From Rhodovulum imhoffii (GTDB taxonomy: Bacteria > Pseudomonadota > Alphaproteobacteria > Rhodobacterales > Rhodobacteraceae): 64,000 bases of DNA. A model generated the notes under the pieces. The model did no database searches and was not told the origin of the DNA. It saw only the letters and a list, made by a program, of their open reading frames with translations. Shown one piece after another: positions 1 through 64,000 of this stretch. The stretch lies in assembly GCF_003046545.1 (NCBI RefSeq), contig NZ_QAAA01000008.1, forward strand, positions 62,001 to 126,000. The letters run 5' to 3'. The translations under genes were made by a program, and so were the position numbers. Positions within the stretch are counted from its first letter, which is position 1; every line of letters starts with the position of its first letter.

Positions 1-630
1 GGCACGTCCTTTGCCGGCGGCCTCGTGACCGTGGCGGCAGCGCGTGATGGCCAGGTGCAGGCCACGATCTCACAATGCCCCATGATGGATGGTCTGGCGG
101 CAACGGCCGGACTCATCGGGTATGCCGGGATTGGCCAGGGCATGCGGCTGTCATGGCATGCCACAGTGGATGCGGTACGATCCATATTCGGGGCGCGGCG
201 GCGCTATGTCGGTGCTGCGGGCAAGCCCGGCGACCTCGCCATGATGACAGCCGACGATTGCTACGATGGCTATGTACCGATCCTTGCGGACAATGCGAAC
301 AACCGCGTCGCGGCAATCGTTTCCATGTATCTTCCCTTCTTCCGCCCGGTCAGCAAGGCACACAAGGTAACCGCCCCCGCACTGCTCCTGATCTGTGAAA
401 AGGATACGGTCGCCCCTGCGAAAGTCGCGAAAAAGGCGGCGGAAAAGATGCCAACCGCAGAGACGCGGCTCTACGATATCGGTCACTTCGATGTTTATAC
501 CGGCAAGGGGTTCGAAATGTCCCTGAAGGACCAGATCGAATTTCTCGGCCGCGTCCTGCCCGTCCGTGAAGCGGCATCCGCAGCCCCGGAGAATGCGGTG
601 CCTGCCGCCAGCGCGACCGGGGCGGCTTAA
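1..630 (+). CDS. Alpha/beta hydrolase, C-terminal part (5' end outside window)
   Basis: The reading frame is open from the first base, so the start codon lies upstream; 209 residues are visible. The first visible residues, GTSFAGG, fit the nucleophile elbow of an alpha/beta hydrolase, with the serine as nucleophile. A later EKDTVAP segment fits the acid-residue loop, and GHFDVYTG holds a histidine in the expected place near the end, so a Ser-Asp-His triad is plausible. The tail is alanine-rich and probably disordered. The GTG at 25 lies downstream of the nucleophile and cannot be the true start. The substrate cannot be told; serine-peptidase-like (S9/S33) or esterase activity are both possible. 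An inverted repeat that could end transcription follows the stop. Confidence 0.75.
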   Translation, partial: GTSFAGGLVTVAAARDGQVQATISQCPMMDGLAATAGLIGYAGIGQGMRLSWHATVDAVRSIFGARRRYVGAAGKPGDLAMMTADDCYDGYVPILADNANNRVAAIVSMYLPFFRPVSKAHKVTAPALLLICEKDTVAPAKVAKKAAEKMPTAETRLYDIGHFDVYTGKGFEMSLKDQIEFLGRVLPVREAASAAPENAVPAASATGAA

Positions 631-1084
631 GACCGCCCGGCAAGAGGAGGTTTCTGCCTCATCGCGCATGCCGGGAGTCCCCCGGAGAGTGACGATAAGG
701 CAGAAACCGCCCCGCCGAGCGACGGCAAAAAGGCCGCCAAAGGCAGGTACGGCCTATGCGCAAACACTGTTCGTCGGGACATCGGGATCGCCCCGGACGA
801 CCTCAAGGTCAAAGACAGGATGACCGGGCCGGACCGCCTGAAGGTATTTCCAAAATCCGTATCAGGCGCCGCCCAAAAAACGCCCGAAGGCCGGAAGACC
901 CGGCCAGGCACTCCCGGTCGCGACATGTCCGGCGAACACTCCCCCCGCAAACGACTGAAACTGTCCAGACGCACCGGGCCATCTCTCAAAAACATGGTTG
1001 AGAACGACGCCGGCTCCTGCCGATTTCAGGACCTCCCTTCGCGGGGCGCTGCACGGGGGCAGCGAAAACGGCCCCGGACCACCT
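631..1084. other. Noncoding stretch of about 450 bases
   Basis: Between the hydrolase stop and the glcF stop no open frame looks like a protein: those present are short, rich in Arg/Pro/Ser and have no recognisable motif or ribosome binding site. The only structure seen is the inverted repeat at 649-708. No tRNA-like cloverleaf was found. A small RNA cannot be ruled out. Confidence 0.5.
649..708. repeat. Inverted repeat with an inner hairpin
   Basis: An 11-base arm at 649-659 (GGTTTCTGCCT) is exactly complementary to 698-708. Inside the loop, CCGGG at 671-675 can pair with CCCGG at 681-685. The transcript could fold into a stem carrying an inner hairpin. It lies 18 bases after the hydrolase stop codon and has no T-run, so it may be a Rho-dependent or processing signal, or a REP-like element. 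Function is inferred only. Confidence 0.45.
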
Positions 1085-2368
1085 TCAGGACCCCAGCGCA
1101 CGGGGACGCGGCCCGCCGGTCGCCCAGTCCAGAAGTTCTACCGTGTGCACCACCGGCACATCGGTTCCCGAACCGATCTGCACCATGCACCCGATATTCC
1201 CGGCGGCGATCACCTGTGGGGCCTTCGCCTCCAGCGTCGCGACCTTGCGGGCCTTCAACTGCCCGGCAATCTCCGGCTGCAAAAGGTTGTAAGTTCCCGC
1301 CGACCCACAGCAAAGATGACTGTCAGCCGGTTCGACCACTTCGAACCCCGCCCGGATCAGCAGCGCCTTCGGCGCGGATGTCACCTTCTGCCCATGCTGC
1401 AAGGAACAGGCGGAATGATACGCCACCCGCAATCCGCCGGCACCTTCGGGCAGATCCAGGAGGCAGAGCATCTCGCTCACGTCCTTTGCCCTTGCGGCCA
1501 CCGTTTGTGCCGCATCGGCCAGGGCAGTGGTGCGGAACATGTGCCCATAATCCTTCACGGTCGTGCCGCAGCCGCTGGTATTGATGACAATGGCGTCCAG
1601 CCCCTCACCTTCGATCTCCGCCATCCAGGCGCGGATATTGGCCTCGGCCTGCGCATGGCTGCCCGTCGTGCGCCCCATATGATGGTTCAGCGCCCCGCAG
1701 CACCCCGCGCCCCGCGCCACGACCACCTCACATCCCAGCCGCCGCAGCAGCCGGATGGTCGCATCGTTGATATCCGTGTTCAGAACCTTCTGCGCGCAGC
1801 CCGTCATCAGGGCCACGCGCACACGGCGCTGCCCGTGCGCGGGGAAGACCTGGGGCGCATCGTTGGGGCTGGGCCCGGTCACCCGGTCAGGCGCCATGGC
1901 CAGCATCGCCCGCAAACGTATATCGGGCATCAGCCGCGCCAGCGGCCGCCCCAGCCGTGCCAGCCGCAGGGCCTGGCGAAACCGCGCCGGGTAGGGCAGC
2001 ACCCGCGCCAGAACGGCCCTGAGGCTGCGGTCCAGGAACGGGCGGCGATAGGTTTTCTCGATATGCGCACGCGCCTGATCGACGAGATGCATGTAATGTA
2101 CGCCCGAAGGGCAGGTCGTCATGCAGGCAAGGCAGGACAGGCAACGGTCGATGTGTTTTACCGTGTTGGCATCGGCCGGACGACCGCTTTCCAGCATATC
2201 CTTGATGAGGTAGACGCGCCCGCGCGGACTGTCCAGTTCGTCCCCAAGAACCTGATAGGTCGGGCAGGTTGCGGTGCAGAACCCGCAATGCACACAGGCG
2301 CGCAGAATCTCGTTCGCACGCTGCAATGCCGGGTCTTTCAGCTGTTCTTCGGTGAAATTTGTCTGCAT
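1085..2368 (-). CDS. glcF: Glycolate oxidase iron-sulfur subunit GlcF
   Basis: This is the iron-sulfur subunit of the membrane-associated glycolate oxidase, which oxidises glycolate to glyoxylate and passes electrons to the respiratory chain. Two 4Fe-4S ferredoxin motifs are visible, CVHCGFCTATCP (Cys25, 28, 31, 35) and CLSCLACMTTCP (Cys76, 79, 82, 86). Two CCG-type cysteine-rich segments follow (GCCGALNHHMG, then CCGSAGTYN). From the chosen ATG the protein has 427 residues, the usual family length; longer upstream starts would overlap glcE and add a non-conserved leader. It is last in the glcD-glcE-glcF operon, starting four bases after the glcE stop. Confidence 0.95.
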   Translation of the reverse strand: MQTNFTEEQLKDPALQRANEILRACVHCGFCTATCPTYQVLGDELDSPRGRVYLIKDMLESGRPADANTVKHIDRCLSCLACMTTCPSGVHYMHLVDQARAHIEKTYRRPFLDRSLRAVLARVLPYPARFRQALRLARLGRPLARLMPDIRLRAMLAMAPDRVTGPSPNDAPQVFPAHGQRRVRVALMTGCAQKVLNTDINDATIRLLRRLGCEVVVARGAGCCGALNHHMGRTTGSHAQAEANIRAWMAEIEGEGLDAIVINTSGCGTTVKDYGHMFRTTALADAAQTVAARAKDVSEMLCLLDLPEGAGGLRVAYHSACSLQHGQKVTSAPKALLIRAGFEVVEPADSHLCCGSAGTYNLLQPEIAGQLKARKVATLEAKAPQVIAAGNIGCMVQIGSGTDVPVVHTVELLDWATGGPRPRALGS

Positions 2369-2372
2369 GGAT

Positions 2373-3458
2373 TCAGGCCGGATCGCATATGAAGATACCG
2401 CGGGGATCGAATTGAGCACGCAGGGCGGCGGTGAGGGCTGCGATGGCCGGCGGATGCGCACTCAGCCCGCAGCCGGAGCCGCGCACCTGACGGGCGTGGC
2501 CCGCAAACGGCCCCAAGGCAGACAGATCGGTGCCTGCGGGCAACTCTGCCCAGACCAGACCGCCGCCCCAGTCATAGAACGCCCGCGCCCCCTCCGGCAG
2601 ACGCGCCACCAGCCCCGGTGCCTCAGTCGCCTTGACCACGATGCGCCATACATCGCGACCGCTGCCCGCGAAGAGGCGGACATCGCGCAGATCCGCCCAT
2701 CGTGCGTCCCCCTGCTCCACCTCGATCTCTCCGAAGGCTGACAGCAGCGCCTCCAGGCGCCCGGCACGGTAGCACACCGAATCCGAAAACCCTTCCAGCC
2801 GCAGCAGGGTCAGCGGCCCACCGGCACGGGCAGGCAGATGCGCCGCCCCCGTCACCTCGAAAGGAGAGCCCAATGCCGCCGCCATCGCGGCCACGGCCCG
2901 CCGGTCGTCAAGCCCGTGCAAGATCAGCGTCACCGCGGTTTCGACCCCGGGCAAAACCTTCAGGCTGACCTCCGTCAAGGCCCCCAGCATACCCCGACTG
3001 CCCGCCATCAGCTTGACCAGGTCATACCCGGTGACGTTCTTCATGACACGCCCTCCATTGCGCAGCACCTGCCCGCGCCCATCCACGAACCGCACGCCCA
3101 GCAGCGCATCGCGGCATGCCCCGGCCTGAACCCGCCGCGGACCGGAAACGTTCGCCGCAACCATCCCGCCAAGGGTCGGTTCCCCGGTGGTCCCCAGAAG
3201 CGAGCGATGATCCATCGGTTCGAAAGCCAGCCGCTGCCCCTCTGCCGCCAACAGGGCCTCGACCTCCACCACAGGGGTCCCGGCGCGCGCAACCAGCGTC
3301 AGCGCACCGGGTTCATACACCTCCACACCGCGCAGGGCCGAAAGGCTCAGACGCTCTCCCTTGCCGAAACTCCGGGTGCCGCCGCCCACCACACGCAGGG
3401 GCGCCTGCGCCCCGGCCACCATCGCGCAAAGTTCCGCTTCATCCGCCGGTGTCATCAT
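2373..3458 (-). CDS. glcE: Glycolate oxidase FAD-binding subunit GlcE
   Basis: This is the second flavin-binding subunit of glycolate oxidase. The N-terminal third resembles a PCMH-type FAD domain: PLRVVGGGTRSFGKG, then GTTGEPTLGGMVAANVSGPRR and an RNGGRVMKNVTGYDL segment that is typical of GlcE. The start was placed at the first of two adjacent ATG codons, 29 bases after the glcD stop, giving 361 residues; the family is usually about 350-410. An upstream extension would run into glcD and is rich in Arg, as expected for shadow sequence. GlcE is required together with GlcD and GlcF for activity in E. coli. It is co-transcribed with both. Confidence 0.93.
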   Translation of the reverse strand: MMTPADEAELCAMVAGAQAPLRVVGGGTRSFGKGERLSLSALRGVEVYEPGALTLVARAGTPVVEVEALLAAEGQRLAFEPMDHRSLLGTTGEPTLGGMVAANVSGPRRVQAGACRDALLGVRFVDGRGQVLRNGGRVMKNVTGYDLVKLMAGSRGMLGALTEVSLKVLPGVETAVTLILHGLDDRRAVAAMAAALGSPFEVTGAAHLPARAGGPLTLLRLEGFSDSVCYRAGRLEALLSAFGEIEVEQGDARWADLRDVRLFAGSGRDVWRIVVKATEAPGLVARLPEGARAFYDWGGGLVWAELPAGTDLSALGPFAGHARQVRGSGCGLSAHPPAIAALTAALRAQFDPRGIFICDPA

Positions 3459-3487
3459 CTTGCAAGGTCCAATTTCCGCTCTCCCTT

Positions 3488-4927
3488 TCAGGCGGCGCCG
3501 GCCCGGTGCGGCGCGGAAACATCCAGCGGAAACACCTTCGCGGGATTCAGCAACCATTTGGGGTCGAACACATCTTTCACACGCATCTGCGCTTTCATAT
3601 CCGCGGCGCTGAACTGCACGCCCATCAGGTCCCGCTTTTCGATTCCCACGCCATGCTCCCCGGTCAGGCAACCGCCGACTTCGACGCACAGCTTCAGGAT
3701 CTCGGCCCCGAACGCTTCGCAGGTTTCCAGATCGCCGGGCCTGTTGGCATCGAACAGGATCAGCGGGTGCATGTTACCATCCCCCGCGTGAAAGACGTTG
3801 CCCACCGCAAGCCCGAAATGTTCTGACATCTCGCCGATCCGCTTGAGAACATGGGGCAGTTGCGACACCGGAATCGTGCCGTCGAGGCACATGTAATCGT
3901 TGATCTGCCCCATCGCACCGAAGGCGGACTTCCGCCCCAGCCAGATGCGGGCGCTTTCCTCCTCGGAGCGGCTTTCGCGCAGTTCCACAGGGTCGTGGCG
4001 GCGGGCGATACCGCAGATCAGTTCGAGTTGGGCGTCGATCTCTTCGGCACTGCCCTCGACCTCGACGATCAGCAGCGCCTCGCAATCAGGATAGCCCGCG
4101 CCAGCGAAAGCTTCGGTCGCGCGGATACAGGGGCGATCCATGAACTCGATCGCCACGGGCAGAACCCCGGCCTTGATGATGTCCGAGACGCAGGCCCCCG
4201 CGACCTCGTTGCTGTCAAAGCCGATCAGGACGGGGCGCGCGCCCTCGGGCCGGGGCAGGATGCGCAAGGTCGCCTCCGTCACCACGCCCAACTGCCCCTC
4301 GGAGCCGCAAACCAGCCCCAGAAGGTCCAGCCCGGCGGGTTCCAGGTAAGGCCCGCCAAGCTCCACCACCGTACCGTCCATCAGCACCATGGTGAGACCC
4401 AGCAGATTGTTCGTCGTCACCCCGTATTTCAGGCAATGGGCCCCGCCGGAATTCATCGCGATATTGCCTGCGATGGCACAGGCCAGCTGACTGGAAGGAT
4501 CGGGGGCATAGAAAAACCCCGCCTCCTCCACCGCGGTGGAAACCGAAAGGTTGGTGCGCCCTGCCTGCACACGGATGAAGCGATTGTCGTAATCGGTTTC
4601 AAGCACATCGCTCATGCGCGCCACGCCCAGGATGACCGCGTCCGCGGTCGGCAGCGCCCCTCCGGCAAGGGACGTTCCCGCGCCGCGCGGCACCACGGGG
4701 ATATCTTCCTCATGGCATACGCGCAGCACGTCCGCGACCTCATCGGTGCTGCGGGGCAGCACCACGGCCAGCGGCGGGCACTTGTAGGCGGTCAGTGCAT
4801 CGCATTCGTAGGCGCGCGTCTCGGCCGGATCGTGGATCACCCCACCCGCCCCCAGTGTCGCGACAAGCCGGGCAACGATCCTGTCCTTTCCCGACAGGAT
4901 ACGTGTATCGGGCACGGGCATATCCAT
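3488..4927 (-). CDS. glcD: Glycolate oxidase FAD-linked subunit GlcD
   Basis: GlcD is the FAD-containing catalytic subunit of glycolate oxidase (479 residues, close to the family's ~480-500). The N-terminal FAD_binding_4 domain shows VVPRGAGTSLAGGALP, and the C-terminal FAD-oxidase domain shows NVFHAGDGNMHP and GEHGVGIEKRDLM, both family signatures. An AGGGGGAAAG ribosome binding site lies just upstream of the ATG. It heads the operon and is divergent from the DUF599 gene. Its promoter contains a long AT-rich palindrome (separate entry), so control by a repressor, probably of the GntR/FCD type, is likely. A D-lactate dehydrogenase-like role is the main alternative, but the glcE and glcF partners argue for glycolate. 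Confidence 0.95.
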   Translation of the reverse strand: MDMPVPDTRILSGKDRIVARLVATLGAGGVIHDPAETRAYECDALTAYKCPPLAVVLPRSTDEVADVLRVCHEEDIPVVPRGAGTSLAGGALPTADAVILGVARMSDVLETDYDNRFIRVQAGRTNLSVSTAVEEAGFFYAPDPSSQLACAIAGNIAMNSGGAHCLKYGVTTNNLLGLTMVLMDGTVVELGGPYLEPAGLDLLGLVCGSEGQLGVVTEATLRILPRPEGARPVLIGFDSNEVAGACVSDIIKAGVLPVAIEFMDRPCIRATEAFAGAGYPDCEALLIVEVEGSAEEIDAQLELICGIARRHDPVELRESRSEEESARIWLGRKSAFGAMGQINDYMCLDGTIPVSQLPHVLKRIGEMSEHFGLAVGNVFHAGDGNMHPLILFDANRPGDLETCEAFGAEILKLCVEVGGCLTGEHGVGIEKRDLMGVQFSAADMKAQMRVKDVFDPKWLLNPAKVFPLDVSAPHRAGAA

Positions 4928-4939
4928 GGCTTTCCCCCT

Positions 4940-4980
4940 ATTATTGGTAAGAAAATATAACCAATAATCCCATCTGGCAA
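4940..4980 (-). promoter_or_regulatory. glcDEF promoter with GGT-N11-ACC operator
   Basis: On the minus strand a -35-like TTGCCA (4975-4980) and a -10-like TATTTT (4952-4957) are 17 bases apart. Overlapping the -10 is an inverted repeat with 9-base arms, ATTATTGGT (4940-4948) and ACCAATAAT (4960-4968), separated by 11 bases. TTGGT/ACCAA half-sites are typical of FadR-subfamily GntR regulators such as PdhR, though those usually have a 3-base spacer. The placement over the -10 suggests repression. The same GGT-N11-ACC layout occurs at the gntR-family gene at 26030. Confidence 0.6.
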
Positions 4981-5009
4981 GAATTTTTCCAGACCCCTAT
5001 CTTGCGGCC

Positions 5010-5705
5010 ATGGAATTCATCGACCGCATCGCCCTTTTCTCCCCGCTGGACGCCACCGCCGTGGCGATCTGGGTGCTGACATGGCTGGTTTCCGGCTTCG
5101 CGATCGAGCGCGGCCTCGGCCCGCGCTGCCCCTCGGCTTCGGTCCTGATGAAAGACTACCGCCGCGACTGGATGCACGCCATGGCCGGCCGCGACTCGCG
5201 CATGTTCGATTCAGGGATTCTGTCGACCCTGCGCCAGGGGACGACCTTTTTCGCATCGGCCTCGATGATCCTTATCGGCAGCGGCCTTGCCCTGATCGGA
5301 AACACCGAACGCCTTCTGGGCGTGGCGGAAGACCTGACGCTCAGCACGGCCCCGGCAATCGTGTGGGAAGTGAAGATCCTTGTCGTGCTTCTGTTCGTAA
5401 CCAACGCCTTTTTGAAATTCGTCTGGTCGCACCGGCTTTTCGGCTACTGCGCTGTTCTGATGGGCGCAGTCCCGAACGACACCGCCGATCCGCAAACCTT
5501 CCGCCGCGCCGATCAGGCGGCAAAGATCAACATGACCGCCGCACGCAGTTTCAACCGGGGGCTTCGGGCGCTGTATTTCGCGCTGGGCGGACTGGCGTGG
5601 CTTCTGGGCGCGGTGCCCCTGATGCTTGCGACACTGGTGACCGTGCTGGTACTCTTGCGGCGGGAGTTCGCATCCCAGTCCCGGCGGGCATTGCTGCAGC
5701 GTTAG
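5010..5705 (+). CDS. DUF599 family integral membrane protein
   Basis: A 231-residue membrane protein of the DUF599 family, whose function is unknown. Hydrophobic segments lie near residues 12-30, about 75-95, 115-135 and 190-220. The family's conserved block is present as DSGILSTLRQGTTFFASASM, followed by a KFVWSHRLFGYCA segment. It is divergent from glcD across an 80-base gap, so both may share regulatory DNA. Its stop overlaps by four bases the end of the convergent membrane-protein gene on the other strand, with no room for a terminator between them. Confidence 0.85.
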   Translation: MEFIDRIALFSPLDATAVAIWVLTWLVSGFAIERGLGPRCPSASVLMKDYRRDWMHAMAGRDSRMFDSGILSTLRQGTTFFASASMILIGSGLALIGNTERLLGVAEDLTLSTAPAIVWEVKILVVLLFVTNAFLKFVWSHRLFGYCAVLMGAVPNDTADPQTFRRADQAAKINMTAARSFNRGLRALYFALGGLAWLLGAVPLMLATLVTVLVLLRREFASQSRRALLQR

Positions 5706-7732
5706 CGTCTGCCCTCGCGCAGCCAACCCCCGAGAATCAGACCGGCCGCAAGCAGCAGCATCGCCCAGGCCGGCGCAAGCGGAACCAGTCGCACGTCCTG
5801 AACCTGCATGGCATCGCGCGGGGTCACCCCGATCCAGCCCCGCCCGACCGCACTGCGCCCGCTGCGCACCTGCCGCAGATCGGGCATGCCGCCGGAAATA
5901 CGCCAGACAGCCCCGCGCGTGGCCTTGACCACGGGCTCCAGCGCAGCACCGCTGGCCACAACTTCGGCGAACTCACGCGGGGCGGCCGGGCCAAGGGCCG
6001 CGGCGGCCTCCAGATCCCCTTCGCGCAGGCGATAGATACCGGGTTCGGTCGTGTCGAGGCGCACCTCGAAAACCCCCGGTGCGGTCTCCTCCAGCGGCAG
6101 GCTCTGACTTTCCCCATCAGGACGGATGACCTCAACCGCCCCCACGGCGCGCGACAGGCTGCGCCGGATGATCTGCAAACCCGTACCGTCCGCCCTGGCG
6201 CTCAGGGCTTCTTCTTCCAGATCCGGCTCCTTCATCATCCAGTGGGCGAGGCGGCGCAAAAGCTCCATCTGCGGGCCGCCACCTTCAAAGCCCCTGTCCC
6301 ACAGCCACGCGTGATCGGAGGCCAAAAGGGCCACGCGCCCCGCGCCGACACGATCCAGTACCAGCAAGGGCTGCGCATCCGGACCGGTCATTACGACCTG
6401 CCCGCGGTCGGCGTCCACCTCAACCAGCCGGAACCAGCGCCCCCATTGGCCCTGCTTCAGCCCGGAGGTCACCGGATGGCGCTGGCCCAGATCCGTCACA
6501 CCGGGCCGAAAGCCCTCCTGCCTCACCCTTGCCGTCGGGATGGCGGGCAGGACAGAGGCCAGTGGCGAACGATAGATCGACTCCGCCCCCGCGTAATCCG
6601 GCCCGGCGGAGACGAGAACCGCGCCGCCCTCCTCGACATACCGGGAGACGTTCTCAAGATAGCTTTCCGGCAAAATACCGCGACGGCGATAACGATCGAA
6701 GATGATCAGATCGAACTCGTCGATCTTTTCCATAAACAATTCCCGCGTCGGGAAAGCGATCAGCGACAACTCGGTAACGGGCACACCGTCCTGCTTTTCA
6801 GGAGGGCGCAGGATGGTGAAATGCACAAGGTCCACGGCGCTGTCGGATTTCAGCAGGTTGCGCCATGTGCGCTCCCCCGGATGGGGAACGCCGGACACCA
6901 GAAGCACCCGCAGCCTGTCGCGCACGCCGTTGATCTGCACCACGGCGGCATTGTTGCGCCCCGTCAGTTCGCCCGGCATCTCGGGCAAGGCAAACCGGAT
7001 GATGTTTTGTCCGGCATGCCCAAGACGCACAGGCACGGGGATGTCGCGCCCCACCGGAACGGACACCACCTTTTCCTCTCCGCCATCGGCACTGATCCGC
7101 AGGTCCGCACGGGCAAGCCCGCCGGGCACGGCACCCGTGTCCTCGATGCGCAGGACAAGAGCGATCTCTTCGCCGGGAATGGCAAAAGGCGGGGCATTGC
7201 GCACGATCAGCCGGCGGTCCCAATCTTCGGGCCGGCCGGTCAGCAACACGTGCAGGGGGGCAGGCAGTTCGGACAACGGCCCGGCGTCATGCACCTGCCC
7301 GTCGGTCAGCACGATCACCCCGGCCAGCCGCCCGCCCGGAATTTCGGCCCGTGCGGCGGAAAGCGCCCCCATCAGCAGCGTACCGTCCTCCCCCGCGCCG
7401 GACCGGACAACGCGCAACTCCGTATCCGGCAGGGCGGCGACTTCGCCGCGCAGATGCGCCAGCGCGGTTTCCACCTGTGCGGCCCGGCCCGCAAGACCCT
7501 GGCTGGGGCTCTCATCCACAACTGTCAGCACGATGTCGGACAGGGGTGTCCGTTGCTCCTGCCGCAATACCGGACCCGAGAGGGCCACCAGCAACACCCC
7601 CGCACCCAAGGCCCGCAGGGGCCAGCCCGCCAGCCCCCGCCATACTGCCACCCCGAGGATTGCAACAATCAGCCCCAGCGTCCCCCACAGCACCGGCCAC
7701 GGCACGATCGGAGAAAATATCACCCCGTTCAT
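5702..7732 (-). CDS. Large membrane-anchored protein of MoxR/DUF58 operon
   Basis: A 676-residue protein with hydrophobic helices at the N-terminus (about 12-30 and 40-57) and one at the C-terminus (about 650-670), so most of it should sit on one face of the membrane. The region after the second helix (VLTVVDESPSQ, later VIVLTDGQVHD) looks like a degenerate von Willebrand A fold. A later EFDLIIFDRYRRRG...YVEEGGAVLVSAGP stretch resembles the glutamine-amidotransferase-like fold found in such proteins. It is the last gene of the MoxR-DUF58-DUF4159 operon and overlaps the gene before it by four bases. Its role is unknown; the operon context suggests assembly or activation of an envelope or metal-containing complex. 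Confidence 0.75.
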   Translation of the reverse strand: MNGVIFSPIVPWPVLWGTLGLIVAILGVAVWRGLAGWPLRALGAGVLLVALSGPVLRQEQRTPLSDIVLTVVDESPSQGLAGRAAQVETALAHLRGEVAALPDTELRVVRSGAGEDGTLLMGALSAARAEIPGGRLAGVIVLTDGQVHDAGPLSELPAPLHVLLTGRPEDWDRRLIVRNAPPFAIPGEEIALVLRIEDTGAVPGGLARADLRISADGGEEKVVSVPVGRDIPVPVRLGHAGQNIIRFALPEMPGELTGRNNAAVVQINGVRDRLRVLLVSGVPHPGERTWRNLLKSDSAVDLVHFTILRPPEKQDGVPVTELSLIAFPTRELFMEKIDEFDLIIFDRYRRRGILPESYLENVSRYVEEGGAVLVSAGPDYAGAESIYRSPLASVLPAIPTARVRQEGFRPGVTDLGQRHPVTSGLKQGQWGRWFRLVEVDADRGQVVMTGPDAQPLLVLDRVGAGRVALLASDHAWLWDRGFEGGGPQMELLRRLAHWMMKEPDLEEEALSARADGTGLQIIRRSLSRAVGAVEVIRPDGESQSLPLEETAPGVFEVRLDTTEPGIYRLREGDLEAAAALGPAAPREFAEVVASGAALEPVVKATRGAVWRISGGMPDLRQVRSGRSAVGRGWIGVTPRDAMQVQDVRLVPLAPAWAMLLLAAGLILGGWLREGRR

Positions 7733-10446
7733 TGCCCCAGCCTCTCCAGCAGCGCGGGCACATGAACCTGATCGGATTTGTAATTCCCGGTCAGGACATA
7801 CATCACCAGGTTCACCCCGAAGCGATAGGCCATCTCGCGCTGCCGCTCCCCCCCATAGCCGCGACCAACGGGATAGAGCGGCACACCCCGCGCGTCCACC
7901 GCCCAGGCGGTGGCCCAGTCGCCGCCGCCGATGACCACCGGGCTGACACCATCGTTGAGCGTGCGGAACGGAATATCCTCGGCCTGCTCTCCTTCCAAAG
8001 ACGCCACCTCCACCCAGACCGGGGCGGCCGGGTGACGGCCCGGAAAATCCTGCAACAGGTAAAAGGCGCGGGTCAGAACGTGATCCCCCGGCACCGGCTC
8101 CAGTGGCGGAATATCCAGCGGTGCCGCGACCTGGCGCAGACGCCGCGCCTCGGGCGAGGCGCCCCCCAGCCCCGCGATATCGGCGTCGCGGGTGTCGAAC
8201 AGAATCATCCCGCCCCCGCGCAGGTATTGCACCAGCCGTTCATACGCCGCACCCGATGGCAACGGCTGCGACGCCGTCACCGGCCAGTACAGCAGCGGAT
8301 AAAAAGCCAGTTCATCGGTTTCCGGGTCCACCGCCACGGGCGGGCCGGGCTCCACCGCCGTCCGCAAGGTCAACACCCGCGACAACCCCTCCAGACCGGC
8401 GCGGGCGATGTCATCCACACGGGGGTCGCCGGTCCGGACATGCGCCAGCGTAACCTCTGCCGTCGCGGCAACGGCGCCGGCCTCATCGGCACGGGTCTCC
8501 ACCGGCAAAACGATCGCCAACAGCAGCACCGCCACCCGCAGACGCCCGGTCAGCGCCAATGCCGCCAGAACATCAAGCGCCAAAAGCCCCAGCGCCGCCA
8601 GCAACAACGGCCCCTTCAGCGCGCGCTCCGGCCGGGCGTCCCCCTGCTCGACCGGAATCGAGGCCGGCCACCGGGGCGCGGCAATCTCCTGCCCCGGCGC
8701 GATCACGTTCAGGGCAATCCGCCGGTCCGGTCCGGCATAAAGCCCAGGCGGCATGCCCGGCCCCGGCCCCTTGGCGAACCGTGCGCCATCCACGCCAGCA
8801 AGGGTATCCGTGGCCTCCAGCCCGCCGAACGCCGTCAGCACCTTCTGCGGCACCCAGACCGTGCCCTCCTCCGGCGCTGCCTGCCCCGGTATCGCCGGAC
8901 GCATGGAAACGACAAGCCGCTCCAGCATCTGCACGAACAGACCTGAAAGCGGCAAGCTCGACCATTCCGCATTGGCGGTGACATGAAACAGCACCACCTG
9001 GCCTTGTCCCAGCGCTTTGCGCGTCACCAGCGGCGTGCCGTCGGACAGCGCGGCAAGGGTGCGGCCCGCAAGCTCCGGCCCCGGCTGGGCCAGCACCTGC
9101 TGTCGGACCCCGACCTCGTCAGGGACCGGCAGACCATGAAACACCGACCCTTCCGGAAAGGGTTGCAGGCCCCGCGGGGTTCCCCAACTCATCGCTCCGC
9201 CAAGGCTGCGCCCCCCCGCGCGCAACGGCACGGGCAGCAGCGGGCCATCCTGCCCCCGCGCGGCAAGGCGCGGCCCGGCAAACCGGACCAGAAGCCCGCC
9301 CTGCGTCACCCACGCGGCCAATGCCTCGGCCTCCGTCGGGGCAAACGCGGCAATATCCGCCAGAATGATCACGTCCGGCCCGGCCTGAATGACCTCCGTC
9401 AACCGGCCCGACAGCAAATCCGCAGACGGCATGAGCGCCTTTTCAAGGTAGTAGAGCGGCGACAGCAGGCGAAGCCCTTCCCGATCCTCCCGCGCGGCGA
9501 TCAGGGCCACCTTGCGCCGCTGCAAGCTGTCATCCGCCAGCGCCACCGCCCCGGCAGAGGGAACCCCCGCCAGCGCGAACCGCGCCACCCGGTTGCGAAG
9601 CTCCGGCGGGAGGGACAAAACGACTTTCGCCTGCCGCGCACCGGGGGCGAAACGGACAGCGGCATGGGCCAACTCCCGCTCCTGACCGGCCGGATCGACC
9701 CCGATGGCACGCAGGTCAGGCGCGTCCGCGCCGGGCCGGGCACGCAGGACGGTCAATGCGATCCCGCCCCCCTCGACCTCAGGCGGGCGGAGCGCGAAAA
9801 GCGGGCGCGGGCTTTCATGAACCCGCACATCGCCGCGGGCCTGAAACACGGCCAGGAGACCGGCGCGCTCCGGCGTTTCCAACCCTGCCGACAGCCACAG
9901 CGTCTCGAAATCGCCCTCCAGCGCCCGCGCCCAATCCACGGGGGCCTGCCCCGGCATCCACGGCGCGGGGCCGAGCCCCGCAAGACGCGGAAGCCAGCTT
10001 TCAGCAGGTTCGAACCGGAAAGGCTCCGCGGGCAGATCCGTCCCCAGCACCACCGCAACCGGGCGGCCAGCCCGAGCCGCCTGTTGCAATTCTGCACGAA
10101 TACGCTCCTGCCGGCGCGGCCAGTCCCGGGCATCCGCCCAGCCGCCATCGGCATAGATCAGAAGCGGGTCGCGACCTTCCCGCGCAGGCTGCGGATTCAC
10201 CACCGGGCCGGCGAAACCAAGAATCGCGGCGGCCACGGCCAGCATACGCAGCAACAGCAGCCACCAAGGGGTCGTCGAGGTTTGCGCGGTCTCGTCGGAC
10301 AGCCCCAAAAGCAACGCGACACCGGGAAAACGCCGGCGCACCGGCGCGGGCGGCACCGCGCGCAACAGCACCCACAGCACCGGCAAGGCCAGCAGTGCCC
10401 ACAACACCCCCGGCGCACCAAAGGCTATGGGACCAAGGGGCGTCAT
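7729..10446 (-). CDS. BatA-like / DUF4159 membrane protein
   Basis: A 905-residue protein. The N-terminus is a BatA-type domain: a first helix (LWALLALPVLWVLLRAV) followed by RRRFPGVALLLGL and a second helix. The C-terminal ~200 residues match DUF4159 (TLAHVRTGDPRVDDIARAGLE; FYPLLYWPV; YLRGGGMILFDTRDAD). A hydrophobic helix before DUF4159 (LLAALGLLALDVLAALAL) suggests that it is exposed on the other side. The start chosen forms an ATGA overlap with the DUF58 stop, which fits translational coupling; the ATG 33 bases upstream has no such support. Batteries of this type travel with MoxR ATPases and are thought to act in chaperone-like assembly. The substrate is unknown. Confidence 0.85.
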   Translation of the reverse strand: MTPLGPIAFGAPGVLWALLALPVLWVLLRAVPPAPVRRRFPGVALLLGLSDETAQTSTTPWWLLLLRMLAVAAAILGFAGPVVNPQPAREGRDPLLIYADGGWADARDWPRRQERIRAELQQAARAGRPVAVVLGTDLPAEPFRFEPAESWLPRLAGLGPAPWMPGQAPVDWARALEGDFETLWLSAGLETPERAGLLAVFQARGDVRVHESPRPLFALRPPEVEGGGIALTVLRARPGADAPDLRAIGVDPAGQERELAHAAVRFAPGARQAKVVLSLPPELRNRVARFALAGVPSAGAVALADDSLQRRKVALIAAREDREGLRLLSPLYYLEKALMPSADLLSGRLTEVIQAGPDVIILADIAAFAPTEAEALAAWVTQGGLLVRFAGPRLAARGQDGPLLPVPLRAGGRSLGGAMSWGTPRGLQPFPEGSVFHGLPVPDEVGVRQQVLAQPGPELAGRTLAALSDGTPLVTRKALGQGQVVLFHVTANAEWSSLPLSGLFVQMLERLVVSMRPAIPGQAAPEEGTVWVPQKVLTAFGGLEATDTLAGVDGARFAKGPGPGMPPGLYAGPDRRIALNVIAPGQEIAAPRWPASIPVEQGDARPERALKGPLLLAALGLLALDVLAALALTGRLRVAVLLLAIVLPVETRADEAGAVAATAEVTLAHVRTGDPRVDDIARAGLEGLSRVLTLRTAVEPGPPVAVDPETDELAFYPLLYWPVTASQPLPSGAAYERLVQYLRGGGMILFDTRDADIAGLGGASPEARRLRQVAAPLDIPPLEPVPGDHVLTRAFYLLQDFPGRHPAAPVWVEVASLEGEQAEDIPFRTLNDGVSPVVIGGGDWATAWAVDARGVPLYPVGRGYGGERQREMAYRFGVNLVMYVLTGNYKSDQVHVPALLERLGQ

Positions 10447-11312
10447 CCCCGTACCGGCTCCAGGGCCCGATACAACCACAGGAGAGCGGCCAGAGGCGCA
10501 TCGTCACTGTGATGGCAGGTGGCGTGCCAGCCGACGGACAGGGCAAGCTCCGCCAGTTCGGCCTTGCGCGCGGACAGGCGTGCGCAATAGGGGGCCCGCA
10601 ATTCGGAAGCCTTCAGCGTTTCGTGGCGCAAATGGCCTGACATGCTTTCGAAAATGGTGCGCCCTTCGAAGGGAAAGGTTTCTTCTGCGGGGTCCAGCAC
10701 CTGAACGAGCGCGCCCCGAACCCCGCGGTCGGCAGCCTCGGCCAGCGCCGCGCGCAGAGGGGTGAGCGGACCAAGAAAATCGGAAAGGAACACGGCTCGG
10801 ATATGCGGGCGGGCCCCATCGAGCCCTGGTGTCCCGTGATCCTGTGGCCCGGACTGGGCGGCCAGCGCCTGCGCCAGCCGCATGAGTTGCAGGCCTCCCG
10901 ATCGCGGCGGCGGGCCGCCAACCAGGCCAACCCGCTCTCCGCCACGCACGAGAAGCACCGCCAGCGCCAGCGCAAGAAGCTGTGCCCGCGCCCTTTTTTC
11001 TACCCGGCCGGGCGAGGCAAACCGCATCGCGGCGGACGGATCGACCCAGAGCAGGACGCTCTGCGCCGCCTGCCATTCCCGTTCCCGGACGTAATGAGTA
11101 TCGGACCGGGCAGAGCGGCGCCAATCGATCCGGTGCGCGGGATCTCCCCCATGGGCGGGACGGTATTGCCAGAATTCGTCCCCTTGCCCCACGCGGCGAC
11201 GGCCGTGACTGCCCGGCAGCACCGCCTGCGCCAGATGTTCCGCCTCGGCCAGCAAAGGCGGCAGGGGGGCGGCAAGGGTCTCTGCCCCGGTGCGCAGGGC
11301 CGGGGCGCTCAT
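10443..11312 (-). CDS. DUF58 domain protein
   Basis: A 289-residue DUF58 protein. The family's core motif is clear: a DEFWQYRPAHGGDP segment followed by RIDWRRSARSD and YVREREWQ, and then a VWA-like VLLWVDPSAAM strand. There is no obvious transmembrane helix or signal peptide, so it is probably a peripheral cytoplasmic protein. DUF58 proteins are regular partners of MoxR AAA+ ATPases, in which the VWA-like fold may carry the substrate or the metal. It overlaps the moxR stop and the next gene's start by four bases each, which implies coupled translation and a shared complex. Confidence 0.9.
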   Translation of the reverse strand: MSAPALRTGAETLAAPLPPLLAEAEHLAQAVLPGSHGRRRVGQGDEFWQYRPAHGGDPAHRIDWRRSARSDTHYVREREWQAAQSVLLWVDPSAAMRFASPGRVEKRARAQLLALALAVLLVRGGERVGLVGGPPPRSGGLQLMRLAQALAAQSGPQDHGTPGLDGARPHIRAVFLSDFLGPLTPLRAALAEAADRGVRGALVQVLDPAEETFPFEGRTIFESMSGHLRHETLKASELRAPYCARLSARKAELAELALSVGWHATCHHSDDAPLAALLWLYRALEPVRG

Positions 11313-12307
11313 GCGGCGGCCTCATCGCGCAGGGTTATTTGGGCGACCTCTGAAATCACGTCTTGCAGGTCATGCTGGGCCCGCGCGGCAAACCCCAGCG
11401 CCATGCGATGGCTGAGAACCGGCGCTGCCATCGCGGCGATGTCATCGGTGTCGGGGGCAAGACGCCCCTGCAACAGCGCCCGCGCCCGAACCGACAACAT
11501 CAGTGCCTGCGCCGCACGCGGCCCCGGCCCCCAGGCCACGGTTTCGCGTACCAGCGCCGGCGCCTCGGAACCCGGTCGACAGGCCCGCACAAGGTCGAGA
11601 ATCGCGGAAACGACGCTTTCCCCCACCGGCATGCGACGCACCGTGGTCTGGGCGCGCATCAGATCGTCGGGCGTGAAGACGCGGGTCGCGCGGGCCTCCC
11701 CCACCCCGGTGGTGGCAAGGAGGATCTCACGCTCGCTTTGCCGGTCGGGATAGGGGACGTCGATCTGCATGAGAAATCGGTCGAGCTGCGCCTCGGGCAG
11801 AGGGTAAGTGCCCTCCTGCTCTATGGGGTTCTGCGTGGCCAGCACGTGAAAGGGCGGCGGCAGCGGATGGTCTTGCCCCGCAACGGTAACGGAGCGTTCC
11901 TGCATCGCCTGCAGCAACGCCGACTGGGTGCGCGGGCTGGCGCGGTTGATCTCATCGGCCATGAGAAGCTGACAAAAGACCGGACCTTCGAGAAACCGGA
12001 ACGACCGGCTGCCATCGGCGGCGGTTTCCAGGACCTCGGACCCGAGAATGTCGGTCGGCATCAGGTCCGGCGTGAACTGGATGCGGGCACTCGCGAGCCC
12101 CATGACGGTGGAAAGTGTCTCCACCAGCCGTGTCTTACCCATGCCCGGCAGGCCGATCAGCAGCCCATGCCCCCCGCACAGCAGCGTCGCCAGCGTCAGA
12201 TCCACGACCTGGGCCTGCCCGATGAAACGTGTGGTAATGCTGGCGCGGGTCTCCGCCAGCTTCTCGCCCAGCGCCTCGATCTCCTCCAGCAGGTCGCACT
12301 CGGCCAT
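11309..12307 (-). CDS. MoxR family AAA+ ATPase
   Basis: A 332-residue AAA+ ATPase of the MoxR family. The Walker A motif is GLPGMGKT (52-59), Walker B lies in LLMADEINRASP (about 114-125), and the sensor-1 region reads FHVLATQNPIEQEGTYPLPEAQLDRF, a typical MoxR block. An AGGGAGG ribosome binding site precedes the ATG. It is the first gene of a four-gene minus-strand operon with overlaps at every junction. MoxR proteins act as chaperones that help fold or insert cofactors into protein complexes. The client is not apparent here. It is divergent from the DUF1285 gene, with about 70 bases shared between the two starts. Confidence 0.93.
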   Translation of the reverse strand: MAECDLLEEIEALGEKLAETRASITTRFIGQAQVVDLTLATLLCGGHGLLIGLPGMGKTRLVETLSTVMGLASARIQFTPDLMPTDILGSEVLETAADGSRSFRFLEGPVFCQLLMADEINRASPRTQSALLQAMQERSVTVAGQDHPLPPPFHVLATQNPIEQEGTYPLPEAQLDRFLMQIDVPYPDRQSEREILLATTGVGEARATRVFTPDDLMRAQTTVRRMPVGESVVSAILDLVRACRPGSEAPALVRETVAWGPGPRAAQALMLSVRARALLQGRLAPDTDDIAAMAAPVLSHRMALGFAARAQHDLQDVISEVAQITLRDEAAA

Positions 12308-12375
12308 GACAAACCTCCCTCTATGGCTGTATCAGGGTATCAGAGTCACACATCTCCCGCAGCCGAAATGCCCAT

Positions 12376-12963
12376 ATGACGAAACAAAGCCCCGTGAAGC
12401 CCGATGCAGGCACATTTGCCAAAGCCGCCCGGACCGCCGCGAAATCCGGAGGCCTGCCCCCCGTACATCTTTGGGACCCGCCTTTTTGCGGCGACATGGA
12501 CATGCGTATCGCCCGTGACGGCACATGGTTCTACCAGGGCACCCCGATCGGACGGGCGCCGCTTGTCAGGTTGTTTTCCACCATCCTGCGTCGCGACGGA
12601 GGGGATTACTTCCTCGTGACACCGGTGGAAAAGGTCCGCATCGTTGTGGAGGACGCGCCCTTCGTCGCCATCGATTTCGAGGCCGAAGGCGAAGGCCGCG
12701 CCCAGTGCCTGACATTCACGACCAATGTGGGCGACAGGGTGACCGCAGGACCCAAAGCCCCCCTGCGGGTCGCGCGTGACCCGAATACCGGCGAACCCGC
12801 GCCTTACGTAACGGTACGCACGAACCTTGAAGCCCTGATCGATCGTAAAAGCTTTTACCGGCTGGTTGAAATCGGCGCCCATGAAAACCACGACGGCGAT
12901 CGCTGGTTCGGTCTGTGGTCGGGCGGTATGTTCTTTCCGGTGATCCCCTCGCAAGAGATCTGA
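12376..12963 (+). CDS. DUF1285 domain protein
   Basis: A 195-residue soluble protein of the DUF1285 family, function unknown. Family-typical features include [19 protein letters not shown], a [21 protein letters not shown] block (a glycosidase-free beta-rich fold) and the motif [19 protein letters not shown]. No signal peptide is present. It is divergent from the moxR operon, an arrangement that could be ancestral or regulatory, but the sequence gives no direct proof of a functional link. An inverted repeat follows the stop. Confidence 0.85.
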
Positions 12964-12979
12964 ACCCGGTGCCCATACC

Positions 12980-13010
12980 TGCCTGCCGGCACGGAGCCGT
13001 TCGGCAGGCA
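12980..13010. terminator. Hairpin between convergent genes
   Basis: A perfect 9-base stem, TGCCTGCCG (12980-12988) and CGGCAGGCA (13002-13010), with a 13-base loop. It lies between the DUF1285 gene and the convergent CDF transporter gene. There is no T-run, so it may work only weakly or with Rho. Confidence 0.5.
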
Positions 13011-13059
13011 CGGCCTCGCCATGGCCCCGCAAGGCAAGAGGGCCCGCGGGCCGGAAAGG

Positions 13060-13956
13060 TCAGCGCGGGTCCGCGCAACCGGAGGCGACGGTTTCCACCT
13101 CCAGCGTTGCGTGGGCGATGCCGAATTCCTGTAGAAGAACCCGCTTGAGCCGCGCGGTGAGTGCCGCAAAGCCTGCATCCTCGGCCATCACCACATGGGC
13201 CTCAAACGCGGTGCGGTGTTCATCGATCTGCCACAGGTGGAGATGGTGAAGGTCTTCCACCCCGTCCTCCGCCATCAGCCGCGCGCGGACGTCGCCCAGC
13301 CCCGGCGCGTCCGGTCCGCCCATCATCAGCATGCGGATCACCGGCCCGATATCCTGCGCCACATGCCACAGAATGTAGACGGCAATGCCCAGCGTCACCA
13401 GCGGATCGATCAACCGCCAGTCGTAGATCAGGATCAGCGTGCCCGCCACGATCACCGCGACCGATCCCAGCGCATCCGCCACATTGTGCAGGAAGGCGGC
13501 ACGGATGTTCACGCTGCTTTTCGACATGGCGTAGGTCAAAAGGGCGGTGATCACATCCACCACCAGCGCGATGGCCGCCACCACCACGACAATCCAGCCG
13601 GTCACGCCGGGCGGGTCGACCAGGCGCAGCACGGCCTCGTAAATCAGGTAGAGCGCGATCACGATCAGCGTGGTGTAATTGACCATCGCGGCCACGATTT
13701 CAGCACGGTGATACCCGAAGGTCATGCGCGCATCGCTGGGGCGGCGGGCAATGCGGCGGGCCACCAATGCGACGATCAGCGAAATCGCGTCCGAGAAATT
13801 ATGAATCGCGTCGGCGACAAGCGCAAGCGACCCCGAGACGATCCCCCCCACGATCTGCGCAACCGTGAGCAGCATGTTGACGCCGACCGCCCAGGCAACC
13901 CGGCGATCCCCGGCCTCGGGGTCGATATGGTGATGGTGATGATGATGTGCGCCCAT
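13060..13956 (-). CDS. Cation diffusion facilitator (CDF) metal exporter
   Basis: A 298-residue CDF-family transporter (CzcD/ZitB type), expected to export Zn2+ or a similar divalent metal in exchange for protons. The N-terminus carries seven consecutive histidines at residues 4-10, a likely metal-binding tail. The first helices contain NMLLTVAQIVGG and LVADAIHNFSDA, the latter with the HxxxD metal site, and a later helix has HNVADALGSVAV with the second HxxxD. A C-terminal cytoplasmic domain of about 90 residues (MLMMGGP, DLHHLHLWQID) is present. No metal-responsive regulator is adjacent. The metal cannot be told from the sequence, but zinc is most common for this subgroup. Confidence 0.92.
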   Translation of the reverse strand: MGAHHHHHHHIDPEAGDRRVAWAVGVNMLLTVAQIVGGIVSGSLALVADAIHNFSDAISLIVALVARRIARRPSDARMTFGYHRAEIVAAMVNYTTLIVIALYLIYEAVLRLVDPPGVTGWIVVVVAAIALVVDVITALLTYAMSKSSVNIRAAFLHNVADALGSVAVIVAGTLILIYDWRLIDPLVTLGIAVYILWHVAQDIGPVIRMLMMGGPDAPGLGDVRARLMAEDGVEDLHHLHLWQIDEHRTAFEAHVVMAEDAGFAALTARLKRVLLQEFGIAHATLEVETVASGCADPR

Positions 13957-13995
13957 ACCGGATAGGTGCCCCGACCCGGCGCAAAGCGCAAGCGC

Positions 13996-14406
13996 CTAGC
14001 GGACCACCATCACCGTGCATGGCGCATGGGTGGCCACGTGGCTGGCCGTAGTTCCCAGCAAATAGTCCTGTATCCGGGGGTTTGCGGCCTCCATCACGAT
14101 CATGTCAGTCTTTTCGTCCTCAGCCAGTTTCACGATCTGACGGTGGACCGACCCCTTGCGGACCACCGGCCGCACGGCAACATCCCCGGCGGGGTTGTTT
14201 TTCAGAAATTCCTTCAGCTTTGCGGTCCAGAAGCCCTCTGCATCGCGGATGTTGAGGTTGCGCTCCATTTCCGGGGCGACGGTGGCGGCGATCACCTCGG
14301 CCCCGTGCCAGCGGGCAAGGCGCAGGGCCTCCCCATAGGCCGGGTGGGCATGGGCGGCATGGCGCAGGTTCAGCGGGCACAGGATGGTACGGATTTCGCG
14401 GGGCAT
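13996..14406 (-). CDS. Universal stress protein (UspA family)
   Basis: A 136-residue UspA-fold protein. The start was placed at the ATG directly preceded by AAAGGAGG; the ATG five codons further upstream would place that ribosome binding site inside the gene. The N-terminal strand reads TILCPLNLRH and the C-terminal part reads DMIVMEAANPRIQDYLLGTTASHVATHAPCTVMVV. The last block has G-T-T-A-S in place of the usual GxxGHS/R..GS nucleotide signature, so ATP binding may be weak or lost. It stands alone between the CDF gene and polA; function is unknown beyond the general stress link of the family. Confidence 0.87.
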   Translation of the reverse strand: MPREIRTILCPLNLRHAAHAHPAYGEALRLARWHGAEVIAATVAPEMERNLNIRDAEGFWTAKLKEFLKNNPAGDVAVRPVVRKGSVHRQIVKLAEDEKTDMIVMEAANPRIQDYLLGTTASHVATHAPCTVMVVR

Positions 14407-14498
14407 GGGGCCTCCTTTCATAGCCTCACGCGCACCTTAACAGCCGTGCGCCGCCCGCGCACGCCCCGATACGACAGGCCGGGACCCGCAACCGGCAG

Positions 14499-17297
14499 TC
14501 AGTGGGCCTCGGCCCAGCTGGCCCCCTGCCCGGCATCCACTTCCAGCGGAACGTCAAGCCGCACCACCGGCAGGGCTGCGCCCTCCATCACCCTGCGCAC
14601 GACGGCAACGGTATCTTCGGCGGCGTGTTCCTCCACCTCGAAGATCAGTTCGTCATGGACCTGCAACAGCATCTTCGCCGGCAGGGTGGCGATGGCCTCG
14701 GGCATGCGAATCATCGCGCGGCGGATGATATCGGCGGCGGTCCCCTGAATCGGCGCGTTGATGGCGGCACGCCGCGCGAACCCGGCCCGCGGCCCCTTGG
14801 CGGCGATCTCCGGCGTGTGGATCCGGCGGCCGAAAAGCGTCTGCACATGGCCATGTTCCTTCGCGAAGGCGATGGTCGCGTCCATGTAGTCCTTGATGCC
14901 GGGGAATCGCTCAAAATAGCGGTCAATAAACCCCTGTGCATCGGCGCGCGGAATCCGCAGGTTGCGCGCCAGCCCAAAGCCGGAAATACCGTAGATAACC
15001 CCGAAATTGATTGCCTTGGCCTGGCGGCGGATCTCGGGTGTCATCTCCGCCAGCGGTACGCTGAACATCTCCGAAGCCGTCATGGCGTGAATGTCCTGTC
15101 CCTGGCGGAAAGCCTCCTTCAGCGCGCCGATCCCGGCGACATGGGCAAGGATGCGCAGCTCGATCTGGCTGTAATCGAGGCTGAGCAACACCTTGCCCTC
15201 CTCGGCCACGAAGGCTTCCCGGATACGCCGGCCTTCCTCGCTGCGGACCGGAATATTTTGCAGGTTGGGGTCGGTCGAGGCCAACCGCCCGGTATTCGCC
15301 CCGGCAATGACGTAAGACGTATGCACCCGCCCGGTTTCGGGGTTGATGTGGTCTTGCAACGCATCCGTGTAGGTCGATTTCAGCTTGGAAAGCTGCCGCC
15401 AGTCCAGCACGCGGGCGGGCAGATCGTGACCCTCGGCGGCGAGGTCTTCCAATATGTCGGCACCGGTGGCATAGGCGCCGGCCTTGCCACGCTGCCCCCC
15501 TTGCAGGCCCATCTTGTCGAACAGAATCTCGCCCAGTTGCTTGGGGCTGCCGACATTGAATCTTTCCCCGGCCAGATCATGGATCTCGGCCTCCAGCGCG
15601 GCCATTTTCCGCGCAAAGGCATTGGACATGCGGCTGAGCGTGTCACGGTCCACCTTGACGCCGGTCATTTCCATCTTTGCAAGGACCGGCACCAGGGGGC
15701 GCTCCATCGTTTCGTAAACGGTGGCGACCTTGCGGTGGTGGAGCCGCGGCTTCAGCAGGTCGGCCAGGCGCAGGGTGATGTCCGCATCCTCGGCGGCGTA
15801 TTTCACCGCCTCGTCGATGGGCACCAGGTCGAAGGTGATCGCGGATTTGCCCGACCCCAGCAAAGTCTTGATCGGAATCGGCGTGTGGGACAGGTGGCGT
15901 TCCGAAAGCGCATCCATCCCATGACCGTGCAACCCGGCATCAAGCGCGTAAGACATCAGCATCGTGTCGTCTATGGGCGCGATGTCGATGCCATGGCGGG
16001 CCAGGATCTTGGCGTCGTATTTCATATTCTGGCCGATCTTCATCACCGCCGGGTCTTCCAGCAGTGGCCGGAGCAGGGTCAGCGCGGCCTCCATCTCCAT
16101 CTGCCCCTCAACCGGCGCTTCCGCGGAGAAGAGATCGTCGCCGCCGGCCTTGTGCGCCAGCGGGATATAACAGGCCTGCCCCGGCGCGGTGGCCAGAGAT
16201 ATCCCCACCAGACCGGCGCGCATCTCATCCAGCCCGGTGGTTTCGGTATCCACCGCCACCCGGCCCAGCGCCCGGGCCCGCGCGATCCACACCTTCAGCG
16301 CCCCGGCGTCGCGCACACACTCATAGGCCGAGGGATCTACAGGGCGCGCTTCGGGGTCAGGGTCTGCCTCTGCGGGGCTGGTGTCGGGCAGGGCGGGGGG
16401 CTCCGCGCCCAGCTTTTCCGCAATGCGTTTCGTCAGGGTTCGAAATTCCATCTGGCTGAGAAAACCCAGCAACGTCTCCGGGTCCGGCTCACACACTTCC
16501 AGATCGTCCAGGGCCACATCCAACGGCATGTTCACATCCAGAAGCACCAGCCTTTTCGAAAGCTCGATCTGGGCGCGGTGCTCTTGCAGGGCCTGGCGGC
16601 GCTTGGGCTGTCTGATCTCCGCGGCGCGATCCAGCAGGCTTTCCAGATCGCCGTATTCGTTGATCAGCAGCGCCGCCGTCTTCACCCCGATCCCCGGCGC
16701 ACCGGGGATGTTGTCCACGCTGTCGCCGGCCAGGGCCTGCACGTCCACCACCCGGTCGGGTCCGACACCAAACTTGGCGTGGACCTCCTCCAGGCCGATC
16801 CGGCGGTTCTTCATCGCGTCCAGCATTTCCACGCCACCGCCGACAAGCTGCATCAGATCCTTGTCCGAACTGATGATCGTCACCCGCCCGCCCGCATCGC
16901 GCGCACGGGTGGCAAGGGTGGCGATGATGTCGTCGGCTTCGAAACCCTCCTGCTCCAGGCAGGCGATATTAAAGGCGCGGGTGGCCTCTCGCGTCAGGGG
17001 AATCTGCGGGCGCAGGTCCTCGGGCATGGCGTCCCGGTTTGCCTTGTACTGATCGTAGAGATCGTTGCGGAAAGTGTGGCTGCCCTTGTCGAACACCACC
17101 GCCACATGGGTGGGCGCTTCGGGGCCCCGGGTGTCCTCGACATACTTGTGCAGCATGTTGCAAAAGCCGCTGACCGCCCCCACGGGCAAACCATCGGACT
17201 TGCGCGTCAACGGCGGCAGCGCGTGGAAGGCCCGGAAAATGAAGGCCGATCCGTCGATCAGATGCAGGTGGCAGCCCTTGCCGAACGTTCCGCTCAT
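14499..17297 (-). CDS. polA: DNA polymerase I
   Basis: A 932-residue PolA with all three domains. The N-terminal 5'-3' exonuclease domain begins LHLIDGSAFIFRAFHALPP and includes IISSDKDLMQLV. The 3'-5' exonuclease domain retains its catalytic motif (AVDTETTGLDEM), so proofreading is probably active. The polymerase domain has LLSLDYSQIELRILAHVAG (motif A), the RRQAKAINFGVIYGISGFGL O-helix (motif B) and LLQVHDELIFEV (motif C). The chosen ATG has a GGGGGGAC ribosome binding site; upstream in-frame ATGs at +11 and +16 codons lack one. It acts in gap filling, Okazaki fragment maturation and repair. Confidence 0.97.
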   Translation of the reverse strand: MSGTFGKGCHLHLIDGSAFIFRAFHALPPLTRKSDGLPVGAVSGFCNMLHKYVEDTRGPEAPTHVAVVFDKGSHTFRNDLYDQYKANRDAMPEDLRPQIPLTREATRAFNIACLEQEGFEADDIIATLATRARDAGGRVTIISSDKDLMQLVGGGVEMLDAMKNRRIGLEEVHAKFGVGPDRVVDVQALAGDSVDNIPGAPGIGVKTAALLINEYGDLESLLDRAAEIRQPKRRQALQEHRAQIELSKRLVLLDVNMPLDVALDDLEVCEPDPETLLGFLSQMEFRTLTKRIAEKLGAEPPALPDTSPAEADPDPEARPVDPSAYECVRDAGALKVWIARARALGRVAVDTETTGLDEMRAGLVGISLATAPGQACYIPLAHKAGGDDLFSAEAPVEGQMEMEAALTLLRPLLEDPAVMKIGQNMKYDAKILARHGIDIAPIDDTMLMSYALDAGLHGHGMDALSERHLSHTPIPIKTLLGSGKSAITFDLVPIDEAVKYAAEDADITLRLADLLKPRLHHRKVATVYETMERPLVPVLAKMEMTGVKVDRDTLSRMSNAFARKMAALEAEIHDLAGERFNVGSPKQLGEILFDKMGLQGGQRGKAGAYATGADILEDLAAEGHDLPARVLDWRQLSKLKSTYTDALQDHINPETGRVHTSYVIAGANTGRLASTDPNLQNIPVRSEEGRRIREAFVAEEGKVLLSLDYSQIELRILAHVAGIGALKEAFRQGQDIHAMTASEMFSVPLAEMTPEIRRQAKAINFGVIYGISGFGLARNLRIPRADAQGFIDRYFERFPGIKDYMDATIAFAKEHGHVQTLFGRRIHTPEIAAKGPRAGFARRAAINAPIQGTAADIIRRAMIRMPEAIATLPAKMLLQVHDELIFEVEEHAAEDTVAVVRRVMEGAALPVVRLDVPLEVDAGQGASWAEAH

Positions 17298-17430
17298 GTC
17301 GTCCCCCCTAGGCATATCCGTCCCGGTCTTGCCACGAAGTGCCACGCGCTTCCAGCCGGGAACGGAAAACGCTGCGAAAAACAGCTTGTGTCAAGGAGGG
17401 CGGCATCTCAACCTGAACAGGCGTTTTGCG

Positions 17431-17903
17431 ATGGGGACTCCGATGCGCCGCGCTGCCCTGCTTCTGTTTGCGCTCTGTTCCGCCCCGGCCGTGGCGGAGG
17501 AACCCTCCCGCACCTGCCCGCTGACCGATGATTCGTCCAACTGCGCACGCATCCTGGCCTGCATCGGAGAACAGGGGCGCCGGTTCAACGGGCGGGCCTT
17601 CGGCCGCGGCACGGGACCCTGGCGGGGGAAACGAATGACGGGGCTGTCTGCACCGGCACATGGATAGAGCGCAACAGCCTTGGTGTCGGGCAGGCGGATG
17701 TCGCCTGTCACGACGGAATGCGTGCGACAATCCTGTTTTTCTACCGGGACCGCTATACCGACACCGCGCTGGGACAGGGTAAAACCGAAACGGGTATGCG
17801 CATTCGCAGCTGGTCGGGGCTGCATGTTCTGGACTATCTGGAGACCGAAACAGGCAAGATGCCAACCCTGCTCTGCGGTCCGATCGAAATCCCGATCACC
17901 TGA
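17431..17903 (+). pseudogene. Exported small protein gene interrupted by a frameshift
   Basis: The first part encodes a signal peptide (MRRAALLLFALCSAPAVA followed by EEP) and a Cys-containing domain (TCPLTDD, CARILACIGEQG). The frame then ends in a short unnatural tail at 17667. A second frame, open through 17610-17903, carries the evident rest of the protein: GETNDGAVCTGTW, ADVACHDGMRATILFFYRDR, and an end in GPIEIPIT. Adding one base to the CCC run at 17617-17619 would join them as ...GRGTGPLAGETNDG. The family is not recognised; it resembles a small secreted alphaproteobacterial protein with paired cysteines. Either the gene is newly broken or the sequence has a homopolymer error. Confidence 0.7.
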
Positions 17904-17912
17904 GGGGCCGGG

Positions 17913-18089
17913 TCAGTCCCGCGTTGCAAAGCTGTCGTGGACGAATTTCTTGTCGCAATAGCCGCATTCGACATAGCCCTTGTCCTGTGGGATCTGAAGC
18001 CACACCCGCGGGTGGCCCAGCCCGGGGCCGCTGCCGTCACAGGCCACGCGCCACTGGCTGACGATCTCGGTTTCAGGGGCGTCTGTCAT
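17913..18089 (-). CDS. Small zinc-finger (zf-CHCC) protein
   Basis: A 58-residue protein with the CHCC zinc-finger pattern: [18 protein letters not shown] followed by [13 protein letters not shown], giving one Cys, one His and a CxxC pair as ligands. This fold is shared with the mitochondrial complex I subunit NDUFS6, and small bacterial versions occur widely in alphaproteobacteria, so a role in complex I assembly is possible but not shown. The ATG is preceded by a GGAGA ribosome binding site. It is divergent from the ABC ATPase gene, with a 97-base gap. Confidence 0.83.
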
Positions 18090-18186
18090 CGGGGATCTCC
18101 GTTTCTTGCCGTGGCGAGGGTGTCGCCTTACGTTGTCCCCCATGATAGCGAGTGGCCCGCCATGGGCAAGCCGCGAAGGAGCACCA

Positions 18187-19131
18187 ATGACCGGCAATGC
18201 GATCGAAATCGAGGGCCTGACGAAGACCTACGCCGCGCAGGGCAACCAGCCGCCCAAACACGCGCTCAAGGGCGTGGACCTGACCATCCCCGCCGGGTCC
18301 ATCTTCGGGCTTCTGGGGCCGAACGGGGCGGGAAAGTCGACGCTGATCAACATTCTCGCCGGGCTGGTCCGCAAGACCTCGGGCAAGGTGCGGATCTGGG
18401 GCTTCGACCAGGACGTGAACCCGCGCCAGAGCCGTGCCTCGATCGGGGTGATGCCGCAGGAACTCAACCTCGATCCGTTCTTCACCCCCCGCGCGGCGCT
18501 GGAGGTGCAGGCCGGTCTGTACGGCGTCCCGAAATCCCAGCGCGCGACAGACCGCATCCTCAAGGCCATCGGGCTGGAGGACAAGGCCGAGGCCTACGCG
18601 CGCTCCCTGTCCGGGGGGATGCGGCGGCGGCTGCTGCTGGGCAAGGCGCTGGTGCACCGGCCGCAGATCCTGGTGCTGGACGAGCCCACCGCCGGGGTGG
18701 ATATCGAGCTGCGCCAGATGCTGTGGCAGAACGTCCGCCGTCTCAACGAGGAAGGCACGACTATCATCCTGACCACCCATTACCTCGAAGAGGCCGAGGA
18801 AATGTGCGACGAAATCGCCATCATCAACCACGGGGAGGTGATCGCCCGCGACACCACTTCGGCACTGATCGGGCGGATGGATGCGAAAACGCTGCTCATT
18901 CACCCGCAGGACGCCCTGCCCGCCCTGCCCCCGTTTCCCGCAGGTGTGGAAGCCAGTCACCGCCGCGACGGGGCGCTGGCACTGACCTATCGCCGCCGCG
19001 AAATTTCTGCCGGCACGCTGATCGAGATCCTGCGCAACGCCGGCGTCGTCATCCGCGACATCGCCACCGAGGAGCCGGACCTGGAGGACGTGTTCGTTGC
19101 GCTGACCTCCAACAAGAGCGAGGCGGCGTGA
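18187..19131 (+). CDS. ABC transporter ATP-binding protein (ABC-2 type)
   Basis: A 314-residue ABC ATPase. Walker A is GPNGAGKST, the signature is [16 protein letters not shown], Walker B is [12 protein letters not shown], and the switch histidine lies in [13 protein letters not shown]. The C-terminal ~90 residues form the accessory region often seen in ATPases that pair with ABC-2 permeases (YadG-like). The ATG was chosen because of the AAGGAG ribosome binding site. No permease gene is next to it in this window: the next gene is rluE, joined by a GTGA overlap. The substrate is unknown, and the partner may be encoded elsewhere. Confidence 0.88.
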
Positions 19132-19668
19132 CGCTGATCCTGTTCAACAAACCTTACGGGGTTCTTTCGCAGTTCACCGACACGGCGGGGCGCGAAACAC
19201 TGACCGATTACATCGACCGCCCCGGCGTCTACCCCGCCGGACGGCTGGACCGCGACAGCGAGGGCCTGTTGCTGCTGACCGATGACGGGCGGTTGCAACA
19301 CCGCATCGCCAACCCGAAGGCAAAGATGCCCAAGACCTACTGGGCGCAGGTGGAAGGCCTGCCGGGCGAATCGGCCCTGAAGGCCTTGCGGGAGGGCGTG
19401 GCGCTCAACGACGGCCCCACACGCCCGGCCAGGGTGCGCCGCATCGCCCCCCCGGCCGGGCTGTGGCCGCGCCAGCCCCCGGTGCGCGTTCGCAAGACCG
19501 TCCCGGACTGCTGGGTGGAACTGACGATCACCGAGGGGCGCAACCGGCAGGTACGCCGGATGACAGCCGCCGTGGGCCACCCGACACTGCGCCTGATCCG
19601 CGCGCGCGTGGGCCGCTGGAGCCTGGGGGGGGCTCACCCCCGGCGCATGGCGGGATCAGCCCCTCTGA
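19128..19668 (+). CDS. rluE: 23S rRNA pseudouridine synthase RluE, frame broken near C-terminus
   Basis: An RsuA/RluE-family pseudouridine synthase. It shows [12 protein letters not shown] at the start, the catalytic motif [18 protein letters not shown] with the catalytic Asp, and [25 protein letters not shown]. It starts at GTG in a GTGA overlap with the ABC gene. After GRWSLGG the frame as given has no stop and runs on antisense through the HIT gene to about 20210. Removing one base from the run of eight G at 19625-19632 restores a normal family ending ([11 protein letters not shown]) and a TGA at 19666-19668. So there is either a sequencing error or a real slippage-prone tract; the coordinates given here assume the restored frame. 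Confidence 0.82.
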
Positions 19669-20036
19669 AGCATCCGCCCGAGATGGCGCCCGCCCAGCAC
19701 ATGAACATGCAGGTGCGGAACTTCCTGCACCCCGTCCTGCCCGGCATTGGAGATGACGCGATAGCCCGCCCCGCCTTCGCCCGGCTGCACGCCCAGCATC
19801 CTGCACACCTCCCCCACGGTCCGGGTGAAATCGACGATCTCCGCATCGGACGCTTCCAGCGCGAAATGGTCATAACAGACGTAAGGCCCTTTCGGGATGA
19901 CCAGAACGTGGTGGGGCGCCTGCGCGGAGATGTCGTGGAAAGCCAGCGCGTGTGCGGTCTCCTTTACCTTCTTGCAGGGGATCTCCCCGCGCAGGATCTT
20001 CGCGAATACGTTCTGGTCGTCATACGTGTAGGGCAT
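19656..20036 (-). CDS. HIT family protein (HinT-like)
   Basis: A 126-residue histidine-triad nucleotide-binding protein, probably a purine nucleoside phosphoramidase or related hydrolase. The catalytic block [11 protein letters not shown] supplies the His-x-His-x-His triad, and the N-terminal [15 protein letters not shown] is a standard HIT start. The ATG preceded by GAGGA was chosen; an ATG six codons upstream would overlap the neighbouring glycosyltransferase gene. It lies immediately downstream of that gene on the same strand (about 8 bases) and overlaps the restored rluE end by about 13 bases on the opposite strand. Confidence 0.9.
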
Positions 20037-20043
20037 GGGGTCC

Positions 20044-21621
20044 TCAATCGGCAAAGAGTTGGTCTTTCACGGCGATCCCGGCCGCCTTTTCCCGCGGGAT
20101 CGAAAGAAAGTCCGCCAGGATATCGGTCTTGGCAATGGCTTCCTGCTGCTGGTGCATCTCGAACAGGTTGGGGAGATCGCTGTCCAGCAGTCGGTCGCTT
20201 TCAAAAATAAAATCGTTACGAATACTGGGCAAGAGCCGGGCCATGACCTCCGGAGGGGTTGACGGACCTGCGATCCCGACCCGCCTGGCATGGCCCCTGA
20301 GGTATTCGTCGGAAAAATTGCACTGGATATGCAGCACCCGCACGCGGGGCCGTTCCCCGTGCAGATCCTGCAAAAGGTCGATATTCGACGGGTCCATGCA
20401 GATCATCAGCTTCCGGCTGTCGTAAAAGTCGAACAGCATTCGCATGAGCGCCCGGCGATGGCGCATACGCTTGCCCACTGTCGTCTCGATCCCGCCCAGG
20501 TCCGGCAGACCGGCATCCACCTCGTTGAACAGATACTCTACACCGGGAAGGCCGGTCTCATCGCGGATCTTGCGTACCAGACGCTTGGCCACGTGCCACT
20601 TCTTGCAGGTCAGGATCAGCAATTCCCGCCCCTTGCCGAGACTCGTTTCCTTCTCCCAGAAGCGCGGGGCGAACCTCTGCCCGATCCGTCCCCGTCCGCT
20701 CAGGAACCGATAAAGGTTGCGCCCCTCATTGGACAGCGCGAAACACGTTTCGCCGCTGGCGTAGAGTGCGCCGAGACGGCGCTTGAGTTCCAGCGCCTCG
20801 GGGGAAATCTTGCGGGCAAACAGGAAATCCTGTGCCAAAAGCATGTCATAGTGGTCGTTGTAGAACGTCACCGGCATGCCGTAATCGGAAAACAGCAGAA
20901 AGGTCAGGGTGCGGCTGCGAATTTCGCGCGAGGGCACGAGGTGGCGCACCAGTGTCTGGAAAAAGGTCTCATCCGGAATCCATGTCGTGGAAAAGAACCG
21001 CAATACGTCGGGCCGCTTGCGGGAGAACTCCAGCACCGCCTCTATGGTGGTCCGGCGCAGGCACCACCACTGGCTGCCGATCATCACCTGGATGTCCCTG
21101 GGAATCTCGCGCGTCAGGCCCAGCTTTTTCTGCCACTCCAGCGCCGCATAGAACCGCTTTGGCTGGGTGCGTTCATTGAAGTAGTGGCGGAAGACCAGCC
21201 GCTCCTTGCGCAGGCCGGTCTTGATCCAGTCACTGGTAAAGAAATCGAAACTCTCGATAAAGTCGACATCGTGCGCATCAAGGTAGGCATGGGCGTAATC
21301 CGCGGATTTGATCGGCATGCAATCGCCCGACAGCATGTAAAAATGCGTGGCCTTCGGAAAAGCTTTCTCGGCCTCTTCCAGCGCGTTCAGCATGGCGCGC
21401 ACCAGGGACCACTCCCCCCAGCCGCACTTCACCCGCTTTCTGGCGAAAACAACGCCGGGATTGCCGGCCAGCGCGGCTGTGATCCTAGTATAATCTTCGG
21501 TTGTGGCGCGGGCATCGAAATGGATCGCCATGTAGTCGCCCGAAGCGGTCAGCCGCTCGGCCTGCCGGACGATGGACTCGGGATCTTTATGGCAAAGGAG
21601 GATGTAGGCTATGCGGGCCAT
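20044..21621 (-). CDS. GT14-like glycosyltransferase with DUF5928-type C-terminus
   Basis: A 525-residue protein. The N-terminal ~270 residues resemble core-2/I-branching-type glycosyltransferases (GT14): [47 protein letters not shown] and a [12 protein letters not shown] block, the usual donor and acid-residue segments. The C-terminal ~230 residues match the domain often fused to such enzymes in Rhodobacteraceae (DUF5928). No signal peptide or membrane helix is seen, so it should act in the cytoplasm. It is divergent from a sulfotransferase gene, and the two may modify the same surface glycan. Acceptor and donor are unknown. Confidence 0.8.
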
Positions 21622-21634
21622 GACGCCTTATTCG

Positions 21635-21660
21635 TTTCAGTTTCGCATTTCAGTTTCGCA
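21635..21660. repeat. Tandem 13-base direct repeat
   Basis: TTTCAGTTTCGCA occurs twice, back to back, with no mismatch (21635-21647 and 21648-21660). It sits in the 145-base gap between the divergent glycosyltransferase and sulfotransferase genes, close to the glycosyltransferase start. A TTGACA hexamer (21669-21674) and a GATAAT hexamer (21720-21725) lie in the same gap, but not at standard spacing from each other. A regulator site or a slippage product are both possible. Confidence 0.55.
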
Positions 21661-21766
21661 TATTGCCGTTGACACTGAGGGTCTGTGACGTTGAAAAACC
21701 TCTAACATCGCTTTCTAGAGATAATGCGCGCCAAAGCAATGGCCCGCCAGGGTGAGGAGTAATTTT

Positions 21767-22585
21767 ATGGGGTTTCCCGGCACATGGATGACCGAAAGCG
21801 AAAGCATGGTTTATCGCGTCGTGCCCAAATGCGCCTGCTCGACGATCGGACAGATCATGTTCTATTCCGACCACGGAAACTATTTCGACGGCGACGTTCA
21901 TGACGCAACCGGCGGCCTGCACAAATGGGCGCTGGAAGAAAGCCATGACCCCATTTCCCGCGCGGTGAAGGAGCATTCCTCCTTCGCTTTTACCTGCGTA
22001 CGCAACCCCTATACGCGGATTCTTTCGTCTTTTTTCGACAAGATTTGCGGCATCCAGCGTAACGGCAAACGTTACCGCGGCAAGCTGGTGCCGCTGCTGA
22101 TTCAGAAATATGGCATCGAGGTCGGCGGGGACGACGGCAAGGAAGAGTTCGACCAGGTTCAGAGCTTTCGCCGCTTTCTTCTGTTCGCACGCGACACGAT
22201 TCGCTGGCGCCGCCCGATGGAACCGGACATCCACTGGTCCGCAATGTCGGGACATATCTCGACCTTCATCGTGAATGGCGGGCGCTACGACCACATCTTC
22301 TTCACCGAGACATTCAAAGACGGCATGCAGAAAGTTCTGGATTCCGTTGAAACACGGTACCCCGTCAAGCTGGACGAGGTGCCGCGTTTCAACGAATCCG
22401 AAGGCCACGGCCCCAAGCGCGCCCATCCGGTCGAGGCCTATTTCGACGACATCTCGATGCACCTCGTCTACGAAATCTACAAACGCGATTTCGACCTGTT
22501 CAAATACGATTTCGAAAATCCCGGCAACAAACTGCCCGTCGGTGAGATCGACCTCGACGAGGTGCACGCCAAACTGGGGGACTGA
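21767..22585 (+). CDS. Sulfotransferase (family 2)
   Basis: A 272-residue cytoplasmic sulfotransferase that should move sulfate from PAPS to a carbohydrate acceptor. The 5'-phosphosulfate-binding loop is VPKCACSTIGQIMFY near the N-terminus, and the 3'-phosphate-binding segment is TCVRNPYTRILSSFFDKI. The start was placed at the ATG following GAGGAG with 8-base spacing; an upstream ATG five codons earlier has no such site. It is divergent from the GT14-like gene, an arrangement that suggests that glycosylation and sulfation act on one product. The exact acceptor cannot be told. Confidence 0.85.
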   Translation: MGFPGTWMTESESMVYRVVPKCACSTIGQIMFYSDHGNYFDGDVHDATGGLHKWALEESHDPISRAVKEHSSFAFTCVRNPYTRILSSFFDKICGIQRNGKRYRGKLVPLLIQKYGIEVGGDDGKEEFDQVQSFRRFLLFARDTIRWRRPMEPDIHWSAMSGHISTFIVNGGRYDHIFFTETFKDGMQKVLDSVETRYPVKLDEVPRFNESEGHGPKRAHPVEAYFDDISMHLVYEIYKRDFDLFKYDFENPGNKLPVGEIDLDEVHAKLGD

Positions 22586-22598
22586 CAGGGCCGCCCCC

Positions 22599-23594
22599 TC
22601 AGATCAACCCGTGTTCCCGGAAAAGGACTCTCAGGTCGGTTTCGGCCCGGGCGCCGATGTGACCGATGATCTCGCTCGCGGCCACGCACCCCATGCGGCC
22701 GCTGACCCCCAGGTCATTCCCCTGGGTCAGCCCCCACAAGAAAGCCCCGGCAAACAAGTCCCCAGCGCCGGTAGCATCCACGATTCGCGTCGGCACCGCA
22801 GGCGCGTGCCAGCGTTGACCTTCGGACAGGATATGCGCGCCCTTCTCGCTGTCGGTACAGGCGACAATGTCGATTTCCGCCGCCGCGCGGCTGAGCGCCT
22901 CATCGAAATCCCCGGTCTCGTACATCGATAAAATCTCCGCCCGGTTGGCGAACAGCAGGTCCACGTCCGAGCGGATCATGCGGCGAAAAGCGTCGCGGTG
23001 ACGCTCCACGCAGAACGGGTCCGACAAGGTCAGCGCCACGCGCCCGCCGGCAGCTCTGGCCGCACCTATGGCCCTGGCGAAGGCCTCATGGCTTTCGGGG
23101 CCGTCGAAACGGTAGCCCTCAAGATAGATCCATTCCGCGCCGGCGATCTGGCGTTCGTCGATATCGGAGGGGGAGAGATGTTCGGTCACACCCAGGTAGG
23201 TGTTCATCGACCGCTCTCCATCGGGGGTGACAAGGACGATGCACCGCCCGGTTTCTCCCGGCGTTTCGGCCGGGGCCGGGGGGGTGTCGTATTCGGCGCC
23301 CTGCGCACGCAGGTCATGGGCGAAGATGCGGCCAAGCTGGTCGTCCTTGACCTTGCCGACATAGGCCGTGCGCCCGCCCAGATGGGCGATGCCGGCAATC
23401 GTGTTCGCCGCCGAACCGCCGGAGATTTCCTGCGCCGGGCCGACCCGGTCATAAAGCTGCACCGACCGTTCCATGTCGATGAGTTGCATGATGCCTTTCT
23501 CAATGCCGTTCTGCTCCAGAAAGGCGTCGTCGGCATGGGCCAGGACATCGACGATGGCATTGCCGATGCCGACAACATGATAGGGTTTGGTCAT
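22599..23594 (-). CDS. PfkB-family sugar/nucleoside kinase (adenosine kinase-like)
   Basis: A 331-residue ribokinase-fold kinase. It begins YHVVGIGNAIVDVLAHAD, has GGSAANTIAGIAHLGG (PfkB signature 1) and VDATGAGDLFAGAFLWGL (signature 2 with the catalytic Asp in the GAGD motif). The closest match by sequence character is adenosine kinase-like proteins common in alphaproteobacteria, so ATP-dependent phosphorylation of adenosine is the best guess, with other sugars or nucleosides possible. The ATG overlaps the nth stop by four bases, so the two genes are translationally coupled. Confidence 0.88.
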   Translation of the reverse strand: MTKPYHVVGIGNAIVDVLAHADDAFLEQNGIEKGIMQLIDMERSVQLYDRVGPAQEISGGSAANTIAGIAHLGGRTAYVGKVKDDQLGRIFAHDLRAQGAEYDTPPAPAETPGETGRCIVLVTPDGERSMNTYLGVTEHLSPSDIDERQIAGAEWIYLEGYRFDGPESHEAFARAIGAARAAGGRVALTLSDPFCVERHRDAFRRMIRSDVDLLFANRAEILSMYETGDFDEALSRAAAEIDIVACTDSEKGAHILSEGQRWHAPAVPTRIVDATGAGDLFAGAFLWGLTQGNDLGVSGRMGCVAASEIIGHIGARAETDLRVLFREHGLI

Positions 23595-24235
23595 ATGTTC
23601 TTTTCCTCGAAAGGGCACAGGTCCCGGATCAGGCAGGCGGCGCATTGGGGTTTGCGCGCCTTGCAGGTATAGCGTCCGTGCAGGATCAGCCAATGATGGG
23701 CGTGGCGCTGAAACTCGGCGGGGATATTGTCCTCGATGGCGCGTTCGACCCCGGTGACGTCCTTGCCGGGCGCAATCCCGGTGCGGTTTCCGACCCGGAA
23801 GATGTGGGTGTCCACTGCCTGGGCGGGCAGACCCCACCACATGTTCAGCACCACGTTCGCCGTCTTGCGCCCCACCCCCGGCAACGCCTGCAACGCCGCG
23901 CGGGAAGACGGCACCTCGCCGCCATAAAGCTCCATCAGCATTTGGCTGAGCTTCATGACGTTCTTCGCCTTGTTGCGGTAAAGGCCGATCGTCCTGATAT
24001 GCGCGATCAGCCCCTCTTCCCCCAGCGCCACCATCTTTTCCGGTGTATCGGCAACCGCGAAAAGCCCCCGCGTCGCCTTGTTGACACCCGCATCCGTGGC
24101 CTGCGCGCTCAGCGCCACCGCAACCAGCAGGGTATAGGCGTTCACATGTTCCAGCTCGCCCCTGGGTTCGGGCTCGGCGGCTTGGAAACGGGTAAAGATC
24201 TCATGGATCGTAAGGTAATCGAGCTGCGCAGCCAT
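23591..24235 (-). CDS. nth: Endonuclease III
   Basis: A 214-residue DNA glycosylase/AP lyase that removes oxidised pyrimidines. The helix-hairpin-helix motif LQALPGVGRKTANVVLNMWW includes the catalytic lysine, and the essential aspartate lies in AVDTHIFRVGNRTG. The C-terminal 4Fe-4S cluster motif is complete: C-x6-C-x2-C-x5-C in CKARKPQCAACLIRDLC. It is followed on the same strand by the PfkB-type kinase with an ATGA overlap. The upstream gene, an O6-methylguanine repair fusion, is divergent. Confidence 0.96.
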   Translation of the reverse strand: MAAQLDYLTIHEIFTRFQAAEPEPRGELEHVNAYTLLVAVALSAQATDAGVNKATRGLFAVADTPEKMVALGEEGLIAHIRTIGLYRNKAKNVMKLSQMLMELYGGEVPSSRAALQALPGVGRKTANVVLNMWWGLPAQAVDTHIFRVGNRTGIAPGKDVTGVERAIEDNIPAEFQRHAHHWLILHGRYTCKARKPQCAACLIRDLCPFEEKNI

Positions 24236-24345
24236 GAAAGCGGTATGCCTCGCCGGAGCGCCGGGGGCAAGCCCGACCTTTTCGCGCAGCTTTCGGGTCG
24301 CACGGGGAAAGCGGCCCGCCTATGATCGCACCGGAGGAGATCGCC

Positions 24346-25206
24346 ATGACCGACCCCGAAAGCGGCTACCATTACGCCATCGTCCGCCGCGCGATCGAAA
24401 GGATCGACACCGCAGGCGCGCCGCTGCACCTGCAAGACCTGGCTGCGGAGCTCAACATGAGCCCCGCCCATTTTCAGCGGCTTTTCAGCCGGTGGGTCGG
24501 TGTCAGCCCGAAACGCTATCAGCAATACCTGGCCCTGGACTACGCCCGCACCCTGCTGCGCGAACGGTTCACCACCCTGGACACCGCCCATGCGCTGGCG
24601 TTGTCGGGTTCAGGGCGACTGCATGATTTGTTCGTGCGGTGGGAGGCCATGACACCGGGGGACTACGCCCGCAAGGGCGCCGGGCTGGAAATCCGCTACG
24701 GCTTTTTCCCCAGCCCGTTCGGAGAGGTGCTGGCCATGGCGACACCGCGCGGGCTGTGCGGGCTGGCCTTCACGGCCGAAACGGGCCGCAACGCCGCATT
24801 TGCAGACATGCGCGCCCGCTGGCCCCACGCCCGGTTCAGCGAAGACCCGGCGGCACTTGCCCACACCGTTGCCGCGGTCTTCCGCAGGCAGGGACAGGCG
24901 CATCTACACCTGATCGGCGCCCCTTTCCAGATCAAGGTATGGGAAGCCCTGATGGCCATCCCCTCGGGCCACGTCACCACCTATTCGGAAATCGCCCGCG
25001 CCATCGGCCAGCCCCGCGCCGTGCGCGCCGTGGGCACCGCCGTCGGCCGCAACCCCGTCAGCTGGCTGATCCCCTGCCACAGGGCCCTGCGCAAATCCGG
25101 CGGGCTGGGGGGATATCACTGGGGGCTGCCCGTCAAACGCGCAATGCTGGCCTGGGAAAGCGCGCGCGAAAACCCGCCGACCGGACCCGCCTTAAGGCAA
25201 GAGTAA
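24346..25206 (+). CDS. AraC-type HTH / O6-methylguanine-DNA methyltransferase fusion
   Basis: A 286-residue fusion. Residues 1-~105 form an AraC-type helix-turn-helix (HLQDLAAELNMSPAHFQRLFSRWVGVSPKRYQQ), and the remainder is an MGMT domain with the active-site motif SWLIPCHRAL, where the Cys accepts the alkyl group. Before it lies FQIKVWEALMAIPSGHVTTYSEIA. It lacks the N-terminal zinc domain of E. coli Ada, so it cannot be activated by methyl phosphotriesters in the same way. The ATG directly after GGAGGA was chosen over one eight codons upstream. It is divergent from nth, so a small DNA-repair region is formed. Confidence 0.9.
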   Translation: MTDPESGYHYAIVRRAIERIDTAGAPLHLQDLAAELNMSPAHFQRLFSRWVGVSPKRYQQYLALDYARTLLRERFTTLDTAHALALSGSGRLHDLFVRWEAMTPGDYARKGAGLEIRYGFFPSPFGEVLAMATPRGLCGLAFTAETGRNAAFADMRARWPHARFSEDPAALAHTVAAVFRRQGQAHLHLIGAPFQIKVWEALMAIPSGHVTTYSEIARAIGQPRAVRAVGTAVGRNPVSWLIPCHRALRKSGGLGGYHWGLPVKRAMLAWESARENPPTGPALRQE

Positions 25207-25271
25207 CACAGACGTGAAAAACTGCCTGTAATGTTGTGCTATCAAGGCCCAAACAAACCAAGAGGCATTCA

Positions 25272-25946
25272 ATGATCGCTATTCGAGCACGCACTTTTCT
25301 TCTTCTGTCCGCGGGCCTGCTGGCGCTGACCGCATGCACCGCGACCGATGTCCCCACCGACGATCCGAACCAGCGCACCAAGGAAGGCGCCGTCGTGGGC
25401 GGCGTTCTTGGGGCCATTACCGGCGTCGTGGCCGGCGACGATTCCGACGAACGCCTGCGCGGCGCGGTGATCGGGGGCGCGCTTGGCGCGGCCGCTGGCG
25501 GGGTGATCGGCAACCAGCTGGACAAACAGGCCGCCGAACTGCGCCGCAACTTCGGCGATGACGGCATTCGCGTGGTCAATACCGGCAACGAACTGGTCGT
25601 CACGATGCCGCAGGACATTCTGTTCGCCACCGACAGCGCCGCCGTGCGCTACGATCAGCGCCGCGACCTGCTGGTGCTGGCCGACAGCCTGCGCGATTAC
25701 CCCAACACCACCGTCGATATCATCGGCCATACCGACAACACCGGCAGTTCCGCCTATAATCAGGATCTTTCGGTCCGGCGGGCATCTTCCGTGGCGGGCG
25801 TTCTTCGCGAAGCCGGGGTGTCCGGGAACCGCATCCGCGCCTATGGCCGGGGGGAGGATCAGCCCGTCGCCTCAAACCTCACGCCACAGGGCCGTGCACA
25901 AAACCGCCGGGTGGAGATCGTCATTACACCGACCGGACGGTCCTGA
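25272..25946 (+). CDS. OmpA-family lipoprotein with glycine zipper
   Basis: A 224-residue outer-membrane lipoprotein. A signal peptide ends in the lipobox LLALTAC, so the Cys at about residue 20 should be lipidated. Residues 40-85 form a glycine-zipper region (GAVVGGVLGAITGVVAGDD and GAVIGGALGAAAGGVIGN). The C-terminal ~110 residues are an OmpA peptidoglycan-binding domain: ILFATDSAAV, DIIGHTDNTGSSAYNQDLSVRRA and PQGRAQNRRVEI. It probably links the outer membrane to peptidoglycan. A hairpin follows it. Confidence 0.92.
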   Translation: MIAIRARTFLLLSAGLLALTACTATDVPTDDPNQRTKEGAVVGGVLGAITGVVAGDDSDERLRGAVIGGALGAAAGGVIGNQLDKQAAELRRNFGDDGIRVVNTGNELVVTMPQDILFATDSAAVRYDQRRDLLVLADSLRDYPNTTVDIIGHTDNTGSSAYNQDLSVRRASSVAGVLREAGVSGNRIRAYGRGEDQPVASNLTPQGRAQNRRVEIVITPTGRS

Positions 25947-25951
25947 CCTCC

Positions 25952-25972
25952 GGCCGGGCCACCGGCCCGGCC
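25952..25972 (+). terminator. Hairpin after the OmpA lipoprotein gene
   Basis: A perfect 9-base stem GGCCGGGCC / GGCCCGGCC with an ACC loop, immediately followed by TTT. It lies five bases after the lipoprotein stop and just before the gntR-family promoter. Confidence 0.6.
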
Positions 25973-25979
25973 TTTCCCA

Positions 25980-26014
25980 TTGCCCCCCGGACCCAGCGGT
26001 CATATATTTTGACC
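25980..26014 (+). promoter_or_regulatory. Promoter and operator of the GntR-family gene
   Basis: A -35-like TTGCCC (25980-25985) and a -10-like TATATT (26003-26008) are 17 bases apart. The -10 lies within the spacer of an inverted repeat GGTCA / TGACC (25998-26002 and 26010-26014), which can be read as GGT-N11-ACC. Layout and spacing match the glcD promoter (GGT 4946-4948, ACC 4960-4962, -10 in the spacer). Autoregulation by the downstream GntR protein is the simplest reading. Confidence 0.55.
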
Positions 26015-26029
26015 AAACCGGGGGGATAC

Positions 26030-26800
26030 ATGCCTTTCCAGAAAATTCAGGCGGAAAAACTATCGCACGCGGTCGTGCGCCAGGTGGAACTGTTGGTCTT
26101 GCGCGGCATCCTGCGCCCTGGAGAACGCCTGCCGCCGGAACGGGAACTGGCCGAAACACTCGGGGTGTCCCGCCCGTCCCTGCGCGAAGCGATCGCCGAG
26201 TTACAGGCCCGTGGCCTGCTGGAGGCACGCGCGGGGGCAGGAATTTTTGTGGCCGATGTGCTGGGCTCGGCCTTTTCGCCGGCACTCGTGCAGCTTTTCG
26301 CAACCCATGACGAAGCCATATTCGACTACGTCGCCTTTCGCCGTGACATGGAGGCGCTGGCCGCCGAACGGGCTGCGCGCCTTGGCTCAACGACCGATCT
26401 CAAGGTCATCGACGCCGTGTTCCACAAGATGGAAGACGCCCACACCAAACGCGCCCCTGCCGAGGAGGCACGGTTCGATGCGGAATTTCACCTTGCCATC
26501 GTCGAAGCCGCCCACAACGTGGTAATGGTGCATGTGATGCGGTCGATGTATGATCTGCTGCGCGAAGGCGTGTTCTACAACCGCAAGATCATGTTTCGTC
26601 AGCGCACGACCCGTGAAAGCCTGCTCGATCAACATCGCGCAATCAATGACGGGATTCAGTCCCGAAAACCGGACGCAGCCCGCGCCGCTGTGGAGCGGCA
26701 TCTCGATTACGTGAAAGACACTCTGTCCGACCACCTGCTGTCGGAACGCCACGAACGCATTGCCCGCCAGCGGCTGGAACGCCAGCAAAGCCGGCCATGA
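26030..26800 (+). CDS. GntR family regulator, FCD type (GlcC/LldR/PdhR-like)
   Basis: A 256-residue FadR-subfamily regulator. The winged helix-turn-helix is residues 8-75 (PPERELAETLGVSRPSLREAI, GLLEARAGAGIFV), and the C-terminal FCD ligand domain includes an AEFHLAIVEAAHN metal/ligand segment. The ATG with a GGGGGAT site was used; a TTG seven codons upstream falls inside the operator and was not preferred. Relatives sense small carboxylates such as glycolate, lactate or pyruvate. Its own promoter and the glcDEF promoter share a GGT-N11-ACC palindrome over the -10, so control of glcDEF 21 kb away is inferred. Activation or repression by ligand is unknown. Confidence 0.85.
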   Translation: MPFQKIQAEKLSHAVVRQVELLVLRGILRPGERLPPERELAETLGVSRPSLREAIAELQARGLLEARAGAGIFVADVLGSAFSPALVQLFATHDEAIFDYVAFRRDMEALAAERAARLGSTTDLKVIDAVFHKMEDAHTKRAPAEEARFDAEFHLAIVEAAHNVVMVHVMRSMYDLLREGVFYNRKIMFRQRTTRESLLDQHRAINDGIQSRKPDAARAAVERHLDYVKDTLSDHLLSERHERIARQRLERQQSRP

Positions 26801-26826
26801 AAAACCCGGCCCATGGCCGGGTTTTT
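26800..26826. terminator. Bidirectional intrinsic terminator
   Basis: A perfect 12-base stem AAAAACCCGGCC (26800-26811) / GGCCGGGTTTTT (26815-26826) with a 3-base loop. The A-run on one side and T-run on the other make it a classic two-way terminator for the gntR-family gene and the convergent atp operon. Confidence 0.9.
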
Positions 26827-26846
26827 GGATGCACCCGCCTCAAGAA

Positions 26847-27401
26847 TCAGTGCAGCTTGGCGTCGACCTCGGCAATGGCCGTGTCGACCAACTTGTCCGC
26901 GTGCTGCGCGGTCATCTGCCTGGCAATCATGTCCCGCGCGGCGGCGATGGCCACATGAACGGCACGATCCTGCACCTCTTTCACGGCCCCGGCCTTGGCG
27001 GACTCGATCTGGTCGTCAGCGGCGGCAAGGCGGCGCGCAATCGCAACCTCGAGATCCTGCTTGGCCTTTGCCGCAGCGGCCTCAGCCTCGGACTTCGCGG
27101 TCTCGACGATACGTTCGGCCTGCTCCTGCACTTCTTTATGCTTGCGCTCATAAGAGGCCAGCACGGTCTGGGCCTCTTCGCGCAGGGCACGCGCCTCGTC
27201 CAGGTCCGCCTTGATCCCCTCGGCCCGCTTGTCCAGCATGGCCATCAGCTTTCCGGGAACCTTGAGATAAACCAGTACCGCAACGAAGGCGAGGAACGAG
27301 ATCAGCACCACGAAATTGGTGTTGAAAAGCGAGAAGAACGGTCCTGAAGCGGCAAGCGCCGGGCTGGCGACAAGAACGAAAACGAGCGAGAGCTTCTTCA
27401 T
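26847..27401 (-). CDS. atpF: F0 ATP synthase subunit b
   Basis: Subunit b of the F0 sector, part of the peripheral stalk that holds F1 to the membrane. It has 184 residues: one N-terminal hydrophobic stretch (signal-like LSLVFVLVASPALA then LISFLAFVAVLVYLKVPG) and a long Ala/Glu/Lys-rich coiled coil from about residue 55 to 160. It follows the b' gene by a few bases, as usual in alphaproteobacteria with two b-type genes, and is the last gene of the operon before a two-way terminator. Which of the two is called b or b' is assigned by order and by similarity. Confidence 0.93.
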   Translation of the reverse strand: MKKLSLVFVLVASPALAASGPFFSLFNTNFVVLISFLAFVAVLVYLKVPGKLMAMLDKRAEGIKADLDEARALREEAQTVLASYERKHKEVQEQAERIVETAKSEAEAAAAKAKQDLEVAIARRLAAADDQIESAKAGAVKEVQDRAVHVAIAAARDMIARQMTAQHADKLVDTAIAEVDAKLH

Positions 27402-27405
27402 CGTC

Positions 27406-27945
27406 TTACCCTTTCAGCTTCGACTGGACCGCGGCGTCCACGGTCGCGGCATCCGCGCTAAAGCCCATGGCAGCCACAATCTCACGTGCGGTGTCTCGGG
27501 CGACCTCGGTCACGCTTTCCATCGCGCCGGCGCGGATTTCGGCAATTGCCTTCTCGGCCTCGGCGGATCGGGCGGCAATCTCTGCATCGGCCTTTGCGGT
27601 CGCGGCGTCGAGGTCCGCCTGAATTTCGGCGCGGGCTTCCCCGACGATGCGCTGGGCTTCGGCGCGGGCATCGGCCAGCGCCTTTTCATAGGCGCGCTCA
27701 GCCTCCTGGGCGCGGAGCTTCAGCTCTTCGGCGGCGGCAATGTTGTTGGAAATCGTCCCCTGACGCTCGGCCAGAACCGCGCCGATACGCGGCAGCGCAA
27801 TGCGCGACAAAACGAAATAGATCACGACAAGCGTGACGACGAGCCAGAAGATCTGGTTCGGAAAGGTCGCGAAGTCGAGCTGCGGCATGCCAACGGCTTC
27901 GGTGGCGTGCGCGGTGCCTTCGGCGGCGTGCGTTTGTGATGCCAT
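27406..27945 (-). CDS. atpX: F0 ATP synthase subunit b'
   Basis: The second peripheral-stalk subunit, 179 residues. It has an N-terminal extension rich in Ala/Thr, a membrane helix ([22 protein letters not shown]) and a charged coiled coil ([19 protein letters not shown]). The ATG was chosen for its perfect AGGAGG site; an upstream start would add a non-conserved leader. A divergent b/b' pair is typical of photosynthetic and related alphaproteobacteria (also called atpG or atpF2). It sits between atpE and atpF in one operon. Confidence 0.93.
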
Positions 27946-28022
27946 GTCGTCCTCCTGGAACCCCGGAATACACCGGGTGGGGCCAGCGGCGCCCACCCGG
28001 CCGTAAGGATCGGATCAGGGGA

Positions 28023-28259
28023 TCAGACGGCGAACATCAGCAGAAGCGCAACGAGGAACGAGAAGATCCCCAGGGCTTCGGCAAACGCGATACCGATGAA
28101 CATGGTCGCGGTCTGCGACGCCGCGGCGGAGGGGTTGCGCAGCGCGCCCGAGATGTAGTTGCCAACGACGTGGCCCACACCAACGGCGGCCCCACCCATG
28201 CCGGTACAGGCCAGACCGGCACCGATGTAAGCACCCATTTGAACGATATCGCCTTCCAT
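28023..28259 (-). CDS. atpE: F0 ATP synthase subunit c
   Basis: The proton-carrying ring subunit, 78 residues, two helices. The polar loop is ALRNPSAA, and the essential ion-binding carboxylate is the Glu in [10 protein letters not shown] of helix 2. The first helix contains [17 protein letters not shown], a glycine-rich pattern for tight ring packing. There is no sodium-site signature, so proton coupling is expected. It lies between atpB and the b' gene. Confidence 0.97.
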
Positions 28260-28305
28260 GTCGATGTCTCCTTACGTTGGAAGTGGCAATCAGATTGAAT
28301 TCAGG

Positions 28306-29058
28306 TCAGTGGTGCGGATGCAGCGCATCCCGCAGGTAGACGCAGGTCAGGATCGCGAAGACATAGGCCTGGATGAAGGACACCAGCGTCTCCAGCGCGT
28401 AAACGGCAGTTATGGCCGCGAGCGGGAAAATCGCACCCACGCCCAGCACCCCGGCAAAGCCTGCGAAAACCTTGATCACGGCGTGTCCGGCCATCATGTT
28501 GCCGGCCAGTCGGATGGAGTGGCTGACAGGCCGCACGAAATAGGAAATCACCTCGATGATGGCGAGGATCGGGCGCAGCACCAGCGGGGCGGAACTGATC
28601 CAGAACAGGCTGAGAAAGCCAACCCCGTGCTTGACGATCCCAAGGATCGTCACGGCAAAGAACACCGCCAGCGCCATCGTGGCCGTCACGGCGATATGCG
28701 AGGTGGTGGTGAAACTCATCGGAACCAGGCCAAGGAAGTTGGCAAACAGGATGAACATGAACAGCGTCATGATGTAGGGGAAGTATTTGAGGCCATCCTT
28801 GCCAGCCACGTCTTCCACCATCTTGTAGACGAACCCGTAAGCGAGTTCCGCGACCGACTGCACGCGGGAGGGCACGATCGCCCGGCCGCGGGTGCCGATC
28901 ACCAGCAGAAGAACGACGCACAGCACCGCCAGCGCCATCCACAGGGTCACGTTGGTGGGGGTGTACCAGTGGATCGTGTCGCCGCCGAAGAGGGGTTTCA
29001 CGATGAACTGGTCCATCGGGTGAATTTGCAAACCGCCGGTCGCTTCTTCGCTCGCCAC
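28306..29058 (-). CDS. atpB: F0 ATP synthase subunit a
   Basis: The membrane subunit that forms the proton half-channels, 250 residues with five or six helices. The essential arginine lies in [16 protein letters not shown] of the fourth helix, and the final helices ([22 protein letters not shown]) carry the family's conserved pattern. It is preceded by atpI with a three-base gap and followed by atpE. The genes for F1 are not in this window, as is normal when F0 and F1 operons are separate. Confidence 0.97.
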
Positions 29059-29061
29059 GTT

Positions 29062-29394
29062 TCAGTCCCTCGTTTCATCCGCGGCCGCGGCCGCCTGTTG
29101 CGCCTGGGCCTCTTTCGCGGATCGCATCATGACACGCACGCCCGCCGCAAAGCCCAGCAATATGAACAGCACCAGAAACAGAGGCAGGGTCCCCATCCAG
29201 AGATCCAGCGTGTAGCCGATGCCGAAGCCGATCATCAGACCGGCTACAAGCTCTATCACCATCCGCCACGCCAGCTGGGCCTGGGAATAGTGTTCGTCCT
29301 GATGCGCCTTCGCTGCCGCCTGATCCGTCTTTTTGAGGTTCGAAATCCGCCGTTCAAGCCGCGCGAGGCGCTCTTTCTCCGCCGGGTCGATCAT
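29062..29394 (-). CDS. atpI: ATP synthase accessory protein AtpI
   Basis: A 110-residue two-helix membrane protein of the AtpI/ATP-synthase-I family, encoded first in the F0 operon. Helices are seen near residues 44-60 and 66-86 (AGLMIGFGIGYTLDLWMG, FLVLFILLGFAAGVRVMM). AtpI helps assemble the c-ring in some bacteria and may also carry Mg2+. The N-terminus is charged and the C-terminus is an Ala/Gln-rich tail. A clear promoter lies upstream, so it starts the operon. Confidence 0.9.
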   Translation of the reverse strand: MIDPAEKERLARLERRISNLKKTDQAAAKAHQDEHYSQAQLAWRMVIELVAGLMIGFGIGYTLDLWMGTLPLFLVLFILLGFAAGVRVMMRSAKEAQAQQAAAAADETRD

Positions 29395-29423
29395 TCAGGA
29401 AGGTCCTCAGAACAGTCGCCGCG

Positions 29424-29452
29424 AAGGTAGAAATACCCGCGCCCCGAGTCAA
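29424..29452 (-). promoter_or_regulatory. Sigma-70-type promoter of the atp operon
   Basis: On the minus strand TTGACT (29447-29452) and TACCTT (29424-29429) are 17 bases apart, placing the transcript start about 20 bases before the atpI ATG. Five of six -35 bases match the consensus; the -10 match is weaker. Just upstream lies an imperfect palindrome, ACAAC-AC-GTTGT (29469-29480). Confidence 0.6.
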
Positions 29453-29542
29453 GCTGGCTCTTTGCTGTACAACACGTTGTTTATAAAAGAAATTTAAAAT
29501 TCATGCCGCCTGTGGCACCGCCACCCGCGCGTCTTTTCATAT

Positions 29543-29558
29543 TCAACCGGACGGTTGA
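29543..29558. promoter_or_regulatory. Inverted repeat upstream of ArsR-family gene
   Basis: TCAACCG (29543-29549) and CGGTTGA (29552-29558) form a perfect 7-base inverted repeat with a 2-base centre, 32 bases before the regulator's ATG. ArsR-family proteins bind short palindromes like this, so it is probably its own operator. Confidence 0.55.
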
Positions 29559-29590
29559 CGATTGCGCCGTCGTGCCGCAAAGCTGCCGCC

Positions 29591-29923
29591 ATGGAAAGCC
29601 CCCTTGATACCGTCTTTGCCGCGCTGGCCGACCCGACCCGCCGGACGATCCTTGCCATGCTGCTGGAAGACGACATGGCCGTGACCGATGTGGCCGATCC
29701 TTTCGAGATTTCCCTGGCCGCGGTGTCCAAGCACCTGGCAATCCTCACCCGCGCGGGGTTGATCAGCCAGGAAAAGCGCGGGCGGGTAAAGTGGTGCAAG
29801 CTGGAACCCGACTCCCTGCGCGAGGCCTCGGTCTGGATGCAGGGCTTTGGCCAGTTCGAGCCGGTCAACCTTGACGCCTTTGAGAGGTTCCTGGAGGCCG
29901 AACTCCGCGAGGACGAGACCTAA
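29591..29923 (+). CDS. ArsR family helix-turn-helix regulator
   Basis: A 110-residue ArsR-type repressor. The winged helix-turn-helix reads ALADPTRRTILAMLL, VTDVADPFEISLAAVSKHLAILTRAGLI and EKRGRVKWCKLEPDSLREA. The CxC metal motif of true arsenic/cadmium sensors is absent, so a metal ligand is not evident. This subgroup is usually paired with an SRPBCC/AHSA1 protein, but no such gene is present here. It converges, with a four-base overlap, on the DMT permease gene. Confidence 0.87.
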   Translation: MESPLDTVFAALADPTRRTILAMLLEDDMAVTDVADPFEISLAAVSKHLAILTRAGLISQEKRGRVKWCKLEPDSLREASVWMQGFGQFEPVNLDAFERFLEAELREDET

Positions 29924-30807
29924 CCCTCGTTCTTCAGCAGCATCAGAAGCGCCACAACCGTCAGCGCCACCCCCACCAGCGCCAGCCCCGGCGGGGCGCC
30001 GTGGCCCAGCGCCAGTTCCCACCCGATAACCCAGCTTGGCGTCAGGTAGGTATAGGCCATCACCTTGGCCGAGGGCAGCCGCAGCGCCGCGTATTGCAGA
30101 AGCACGAAGGTCAGCGCGCTGGTGAACAGCGCCAGGTACAGCGTCACCGCCCAGACCAGTGGCGGCAGATGCGCCCAGTCGGTGGCCAGAATCGCGGGCA
30201 GGCCATAAAGCGTCAACATGATCAGGGCGGCCATCATCATCCCGAAGGTGAACACCAGCGCGGGCTCACCCCGGTTCAGCTTGCGCACCAGGGCCGGGTA
30301 GGCCGCATGAGCAAGACAGCCGATGAAATAGACGGCCTCCCCGCGCCCCAGGTCGAACGCCGCCAGGGCTGCCGGGTCACCGCGAAAAATCACCCACAAC
30401 GCCCCGCCCCCGCCGATGCCCAGCGCCAGCGCCATGCGTGCCGTGGTCACCTGTCGCAGCAGCAGCCAGCCGAATCCCGCCGCCATGACCGGCGTCAGGG
30501 TGAAAATGGCCGCGGCAGAAACCGGCAGCGCGGTCTTGAGCCCCTCGAACATCAGTACGAAGTAAGCCCCGAAAATACCGCCGAGGATGAAAAACCGCCA
30601 CGGAGCGCGGAACTGGCGCGCGTGCAGCCCCGGCCCCAGCGCCGCCGCCGCGCCGATCACCACCCCCGCGATCGCAAAGCGCACGACGGTCAGCGCGACC
30701 GGGTCGATCCGGTTTGCGATCAGGCTTCCGAAGCTGAACGATCCGGCCACGAGGGCCGAAAATGTCAGCATCGCAAGGTGCCCCCCTGCGGTGCGGCTCA
30801 GGGCCAT
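29920..30807 (-). CDS. DMT-superfamily (EamA) permease
   Basis: A 295-residue permease with ten predicted helices in two EamA repeats (for example FSALVAGSFSFGSLIANRI, FAIAGVVIGAAAALG, FFILGGIFGAYFVLMF in the first half and LYGLPAILATDWAHLPPL in the second). EamA members usually export metabolites or amino acids, and the substrate here is unknown. The chosen start overlaps the stop of the LysR gene by ten bases, so the two are translated together and the regulator may control this transporter. Confidence 0.87.
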   Translation of the reverse strand: MALSRTAGGHLAMLTFSALVAGSFSFGSLIANRIDPVALTVVRFAIAGVVIGAAAALGPGLHARQFRAPWRFFILGGIFGAYFVLMFEGLKTALPVSAAAIFTLTPVMAAGFGWLLLRQVTTARMALALGIGGGGALWVIFRGDPAALAAFDLGRGEAVYFIGCLAHAAYPALVRKLNRGEPALVFTFGMMMAALIMLTLYGLPAILATDWAHLPPLVWAVTLYLALFTSALTFVLLQYAALRLPSAKVMAYTYLTPSWVIGWELALGHGAPPGLALVGVALTVVALLMLLKNEG

Positions 30808-31673
30808 GTCCTGGCGGCTTCCTTGAGGCGTGTGGTAAAACCATGAACCTTGGCCGTGCGGTGCAGGTCCACATGGGTAACGAGCCACAGCGACACGTCC
30901 CATTCCTTTTGCGGCGGGAGAACCTGCACGAGATCCGGGTCGTCCCGGGCCAGCCACAACGGCACGAAGCCCAGCCCGGCCCCTGCCTGGATCGCCTCGA
31001 TCGTGCTGCGGATACTGCTGGCCCGGAACACGAGGCTCTCCGCAGGCTGGGTATCGCGCAGCCAGCGGAAAAACGGCGCGCGGTGCGCATCGTCCGTGGG
31101 CCCGACAAAACTGTGGCCCGTCAGATCCCCTTGTGGCATTCCATGTGCGCGCAGATAGCTGCGGTGGGCGTAAAGCCCGCTGCGCTGGACATAGAGCTTC
31201 TGCACGATGTTGTCCGGTTCGTCCGGCTCCCCCCCGGCCCGCACCGCGACATGGGCCTCGCCATATTCCAGTCGCAGCACCCGCTGATCCGCCAGAAGGC
31301 GCACGGACAGTTCCGGGTGTTCGGCCCGAAACGCCGTCAGCACCGGCATGAGCAGCGGCGCAAGAGGATCGACCGTCGTTACCGCCAGTTCCCCCGTCAC
31401 CGCCGCACCCTTGCCACGCATGCGCCCCACCAACTGATCGAACTGATCGGCCGTGACCTGCGCCACCTTCAGCAGATCCTGCCCGGCCTCGGTCGGGGTG
31501 TAGCCGCGGGCATGGCGCTGAAACAGTTTTACGCCAAGCCGTTCCTCCAGGGAGTCGACATGGCGGATGACGGTGGCATGATGCACGCCCATCTCTGCCG
31601 CCGCGCCGCTGACGGTCCCAATCCGTGCCACCTGATAGGCGGTACGGATTTCATCCCAGTTGTCCAGGCCCAT
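30798..31673 (-). CDS. LysR-type transcriptional regulator
   Basis: A 291-residue LysR-family protein. The helix-turn-helix is near residues 5-60 (YQVARIGTVSGAAAEMGVHHATVIRHVDSLEERLGVKLFQR), slightly unusual in having HHATVIRHV where SxxAVSRxI is common. The effector domain follows. The start used is the ATG before GLDNWDEI; a further ATG eight codons upstream is possible. It shares an operon with the EamA permease and is divergent from ffh. Confidence 0.88.
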   Translation of the reverse strand: MGLDNWDEIRTAYQVARIGTVSGAAAEMGVHHATVIRHVDSLEERLGVKLFQRHARGYTPTEAGQDLLKVAQVTADQFDQLVGRMRGKGAAVTGELAVTTVDPLAPLLMPVLTAFRAEHPELSVRLLADQRVLRLEYGEAHVAVRAGGEPDEPDNIVQKLYVQRSGLYAHRSYLRAHGMPQGDLTGHSFVGPTDDAHRAPFFRWLRDTQPAESLVFRASSIRSTIEAIQAGAGLGFVPLWLARDDPDLVQVLPPQKEWDVSLWLVTHVDLHRTAKVHGFTTRLKEAARTWP

Positions 31674-31940
31674 GCGGTTTCGCTTTCCTTGCCCCAAGGG
31701 TGACTTTTGCCAAGTGCCACGGGCCGGTGCAAGCCTGTTGACTCAGATCGGGAAACATGGCTTAAGCAGCGCGATATCCGGAAAGGCACAGACCTTCCGG
31801 TCCTGTCCTGTACAGGATCGCCACCCGTCAGCGAGGTTTCGCCCGCGGGTGCCATACGCGTTTGGCAGATTGCCGCGCTGACAGATCGCCCGCCCCGCCC
31901 GACACTGGGGCAACGCTAACGGCACGAAGGAGGCCAGGCC
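31674..31940. promoter_or_regulatory. Divergent region between LysR and ffh genes
   Basis: A 267-base gap. A TTGACT hexamer on the plus strand (31738-31743) has a weak CTTAAG (31761-31766) at 17-base spacing and could serve ffh, whose ATG is preceded by AAGGAGG. No other clear structure was seen. Confidence 0.35.
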
Positions 31941-33407
31941 ATGTTCGAAAGTCTTTCCGACCGCCTCTCCGGCGTTTTCGACCGGCTGACCAAGCAGGGC
32001 GCCCTGTCAGAGGATGACGTGAAAACTGCCCTGCGCGAGGTGCGCGTGGCCCTTCTGGAGGCGGACGTTTCCCTGCCCGTGGCACGGGAATTCGTAAGCG
32101 CGGTGCAGGAGAAGGCCACCGGGCAGGCGGTGACGAAATCCGTCACCCCCGGCCAGCAGGTGGTAAAAATCGTCCATGACGAACTGGTCAAGGTTCTCAC
32201 CGGCGAGGGTGAGCCGGGCGCGCTGAAGGTGGACAACCCGCCCGCCCCCATTCTGATGGTCGGGCTTCAGGGGGGTGGCAAGACGACCACCACCGCCAAG
32301 CTGGCCCTGCGCCTGAAAGAGGTCAACGGCAAGCGGGTGCTGATGGCCTCGCTCGACGTGAACCGCCCCGCTGCGATGGAACAACTGGCAATCCTTGGCC
32401 GCCAGATCGAAGTCGATACCCTGCCGATCGTCCCCGGCCAGAACCCCGTTGAGATTGCCAGGCGCGCCAAACAGCAGGCGACCATGGGCGGTTACGATGT
32501 CTACATGCTGGACACTGCCGGACGCCTGTCCATCGACGACGCGCTGATGGCCGAGGTCGAGGCCGTGCGCGACGTCACCGCGCCGCGCGAAACGCTTCTG
32601 GTGGTGGATGGGCTGACCGGCCAGGACGCCGTTCACACCGCCGAGAATTTCGATGCCCGGATCGGCATCAGCGGCGTGATCCTGACCCGGATGGACGGCG
32701 ACGGGCGCGGCGGGGCGGCCTTGTCGATGCGCAAGGTCACCGGCAAGCCGATCAAGTATGTGGGTCTTGGCGAAAAACTCGACGCGATCGAAGAGTTCCA
32801 CCCCGAGCGCATCGCCGGACGCATCCTTGGCATGGGCGACATCGTCAGCCTGGTGGAAAAGGCCCAGGCCACGCTGGAGGCCGAGCAGGCCGAGCGCATG
32901 ATGAAGCGTTTCCAGAAGGGCCAGTTCAACATGAACGACCTCAAATCCCAGCTTGAACAGATGCTCAAGATGGGCGGTATGGAAGGCATCATGGGCATGA
33001 TGCCCGGCATGGGCAAGATGGCCAGGCAGATGGAACAGGCCGGCTTCGACGATTCGGTCCTGCGCCGCCAGATCGCGCTGATCAACTCCATGACCCGGCG
33101 CGAGCGCGCCAACCCGCAGATCCTACAGGCAAGCCGCAAAAAACGGATCGCCAAGGGCGCCGGGCTGGACGTGAGCGAACTGAACAAATTGCTTAAAATG
33201 CAGCGGCAAATGTCGGACATGATGAAGAAGCTCGGCAAGAAAGGCGGCCGTGCCATGCTGAAGAAGGCGATGGGCGGGATGCTCGGCAAGAGCGGGATGC
33301 CCGACATGGACCCCAGGGCGATGGAAGACGCCGCGCGCAAGATGGGCGGCATGCCCGGACTGGGCGGGGGGCTGCCGCCGCTCAGCGGGCTGGACAGGAA
33401 AAAATGA
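31941..33407 (+). CDS. ffh: Signal recognition particle GTPase Ffh
   Basis: A 488-residue SRP54 homologue that binds signal sequences and, with FtsY, delivers ribosomes to the translocon. The N domain begins SLSDRLSGVFDRLTKQG. The G domain has GLQGGGKTTTTAKLAL (P-loop), MLDTAGR and LTRMDGDGRGG, the last with Arg in place of the usual Lys of TKxD. The M domain is methionine-rich (GGMEGIMGMMPGMGKMARQM). It begins a plus-strand run of tightly packed genes and overlaps the first GNAT gene by four bases. Confidence 0.97.
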   Translation: MFESLSDRLSGVFDRLTKQGALSEDDVKTALREVRVALLEADVSLPVAREFVSAVQEKATGQAVTKSVTPGQQVVKIVHDELVKVLTGEGEPGALKVDNPPAPILMVGLQGGGKTTTTAKLALRLKEVNGKRVLMASLDVNRPAAMEQLAILGRQIEVDTLPIVPGQNPVEIARRAKQQATMGGYDVYMLDTAGRLSIDDALMAEVEAVRDVTAPRETLLVVDGLTGQDAVHTAENFDARIGISGVILTRMDGDGRGGAALSMRKVTGKPIKYVGLGEKLDAIEEFHPERIAGRILGMGDIVSLVEKAQATLEAEQAERMMKRFQKGQFNMNDLKSQLEQMLKMGGMEGIMGMMPGMGKMARQMEQAGFDDSVLRRQIALINSMTRRERANPQILQASRKKRIAKGAGLDVSELNKLLKMQRQMSDMMKKLGKKGGRAMLKKAMGGMLGKSGMPDMDPRAMEDAARKMGGMPGLGGGLPPLSGLDRKK

Positions 33408-33934
33408 CCCTGCACCGCGCCCTTCCCATTCCCACCCTTCGGACCGCACGGCTGACCCTGCGCGTACCCGGACCGCGTGACGTCACCGCCATGGCACGGT
33501 TTTACGCGTCGGCGCGGTCGTCCTTCGTGGGCGGCCCGAAGGACCCCGAGGGGGCGTGGCGCCAACTGGCCACCGAAATCGGTCACTGGACGCTGCGCGG
33601 CTATGGCCGGTGGATGGTCGACCTTGCCGACACCGCGCAAACCTGCGGAATCGTCGGCCTGTGGAACCCCGAAGGCTGGCCGGAACCGGAGATCGGCTGG
33701 GATTTGTTCGACGGGTTCGAGGGGCACGGCTACGCGACCGAAGCCGCCCTTGCCACACGCGATTACGCCTACGGCACGCTGGGCTGGTCTACGGTGATCT
33801 CGCTGGTAAATCCGCAAAACACCGCCTCGGCGCGCGTCTGCGCGCGCATGGGCGCGGTCAGGGAAGGGCAGGTCAGCAGGCCCCATCTCGGCACGCTGGA
33901 CGTCTACCGCCATCCCGCACCGGGGGGCGCCTGA
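33404..33934 (+). CDS. GNAT family N-acetyltransferase (RimJ/RimL-like), copy 1
   Basis: A 176-residue GNAT of the type that acetylates protein N-termini or small amines. It has IPTLRTARLTLRVPGPRD at the start and the acetyl-CoA segment DGFEGHGYATEAALATRDYAYGTLGW, then NPQNTASARVCARMGAV. It overlaps ffh by four bases and the second GNAT by one base. The substrate is unknown; placement among translation genes makes a ribosomal protein plausible. Confidence 0.85.
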   Translation: MTLHRALPIPTLRTARLTLRVPGPRDVTAMARFYASARSSFVGGPKDPEGAWRQLATEIGHWTLRGYGRWMVDLADTAQTCGIVGLWNPEGWPEPEIGWDLFDGFEGHGYATEAALATRDYAYGTLGWSTVISLVNPQNTASARVCARMGAVREGQVSRPHLGTLDVYRHPAPGGA

Positions 33935-34524
33935 TGTCCATCCCCACCCTGGAAACCGCCCGCCTGATCCTGCGCGCGCCCGCACCGCGGGACTACCCCG
34001 GATTCGAGGCCACCTTCACCTCCTATCGGGCGCGCTTCATGGGGGGACCGCTGAGCGAATACGAGAGCTGGATGCTCTACGCCGCCGAGATCGGCCACTG
34101 GAAGATCCATGGTTTCGGCATGTGGGTGATCGCCGACCGCACCAGCGGCGAAAGCTGCGGTATGGCCGGGGGCTGGTTTCCAAAAGGCTGGCCCGAGCGC
34201 GAGATCGCCTGGATGATCTGGCCCGGCGCCGAAGGGCGCGGCATCGCACTGGAAGCCACCCACGCTGCCCGCGCGTGGCTCTATGACCGGATGGGCTGGG
34301 ACACGGCGGTGACCTATCTCGACCCGAAGAATATCCGCTCGGTCCAGTTGGCCGAACGGCTGGGAGCCCGCCCGGACCCGGATGCGCCCACCGTGGACAG
34401 CCACGACATCGTCTACCGCCATCCCGGCCCCGCGGCCCTGCGCGGCAGCCAGCTTGCCGATGGGATCGCGATGGAGAACAGCACTGCAAAGGCTCTTTTC
34501 GGAACGGGAGGCCGGATTGACTGA
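33934..34524 (+). CDS. GNAT family N-acetyltransferase, copy 2
   Basis: A 196-residue GNAT, clearly related to the gene before it: IPTLETARLILRAPAPRD, then AEGRGIALEATHAARAWLYDRMGWD and NIRSVQLAERLGARPD, and both end their domain in YRHP. It starts at a TGATG junction with the first copy. This looks like a tandem duplication with divergence; the second copy has a longer C-terminal tail and a different acetyl-CoA loop (GRGIA). Function is unknown. Confidence 0.85.
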   Translation: MSIPTLETARLILRAPAPRDYPGFEATFTSYRARFMGGPLSEYESWMLYAAEIGHWKIHGFGMWVIADRTSGESCGMAGGWFPKGWPEREIAWMIWPGAEGRGIALEATHAARAWLYDRMGWDTAVTYLDPKNIRSVQLAERLGARPDPDAPTVDSHDIVYRHPGPAALRGSQLADGIAMENSTAKALFGTGGRID

Positions 34525-34810
34525 CGCCGCACGCGCCGCAGAAATTCTGAAGGAACATCGCGACAGCATCGACCGGCTGGACGCGATCCTTGTCTATACG
34601 CTGGGGGAACGCTTCAAGCACACCCAGGCGGTGGGCAAGCTGAAGGCGGAGCACGACCTTCCGCCCTCTGATCCGGAACGGGAAGCCCGCCAGATCGCCC
34701 GGCTGGAAGATCTGGCCCGGCGGGCCGACCTCGACCCGGAATTCGCCCGGAAATTCCTGAGCTTCATCATACAGGAAGTGATCCGGCATCACATCGAACA
34801 TCAAAGATAG
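34517..34810 (+). CDS. Chorismate mutase (AroQ class)
   Basis: A 97-residue AroQ-type chorismate mutase that converts chorismate to prephenate in Phe/Tyr synthesis. Conserved features are [31 protein letters not shown] and the C-terminal [17 protein letters not shown]. It starts at TTG, eight bases inside the end of the second GNAT gene, with a GGGAGG ribosome binding site at the right distance; no ATG with a site is available. It immediately precedes rpsP. Confidence 0.88.
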
Positions 34811-34845
34811 GCAAACCGCCGAACCCAAACCCAAGGAGAGAACCA

Positions 34846-35205
34846 ATGGCACTGAAAATCCGTCTGGCCCGTGGAGGGTCCAAGAAACGCCCCTTCTACC
34901 GCATCGTGGCAACCGACTCGCGCATGCCGCGCGACGGGCGCTTCATCGAACGTCTGGGCACTTACAACCCGCTGCTGCCCAAAGACAGCGAAGAACGCGT
35001 GAAAATGGACGTCGAGCGCGTCAAGCACTGGCTGTCTCAGGGCGCACAGCCCACCGACCGCATTTCCCGCATGCTGGAAACCGCGGGCTTGCTGGAGAAG
35101 AAGACCCGCAGCAACCCCAGCAAGGGTGCGCCCGGGACCAAGGCCAAAGAACGTGCCGAAGCCAGGGCGGCGAAGGCGGCCGAGGCCGGGAACGGCGCAG
35201 AATAA
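34846..35205 (+). CDS. rpsP: 30S ribosomal protein S16
   Basis: S16, a small-subunit assembly protein, 119 residues. It starts [20 protein letters not shown] and continues [16 protein letters not shown] basic Ala/Lys-rich C-terminal tail ([15 protein letters not shown]) follows, common in alphaproteobacteria. It is preceded by AAGGAGA. It lies in the rpsP-bluB-rimM-trmD-rplS gene run. Confidence 0.97.
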
Positions 35206-35208
35206 GCC

Positions 35209-35850
35209 GTGTCCGGGGACACACATATCTTTCCCGCCGCCTTCCGCAACGACCTAACGGAACTGATGCGCTGGCGGCGGGATGTGCGCCATTTCCGCAC
35301 CGCCCCGGTGGACGAAACCGTGCTGGCACGATGCCTGGAGTCCTTCCGCCTTGCCCCTTCGGTCGGCCTGTCGGAGCCGTGGCGGATTTTGCGGGTCGAA
35401 AGCGCCAGCGCCCGCAAGGCCGCGCGGGAAAACTTCGAGGCCGCCAATGCCCGGGCCCTTGCCGGCTATGCCGGTAAGAAAGCCGCGCTTTACCCGAAAC
35501 TGAAGCTTTCCGGTATGGATCGCGCGCCGGTGCAACTGGCGATCTACTGCGATGACGCCACCGTGCAGGGCAGCGGCCTTGGGGCGGCCACCATGCCCGA
35601 GATGCGCCGTTACTCGGTGGTGGCGGCAATCTCGATGTTCTGGCTGGCGCTGAGGGCCGAGGGCCTTGGGCTTGGCTGGGTCTCGATACTGGACCCGGAC
35701 CGGCTGAGCCGGGATCTGGATGTGCCTGACAATTGGACGCTGGTGGCGTATCTTTGCATCGGCTGGCCCGAAGCGGTGCGCGACAGCCCCGAGCTGGAAG
35801 AAATCGGCTGGGAGAAGCGCGCACCGGGCCTGTGGATGGAAACCCGCTAG
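35209..35850 (+). CDS. bluB: 5,6-dimethylbenzimidazole synthase BluB
   Basis: BluB uses reduced FMN and oxygen to make 5,6-dimethylbenzimidazole, the lower ligand of vitamin B12. The 213-residue protein has the nitroreductase-like fold with BluB-typical blocks: ELMRWRRDVRHFRT, RLAPSVGLSEPWRI, and LGLGWVSILDPDRLSRDL. It starts at GTG three bases after the rpsP stop. Its position between rpsP and rimM is unusual, because these two are normally adjacent; other cobalamin genes are not present nearby. Confidence 0.92.
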   Translation: MSGDTHIFPAAFRNDLTELMRWRRDVRHFRTAPVDETVLARCLESFRLAPSVGLSEPWRILRVESASARKAARENFEAANARALAGYAGKKAALYPKLKLSGMDRAPVQLAIYCDDATVQGSGLGAATMPEMRRYSVVAAISMFWLALRAEGLGLGWVSILDPDRLSRDLDVPDNWTLVAYLCIGWPEAVRDSPELEEIGWEKRAPGLWMETR

Positions 35851-35862
35851 GGGGGACGCAAA

Positions 35863-36366
35863 ATGGCCGAACGGGTCTGTGTAGGGGCGATCACCGGCGC
35901 ATTCGGTGTGCGGGGGGAGGTGCGGCTGAAAAGTTTTTGCGCCACGCCTGAGGCCATCGCCGACTATGCCCCGCTGTACACACCCGAAGGGCGCGGCTTT
36001 TCCCTTCGGCTGACGCGCCCGGTGAAAGGCGGCTTTGCGGCCCGCCTTTCCGGCGTGGACAGCAAGGACGCCGCCGACGCTCTGCGCGGCATCCGGCTTT
36101 ATGCCGGCCGCGAGGTCCTTCCGGCCCTGCCCGAGGACGAATTTTACCACACCGACCTGATCGGGCTGGAGGTGATCGACACCGGCGGCGTCCGGCTTGG
36201 CGAGGTCCGGGCGGTCCACGATCATGGCGCCGGGGATCTGCTTGAGATCCATGGCCCCGGCCTCGGATCCACCGTATTGCTGCCGTTCACGAATGACTGC
36301 GTTCCCACCGTGGACCTTGCGGCGGGGCGTCTCATTGCCGACCCGCCGGAAGGGTTGTTTGGCTAA
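35863..36366 (+). CDS. rimM: 16S rRNA processing protein RimM
   Basis: A 167-residue RimM that binds S19 and helps mature the 16S rRNA 3' domain. The N-terminal beta-barrel begins [23 protein letters not shown] and the C-terminal PRC-barrel has [32 protein letters not shown], ending in the usual [11 protein letters not shown] segment. It follows bluB by 12 bases in the ribosome-assembly run. Confidence 0.97.
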
Positions 36367-36393
36367 TCGAAATATCTCTGCACGAGGCCTTCA

Positions 36394-36756
36394 ATGCCCA
36401 AAACACTCGCAACAACTTCCTACGCCCTGCTTCTGGCGGGGGCCGCCCTCGCGGGGTTGTCCGCCCACCCCGCCTGGGCAATCCTTGTCATCGCCGCGCT
36501 GGCAACCGTGTCCCGTGTCTACGACCCGCGCACCCGGCTGATCCGCACCCGTGAAGGCCGCAGCCTGCTTCAGGTCCTGCCCGGCATGGTGCTGAACCAG
36601 TTGATCTGGGTAAACCTCGCCTTTCTCGTCGGTCTAGGGATAAGCCGCCTTTTCGGAGCCCTGCCGCTGCCGGTCTTGCTGCCGCTGGTGGTTTCGGCGC
36701 TGGGCCTGACCGCCGGGCTGGTCTTGGCGGCGATGTCGTCGCGCAACGGCAGATAA
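36394..36756 (+). CDS. Small membrane protein of unknown function
   Basis: A 120-residue protein with about four hydrophobic helices (near residues 6-24, 26-40, 63-85 and 90-115; for example [24 protein letters not shown]). There is no recognised domain. It lies between rimM and trmD, in the same direction, with trmD starting two bases after its stop, so it is co-transcribed. A role in envelope or translation is not evident from the sequence. Confidence 0.7.
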
Positions 36757-36757
36757 G

Positions 36758-37582
36758 GTGCCCGCTGCAAGATCCCACGGGCGTTTGTCGATCAACGCCT
36801 CCGCGCACCCACGCGACCTGACGGGCCGCCCGCGCGTGAAAGGCGCCTGGACGGCGCGTGTCATCACCCTGTTTCCCGAAACGTTTCCCGGCGTTCTGGG
36901 CCATTCGCTTACCGGGCGGGCCCTGGAGGAAGGTCTGTGGGCGCTGGAAACGGTCGCCCTGCGCCCTTTTGGCGACGGTCGCCACAAGAATGTCGACGAT
37001 ACCCCCGCGGGCGGCGGCGCGGGGATGGTGCTGCGGGCCGACGTGGTGGGCGCGGCCCTGGAGCAGGCCGCAGACGGCACCCCGGCCGATCCGGCCCGCT
37101 GGCCGGTTGTCTATCTCTCCCCCCGCGGCAAACCCTTTGATCAGTCCATGGCCGCGCGCTTTTCCCGGAGCGAAGGGATGACCCTGCTGTGCGGCCGGTT
37201 TGAAGGCGTGGACGAACGTGCGCTGGAAGAATATGCGGTGGAAGAAGTTTCGCTGGGGGATTTCGTCCTCACCGGCGGAGAGATCGCCGCACAGGCCTTG
37301 ATTGATGCGACGGTTCGCCTTATACCCCGCGTGCTCGGGAATCAGGCATCCACCGAGGAGGAGAGCTTCTCCGACGGGCTGCTTGAGCATCCGCAGTACA
37401 CCCGCCCCGCCGTCTGGAAAGGCCGCACGATCCCCGATATTCTCCTGTCGGGTCATCACGCGAATATCGCCACATGGCGCCGGGACATGGCCGAAAGGCT
37501 GACGCAGAAACGCCGACCTGACCTCTGGCGGGCTTACCGTGCCAAACACGGTAGGGACCCGGATGGAGACCAAGAGCTCTGA
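36758..37582 (+). CDS. trmD: tRNA (guanine-N1)-methyltransferase TrmD
   Basis: TrmD methylates G37 of tRNA to prevent frameshifting. The 274-residue protein has the knotted SPOUT fold: [26 protein letters not shown], the SAM-binding [15 protein letters not shown], and the [18 protein letters not shown] block. It begins at GTG and carries about 30 extra N-terminal residues compared with E. coli TrmD (which begins at the MWIGIISLFPEMF-like motif); an internal start is possible but no ATG with a site is available. It precedes rplS. Confidence 0.95.
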
Positions 37583-37597
37583 GGGCGCACATCACCT

Positions 37598-37615
37598 TCA
37601 CGGACCGAACCGTGA
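37598..37615 (+). promoter_or_regulatory. Small hairpin in the rplS leader
   Basis: A TCACGG / CCGTGA stem of six bases with a 6-base loop (ACCGAA) lies between the trmD stop and the rplS start, ahead of the ribosome binding site CAGGAGAA. It might take part in L19 autoregulation, but it is short and could be coincidental. Confidence 0.3.
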
Positions 37616-37633
37616 GCAGACAGGAGAAATGCG

Positions 37634-38017
37634 ATGGACCTGATCGCACAGCTCGAGGCGGAGCAGATTGCCGCGCTCGGCAAGAAAATCCCGGATTTCA
37701 AGGCCGGTGACACGATTCGCGTGGGGTACAAGGTTACCGAAGGCACCCGCACCCGCGTCCAGAATTATGAAGGCGTATGCATCAGCCGCAAGCACGGTAA
37801 GGGCATTGCCGGATCCTTCACCGTCCGCAAGATTTCGTTCGGCGAAGGGGTGGAGCGTGTGTTCCCGCTCTATTCGACCAATGTCGAGAGCATCGAGGTC
37901 GTGCGCCGTGGCCGCGTGCGCCGCGCCAAGCTCTACTACCTGCGTTCGCGCCGGGGCAAATCCGCCCGGATCGCGGAAGATTCCACCTACAAGCCCAAAG
38001 CCGGCGCCGAAGCGTAA
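37634..38017 (+). CDS. rplS: 50S ribosomal protein L19
   Basis: L19 sits at the interface between the two ribosomal subunits. The 127-residue protein has [29 protein letters not shown] and the signature [20 protein letters not shown], followed by [34 protein letters not shown] site precedes the ATG. It is followed by rpmE after 11 bases. Confidence 0.98.
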
Positions 38018-38028
38018 GGAGACCGGGC

Positions 38029-38250
38029 ATGAAAAAAGATATCCACCCCGACTACCACATCATCGACGTCAAACTGACCGATGGGACCGTGGTGCAGATG
38101 AAATCCACCTACGGCAAGGAAGGCGATACGCTGTCGCTTGATATCGACCCCTCGTCTCACCCGGCCTGGACAGGGGGCGGGACCCGCCTGATGGACACCG
38201 GTGGTCGTGTGTCGAAATTCAAGAAAAAATACGAGGGTCTGGGCTTCTGA
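38029..38250 (+). CDS. rpmE: 50S ribosomal protein L31
   Basis: L31, 73 residues, starting [19 protein letters not shown] and ending [13 protein letters not shown]. The four cysteines that bind zinc in the C+ form are absent, so it is the zinc-free type. It is last in the rpsP-to-rpmE run, and a GC-rich palindrome follows it. Confidence 0.96.
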
Positions 38251-38297
38251 TTCCCGGCCTGCGCTTCCTCCCCGGCGGGGCGCACCATATAGTCGGC

Positions 38298-38319
38298 GGC
38301 GCGCCCCCGGGGGCGCGCC
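38298..38319. terminator. GC-rich palindrome after rpmE
   Basis: GGCGCGCCCCC (38298-38308) is directly followed by its complement (38309-38319), then GTTTCTGA. The transcript can form a strong hairpin with a short loop. A terminator is likely, since mipZ starts 28 bases later with its own ribosome binding site. Confidence 0.55.
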
Positions 38320-38347
38320 GTTTCTGATTCCGGCAGAGGGTTTCATC

Positions 38348-39157
38348 TTGGCGCATATAATTGTTGTCGGAAACGAAAAGGGGGGCGCAGGCAAATCCAC
38401 CGTGTCCATGCACCTGGCAACCGCTTTGGCGCGGCTGGGGCACAAGGTGGGCGCGCTTGATCTGGACCTGCGGCAACGCAGCTTTGGACGTTATGTCGAG
38501 AACCGCCGCATCTTTTGCCGCCAACAAGGGCTGGAACTGCCCACCCCCGATTACCGCGAACTGCCCGAGATCGACCGCGCCGACCTGCCTGCGGGCCTGA
38601 ACCCGACGGACGCCCGGATCAACCGCGTGATGGAAACGCTTCAGTCGGAAAAAGACTTCGTCCTGATCGACTGCCCCGGTTCCCATACCCGCGCCAGCCG
38701 CGTGGCCCATTCGATGGCCGATACGCTGGTCACACCGCTCAATGACAGTTTCATCGATTTCGATCTGCTTGCCCGCCGCGATGGGCAAACCGGGCAGATC
38801 ACCGGACCCTCGATCTATTCCGAGATGGTCTGGAGCGCACGTCAGTTGCGCGCCCAGGCGGGGTTGAAACCGATCGACTGGATCGTGCTGCGAAACCGTA
38901 TGGGGACCCAGCACATGCACAACAAACGCAAGGTCGGCGAGGCGCTGGAGGATCTCTCCCGCCGGATCGGGTTTCGTGTCGCCCCCGGCTTTTCGGAGCG
39001 CGTGATCTTCCGGGAGCTGTTCCCCAATGGCCTGACATTGCTGGATTTACGCGACACCGGCGCCGAAAACCTGACCATGAGCAACATCGCCGCCCGCCAG
39101 GAGGTACGGGAGTTGCTGCAAGCCCTGAACCTGCCCGGTGTGGTTCCCCGGCTCTGA
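38348..39157 (+). CDS. mipZ: Division-plane positioning ATPase MipZ
   Basis: MipZ forms a pole-to-centre gradient that inhibits FtsZ and so places the division ring in alphaproteobacteria. The 269-residue protein has the deviant Walker A GNEKGGAGKSTV, LDLDLRQRSFGRYVENR, the LIDCPGSHTRASRVAHSMADTLVTPLNDS segment (Walker B region) and EDLSRRIGFRVAPGFSERVIFRELFP. It starts at TTG, preceded by GAGGG; the upstream sequence does not encode conserved residues. ParB anchors it in Caulobacter. Confidence 0.95.
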   Translation: MAHIIVVGNEKGGAGKSTVSMHLATALARLGHKVGALDLDLRQRSFGRYVENRRIFCRQQGLELPTPDYRELPEIDRADLPAGLNPTDARINRVMETLQSEKDFVLIDCPGSHTRASRVAHSMADTLVTPLNDSFIDFDLLARRDGQTGQITGPSIYSEMVWSARQLRAQAGLKPIDWIVLRNRMGTQHMHNKRKVGEALEDLSRRIGFRVAPGFSERVIFRELFPNGLTLLDLRDTGAENLTMSNIAARQEVRELLQALNLPGVVPRL

Positions 39158-39223
39158 GCCGCCCTTGACGGCAGAGCGGGGGGGGTGCAAATCCATCAGG
39201 AGAGCCAGCAACCGGAGATCGCC

Positions 39224-41065
39224 ATGCCAACCTACCGTTCCCGCACCTCGACCCATGGCCGCAACATGGCCGGCGCCCGGGGCTTGTGGCGTGCCACCGG
39301 CATGACGGACGAGGATTTCAACAAACCGATCGTCGCAGTGGTGAATTCCTTCACGCAGTTCGTGCCCGGGCATGTGCATCTCAAGGACATGGGCCAGCTT
39401 GTCGCGCGGGAGATCGAAAAGGCCGGTGGCGTGGCCAGGGAATTCAACACCATCGCGGTGGATGACGGCATCGCCATGGGCCATGACGGAATGCTGTACT
39501 CCCTGCCCTCGCGCGACCTGATTGCCGACAGCGTCGAATACATGGTGAACGCCCACTGCGCCGACGCGATGGTTTGCATCTCCAATTGCGACAAGATCAC
39601 CCCCGGCATGCTGATGGCCGCAATGCGGCTGGACATCCCGACGATCTTCGTCTCCGGCGGCCCGATGGAAGCCGGCAAGGTGGTCCTGAACGGCAAGGAA
39701 CAGGCGATGGACCTTGTCGATGCGATGGTCGCCGCCGCCGACGAGCGGTTCAGCGACCAGCAGGTGCTGGAGATCGAACGCGCCGCCTGTCCCACCTGTG
39801 GCTCCTGCTCCGGCATGTTCACGGCAAACTCGATGAACTGCCTGACCGAGGCACTGGGCCTGTCGTTGCCCGGCAACGGCTCGGTTCTGGCCACCCATGC
39901 CGACCGCCGCCGCCTGTTCGAAGAGGCCGGCCACCGTATCGTGGGCCTTGCCCGGCGGTACTACGACCAGGACGACACCACCGCCACGCCGCGCGGCATC
40001 GCCAACCGCGCAGCCTTTGAAAACGCGATGACGCTGGACATCGCGATGGGCGGGTCCTCCAACACGGTGCTGCATATTCTGGCGGCCGCCCACGAGGGCG
40101 GGGTGGATTTCAACATGGCCGATGTGGATGCGCTTTCGCGCAAGGTTCCGGTTCTGTGCAAGGTTGCGCCCGCGAAGAACGACGTCCACATGGAAGATGT
40201 CCACCGCGCGGGCGGTATCATGGCGATTCTCGGGCGGCTCGACAGTGCCGGGCTGATCCGCCGTGACAGCCCCACCGTACACGCGCCCACCCTTGGCGCG
40301 GCCATCGACACCTGGGATATCAGCCGCACGCCCTCGGACGAAGTGCGCGACTTCTTCCGCGCCGCGCCGGGGGGGGTGCCCTCGCAAACCGCGTTCAGCC
40401 AGGACCGCCGCTGGGACGATCTCGATACAGACCGGGAAACCGGCGTGATCCGCGACGCCGCGCACGCTTTCTCTGCCGATGGCGGGCTGGCGGTGCTGAC
40501 CGGCAACCTCGCCCCGGACGGGTGTATCGTGAAAACCGCCGGGGTGGATGACAGCATCCTCGTCTTCACCGGGCCTGCACGGGTCTTCGAAAGTCAGGAC
40601 GCCGCCGTCAGCGCCATCCTGACCGGCAAGGTCCGGGAAGGCGATGTGGTCGTCATCCGCTACGAAGGCCCCAAGGGCGGCCCCGGCATGCAGGAGATGT
40701 TGTACCCAACCAGCTACCTGAAATCGAAGGGGCTGGGCAAAGCCTGCGCGCTGATCACCGACGGGCGGTTTTCCGGTGGCACATCGGGGCTGTCCATCGG
40801 CCACGTTTCGCCCGAGGCGGCGAATGGCGGCCCCATCGGGCTGGTGCGTGACGGCGACACGATCGAGATCGACATTCCCCGCCGCACCATTCGCCTTGCT
40901 GTGGCGGAGGCCGGGCTTGCCGCCCGCCGCGCCGAACAGGACAAGGCCGGCTGGAAGCCCGCCCACCCGCGCAAGCGACGGGTTTCCGCCGCCCTGCGTG
41001 CCTACGCAGCCATGGCGACCAGCGCGGCCCAGGGGGCCGTGCGCCACGTCCCTGAAGAGGGCTGA
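39224..41065 (+). CDS. ilvD: Dihydroxy-acid dehydratase
   Basis: IlvD dehydrates dihydroxy-isovalerate and its homologue in Val/Ile synthesis using an Fe-S cluster. The 613-residue length is that of the E. coli-type enzyme. Cluster ligands are in [11 protein letters not shown] and [39 protein letters not shown] lies near the end. The ATG with CGGAGA was chosen; upstream start codons lack conservation. A large two-arm hairpin separates it from hupT. Confidence 0.97.
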
Positions 41066-41068
41066 GCC

Positions 41069-41117
41069 CCCGGCTCCGCATCACGCGCATTTTCGTTGCG
41101 CGGGCAGCGGAGCCGGG
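41069..41117 (+). terminator. Two-level hairpin between ilvD and hupT
   Basis: An outer 11-base stem CCCGGCTCCGC (41069-41079) / GCGGAGCCGGG (41107-41117) encloses an inner CGCGCA (41084-41089) / TGCGCG (41097-41102) hairpin. It starts three bases after the ilvD stop. It probably ends the ilvD transcript before the hydrogenase cluster, although no long T-run follows. Confidence 0.65.
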
Positions 41118-41138
41118 TATTCTGGCCGGGGAGCGACC

Positions 41139-42455
41139 ATGGCCAAGCTGTTCAGTAAATCCGTTACCCCACCCGATGCGGTTTCCGACGCGGTCTGGGC
41201 CGATGTTCTTTCGGCGGTGGACCGCACCTATGCCGAACTGGTCGAGTACCAGGAAAGGCTTGAACGGAAGAACGCGGAAATGGAAACCATGCGGGGTTTT
41301 CTGGCCTCGGTTCTGACTTCGGTTTCCGACATCCTGATCGTGGTCTCGCGCAGCGGAAATGTGGAAGAAGTTTCCACCTCCGTCACCACCCATACCGGCC
41401 GCAAAGGGGCCTTTGGCAACCACGTCGCGGAATTTTTTGTCCCGGCGGACCACGCGGCCCTCGCGCAGGCGCTGCACCAGGTGACCACCCGCCGCGCCCC
41501 CGTGATGATCGAAGCCAGCCTTGACACGCCCGGAGGCCCCGGCCCGCTGGAACTGTCGGTCAGCCCCCGCTTCGATGACAGGGGCCGCGTCGCGGGCCAT
41601 GTCCTGACCGGCCGCCCGGTGGGGGAGTTGCGGCAGGCCTATGCAGAGCTTGCCGCCGGCCATGACGAATTGAAAGCCGCGCAGGCGCACCTCGTGCGCA
41701 ATGAAAAGCTGGCCTCGCTGGGGCGGCTTCTGGCGGGTGTGGCCCATGAGTTGAACAACCCCATCAGTTTCGTCTATGCGAATGCCCACGCGCTGGGGCG
41801 TTACGCGGACAAGTTCGAAACCTATTTCAGCCGTGTCCAGGCGGGCGCAAGCCGGGAGGATCTTATCGCCCTGCGGGAGGATTTGCAGCTGGACCGCGCC
41901 CTTCGCAACCTGCGCGAAGCCATTGGCGGAGCCCGTGATGGGGCCGAGCGGGTGCGCGACATCGTCGAGGACCTGCGTCGGCTGTCCTCGGAGGGCAGCG
42001 GCGAGGAAGTCGCCTTCGATCTTGTCGAAACCGCGACCGTGGCGACGCAATGGGTGATGCGCGGCTCCGAAAGCACCGTACAGGCGGTTTTCGAGGGGCT
42101 GGCGGAACTCCGCGTCAGGGGGCGCCCCGGCCATATTCAGCAAGTGGTCATGAACCTCATCCAGAACGCACTGGATGCGATGGAAGACGGAGGGCGCATC
42201 ACTTTGACCGCCGGCATGGACGGTCCGCGTGGCGTGCTGACCGTGGCCGATGACGGCCCCGGCGTGCCCGCAGCCGTGCGCGAGACGATTTTCGATCCGT
42301 TTTTCACCACCAAGCCCGTGGGCCAAGGCACCGGGCTGGGGCTGGCGATCAGCCACAAGATCGCGCAGGAGCATGGCGGCGATCTGCGACTCTGCCCCGG
42401 CGAGGGGGGCGCGTGCTTCCGGCTGGACCTGCCGCTGGCCGGGAATGGCCAATGA
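41139..42455 (+). CDS. hupT: Hydrogen-responsive sensor histidine kinase HupT
   Basis: A 438-residue soluble kinase. A PAS-like sensor region fills residues ~60-170 (VSDILIVVSRSGNVEEV), then a coiled coil, and the kinase core: LGRLLAGVAHELNNPISFVYAN (H-box), VVMNLIQNALDAME (N-box), VLTVADDGPGVP (G1) and GQGTGLGLAISHKIAQEHGG (G2). No membrane helix is present, which fits a partner of a cytoplasmic sensor hydrogenase. In Rhodobacter capsulatus HupT phosphorylates HupR and represses hupSL when H2 is absent. It starts after GGGGAG and overlaps hupU by four bases. Confidence 0.93.
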   Translation: MAKLFSKSVTPPDAVSDAVWADVLSAVDRTYAELVEYQERLERKNAEMETMRGFLASVLTSVSDILIVVSRSGNVEEVSTSVTTHTGRKGAFGNHVAEFFVPADHAALAQALHQVTTRRAPVMIEASLDTPGGPGPLELSVSPRFDDRGRVAGHVLTGRPVGELRQAYAELAAGHDELKAAQAHLVRNEKLASLGRLLAGVAHELNNPISFVYANAHALGRYADKFETYFSRVQAGASREDLIALREDLQLDRALRNLREAIGGARDGAERVRDIVEDLRRLSSEGSGEEVAFDLVETATVATQWVMRGSESTVQAVFEGLAELRVRGRPGHIQQVVMNLIQNALDAMEDGGRITLTAGMDGPRGVLTVADDGPGVPAAVRETIFDPFFTTKPVGQGTGLGLAISHKIAQEHGGDLRLCPGEGGACFRLDLPLAGNGQ

Positions 42456-43444
42456 ATATCCTCTGGCTTCAGGCCGCGGGCTGCGGTGGGTGCACGATGT
42501 CGCTGCTTTGCGCGGAAGCGCCCGGTATTCTCGACCTTCTCGCGGGGGCCGGGCTGCGGTTCTTGTGGCACCCGGCGCTCAGCGCCGAAACCGGGGCGCA
42601 GGCCCGCACCCTGCTGGACTCCGTCGAACGGGGAGACATTCCGCTGGACATTCTCTGCGTGGAGGGTGCCATCGCGCGCGGCCCGCGCGGCAGCGGGCGA
42701 TACCAGATGCTGTCGGGCACCGGGCGATCGATGCTGGACTGGATCACCAACCTTGTGCCACGGGCCACCCATGTTGTCGCCGTAGGCAGTTGTGCCGCCT
42801 ACGGCGGCGTAACCAGTGCCGGGGGCAACCCCTCGGACGCGGTGGGGCTGCAATACGAAGGCGGCCACAAAGGCGGCATTCTGCCCGCACGCTTCCAGGC
42901 GTCAGGCGGCCTGCCGGTCATCAATGTCGCGGGCTGCCCCACCCACCCCGACTGGGTCGGGGAAACGCTCCTGATGCTGGCGGCGGGGGAACTGGCGGCG
43001 GATGGGCTCGACCCGCTGGCACGCCCCAGATTCTACGCCGATCACCTCGTCCATCACGGCTGCCCGAAAAACGAGTTCTACGAATACAAGGCCAGTGCCC
43101 GCCAGCTGTGTGAACTGGGATGCATGATGGAGCATCTCGGCTGCATCGGCACACAGGCCGTAGGCGATTGCAACATCCGCCCCTGGAACGGCGGCGGCTC
43201 CTGCACAAAGGGGGGCTACCCCTGCATCGCCTGCACCGCACCGGAATTCGAGGAACCGGCCCACGCTTTCACCGAAACGCCCAAGGTGGGCGGCATTCCC
43301 GTCGGCCTGCCCAGCGACATGCCCAAGGCCTGGTTCATGGCGCTGGCCTCCCTGTCCAAGGCCGCCACCCCGGAACGGCTGGCCAAGAACGCCGTGGCCG
43401 ACCGCATCACCATCCCCCCCAGTCTCCGAAAGCGGCCCCGATGA
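42452..43444 (+). CDS. hupU: Regulatory [NiFe]-hydrogenase small subunit HupU
   Basis: The Fe-S subunit of the H2-sensing hydrogenase (HoxB type), 330 residues. It starts directly with the cluster-binding domain (LQAAGCGGCTMSLL) and lacks any Tat signal peptide or C-terminal anchor, so it stays in the cytoplasm. Cluster ligands are visible in VGSCAAYGG, NVAGCPTHPDW, HHGCPKNEFYEYKAS, GCMMEHLGC and GGSCTKGGYPCIACTAPEFEE. It is translated with hupT and hupV through four-base overlaps, and with HupV relays H2 status to HupT. Confidence 0.94.
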   Translation: MNILWLQAAGCGGCTMSLLCAEAPGILDLLAGAGLRFLWHPALSAETGAQARTLLDSVERGDIPLDILCVEGAIARGPRGSGRYQMLSGTGRSMLDWITNLVPRATHVVAVGSCAAYGGVTSAGGNPSDAVGLQYEGGHKGGILPARFQASGGLPVINVAGCPTHPDWVGETLLMLAAGELAADGLDPLARPRFYADHLVHHGCPKNEFYEYKASARQLCELGCMMEHLGCIGTQAVGDCNIRPWNGGGSCTKGGYPCIACTAPEFEEPAHAFTETPKVGGIPVGLPSDMPKAWFMALASLSKAATPERLAKNAVADRITIPPSLRKRPR

Positions 43445-44859
43445 GCGGCACGCGCCTTGTCGTTGGCCCCTTCAACCGGGTGGAGGGCGATCTGGAGGTA
43501 CACCTGACGCTGTCCGGGGGCCGGGTTGCACGGGCAGAGGTAAACGCCCCCCTCTATCGCGGATTCGAAAGGATGCTTCGGGGGCGCCCGCCCAGCGACG
43601 CCCTGACCCTGACGCCACGCATCTGCGGGATCTGCTCGATCAGCCAGTCGGCAGCCGCAGCGCAGGCGCTGGCCGCCGCGGGGGCACACCGTCCCGCACC
43701 ACAGGGGGCACTGGTAACGGCCCTGATCCACGCGGTGGAGAACGCCGCCGATCACCTGACTCATTTCAATCTGTTCTTCATGCCCGATTTCGCCCGCCCC
43801 GCCTATGCCGCGCACCCGTGGCACGCCCGCGCGGTGGCGCGGTTCACGGCGATGGAGGGCGCCGCCCCGCGCGAAGTCCTCGAGGCGCGCGCGGCGCTGA
43901 TGCATGTCCTGGGCCTGCTGGCGGGTAAGTGGCCACATACGCTGGCGATTCAGCCCGGTGGCGTCACCCGCAGCCCGAGTGCGCGCGACAAGGTGCGCAT
44001 TCTCTCCAGCCTGCGCGCGTTCCGCCAATATCTGGAGCGCACCCTTTTCGGCGCCCCGCTGGAGGCATTCATTGCCCTGGATTCCCCCGCTGCGCTGCAA
44101 GGCTGGGACACCGGCGATGCCGGCCTGTTCATGGAGATCGCCGCCGATCTGGATCTTGACGCCCTGGGCCGCGGGGCCGGGCGCTACCTGTCCTTCGGAG
44201 CCTACGCCCTGACAGAAGGCCACGGCTTCGCGGCGGGACTGTGGAACGGGGCACCCGCGCCGCTGGAGCTGTCCGGCCTTGTCGAGGACACGGCCCATAG
44301 CTGGATGCTGGGTGGTCCGGCGCACCCTGCCTCCGGCCACACCGAGCCCGATGAGGATATGCGCGACGGGGCCTACAGCTGGTGCAAGGCCCCACGCCTG
44401 AACGGCCTGCCCTTTGAAACCGGCGCGCTGGCCCGGCAGGTGATCGACGGGCACCCCCTGGCGCGGGCCTTGGCGGGGGGTGGCGTTCTGGCCCGCGTTG
44501 CGGCACGGCTGCTGGAGCTGGCCCGAACACAGGTTCTGATGGAAGATCTCACCGCGCAAATCATGCCGAGCTCACGCTTCATGGCCCCCGCCCCGGATCT
44601 GCGGGACGGAGCAGGCGCAGGCCTGGTGGAGGCCGCGCGCGGCGCACTGGGGCATTGGGTGCGGGTGGAAGAGGGTCGCATCGCCTCTTACCAGATCATT
44701 GCGCCGACGACCTGGAACTTCAGCCCCCGCGACGGGGCCGGCACCCCCGGCCCGCTGGAAACCGCGCTGGAAGGCACCCCTGCGGACGAAGGGGCCACCC
44801 TTGCCGTTCAGCACATCGTGCGCTCCTTCGACCCCTGCATGGTCTGCACGGTGCACTGA
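43441..44859 (+). CDS. hupV: Regulatory [NiFe]-hydrogenase large subunit HupV
   Basis: The NiFe-site subunit of the sensor hydrogenase (HoxC type), 472 residues. The N-terminal nickel motif is LTPRICGICSISQS and the C-terminal one is DPCMVCTVH. The protein ends exactly on that histidine, so there is no C-terminal peptide for a protease to remove, a known trait of sensor hydrogenases. GPFNRVEGDLEVHL gives the usual RxEG start. Mature assembly still needs HypA-F. It overlaps hypF by one base. Confidence 0.94.
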   Translation: MSGTRLVVGPFNRVEGDLEVHLTLSGGRVARAEVNAPLYRGFERMLRGRPPSDALTLTPRICGICSISQSAAAAQALAAAGAHRPAPQGALVTALIHAVENAADHLTHFNLFFMPDFARPAYAAHPWHARAVARFTAMEGAAPREVLEARAALMHVLGLLAGKWPHTLAIQPGGVTRSPSARDKVRILSSLRAFRQYLERTLFGAPLEAFIALDSPAALQGWDTGDAGLFMEIAADLDLDALGRGAGRYLSFGAYALTEGHGFAAGLWNGAPAPLELSGLVEDTAHSWMLGGPAHPASGHTEPDEDMRDGAYSWCKAPRLNGLPFETGALARQVIDGHPLARALAGGGVLARVAARLLELARTQVLMEDLTAQIMPSSRFMAPAPDLRDGAGAGLVEAARGALGHWVRVEEGRIASYQIIAPTTWNFSPRDGAGTPGPLETALEGTPADEGATLAVQHIVRSFDPCMVCTVH

Positions 44860-47081
44860 TGGAAGGGCGTGAAATCCGGGTAAGGGGGCAGGTACAGGGT
44901 GTGGGGTTCCGGCCTTTCGTCTGGCTTCTGGCCGAAGATCTCGGGATACGGGGCGAGGTTCTCAACGATACCGAAGGGGTCCTGATCCGCGCCATCGGGG
45001 GGGATCTGAACCGCTTTCAGGCGGCGCTCCGGGAAAACCCGCCGCCGTTGGCGCGGGTTGATTCGGTAGAAAGCTGGCCGATCCGTTTTAGCGCCCTGCC
45101 CCGCGATTTCACCATCGCCCCAAGCGAGGGGAAAGGAGCGGAAACCCGTGTAACGCCCGATGCCGCCACCTGTCCGGCCTGCCTGGAAGAAACCCGGACA
45201 CAGGGGCGGCGGCAGGGCTATGCCTTCACCAACTGTACCCATTGCGGGCCACGCTTTTCGATCCTGACCGGGTTGCCTTACGACCGGGCGCAAACGACGA
45301 TGGCCGGGTTCGACATGTGCCCGGCCTGCCGGGCGGAATACGCAAACCCCGCCGACCGGCGCTTTCACGCGCAGCCCATCGCCTGCCCTGCCTGCGGACC
45401 CCGCCTGTGGATGGAACCTGCGGCAAAGGACCCGATCGCCGCCGCCGCGCGTTTGCTGGCCGGGGGCAAGGTCTTGGCGATCAAGGGGTTGGGCGGGTTT
45501 CATCTGGCCTGCGACGCCCGCGACGCCACCGCCGTGGACCTGTTGCGCCGCCGCAAGCACCGCCCGGCCAAGCCCTTTGCCCTGATGGCAACAGAGGCGA
45601 TTCTGCCCGGGTTTTGCGCACCGGATATGGCAGAGATCGCCCTGATGCGCGACCCCGCCGCGCCGGTGGTGCTGGTGCGCGCGACCGGCACACTGCCCGA
45701 CACCGTGGCGCCGGGGATGACACGGCTGGGGGTGATGCTGCCCTACACGCCGCTGCATCATCTGCTGCTGGAAGCGTTCGGCGGTCCGCTCGTAATGACC
45801 TCGGGCAATCTCTCCGGGGAGCCGCAGGTCATCGCCAATGACGAAGCCCGCAAAAAGCTCGGCCCGTTCGTGGATTCCTTTCTGATGCATGACCGGCCCA
45901 TTGCCCGCCGTCTCGATGACGGGGTGGAGTGCGCCAGCCCGCCAATGGTGCTGCGCCGGGCACGGGGGCGGGTGCCGGGTACGCTGCCGCTGCCCGAGGG
46001 GTTCGCCGACGCGCCACAGGTGCTGGCCCTCGGCGGGCAGATGAAAGGCGCGATCTGCCTGACGAAGAACGGCCAGGCCCTCCTGTCGCACCACCTTGGC
46101 ACGCTCGACGATGCGCTTTGCTGGGAAGCCTTTCGGCAGGCGCAGGAGGATTACGCCGCCCTTTTCGATCATCGTCCGGAGATCGTCGCCTGCGACACCC
46201 ATCCCGGCTATCGCACCACGGGTCTGGCGCCCTCACTGGGCCTGCCTGTAGAACATATACAGCACCACCACGCCCACCTTGCCGCCTGCCTGGCGGAGGC
46301 CCTCTGGCCGCTCGACGGCGGGCCCGTGGCCGGGATCATCCTGGATGGCACCGGCCTGGGAAGTGATGGCACCTTTTGGGGGGGGGAAGTTCTGCTGGGC
46401 GATTACCGAAGCGCGCGGCGGGTGGCGCATCTGGCCCCGGCGCCGCTGGCAGGGGGGGACATGGCCGCGCGGCAACCGTGGCGCAACCTCCTGGTGCGGC
46501 TGGATCAGGCGGGGCTTGGCGACCTGGCCGACAGGCTGCTGGCGGATTGCCCCCGCGACGCGCTGCGGGCCGCCACCAGGGCCGGGGTGAACGCGCCGCA
46601 AAGTTCCTCCGCCGGGCGGCTGTTCGATGCCTTCGCCGCCGGGCTGGGGCTTTGCCCCCTGGCCCAAACCTACGAGGGCGAAGCCGCGATGCGCCTGGAG
46701 GCGCTGGCCGAAGGTCATGACGCCCCGGCCTACCCGATGGGCAGAGCAGACGGCGTGATCGACCCCGCACCCCTGTTTGCCGCCTGGGCCGGGGAGCGCA
46801 CCACCCGCCCGCCGGGCGAGATGGCGGCCCGGTTCCACGCCGGTCTGGCCGGGGCCTTTGCACAAGAGGCCCGGAGCCTGGTGGAACGCGGGCAGGCCCG
46901 CGCCGTTGCCCTGTCGGGGGGGTGCTTTCAGAACGCGCGGTTGCTGGCGGCCACCCTGAAAGCCCTTGAGGGGGTGCCGGTTCTGGTGCATCGGCAGGTC
47001 CCGTCCAATGACGGGGGGTTGGCCCTGGGGCAAGCTGTCGCAGCGGCAGCCCGCCATCTGGAAAATTCGGAAACTCCCTGA
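44859..47081 (+). CDS. hypF: Carbamoyltransferase HypF
   Basis: HypF turns carbamoyl phosphate into the carbamoyl group that HypE converts to the cyanide ligands of the NiFe site. The 740-residue protein has an N-terminal acylphosphatase domain (EIRVRGQVQGVGFRPFVW), two zinc fingers (CPACLEE...CTHCGPR, CPACRAE...CPACGPR), a YrdC-like domain (KVLAIKGLGGFHLACDA, SGNLSGEPQVI) and a C-terminal Kae1-like domain (HHHAHLAACLAE, GIILDGTGLGSDG, LSGGCFQNARLL). It starts at the TGATG junction with hupV, within the sensor gene block rather than with hypCDE. Confidence 0.96.
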   Translation: MEGREIRVRGQVQGVGFRPFVWLLAEDLGIRGEVLNDTEGVLIRAIGGDLNRFQAALRENPPPLARVDSVESWPIRFSALPRDFTIAPSEGKGAETRVTPDAATCPACLEETRTQGRRQGYAFTNCTHCGPRFSILTGLPYDRAQTTMAGFDMCPACRAEYANPADRRFHAQPIACPACGPRLWMEPAAKDPIAAAARLLAGGKVLAIKGLGGFHLACDARDATAVDLLRRRKHRPAKPFALMATEAILPGFCAPDMAEIALMRDPAAPVVLVRATGTLPDTVAPGMTRLGVMLPYTPLHHLLLEAFGGPLVMTSGNLSGEPQVIANDEARKKLGPFVDSFLMHDRPIARRLDDGVECASPPMVLRRARGRVPGTLPLPEGFADAPQVLALGGQMKGAICLTKNGQALLSHHLGTLDDALCWEAFRQAQEDYAALFDHRPEIVACDTHPGYRTTGLAPSLGLPVEHIQHHHAHLAACLAEALWPLDGGPVAGIILDGTGLGSDGTFWGGEVLLGDYRSARRVAHLAPAPLAGGDMAARQPWRNLLVRLDQAGLGDLADRLLADCPRDALRAATRAGVNAPQSSSAGRLFDAFAAGLGLCPLAQTYEGEAAMRLEALAEGHDAPAYPMGRADGVIDPAPLFAAWAGERTTRPPGEMAARFHAGLAGAFAQEARSLVERGQARAVALSGGCFQNARLLAATLKALEGVPVLVHRQVPSNDGGLALGQAVAAAARHLENSETP

Positions 47082-47267
47082 CCGGACAGGCTGCCCGCCG
47101 GTAAGTCCGTTTCCGGATGCGGGTGCGGAAAAGCTCCGCAAATTCCGGCTTTTATATTGTTTTAAAAAGAAAAAACCTGCCGAGGGCCCAAAACGGCTTT
47201 TCTTTTGCCGTGCCCGGCGCCGCCTGATTGCATGGGGCCGGTAACACATTTGCAACGGGAGGCCCCC
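47082..47267 (+). promoter_or_regulatory. hupS upstream region
   Basis: The 186-base gap has a hairpin TGCGGA / TCCGCA (47124-47140), an A/T tract of about 30 bases (47148-47176) and a second hairpin ACGGC / GCCGT (47193-47211). In R. capsulatus the hupS promoter needs HupR and the bending protein IHF; the A/T tract could host IHF. The HupR site described there (TTG-N5-CAA) was not found in this gap, nor in about 160 bases of the hypF end. No sigma-54-type GG/GC element with proper spacing was found either. Confidence 0.5.
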
Positions 47268-48362
47268 TTGCCGGAAATCGAAACCTTCTACGACGTCATG
47301 CGCCGCCAAGGAATCACCCGGCGCAGCTTCATGAAATACTGCTCGCTGACGGCGGCCGCACTTGGGCTCGGGCCCAGCTTCGTCCCCAGGATCGCCCACG
47401 CGATGGAAACAAAGCCGCGCACCCCGGTCATCTGGGTGCACGGGCTGGAATGCACCTGCTGTTCGGAAAGCTTCATCCGGTCGGCCCATCCGCTGGCCAA
47501 GGATGTCGTGCTGTCGATGATCAGCCTCGATTACGACGATACGCTGATGGCGGCGGCCGGGCATCAGGCCGAGGCGGCCCTTCAGGACACGATCGACCGA
47601 TACAAGGGGAACTATATCCTCGCGGTGGAAGGGAACCCGCCGCTCAACGAGGATGGGATGTTCTGCATCGTCGGCGGCAAGCCTTTCGTGGAGCAGCTGC
47701 GCCATGCGGCCGAACACGCCAAGGCAATCATCAGCTGGGGCGCCTGCGCCTCGTATGGCTGTGTACAGGCCGCCGCGCCGAACCCCACGCGCGCGACTCC
47801 GGTGCACAAGGTCATCACCGACAAACCCATCATCAAGGTGCCCGGCTGCCCGCCGATCGCCGAGGTGATGACCGGCGTCATCACTTACATGCTGACCTTC
47901 GACCGCTTGCCGGAGCTGGATCGCCAGGGCCGCCCGGCGATGTTCTATTCCCAGCGGATTCACGACAAGTGCTATCGCCGCCCGCATTTCGATGCAGGTC
48001 AGTTCGTCGAGCAGTGGGACGACGAGTACGCCCGCAAAGGCTACTGTCTTTACAAGATGGGCTGCAAAGGTCCGACCACATACAATGCGTGTTCCACGAT
48101 CCGCTGGAACGAGGGTGTCAGCTTCCCCATCCAGTCCGGCCATGGCTGCATCGGCTGCTCCGAGGACGGGTTCTGGGACCAGGGAGGTTTCTACGACCGG
48201 CTGACAAAGGTCAACGCGTTCGGAATCGAGGCCAACGCCGACAAGATCGGCGCGACTGCCGCAGGCGTCCTCGGGGCGGGGATCGCCCTGCACGTGGCTG
48301 CCAGCGCGCTCAAGAGTGCCCAGAAGAAAACCGAAGACAACAAGACAAAAGAGGAGGCCTGA
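47268..48362 (+). CDS. hupS: Uptake [NiFe]-hydrogenase small subunit HupS
   Basis: The Fe-S subunit of the membrane-bound uptake hydrogenase, 364 residues. A Tat signal is clear (RRSFMK at 18-23, cleavage after AHA at 45). Cluster cysteines appear in [58 protein letters not shown] and [14 protein letters not shown] hydrophobic C-terminal helix ([18 protein letters not shown]) anchors it. Translation is placed at TTG with a GGGAGG site, giving [11 protein letters not shown], the normal N-terminus; an ATG 12 codons upstream would add a non-conserved leader. It pairs with HupL and HupC. Confidence 0.96.
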
Positions 48363-48365
48363 TAG

Positions 48366-50156
48366 ATGGCGACCACTCCGAACGGCTTTGACCTCGACAC
48401 CAGCGGTCAGCGTATCGTCGTCGACCCGGTCACCCGCATCGAAGGGCACATGCGGTGCGAAGTGAATGTCGACGAATCGGGTATCATTCGCAACGCTGTC
48501 TCCACCGGCACAATGTGGCGCGGTCTGGAGGTGATCCTCAAGGGCCGCGACCCGCGCGACGCCTGGGCCTTCACCGAAAGAATCTGCGGGGTCTGCACCG
48601 GCACACACGCCCTGACCAGCGTGCGCGCCGTCGAGGACGCGCTGGGGATTTCCATCCCCGACAACGCGAACTCGATCCGTAACATCATGCAGCTGAACCT
48701 TCAGGTTCACGACCACATCGTGCATTTCTACCATCTGCATGCACTGGATTGGGTCAACCCGGTCAATGCCCTGCGCGCCGACCCCAAGGCCACCAGTGAA
48801 CTGCAACAGGCCGTCAGCCCCAACCATCCGCTCTCCAGCCCCGGTTATTTCCGGGACGTGCAGAACCGGTTGAAGAAATTCGTGGAATCCGGGCAACTGG
48901 GCCTGTTCAAGAACGGCTATTGGGATAACCCCGCCTATCTTCTGCCGCCCGAAGCCGACCTGATGGCAACCACGCATTACCTGGAGGCGCTGGATCTTCA
49001 GAAAGAGGTGGTCAAGATTCACACCATCTTCGGCGGCAAAAACCCTCACCCCAACTGGCTGGTTGGCGGCGTTCCCTGCCCGATCAACGTCCATTCCACG
49101 GGCGCGGTCGGGGCGATCAACATGGAACGGCTGAACATGGTCAGTTCCATCGTGGACCAGTGCATCGCCTTCGTGAACAATGTCTACATCCCCGATGTTG
49201 TCGCGATCGGCGGGTTCTACCGCAACTGGCTTTACGGGGGCGGACTGTCCGGTCAGGCGGTTCTGGCCTATGGCGACATCCCCGAACATCCCAACGATTT
49301 CTCCGCCGGGCAGCTTCACCTGCCGCGCGGAGCGATCGTCAACGGCAATCTCAACGAGGTCCACGACGTCGATGTCCGCGACCCGGAGCAGATTCAGGAA
49401 TTCGTGGATCACTCCTGGTATACCTACGGTGAGCCGGGCAAGGGCCTGCACCCTTGGGACGGCGTCACCGAACCGAAATACGAGCTGGGACCGAACGCCA
49501 AGGGCACCAAAACCAACATCGAAGCCCTGGACGAGGCGGCGAAATACAGCTGGATCAAGGCGCCCCGCTGGAAAGGCCACGCGATGGAGGTCGGCCCGCT
49601 GGCGCGTTATATCGTTGGGTATGCCAAGGGCCACGAGGACATCAAGAACCAGGTCAACGGGCTTTTGCGTACCATGAACCTGCCGGTATCGGCGCTGTTT
49701 TCCACGCTGGGGCGCACCGCCGCCCGCGCGCTGGAGGCCGAATACTGCGCCCGCCTGCAAAAGCATTTCTTCGACAAGCTGGTAACCAATATCCGCAACG
49801 GCGACGAATCCACCGCCAATGTCGAGAAATGGGATCCAAAGACCTGGCCCAAGGAGGCCATGGGCGTCGGCATGACAGAGGCCCCCCGAGGCGCTTTGGG
49901 CCATTGGATCAAGATCAAGGACGGTCGGATCGAAAACTACCAGTGCGTGGTCCCCACGACCTGGAACGGCAGCCCGCGGGATACTGCCGGCAACATTGGG
50001 GCCTTCGAGGCGTCCTTGATGAACACGAAGATGGAACGCCCCGAAGAACCCGTCGAAATCCTGCGCACGCTGCACAGCTTCGATCCCTGTCTTGCCTGCT
50101 CGACCCATGTCATGGCACCCGACGGACAGGAACTTTCGACCGTCAAGGTGCGCTGA
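48366..50156 (+). CDS. hupL: Uptake [NiFe]-hydrogenase large subunit HupL
   Basis: The catalytic subunit that splits H2, 596 residues. Nickel ligands lie in [14 protein letters not shown] near residue 80 and in DPCLACSTH (Cys575, Cys578). Fifteen residues follow His581 ([15 protein letters not shown]), the peptide that HupD must remove once nickel is in place. DPVTRIEGH gives the family's N-terminal block. HupL crosses the membrane bound to HupS through the Tat signal of the small subunit. It is four bases after hupS and precedes hupE. Confidence 0.97.
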
Positions 50157-50167
50157 GGGAGGAAACA

Positions 50168-50737
50168 ATGAAGAAACTTGCACTCACAGCTGCTTTCACC
50201 GCCCTAGCGGGGCCGGCACTGGCCCATACCGGGCACGGGGCCGGGGGGGCCGTTTCCGGGCTTTTGCATCCGCTGGGCGGCGCAGATCACCTGTTGGCCA
50301 TGCTGGCTGTCGGGTTGTGGTCGGGCTTCGTACTGGCGCACCGGGTCTGGCGCGGGGCCGCGGTGTTCATGGCGGCGATGGCGCTGGGCGCCCTTGCCGC
50401 ATGGAGCGGCCTGACCCTGCCGGGTCTCGAGGCCGGGATCCTTGGCTCGGTGGTTCTGTTCGGGCTGCTGACGCTGGCCGCCCGCCCTGGCCAGGGGCGC
50501 GCCGTCACGGCGGCATCTCTGGCGGCGATCGGCGGGTTTGCCCTGTTCCACGGGCAGGCCCACGCCCTGGAGGCCACGGGAAGCGCCCTGCCCTACCTTG
50601 CGGGGGTTCTGGCCGCAACCGGAGCCCTGCATCTTGCCGGCATCGGCCTTGCCCGGACGATTTCCGGGCGGCTGGCCGTGCAGCAGGCGCTTGGCGTTGG
50701 CATCGCGCTTTCGGGCGTGGCGCTGGCCATGACCTGA
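50168..50737 (+). CDS. hupE: HupE/UreJ-family nickel permease-like protein
   Basis: A 189-residue membrane protein of the HupE/UreJ family, with an N-terminal signal (KKLALTAAFTALAGPALAHTGHG) and about six helices. The family motif H-P-x-x-G-x-D-H is present as LLHPLGGADHLLAMLAVG, and FHGQAHALEA is the other conserved histidine segment. Such proteins carry out facilitated Ni2+ entry for hydrogenase or urease. A GGAGG ribosome binding site precedes it. Its place between hupL and hupC is unusual; in the Rhizobium cluster hupE follows hupD. Confidence 0.9.
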   Translation: MKKLALTAAFTALAGPALAHTGHGAGGAVSGLLHPLGGADHLLAMLAVGLWSGFVLAHRVWRGAAVFMAAMALGALAAWSGLTLPGLEAGILGSVVLFGLLTLAARPGQGRAVTAASLAAIGGFALFHGQAHALEATGSALPYLAGVLAATGALHLAGIGLARTISGRLAVQQALGVGIALSGVALAMT

Positions 50738-50747
50738 GGGCACCGCC

Positions 50748-51527
50748 ATGAGCCAGAGAACCAAACCCCATCATACGCTCGAAGATTACCTTCCGATGGA
50801 AGCTTCGCGCCTGACCGGAGACGCCACGGCGAAGGATCTGGAAAGCATCCGCCTGCGCACGGCGGTCTATGTCTACGAAGTGCCGGTGCGCATCTGGCAT
50901 TGGGTCAACGCCGCGGCAATCCTGGTCCTGGCGATCACGGGCTATCTTATCGGCTCGCCCCCGCCGACGATGGAGATCGGCGAGGCCACCAACCAGTTCG
51001 TGTTCGGCTATATCCGCTTTGCGCATTTCACTGCGGGCATGATCCTGACGATCGGGTTCTTCGCGCGCATCTACTGGGCCTTCGCGGGCAATTCGCACGC
51101 CCGGCAGATGTTTTATGTCCCGGTCTGGAACCCGCGCTGGTGGAAAGAGCTTCTCTACGAGGTCCGGTGGTATTTCTTCCTCGAAAAGGAACCGAAGAAG
51201 TTCGTCGGCCACAATCCGCTGGCCCATCTTGCGATGTTCTGCTTCATCACGCTGGGAATGACCTTCATGATCATCACCGGCTTTGCCCTCTATGCAGAGG
51301 GCGCCGGCCAGGGCAGCTTCTTCGACGGCGCCTTCGGCTGGGTGCTGGGGCTTGTCGGCAATTCCCAAAGGCTGCATACGCTGCACCACCTGGGAATGTG
51401 GGCGATCCTCATCTTCGTGATCATCCACGTCTATGCCGCGATCCGCGAAGACATCATGTCCCGTCAGTCGATGCTGACGACGATCGTGTCCGGCTGGCGC
51501 AGCTTCAGGGACAACCGTCCGAATTGA
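50748..51527 (+). CDS. hupC: Hydrogenase cytochrome b subunit HupC
   Basis: A 259-residue diheme cytochrome b that anchors the hydrogenase and passes electrons to the quinone pool. There are four helices with the heme histidines in VRIWHWVNAAAILVL, IRFAHFTAGMILTIG and HTLHHLGMWAILIFVIIHVYAAI. A long N-terminal cytoplasmic segment precedes them. It is the last gene of the structural part; two terminator-like hairpins follow, and then an AT-rich gap before hupD. Confidence 0.95.
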   Translation: MSQRTKPHHTLEDYLPMEASRLTGDATAKDLESIRLRTAVYVYEVPVRIWHWVNAAAILVLAITGYLIGSPPPTMEIGEATNQFVFGYIRFAHFTAGMILTIGFFARIYWAFAGNSHARQMFYVPVWNPRWWKELLYEVRWYFFLEKEPKKFVGHNPLAHLAMFCFITLGMTFMIITGFALYAEGAGQGSFFDGAFGWVLGLVGNSQRLHTLHHLGMWAILIFVIIHVYAAIREDIMSRQSMLTTIVSGWRSFRDNRPN

Positions 51528-51536
51528 GGCTGCCGG

Positions 51537-51591
51537 GGCGCGGGCCGACCTCCCAGGCCCGCGCCATATGCAATATAAGTTTGCATTTTTT
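51537..51591 (+). terminator. Tandem terminator-like hairpins after hupC
   Basis: The first is a perfect 10-base stem, GGCGCGGGCC (51537-51546) / GGCCCGCGCC (51556-51565). The second is ATGCAA (51568-51573) / TTGCAT (51581-51586) and runs into six T in a row (51586-51591). The second has the form of an intrinsic terminator. They come 9 and 40 bases after the hupC stop. Confidence 0.65.
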
Positions 51592-51781
51592 AATAAAAGT
51601 GGAATCTTACTTTTCAATAAAGCAGCACTCCAATACCGCATGTTCTGATTTTTAAATTTAAAATCAATCGTATGCAAAATGTCGCACCCCAATACAAATT
51701 CTGGCTTCTGAAACCGGGTGTAAGATTTACTGTCGGTTTTCAAGAAGGGCGCAAGCCCTACTGCCACAGCAGGGAGGCAAG
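51592..51781 (+). promoter_or_regulatory. AT-rich hupD leader with inverted repeats and hairpins
   Basis: A 190-base region far richer in A/T than its surroundings. It holds AAAAGT / ACTTTT with an 8-base loop (51595-51614), and TGATTTT / AAAATCA with a 7-base spacer (51646-51666), a possible operator. Nearer the gene are two adjacent hairpins: AGGGC-GCAA-GCCCT (51746-51759, a GNRA-type loop) and CTGC-CACA-GCAG (51761-51772), the second touching the AGGGAGG ribosome binding site. This looks like a promoter and structured leader for the maturation genes. Confidence 0.5.
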
Positions 51782-52402
51782 ATGGCATACGTACCCCCCC
51801 GCCGCGTGCTGATTCTGGGCATCGGCAATGTCCTGTGGGCCGACGAAGGCTTTGGCCCGCGCTGCATCGAAACCCTGGCGGCACGCTACGCCTTCCCCGA
51901 CCATGTAAAGCTGCTCGACGGCGGGACGCAGGGTCTCTATCTGCTGCCCTTCCTCGAAGACGCGGATGACCTTCTCATCTTCGACGCCGTGGATTACGGC
52001 CTTGAGCCCGGCACGGTGAAAACCCTCCGGGACGACGATGTCCCCGCATTTCTCGGCGCGAAAAAGATGAGCCTGCACCAGACGGGTTTTCAGGATGTCC
52101 TGGCCACGGCGGACCTGAAGGGCTGCCGGCCCGAGCGCATTACCCTGATCGGCTGCCAGCCGGCGGAACTGGAAGATTACGGCGGCGGCCTGCGCCCCGT
52201 CGTTTCGGAACGGATCGGCACGGTAATCGATCTTGCCATCGCCGAACTGGCCGCGTGGGGCGTGGATGCTCAGGCCGGGCAAAGCAACGGCGCGGATCTG
52301 GCGGACCCCTCGATCCGTCGTGACGCATACGAAGCCGGACGCCCTTCGGCCCGGACGGCTTGCCGCATCGGCGATGACCGGTTCTTTCCGGGGGCGGACT
52401 GA
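51782..52402 (+). CDS. hupD: Hydrogenase maturation endopeptidase HupD
   Basis: HupD cuts the C-terminal peptide from HupL after nickel insertion. The 206-residue protein has [22 protein letters not shown] (with the nickel-binding Glu), [10 protein letters not shown] (with Asp) and [12 protein letters not shown] (with His). It is preceded by AGGGAGG and a structured leader, and starts the maturation gene group. It overlaps hupF by one base. Sequence specificity for HupL is inferred, because HupV has nothing to be cut. Confidence 0.95.
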
Positions 52403-52722
52403 TGTGTATCGGCCTGCCTCTTCGGATCGACGCCATCGACGGCATCGCCGGAACCGCGCGGGAGGACGACCGGACCGTTCTGGTCGACCTGTCGCTGACC
52501 CCGGACGCCCGCCCCGGCGACTGGGTGCTGACCTTTCTGGGCGCCGCGCGCGAGGTCATCTCCGCCGAGACCGCGCAAAAGATATCGGCCGCCCTGGCAG
52601 GCTTGCGCGCCGCGATGCAGGGCGGCGACCCCGGAGATGCCTTCGCGGATATTGACGCCCGTGCGCCTGCGCTTCCCCCCCATCTTCAGGCCGCGCTGGA
52701 CGCGGGCAAAGCCCAAGGATAA
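52402..52722 (+). CDS. hupF: HypC-like hydrogenase chaperone HupF
   Basis: A 106-residue HypC/HupF-family chaperone that begins MCIGLPLRI, with the N-terminal Cys after Met that is essential in HypC. It is longer than HypC by a C-terminal extension (residues ~75-106). In Rhizobium HupF protects HupL from oxygen during assembly. It starts at a TGATG junction with hupD and is followed by hupG. Confidence 0.92.
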
Positions 52723-52727
52723 CCGCC

Positions 52728-53102
52728 ATGCACCCCCTGATCGCGCGACTGGAAAGCGACTTGAACTGGCCCCGCCTGCACACGCTGGAAGAGGCCGAGC
52801 ATTTTACCGCGCAGCCGGGCTATCACTGCCTGTTCATCCCCGGAAACCCGCACCGCAACCTGGAAACCGCCGACGCGGCGGTGATCCTGCCGGAACTGCG
52901 GCAGGCGTTTCAGAATGTTTTCGACTGCGCCATCGTGGACGACACCATAGAAGCGGCCCTGCGAGAAACCCACCGGGCGCTGAAAACGCCGGGGTTTTTG
53001 TTCTTCCGGTCCGGCACCTATCTGGGCGCAATCGAAAAGATCCGGGACTGGGACGACTATCTGGCCCGCATTCCCCATATTCTGTCGCTCGCAGATGCGT
53101 AA
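52728..53102 (+). CDS. hupG: Hydrogenase small-subunit accessory protein HupG (HyaE type)
   Basis: A 124-residue thioredoxin-fold protein of the HupG/HyaE family. It lacks the CxxC active site of thioredoxin. The C-terminus FFRSGTYLGAIEKIRDWDDY is a family-typical block. HyaE binds the Tat-carrying small subunit, and HupG is needed for HupS assembly in air. It sits between hupF and hupH. Confidence 0.9.
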   Translation: MHPLIARLESDLNWPRLHTLEEAEHFTAQPGYHCLFIPGNPHRNLETADAAVILPELRQAFQNVFDCAIVDDTIEAALRETHRALKTPGFLFFRSGTYLGAIEKIRDWDDYLARIPHILSLADA

Positions 53103-53114
53103 AAGGAGCCGCCC

Positions 53115-53951
53115 ATGACCTCGGATTTCAGAAATCCACCCAGGGGGTTCGGCCCCGGATCGCAACCGGTCCCGGAAGGCGAAGGGCTGGAATATATGCC
53201 ATTGCCTTCGGATATGTGGACCTATTCCCCCCACCTGCCGGAAGTCGAGAACCCGGAGGCGGTCGTCCCGGCACTGGACGTGCTCCGCCACATTGCCCAG
53301 GCCTGCACGGCCTGTGCCCGGGACGGCACAGGCGCGCGGTTCGATCTTTCCGGCCTGCCCCCCGCCGCACGCCGGCTGATCGCCGATACGCTTGGGCAGG
53401 GAGAAGTGGCAATGAAGATCCGCTCCGTACCGGCACTGGCGGTGCAGGAAAGCGTGTTCGCCGGCGTGTGGCAGCTTCTGGGCGAAGGTGTCGACGCGGT
53501 CGAGATCGGTGCCGTGCCCGAAACGGCCCGGTCCGGCGCCTTCCGGCCCATCCGCGCCGCGCAGGGGGCCAGCACCCCACCAGGGGAAGGCGTCATCAAC
53601 GCCCCCTCGCTTCTGGCCGAATTGCATGACAAGGCCCTGAACTACCGCCCCGGCTCGCAAACCTACGTGGTGAATCTGTCGCTGCTGCCCCATACCGAGG
53701 CAGACCTAGCCTGGCTTGACGCGGCGCTGGGAGAAGGCGGCGTCACGATCCTGTCGCGCGGGTATGGCAATTGCCGCATCACCGCCACCGCCACCGCCCC
53801 GGTCTGGCGGGTACAGTTTTTCAACTCGATGGACACGCTGATCCTCGACACCTTCGAGGTCGCCGACATACCCGAGGTCGCCCTTGCCGCGGCGGAAGAT
53901 CTCTCTGACAGCGCCGCCCGGATCCACGAAGTTCTGGAGGCCATCCGATGA
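53115..53951 (+). CDS. hupH: Hydrogenase accessory protein HupH (HyaF type)
   Basis: A 278-residue HupH/HyaF-family protein with no catalytic motif. Seen blocks include PLPSDMWTYSPHLPEVE, AQACTACARDGTGARFDL, and VQFFNSMDTLILDTFEVADIPEVALAA near the C-terminus. HyaF/HupH act with HupG in HupS maturation. It overlaps hupJ by four bases, so both are translated together. Confidence 0.92.
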   Translation: MTSDFRNPPRGFGPGSQPVPEGEGLEYMPLPSDMWTYSPHLPEVENPEAVVPALDVLRHIAQACTACARDGTGARFDLSGLPPAARRLIADTLGQGEVAMKIRSVPALAVQESVFAGVWQLLGEGVDAVEIGAVPETARSGAFRPIRAAQGASTPPGEGVINAPSLLAELHDKALNYRPGSQTYVVNLSLLPHTEADLAWLDAALGEGGVTILSRGYGNCRITATATAPVWRVQFFNSMDTLILDTFEVADIPEVALAAAEDLSDSAARIHEVLEAIR

Positions 53952-54718
53952 ACGGTCGTTTCGAAGGCAGCTATTTGGGGGCGAGCGATCGCATCAGCCC
54001 CGCCGCCGTCATGGAATGCAAGATCTGCTGGACCCCTTACGACCCCGCAGAGGGTGACGAGATGCGTCAGGTTTTGCCCGGGACGCCCTTTGTCACCTTG
54101 CCCGGCGACTGGAAATGCCCCACCTGCGACGCGCCGAAAGAGCAGTTCATGGTCCGCGAGGACCCCGGTGCCGTCCCCGACCCTCTGGCCGCCTGGATCG
54201 CCGACCGCAAGGACGCGCTGGAGGCCGACTTTCGCGAGGTCTGGAACGCGAAGATGCGCGATGTGCCCCTGGTGAACAAGGCGCTGCGGGTCCAGGCCGT
54301 GGGCTTTACCGCCCATGAGGGCCGACCGCTGGGAGTTCTGGTGGCGCCGTGGTTCATGAACCTCGTGCTTCTGCCTGCCCCCGGCGAGGACTGGTCCGCC
54401 CTGACGCCCGGCGCGAAGGAGATAATCGCGTTTCCCTCCGGCGACTACGAGTTTCTCCACAACAGGCGTGAGATGACAGGCGGTTACAAGGCTTGTTCGC
54501 TGTTTTCGCCGATGTCGGATTTCGCCACCCAGATGCAGGCGGTCGAGGTCGCGCAGGCGGTGATGGTCGCCCTGTTCGACCCGGAAAACCGTGCCGAAAC
54601 AGACCGTGCCGCCGAAATTCGTGCCGCCCGCGAAGCCGAAACCATCCCCCCGGCCGACGATCCCGCGCCCACGCGCCGCAAGGTGATCACCGCCGGCCTC
54701 GCGGACGAGAGCGAATGA
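53948..54718 (+). CDS. hupJ: Rubredoxin-HybE fusion HupJ
   Basis: A 256-residue fusion. Residues ~20-70 form a rubredoxin with MECKICWTPYDPAEGD and WKCPTCDAPKEQF, four cysteines for one iron. From ~80 onwards it matches HybE/HupJ (ALRVQAVGFTAHEGRPLGVLVAPWFMNLVLLP). In Rhizobium these are two genes, hupI (rubredoxin) and hupJ; in Rhodobacter they are fused. The likely role is electron transfer or oxygen protection while HupS clusters are built. It overlaps hupK by four bases. Confidence 0.93.
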   Translation: MNGRFEGSYLGASDRISPAAVMECKICWTPYDPAEGDEMRQVLPGTPFVTLPGDWKCPTCDAPKEQFMVREDPGAVPDPLAAWIADRKDALEADFREVWNAKMRDVPLVNKALRVQAVGFTAHEGRPLGVLVAPWFMNLVLLPAPGEDWSALTPGAKEIIAFPSGDYEFLHNRREMTGGYKACSLFSPMSDFATQMQAVEVAQAVMVALFDPENRAETDRAAEIRAAREAETIPPADDPAPTRRKVITAGLADESE

Positions 54719-55614
54719 GCGGCGAGCTTCATATCTCTCTGGACGTGCATGCGGGCCGCATCGCGCCGCGACTCATAGCGCCGGAGGACCTGCCGATCGG
54801 CCGTTTGCTGCAAGGCCGCAGTTCGGTCGAGGCCGCCCATACTCTGCCGCACATCTTCAGCCTCTGCCCCAACGCCCAGCGCCTCGCCGCCCAGATGACG
54901 CTATCCCTGCCCCCGGAGACCAGAACACGACCGGCGCTCGCCCGCGAAATCCGGCGGGACCACCTGTTACGGCTGTTCGTGTTCTGGCCCGCGCAGCTTG
55001 GCCTGACGTCGCGGCCGCTGCCGGCGGATGTCCACCTGGGCACGGCTCTGGCCGGCCCGTCAGGCCGTCTGCCGACCCCTTCCGAATTCGATCTCTGGCT
55101 GGAGCGGGGGGCAGGCACCGCCCCCCTGTTTGCCCGGCTGGCCGAAACTTTCGCCCCCGGCCAGGCCGTCGCGAACCTGCCCCTGCCACGTGACCCCCTG
55201 CACGAAACCGCGGTGGAAAACTCCACCGCCGCGCGTCAATGTCACGCCCCCCTGATGAAAATGGCAGAGGCCCGCTATGGCCGGGGGCCCCTGTGGCGCG
55301 CCCTGGCGCGGCTGGTGGAGCTTTTCGCCTGCCTCAACGGCAGCCTGCCCGCGCAACCCCGTCTAAGCAACGGCATCGCCGTGGTTCCCGCCGCACGGGG
55401 GGCTTATGCGATGTCGGCGCGCGTGGAAAACGGGCGGGTGGTCGCCTTTGCCCGCCGCACCCCCACCAACCATCTGCTGGCGCCCGGCGGCGCCCTGGAA
55501 CAGGCCCTGGCCAGCCTGCCGGCGCACAAGGCCCAGTTCGCACGGCTGGTCGTGGACATCATGGACCCATGTGTGCCGGTCAGGCTTCAGGATCAGGAGG
55601 CCGGCAATGCATGA
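54715..55614 (+). CDS. hupK: Hydrogenase accessory protein HupK
   Basis: A 299-residue HupK, distantly related to hydrogenase large subunits. It has kept traces of them: [11 protein letters not shown] in place of the first RxCGxC motif, [15 protein letters not shown] in the middle, and MDPCVPVRL at the C-terminus in place of DPCxxC. It cannot bind nickel with all four cysteines. In Rhizobium HupK acts as a scaffold for the Fe(CN)2CO unit in air. It overlaps hypA by eight bases. Confidence 0.9.
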
Positions 55615-55948
55615 AATGTCCCTTTGCGAAGGCATCCGCGGAATCGTAGAGGATCAGGCCCGTGCCCACGGGTTTGCCACGGTGAAAACCCTGCGGGTGG
55701 AGATCGGCCGTTTCGCCGGGGTGGAAAAGGAGGCACTGGCCTTCGCCTTCGACGTCGTCATGCGCGGCTGCCCCGCCGAGGGCGCAGCCCTTGAAATGAT
55801 CGACCTGCCCGGTCGTGCCCTCTGTTACGATTGCGCGGAGGAGGTTGAAATCGAAAACCGGCTGGACCCCTGCCCGCGCTGCCACGGCGGCAAGCTGATG
55901 CCTGTGGGAGGGGATGAAATGCGGATCAAGGACATGGAGGTAATCTGA
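55607..55948 (+). CDS. hypA: Hydrogenase nickel-insertion protein HypA
   Basis: HypA hands nickel to the large subunit, together with HypB. The 113-residue protein begins [10 protein letters not shown], with His2 as a nickel ligand, and has the zinc site [20 protein letters not shown]. An AGGAGG site precedes the ATG inside hupK. The single-base junction with hypB points to coupled synthesis of the two partners. Confidence 0.95.
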
Positions 55949-56745
55949 TGTGCACGGTATGCGGGTGCGGCGGACATGTCCACGGACATGGCCACAGCCA
56001 CGATCATCACCACGGCCCCGACGGGGATCTTCACTTCGGGCAGGGCAGGGCGGGCACCCATGTCGCAGGTGTCTCGCAGGCCCGGCTGATCGAGATAGAA
56101 ACGGACATTCTGGCCAAGAACGACGCCTATGCCAGCGGCAACCGGCGGGTGCTGCGGGCGCTGGGGGCATATGCGGTGAATCTCGTATCCTCGCCCGGAT
56201 CGGGCAAGACCTCCCTGCTGTGCCGCACCATCGCCGCCCTGGGGCAAACCCCGCTGGCGGTGATCGAGGGGGACCAGCAAACCACCAACGATGCCGACCG
56301 CATCCGCGAAACCGGGGCCCGGGCGATCCAGATCAACACCGGAAAGGGCTGCCACCTCGATGCGCACATGGTGGGCCACGCGATGGATCACCTCGACCTG
56401 CCGCACGGTGCGCTGCTGTTCATCGAAAACGTCGGGAATCTCGTCTGCCCCGCCGGATTCGACCTTGGCGAAGACGCGAAAGTGGCGATCCTCTCGGTGA
56501 CCGAGGGCGAGGACAAGCCCCTGAAATACCCCGACATGTTCACCGCGGCGAAGCTTGCGGTTCTAAACAAGGTCGATCTGGCCCCCCATTGCGACGCTGA
56601 TCTTGACGCCTATGAAGCCAACCTGCGCCGCGTGAATCCGGAGATCGAAGTGCTGCGCCTTTCCGCCCGCACCGGCGCCGGTATGGAAAACTGGCTGGCG
56701 TGGCTGCATGCGCGGCTGGGCGAAAAATCCCGCGGAGCGGCCTGA
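55948..56745 (+). CDS. hypB: Hydrogenase nickel GTPase HypB
   Basis: HypB is a GTPase that supplies nickel to HypA. The N-terminus has MCTVCGCGG and a His-rich run ([14 protein letters not shown]) that can store Ni2+ or Zn2+. The G domain has [14 protein letters not shown] (P-loop), [19 protein letters not shown] and [10 protein letters not shown], 265 residues in all. It overlaps hupR by one base. Confidence 0.97.
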
Positions 56746-58223
56746 TGGCCACCAGCCCGCGCCCTGCGATCCTGCTTGTCGATGACGAGCCGCATTCGCT
56801 TTCCGCGATGCGGATGGCGCTGGAGGACGAATTCGATGTCCTCACCGCCAACGGGGCCCGCGAGGCCGAGAAGCTTCTCAGCGAAGAGTGGGTGCAGGCC
56901 GTCATCTGCGACCAGCGAATGCCCGAGATGACAGGGGTGGAGTTTCTCACCCGCGTGCGCGAACGCTGGCCGGAAACAGTACGCCTGATCGTCACCGGCT
57001 ACACCGATGCCTCCGCGATGGTTTCAGCCATCAACGATGCAGGAATCCACCAGTTCCTGACCAAGCCGTGGCACCCCGACCAGCTTCTGGTTGCGGCCCG
57101 CAACGCGGCGCAGCTTTTCACGCTCAGCCGCGAGAATGAGCGCCTGACGCTGGAGATGCGGTTTCTCAACTCCACCACCGAATCGCGCCTGGAAAAGCGC
57201 CGCAAGGCCTTGCGCGAAGGTATGGGCTTCGAAACCATCCTGCGCACCCCGCACTCCCCCCTGTCCGGGGTGGTGGACGCCGCCCGCCGGTTTGCCAGCT
57301 TCGACCTGCCCGTCCTGCTGACGGGGGAACCGGGCACCGGCAAGGCCCAACTGGCGCGGGCGATGCATTATGGCTCACTCCGCTCGGACAAACCGTTTTA
57401 CGAACTCAACCTCGCCGGCATGCCCGCCGATCTGCTAGAGATCGAACTTCTGGGGGCCAAGCGCGGGGTCCTGTCCGGGGGCGTCGCGCGGATCGGGCTT
57501 TTGCAGAAGGCCGACCGGGGGACGCTCTATCTCGGGGCCATAGAAACCGCGGCCCCCGCACTGCAACTTGCGCTGCTGCGGGTTCTGACCGAGGGCACCT
57601 TCACCCCTGTCGGCGGGCAGGAAAGTGTCGGCACCAACATGCGCCTGATCTGCGGGTCGGGGACCTGCCTGCGCACCCGCGTGGCCGATGGCCTCTTCCG
57701 GGGCGATCTTTACTTTGCCCTGTGCGCCGGAGAGATCGCCGTGCCGCCGCTGCGAGCGCGCCGGGGGGATGTGGCGCTTCTGGCCCAGACCCTGCTGGCC
57801 GACATTTCCGCCCAGCACGGCAAGCCCGTGCACGGGCTGGACGAACCGGCGCTTGAATTTCTGGAAAACTACGATTGGCCCGGCAACATGCGCGAACTGA
57901 AGAACGAGATCACCCGGATGCTTGTCTTCGCGCAGGAACCCGTCCTGGGGGCGGATCTGATCTCCCGCCACATCCTTCAGGCCCCGCCCGGCGAGGACGG
58001 GGCGGATCGCTCCGCCGATTCCGCCCTGACGGCGGAGGGCACCCTGAAAGACCGGGTCGAGTTGATGGAAATGCGTATCCTGCGCGAAACCCTTACCCGC
58101 CATCGGTGGAACAAGAGCCGCGCCGCCGCCGAACTGGGCCTGTCCCGCGTCGGGCTGCGCGCGAAGCTGGACCGCTACGGCATTGCCGCGCCCGTCACCG
58201 ATAACGAGAACGAGGAGGACTGA
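56745..58223 (+). CDS. hupR: Response regulator HupR (degenerate NtrC type)
   Basis: HupR activates hupSL. The 492-residue protein has a receiver domain (VDDEPHS; Asp56 in [12 protein letters not shown] is the phosphate site), an AAA+-like central domain and a C-terminal Fis-type helix-turn-helix ([20 protein letters not shown]). The central domain has [16 protein letters not shown] for Walker A but lacks GAFTGA: the matching place reads [12 protein letters not shown]. This agrees with HupR of R. capsulatus, which works with the housekeeping sigma factor and is active when not phosphorylated. It lies between hypB and hypC. Confidence 0.95.
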
Positions 58224-58227
58224 CGCC

Positions 58228-58521
58228 ATGTGTCTTGGGATTCCCGGCCAGATCGTGGCCATAACCGATGTCGACCGCATGATGGCGATGGCCGAGGTTT
58301 CCGGCGTCCGCCGCGAGATCAATATTGCCTGCGTGCTGGACGGACCGGCCGAATTGCTGGTGGGCAAGTGGGCGTTGATCCATGTGGGCTTCGCCATGTC
58401 GCTGATCGATGAGGAAGAAGCCGCCGAAACCCTGCGCGCCCTGCAAGAGCTCGGCGAAGCGCAGGAAGCACTGGAAGCCATGGCCGAGGGCCAGAAAGCG
58501 CTGGAAGAGGGCAAGCCATGA
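58228..58521 (+). CDS. hypC: Hydrogenase maturation chaperone HypC
   Basis: A 97-residue chaperone that carries iron with HypD to the large subunit. It begins MCLGIPGQIVAI, with the essential Cys2, and ends the core in WALIHVGFAMSLID. It then has an acidic helical tail (EAQEALEAMAEGQKALEEGK) that makes it longer than most HypC. It is distinct from hupF, which is the enzyme-specific paralogue. It overlaps hypD by four bases. Confidence 0.95.
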   Translation: MCLGIPGQIVAITDVDRMMAMAEVSGVRREINIACVLDGPAELLVGKWALIHVGFAMSLIDEEEAAETLRALQELGEAQEALEAMAEGQKALEEGKP

Positions 58522-59660
58522 AATTCGCATCGGAATTCCGCAACCCGAAAGCCGCCCAGGCGGTACTGGCCCGCATCTCGGAGGTGGCGGACGCCATCGG
58601 TGCAACCGCGGAAAACCCCGTGAGCATCATGGAAATCTGCGGAGGTCACACCCACGCGATTTTCCGCTACGGGCTGGACAAGCTGGTGCATGAAGGGGTC
58701 GAGTTTATTCATGGCCCCGGTTGTCCGGTCTGCGTGCTGCCAATGGCACGGGTGGACGAATGTGTCGAAATCGCCGAGCGCGAAGGCGTCATATTCACAA
58801 CGTTCGGCGATGCGATGCGGGTTCCGGGAACCCTGAAATCGCTGATGCAGGCCAAGGCCGGAGGCGCCGATATCCGCATGGTGTATTCGCCGCTCGACGC
58901 GCTGGAACTGGCGCGACGCAACCCGGAACGCGAGGTCGTGTTCTTCGGGCTGGGGTTCGAGACGACGACGCCCTCCACCGCGTTGTCCATCCAGCAGGCC
59001 GCGCGCGAAGGGCTGAAGAACTTCAGCGTCTTCTGCAACCACATCACCGTGCCTGAACCCATCCGTGCCCTGTTGCAGGATCCGCACATGATGCTGGACG
59101 GTTTCATCGGCCCCGGCCATGTCAGCATGGTGATCGGCACCCACCCCTACGATTTCATCGCGCAGGAGTACTCCAGACCCATCGTGGTGGCCGGCTTCGA
59201 ACCGCTGGACCTGCTGCAATCGGTTCTGATGGTGCTGGAACAGATCCGCGACGGGCGCGCGCAGGTGGAAAACCAGTATGCCCGCGTGGTTCCCGCGCAG
59301 GGCAATCCGGTTTCCCTGGCCGCAATTGCCGACGTCTACGAACGCCGCCCCTCTTTCGAATGGCGCGGCCTGGGGGAAATCGACGCCTCGGGCCTGCGCA
59401 TCCGCGCGAAATATGCCGCCTTCGACGCGGAGGAAAAATTCTCCGTGGGCTACGCCGCGGGCCCGCGCCATGTGCCCGAGCCGGAGGGCTGTTCCTGCGG
59501 GGCGGTCATGACCGGCCGTATCAAGCCCACCGCCTGCGCACAATTCGGGCGCGGGTGCACGCCGGACACACCTTTGGGCGCGCTGATGGTCAGTTCCGAA
59601 GGGGCTTGCGCGGCCTACTGGCAATATCGCGGTGCCCGAGGGGCGGAGGCTGCCGAATGA
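58518..59660 (+). CDS. hypD: Hydrogenase maturation protein HypD
   Basis: HypD is the Fe-S scaffold where the Fe(CN)2CO unit is built with HypC. The 380-residue protein has EICGGHTHAIFRYG, GPGCPVCVLPM, GFETTTPSTAL and, near the end, EPEGCSCGAVMTGRIKPTACAQFGRGCTPDTPLG with the 4Fe-4S cluster cysteines. It overlaps hypC and hypE by four bases. Confidence 0.97.
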   Translation: MKFASEFRNPKAAQAVLARISEVADAIGATAENPVSIMEICGGHTHAIFRYGLDKLVHEGVEFIHGPGCPVCVLPMARVDECVEIAEREGVIFTTFGDAMRVPGTLKSLMQAKAGGADIRMVYSPLDALELARRNPEREVVFFGLGFETTTPSTALSIQQAAREGLKNFSVFCNHITVPEPIRALLQDPHMMLDGFIGPGHVSMVIGTHPYDFIAQEYSRPIVVAGFEPLDLLQSVLMVLEQIRDGRAQVENQYARVVPAQGNPVSLAAIADVYERRPSFEWRGLGEIDASGLRIRAKYAAFDAEEKFSVGYAAGPRHVPEPEGCSCGAVMTGRIKPTACAQFGRGCTPDTPLGALMVSSEGACAAYWQYRGARGAEAAE

Positions 59661-60694
59661 ACGCCCCCACCCTCAGCCGACTGCGCGATACGCGCGTGAC
59701 GCTTTCCCATGGGGGGGGCGGACGCGCGATGCGCGACCTGATCGACGATGTCTTCGCAACCGTCTTCCGCCCGCCGGGAATGGAGGATCAGGCCCGCCTT
59801 TATGACAGCGCCCTGACCGAACCCGGCGCGCGCCTTGCCTTCACCACGGACAGTTTCGTCGTGACACCGCTGGAGTTTCCGGGCGGCGATATCGGCAAGC
59901 TGGCGGTCTGCGGAACGGTAAACGACCTGGCTGTGGGCGGGGCACGGCCGCTATGGCTGTCCGCCGCCTTCATCATCGAGGAGGGGACGGAGATCGCGCT
60001 GCTGCGCCGGGTGGCCGCCACCATGGCCGCCGAAGCGCAAAAGGCCGGCATCCAGATCGTCACCGGCGACACCAAGGTCGTCGGGCGGGGGGCGGCGGAC
60101 GGACTTTTCGTGACGACCTCTGGCGTGGGCGTGATCGCGCCGGACCGCGACATGGCCGCCCATCACATCCGTCCCGGCGACGTCGCTATCGTGAACGGCG
60201 TTCTGGGCGACCACGGTGCCACAATCCTCGCGGCGCGGGGGGATCTTGCGCTTTCATCGGATATCGCATCCGACTGCCAGAGCCTTGGCCACCTGATGCA
60301 GGACGTGCTGGCCGCCGCCCCCGCCACCCGCGCCGCACGGGATGCGACGCGGGGCGGCCTTGCCTCGGCACTGAACGAAATGGCCGAGGCCGCACAGGTC
60401 GGAATCGAAATCGACGAAGACGCCTTGCCCCTGCGCACAGAGGTCAAGGGTATGTGTGAAATCCTCGGCCTGGATCCGCTCTACCTGGCCAACGAGGGCA
60501 CGCTGGTGCTGTTTGTCCCTTCCGATCAGGCCGGGGCGGCGCTTGCGGCGATGCGCGCCCGACCCGAAGGCGCGGGGGCCGTCGCGATAGGGCATGCAGT
60601 AGCGGGTGCGGCACAGGTGCGGATGCGCACCGCCTTCGGCGGAAGCCGTATCGTTGACATGCTGGTCGGCGAACAGTTGCCCCGGATCTGCTAG
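59657..60694 (+). CDS. hypE: Hydrogenase maturation protein HypE
   Basis: HypE dehydrates the thiocarbamate on its own C-terminal Cys to thiocyanate, giving CN for the active site. The 345-residue protein belongs to the PurM/SelD fold (LSHGGGGRAMRDLI, TTDSFVVTPLEFPGGDIGKLAVCGTVNDLAVGGA) and ends in PRIC with the Cys as the last residue, as required. It closes the hydrogenase cluster and overlaps the convergent histidine kinase gene by four bases. Confidence 0.97.
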   Translation: MNAPTLSRLRDTRVTLSHGGGGRAMRDLIDDVFATVFRPPGMEDQARLYDSALTEPGARLAFTTDSFVVTPLEFPGGDIGKLAVCGTVNDLAVGGARPLWLSAAFIIEEGTEIALLRRVAATMAAEAQKAGIQIVTGDTKVVGRGAADGLFVTTSGVGVIAPDRDMAAHHIRPGDVAIVNGVLGDHGATILAARGDLALSSDIASDCQSLGHLMQDVLAAAPATRAARDATRGGLASALNEMAEAAQVGIEIDEDALPLRTEVKGMCEILGLDPLYLANEGTLVLFVPSDQAGAALAAMRARPEGAGAVAIGHAVAGAAQVRMRTAFGGSRIVDMLVGEQLPRIC

Positions 60695-61995
60695 CGGGGC
60701 AGTTCGAAAAAGACTTCCATGCCGTCCTCCCGCCCCGGCGCGGGGGAGGCGATACGCAATCGCCCGCCGGAACCGTCGGCGATGGCCTGCACGATGGACA
60801 GGCCCAGCCCGCTGCCTTCGGCCCGCGTCGCACCGCGCTGAAACCGGCGCATAAGCCGGGCAATGGTTCCCTCGTCAAGAACCGGGCCACCATTGGAAAC
60901 CGCCAGGACCCCCTGTGCGCTGAGCTCCACGCGAACGGGCCCCTGCCCGTGACGCAGGGCATTTTCGACAAGGTTGCGCAGCAATACCGAAAGCGCGTCG
61001 GGATCGATATCGGACATCACCGGGGTTTCCGCCAGGGCGTGGTCCAGGCGCGGATCGCTGAAGTCGCGCAAACTGATCCGCACCACTTCCCGCACGTCAA
61101 AGGGGGCTTCGGTCCGCAGGCGCCCCCCCTCCGCGCGGGCCAGTTGCATCAACTTTTCCGAAAGGCGGACAAGCCGCTGCAATGCCTGTTCGACCTCGGC
61201 GGTACGGCGGCGGGCAGACCCTTCGGTCTGGGCATAGAGGCGTTGAACCTGCGCCAGCGCCGCCGCCAGCGGTGTGCGCAATTCATGCGCCGCGTTGGCG
61301 GTAAAGCTTCGCTCTGCCTCCAGCGCGTCGCGCACCCGGTCCAGAAAGCGGTTTTGCGCCTGCGCCAGGGGCAGCAGTTCTGCCGGCAGGCCGGTTTCGT
61401 CCATCGGCGACAAGTCTCCCGCTCCGCGGGTTTCCAGCGCGAGGCGGAACCGGCGTACCGGCCGCAGGCTCAGCCGGACGACGCCCCAGATCGCAAGGAG
61501 GGTCAGCGGGATCACCGCCACCAGAGGCCAGCCAAGCGCCACAAGGGTTTCGCGCGCAACCTCCTGCCGGTGACGCAGCGGCTCCGCCACGGTGATCGTG
61601 AACCCACCTCCCAGCGCCGCATCGGAATAGAGCCGGTGGGTCGCGGTCCGGTGAAACCCCATCGTCGAGAACGGTGGGAAATCGGCCGGGTCGGCCGCGT
61701 GGGACGCAATCAGTACATTCCCCCCTGCGTCACGCACAAGATAGGTGAAATACTCTCCGTGTCTGCGCAATGTGGTGACCCGGCGGACGGCCCTGTCGCC
61801 CTCGGTCTGCTCATTGTCGAGAAGTTCCATCACCGCCAGCGGCAGCACCCGCTGGGCGGTTTCTTCGAGGGCGGAATCGAAGACTTCCCCGATCTCGTGG
61901 CTGAGCACCGCATAGCTGACCGCCGCCGCCGCCAGCCAGGACAAAAGGATCGCCAGCCCCGTGGCTACCCCCAGACGCGCCTGAAGGGATCTCAT
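60691..61995 (-). CDS. Sensor histidine kinase (QseC/TctE-like)
   Basis: A 434-residue membrane kinase. Two helices (residues ~12-32 and ~160-180) enclose a periplasmic sensor of about 120 residues. After a HAMP-like region, the H-box is TANAAHELRTPLAAALAQV, then LLRNLVENALRHGQGP (N-box) and ATRAEGSGLGLSIVQAI (G box). It is translated with the response regulator upstream through a four-base overlap. The signal is unknown. The divergent PepSY and cytochrome b561-type genes are its likely targets. Confidence 0.9.
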   Translation of the reverse strand: MRSLQARLGVATGLAILLSWLAAAAVSYAVLSHEIGEVFDSALEETAQRVLPLAVMELLDNEQTEGDRAVRRVTTLRRHGEYFTYLVRDAGGNVLIASHAADPADFPPFSTMGFHRTATHRLYSDAALGGGFTITVAEPLRHRQEVARETLVALGWPLVAVIPLTLLAIWGVVRLSLRPVRRFRLALETRGAGDLSPMDETGLPAELLPLAQAQNRFLDRVRDALEAERSFTANAAHELRTPLAAALAQVQRLYAQTEGSARRRTAEVEQALQRLVRLSEKLMQLARAEGGRLRTEAPFDVREVVRISLRDFSDPRLDHALAETPVMSDIDPDALSVLLRNLVENALRHGQGPVRVELSAQGVLAVSNGGPVLDEGTIARLMRRFQRGATRAEGSGLGLSIVQAIADGSGGRLRIASPAPGREDGMEVFFELPR

Positions 61996-62651
61996 GCCGC
62001 CGTCAGCCGGTAACCCAGCCCCCGTACCGTTTCGATCGTGTCACGGCCAAGCTTCTTGCGCAGACGGCTGACATGGGCCTCGATCACATTGCTTTCGATC
62101 TCGGTCTCGAAGGAATAAAGATGTTCGGTCAGCTGGTCCTTGGAAAAGACCTGGCCGGGATGCTGGAGAAACGCCTCCAGCAGCGTCCATTCGCGTGCGG
62201 TCAGGGGGATCGGCCGGCCCGCACGGGTCAGGCTGCGCGCGGCGAGGTCGATTTCCAGGTCGCGCAGGTGCACGATCGGGTTCGGACTGCCGGAGTAACG
62301 GCGCGCGACGGAACCGATCCGGGCCGTGAGTTCCGAAAGATCGAAGGGTTTGACGATATAGTCGTCGGCACCGGCATTCAGACCCTCGATGCGCTCCGCG
62401 ACCTGGTCAAGGGCGGTCAGGATGATCACCGGGGTCGAATCGCCCTCTTGCCTGAGGCGGCGCAGAAACGGCTGGCCGCGCCCGTCGGGCAGCATCAGGT
62501 CCAGCAGGATCAGATCATACCGGACAACAAGAAGGTGGTCCCGCGCATCGTCAAGACGCTGCGCCCAGTCTACCGAATGGCCGTCGGCCATGACATGCTC
62601 ACGCACCGCTGCCCCCAGGGGCACATCGTCTTCGATCAGTAGTATCCGCAT
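61992..62651 (-). CDS. OmpR-family response regulator
   Basis: A 219-residue regulator. The receiver domain has ILLIEDD, the phosphorylation site Asp51 in LILLDLMLPDG, and YIVKPFD with the conserved Lys. The C-terminal winged helix includes LTAREWTLLEAFLQHPGQVFSKDQLTEHLY and VEVHVSRLRKKL-like VIEAHVSRLRKKL. It forms an operon with the histidine kinase. Direct repeats in the gap before the PepSY gene are the right size to bind it. Confidence 0.93.
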   Translation of the reverse strand: MRILLIEDDVPLGAAVREHVMADGHSVDWAQRLDDARDHLLVVRYDLILLDLMLPDGRGQPFLRRLRQEGDSTPVIILTALDQVAERIEGLNAGADDYIVKPFDLSELTARIGSVARRYSGSPNPIVHLRDLEIDLAARSLTRAGRPIPLTAREWTLLEAFLQHPGQVFSKDQLTEHLYSFETEIESNVIEAHVSRLRKKLGRDTIETVRGLGYRLTAA

Positions 62652-62692
62652 CGCCCTCTCCGTTCCTGCGCTTCAGTCCTGACGCCCCAGTC

Positions 62693-62729
62693 TTACGGAA
62701 AGCTGACGGACTTTTTCAAAATCCGTCAG
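62693..62729 (+). promoter_or_regulatory. Candidate response-regulator site before the PepSY gene
   Basis: TTACGGA (62693-62699) and TGACGGA (62704-62710) are near-identical repeats 11 bases apart, one helix turn, as OmpR-family proteins prefer. CTGACGGA (62703-62710) also pairs with TCCGTCAG (62722-62729) as an inverted repeat. Both lie in the divergent gap between the response regulator and PepSY genes. Confidence 0.5.
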
Positions 62730-62789
62730 GATGGCTTCAGGCGACTCTCCGACAACACGGCTGTCACATTCGAAACAGGAGACGAAAAG

Positions 62790-63149
62790 ATGACCAAATC
62801 GCTGATGCTTGTCACCTTGGTTCTGGGGTTGAGCACGGGGGCCGCCCTGGCCGGTGACGATTGCCACGTGCCGATGGCCAACTGGCAAGCCCCGCAGGCG
62901 GTGCAGCAGGTGGCCCAGCAAAAAGGCTGGACCGTGCGGAAACTGGACATCGACGATGGCTGCTACGAGATCAAGGGGCACGACAGCCAGGGCCGGGGAA
63001 TCGAGGTCAAGCTGGACCCCGCGACGCTGGAAATGGTCGAGTTCGAATTTGAACGCAAGTATGACCGTGCCAACACCGCGCCCGCCGCGCCCGGTGCGAA
63101 TATCCCGGCCCCGAATGTTCCGATGAACCAGAACGGGGGACAACAATGA
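62790..63149 (+). CDS. Exported PepSY-domain protein
   Basis: A 119-residue secreted protein. The signal peptide is KSLMLVTLVLGLSTGAALA. The mature part matches a PepSY domain (QAVQQVAQQKGWTVRKLDIDDGCYEIKGHD; IEVKLDPATLEMV). A Pro/Asn-rich tail follows. Small PepSY proteins often accompany two-component systems and membrane b-type cytochromes, and may inhibit proteases or sense metals. It overlaps the cytochrome gene by four bases and should be in one transcript with it. Confidence 0.87.
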   Translation: MTKSLMLVTLVLGLSTGAALAGDDCHVPMANWQAPQAVQQVAQQKGWTVRKLDIDDGCYEIKGHDSQGRGIEVKLDPATLEMVEFEFERKYDRANTAPAAPGANIPAPNVPMNQNGGQQ

Positions 63150-63739
63150 TCAAGGTCTGGGATCCGTTTCTGCGAGCGTTTCACTGGGCCCTGGTCGCGG
63201 CTTTCGCCATCGTCTGGCTGGCGGCCGATGAGAACCAGGACCTGCACGAGGCCGCAGGTTACGCCGTTGCCTTCCTGATCTCGCTGCGCGTGATCTGGGG
63301 ATTCATCGGTCCCCGCTACGCCCGCTTTGCGCAGTTCCTGCGCGGCCCCGAAACCGTCCGCACCTACCTGGGGGATATGGCCGCCGGGCGCGAGAGACGT
63401 TATCTGGGGCATAACCCCGCAGGGGCCGCAATGATCCTGGCGATGCTGATGGCGCTGGCGGGCACCGCGCTGACCGGCTGGCTGATGGAAAGTTCCGAAC
63501 GTCAGGCCATGCTGCCCGAGATGCCCGCCCTGATCGCCCCGGTCTATGCCGACAGCGGGGAACACCACGCGGAGAGCACCCTGGAAGAGGTTCACGAAAC
63601 GCTCGCGAACCTGCTGCTGCTGATGGCCGCGGTTCATGTGGGCGGCGTGATCTGGGCTTCGCGCAAGCACCATGAAAATCTCGCCGTGGCGATGATTACC
63701 GGCGAGAAACGCGCCCCCGGCGAGGGCGACATCGCCTGA
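63146..63739 (+). CDS. Cytochrome b561-type membrane protein
   Basis: A 197-residue b-type cytochrome with four helices. Heme histidine candidates lie in FLRAFHWALVAAFAIVWLA, NQDLHEAAGYAVAFLI, and VHETLANLLLLMAAVHVGGVI. It resembles Ni/Fe-hydrogenase I b-type/cytochrome b561 proteins but is distinct from HupC. It is encoded right after the PepSY gene and divergent from a two-component system. The redox partner is unknown. Confidence 0.88.
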   Translation: MIKVWDPFLRAFHWALVAAFAIVWLAADENQDLHEAAGYAVAFLISLRVIWGFIGPRYARFAQFLRGPETVRTYLGDMAAGRERRYLGHNPAGAAMILAMLMALAGTALTGWLMESSERQAMLPEMPALIAPVYADSGEHHAESTLEEVHETLANLLLLMAAVHVGGVIWASRKHHENLAVAMITGEKRAPGEGDIA

Positions 63740-63754
63740 TCCGGTCTCTGCCTG

Positions 63755-63777
63755 CGCCCCTGCCTTTGGCGGGGGCG
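63755..63777. terminator. Hairpin between convergent cytochrome and Usp genes
   Basis: A 10-base stem CGCCCCTGCC / GGCGGGGGCG, with one G-T wobble and a TTT loop. It lies between the cytochrome stop and the convergent universal stress protein stop and may end both transcripts. Confidence 0.65.
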
Positions 63778-64000
63778 TTAACGCATCAGAACGATCGGGA
63801 TCTTGCAGGTGCGGATCATCGCCGTCGTGGTGGACCCGATCACCAGCGTGCGGATGCGCGAATGGCCGTAAGCCCCCATGACCAGAAGATCTATCCCTTC
63901 CGTCTCGACCAGATCGCCCAGCGCCGTTTCCGGGTATCCCGACAACAGGCGTGTATCCGCATCGTGACCGCCTGCGGCAAGCGTTGCCTTCGCATCGGAC
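63778..64000 (-). CDS. Universal stress protein (UspA family), C-terminal part
   Basis: The last 73 residues of a UspA-fold protein; the start is outside the window. The end carries the complete nucleotide-binding signature MGAYGHSRIRTLVIGSTTTA, followed by CKIPIVLMR. Unlike the Usp near 14 kb, this copy has the G-x-x-G-H-S-R..GSTT pattern needed for ATP binding. It converges on the cytochrome gene with a hairpin between them. The number of Usp domains cannot be told, because the N-terminal part is missing. Confidence 0.85.
   Translation of the reverse strand, partial: SDAKATLAAGGHDADTRLLSGYPETALGDLVETEGIDLLVMGAYGHSRIRTLVIGSTTTAMIRTCKIPIVLMR

Follow-up and report, generated by a model that had tools for sequence, protein, structure and literature searches.

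Unphosphorylated HupR activates uptake hydrogenase genes under H2, according to three reports (PMC5133592, PMC9603517, PMC9449697), and control by H2 is described for hupSLC or hupABC (PMC9603517). In autotrophic R. sphaeroides, a further report gives log2 increases of 10.1, 11.2, and 8.6 for hupS, hupL, and hupD and of 6.7, 5.9, 5.2, and 5.0 for hupH, hypA, hypC, and hypD (PMC8920488). On these values, the joint induction fits co-regulation and read-through equally well. Among the titles and abstracts of open-access papers searched, none reports an activator site before hupD.

The glnAp2 promoter has an NtrC-type tandem enhancer, in which two 17-bp dyads lie about 32 bp apart, upstream. The HupR site of R. 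capsulatus is TTG-N5-CAA, and HupR of that species activates transcription together with the sigma-70 form of RNA polymerase, not the sigma-54 form. The ompA transcript of E. coli carries a stabilising stem-loop at its 5′ end.

Here we analyzed the gap between hupC and hupD in a 64,000-nt stretch of Rhodovulum imhoffii DNA (the window). Like glnAp2, hupD has a pair of 17-bp dyads that lie well upstream and are separated by about three helical turns, a candidate regulator with a Fis-type HTH, and an IHF-like site in between. Unlike glnAp2, hupD upstream regions have no common sigma-54 element, and HupR has lost GAFTGA. Judged from its sequence, the hupD promoter is a tandem-site promoter of the NtrC-family type. 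We consider it likely that the gap serves as promoter of hupD-hypE, with HupR as the most likely activator at the same paired sites as at hupS.

Gene Layout and Sampling of Relatives

In the window, hupU/hupV-like genes and hypF (recognized by eye), hupS-hupL-hupE-hupC, the gap, and a run from hupD to hypE were discerned. The sequence-only reading had described a 254-base gap before hupD in an otherwise tightly packed cluster. The gap is real, and the remaining hupS-to-hypE junctions measure -8 to +12 nt.

51528-51781, + strand: hupC-hupD intergenic region, 254 nt, with a terminator-like hairpin, a predicted activator-site promoter, and a short predicted leader
51782-60694, + strand: hupD-hupF-hupG-hupH-hupJ-hupK-hypA-hypB-hupR-hypC-hypD-hypE, a single run of overlapping or closely spaced genes
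56745-58223, + strand: hupR, encoding an NtrC-family response regulator and candidate activator, with GVLSGG in place of the GAFTGA loop (by eye)

Family matches were obtained for HupD, HupF, and HupR and weakly for HupG; a family match for HupH was sought and not found. The other gene names in the run were assigned by gene order and sequence.

HupC was found in 10 of the 16 genomes searched from the same genus and in 37 of the 295 from the family, and the best 30 of these 37 were taken as loci; a HupD scan provided the best 80 loci of 583. The 119 loci (L002-L120) were reduced to 92 hupD upstream regions by dropping those without a HupD match (L027, L028, L032, L034), those in which the start was missing (L033, L106), further unusable rows (L039, L102, L112, L114-L119), and 12 duplicates with identical last 150 nt. 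The gap could be measured in 82 of the 92 and spanned 178-634 nt with a median of 281 nt; 68 gaps fell within 250-330 nt.

Paired Dyads Upstream of hupD

51569-51585, no strand assigned: putative upstream activator dyad TGCAATATAAGTTTGCA (degenerate), 31 bp from the dyad at 51600-51616
51600-51616, no strand assigned: putative downstream activator dyad TGGAATCTTACTTTTCA, with 3 mismatches to the consensus

A 17-bp palindrome with the consensus TGGAAAGTnACTTTCCA (TGGAAAG-N3-CTTTCCA) exceeded the 99% shuffle level in 86 of the 92 hupD upstream regions, and two dyads 30-32 bp apart were present in 85, counts that are not independent because the matrix was trained on these same sequences. Independent tests are provided by the hupS sets described below and by a scan of the window with same-genus sequences excluded from the matrix. 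The shuffle nulls for the dyads preserve base composition only, and the null for the hupD pair was computed on 40 of the 92 sequences. Of 61 hupD pairs, 50 had a spacing of 30-32 bp, and the tandem dyads upstream of the predicted promoter are spaced by whole helical turns.

Only the dyad at 51600-51616 came within 3 mismatches of the consensus in the window, where 0.13 such matches were expected. When the 64-kb window was scanned with the matrix free of same-genus sequences, the hupD pair ranked first (24.9) and the hupS pair second (18.4). The third-ranked place, at 4945-4991, is unrelated to hup, adjoins a glycolate oxidase-like gene, and drew nearly all of its score (18.0) from one site. 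As a single word, the strict consensus is rare and not enriched genome-wide. At up to 3 mismatches, R. imhoffii itself has one match, at hupD, versus five for the reversed control; at up to 2 mismatches, 14 one-strand matches were counted in 38 genomes (in 11 of them) versus 21 for the control, 9 of which came from one genome. The signal therefore resides in paired, placed sites rather than in a single word. Both this lack of enrichment and the score of the place at 4945-4991, nearly equal to that of the hupS pair, weigh against the proposed control.

At ten loci, the 2.4-2.5 kb preceding hupD contained no match to HupC. All ten retained the dyad pair, nine at the usual place and one (L108) about 100 bp further upstream. 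Thus, the element belongs to hupD.

A palindrome, ATTGGT...ACCAAT at 4943-4965, lies within the third-ranked place, between a glycolate oxidase subunit-like gene on the - strand and a membrane protein gene on the + strand. We take it to resemble an operator of the GntR/GlcC type.

The Same Pair at hupS

47068-47115, no strand assigned: dyad pair in front of hupS, at 47068-47084 and 47099-47115, with a spacing of 31 bp

The matrix built on hupD was applied to two sets of hupS upstream regions. The first comprised 28 sequences, i.e. 30 loci minus L138 (short) and L151 (start not aligned), and in every one of them a pair with a spacing of 30-32 bp exceeded the 99% shuffle level. In the second set of 18, from which L170 (a second hydrogenase) was omitted, 16 exceeded the same pair score; the failures were L168 (Methylobacter) and L169 (Paracoccus, broken hupS). 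The hupS promoter of the Rhodobacteraceae, which is under HupT/HupR control, has paired 17-bp dyads detectable with the same matrix and mostly 31-32 bp apart (14 of 22 pairs). Their distance to the start codon is similar to that at hupD. The two promoters also differ: the hupS dyads lean by eye to YGGWAAG-N3-CTGACCR, the start region is different, and a leader hairpin that is clear at hupD is only suggestive at hupS (best z -2.6 among nine segments).

At L169, which lies in the same genome as L065 (Paracoccus mutanolyticus), the HupS match is broken by two in-frame stops, which suggests a decayed gene for the hydrogenase small subunit.

Predicted Promoter Elements between the Dyads and hupD

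51646-51666, no strand assigned: 21-base A+T inverted repeat overlapping the IHF-like site, with a stem that is not clearly conserved
51662-51674, + strand: IHF-like site AATCAATCGTATG, 1 mismatch to WATCAANNNNTTR
51705-51710, + strand: weak -35-like element CTTCTG, 17 nt before the -10 element, recognized by sequence
51728-51733, + strand: predicted -10 element TACTGT within the conserved motif CTGCAAAGCnTACTnTCACT, placed by the motif and its fixed distance from the dyads

The motif CTGCAAAGCnTACTnTCACT exceeded the 99% null level in 44 of the 92 upstream regions, the window included, and starts 56-86 nt before hupD. It contains TAnnnT, which resembles a -10 element. The motif was located without reference to the dyads, and its distance from the dyad center was nearly fixed: 119-123 bp in 32 of 42 cases, 150-152 bp in nine in which the upstream copy scored best, and 129 bp in one. 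CTTT or CTTC occurred 17-27 nt before the -10 motif in 13 of the 44 motif-bearing regions, compared with 2-5 of 44 in four neighboring intervals. An IHF-like site with at most one mismatch was present in 49 of 85 relatives versus about 12 expected from shuffles; 41 of these 49 sites are on the + strand, and 40 of those fall at -115 to -144. By sequence match, an IHF-like site thus lies between the putative activator sites and the predicted promoter.

That hupD-hypE might have a promoter of its own was part of the sequence-only reading, and this proposal is now well supported by the dyad pairs shared with hupS, the fixed spacing between dyads and -10 element, and the IHF-like site. The passing of the -10 motif in only 44 of 92 upstream regions counts against the proposed promoter. 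So does a sigma-70 consensus scan of 51300-52000, which returned no promoter (0.3 expected), although an activator-dependent promoter may well escape such a scan. A sigma-54 promoter was considered and rejected: TGGYM-N5-7-TTGC is not common, occurring in 3 of the 92 hupD upstream regions (0.4 expected in shuffles).

The inverted repeat TGATTTT-N7-AAAATCA is present as the sequence-only reading had it, with a fold z of -2.3. Self-versus-cross pairing (see below) in three frames gave z values of -2.8, -1.4, and -1.1, a weak signal in one frame.

Two further elements were seen in the upstream regions. The element TGACAAAATGTCGCAG lies at 51672-51687 in the window, between the IHF-like site and the promoter, and at -117 to -125 from hupD in L013, L012, L009, L011, L019, L044, and L062. 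At up to 4 mismatches it was found in 13 of 92 hupD upstream regions (about 1% in shuffles) and in none of 29 hupS upstream regions, and is therefore outside the shared core. A near reverse complement of it stands upstream of hupS in the Rhodobacter loci L160-L162. The second element, a palindrome-like sequence of approximately CGGYATRC-N4-GAATRCCG, was recognized by eye near the start region of hupS (L123, L132, L133, L137) and at about -150 at hupD (L008-L011).

The Hairpin after hupC

51537-51565, + strand: GC hairpin after hupC, a perfect 10-bp stem, terminator-like, without a T tract

The sequence-only reading had placed two terminator-like hairpins behind hupC. Both stems are present, and the region of the first has a fold z of -5.1, but no T tract follows it (the next bases are ATATGC). 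The second is a weak 6-bp A+T stem (ATGCAA/TTGCAT) that is indeed followed by six T but coincides with the conserved dyad at 51569-51585. A consensus terminator scan found no terminator on the + strand and a single site on the - strand, and in the window the GC hairpin lacks the T tract of an intrinsic terminator. Among relatives' gaps of 150-450 nt, a scan for hairpins plus T found a GC hairpin with a T tract after hupC in 46 of 79. RNA polymerase coming from hupS would meet the GC hairpin, where transcription may terminate. As the dyads of the window are degenerate and its hairpin has no T tract, read-through from hupS to hupD may contribute here.

Predicted Leader RNA

51740-51781, + strand: predicted 5′ leader of about 40 nt, its start placed at about 51740-51742 from the -10 position
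51746-51759, + strand: 5′-proximal hairpin AGGGC-GCAA-GCCCT, supported by self-versus-cross and shuffle tests
51772-51777, + strand: ribosome binding site GGGAGG, recognized by sequence, with similar sites in relatives

Tandem hairpins at 51711-51739 and 51746-51759, the latter with a GCAA loop, and a ribosome site before 51782 were present as previously described from the sequence. In the 44 upstream regions with a -10 motif, the predicted leader is 34-64 nt long. RNAalifold returned no structure on MAFFT alignments, which were poor, so that this result says little; alignment-free self-versus-cross tests were therefore used, which ask whether the two arms of a stem pair better when taken from one sequence than from different ones. 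The GCAA hairpin, the 21-base inverted repeat, and pairing with the start codon were evaluated on the 85 of 92 upstream regions left by a 70% identity filter, and covariation of the stem at -10 on the 44 with a -10 motif.

The region of the GCAA hairpin gave z values of -6.8, -5.5, and -7.6 in three frames (-7.6 at -48 to -20) and -2.5 in a fourth, overlapping frame. Twelve other segments ranged from -2.1 to +1.0, the lowest falling in the part between dyads and promoter. The best hairpins at the place of the GCAA hairpin averaged -6.4 kcal/mol, a level reached by none of 20 shuffle sets, whose mean was -4.7 kcal/mol. The hairpin follows the -10 motif at a median distance of 13 nt (range 0-28), i.e. 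about 7 nt after the predicted start, and its stem and loop sequences vary between genera. It is the only named structure in the leader that is clearly conserved as a structure. As it keeps its place while its sequence changes, it most likely protects the mRNA. It is comparable to the ompA stem-loop in its placement, close to the 5′ end (here a predicted one) and ahead of the ribosome site, and in having a sequence free to vary; the comparison is between ompA and a hairpin known from its sequence, beside a predicted start.

Of the two tandem stems, only the GCAA hairpin is thus conserved in relatives. The first, whose stem surrounds the predicted -10 element and overlaps it, appeared by eye to covary in several Rhodovulum but was rejected with self-versus-cross z values of -0.6 to -1.2. 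Long-range pairing with the start codon was likewise rejected (z 0.8 and -0.6; 1.5 for Rhodovulum alone).

An Rfam search gave no match above chance level for the leader, whether in the window at the gathering score, in 51480-51850 to an E value of 10, or in 20 relatives' loci at the gathering score. The sole match in the window at gathering level was RF01793 (ffh sRNA) at 31807-31859.

HupR as Candidate Activator

HupR of the window consists of receiver, AAA+, and Fis-type HTH domains, and HupR matches were found in all 26 genomes examined. Weak cases were G131 (best match 45% identical), G206 (match in two pieces), and G280 (matches of only 31-53%). As HupR has lost GAFTGA, a sigma-70 promoter is expected, as for R. 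capsulatus. With its gene inside the hupD operon, HupR is the best candidate for the activator that would bind the dyads. The main weakness of this assignment is the mismatch between the dyad and the TTG-N5-CAA site: this pattern occurs in 2 of 18 hupS upstream regions and is absent from the four dyads of the window as read.

The following sequence of events can be proposed. A dimeric activator would bind the two conserved 17-bp dyads, which lie 31 bp apart, with their centers some 130 and 160 bp ahead of the predicted start. Between the dyads and the weak -10/-35 promoter, the DNA is probably bent by IHF. Transcription would start near 51741, yielding a 40-nt leader that carries the hairpin shortly behind its 5′ end. 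HupR, the response regulator that belongs to the HupUV/HupT hydrogen sensor, is the most likely activator. Its gene is the ninth in the hupD operon, so that hydrogen would induce the enzyme, its assembly factors, and HupR itself through a positive loop. A joint rise of hydrogenase and maturation genes could be explained in this way, and positive autoregulation of hupR is predicted. We tentatively put forward the wider idea that the hydrogen circuit of the Rhodobacteraceae is a two-promoter positive-feedback switch, in which HupR acts on hupS as well as hupD through the tandem 17-bp site, of which no earlier description was found in the open-access searches, and hupR itself is driven from the second promoter. 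If true, the first exposure to H2 would latch the synthesis of enzyme and maturation factors. The dyad is also a candidate for the motif bound by the H2-responsive activator of the hup genes.

Weighing of Other Explanations

The sequence-only reading had raised the idea of a folded leader sensing metal, oxygen, or a protein. The leader would accordingly be a structured RNA regulator (a riboswitch, a protein-binding leader, or a thermometer) through which such a signal controls hupD translation. The 273 nt containing the whole gap do fold better than shuffles (z -3.1), as does 51700-51781 with both tandem hairpins (z -2.1), one hairpin is conserved through sequence change, and the minimum-energy fold of the window pairs CGTATGC with GCATACG across the start codon. 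However, the predicted leader itself (51740-51800) has a fold z of just -0.8, and most of the proposed leader lies upstream of the predicted transcript. Across the leader, covarying stems with conserved nucleotides in loops or junctions were not seen; one hairpin covaries, and its loop is variable. The variation of its stem and loop between genera speaks against a pocket for a ligand or a site for one particular protein. Neither the -10 stem nor the start-codon pairing covaries, and Rfam has no match for the leader in the window or the 20 relatives' loci. An RNA regulator thus appears very improbable, and the guessed sensing leader gives way to a concrete, widely conserved control element.

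We hold each of two other explanations to be unlikely. According to one, transcripts that read through from the hupS promoter supply hupD-hypE, and all that the gap does, as a partial terminator, is to lower dosage. The GC hairpin without a T tract speaks for this, as does the stepwise fall of induction along hupL, hupD, and hypD in R. sphaeroides (PMC8920488), and four Rhodovulum genomes have neither a detectable T-tract terminator nor dyads. It leaves unaccounted for the dyad pairs in 85 of 92 hupD upstream regions and at all ten loci without an upstream HupC match, and the nearly fixed spacing from dyad to -10 element. According to the other, the tandem dyads bind a regulator different from HupR. 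In its favor are the dissimilar HupR site, the scarcity of that pattern upstream of hupS, and four Rhodovulum genomes that retain HupR without dyads at hupD, although three of the four, those with a fetched hupS upstream region, keep the pair at hupS (L124-L126). The scarcity of near-consensus sites in the R. imhoffii genome, with a single one at up to 3 mismatches, fits a dedicated regulator, and the operon's own regulator gene is hupR. Moreover, G131, the genome with divergent HupR, has no pair at hupD (L024) and the weakest hupS pair of the 28 (L150, 4.8).

Exceptions among Relatives

The seven hupD upstream regions of 92 without a pair are L003, L005, L006, L007, L024, L095, and L099. The first four are from Rhodovulum and have GC-rich, shorter gaps of 178-212 nt, in which a scan for T-tract terminators detected none. 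Their genomes retain HupR at 79-80% identity. The loss of the pair with HupR kept implies that dyad control is dispensable, and in these four the sequences suggest that read-through probably replaces the promoter.

In G131, FNR-like palindromes are found at hupD (TTGACATAGGTCAA, L024) and at hupS (TTGATCCAGATCAA, L150). With a HupR of 45% identity, no dyads at hupD, and these palindromes, the genome looks as if control had been rewired.
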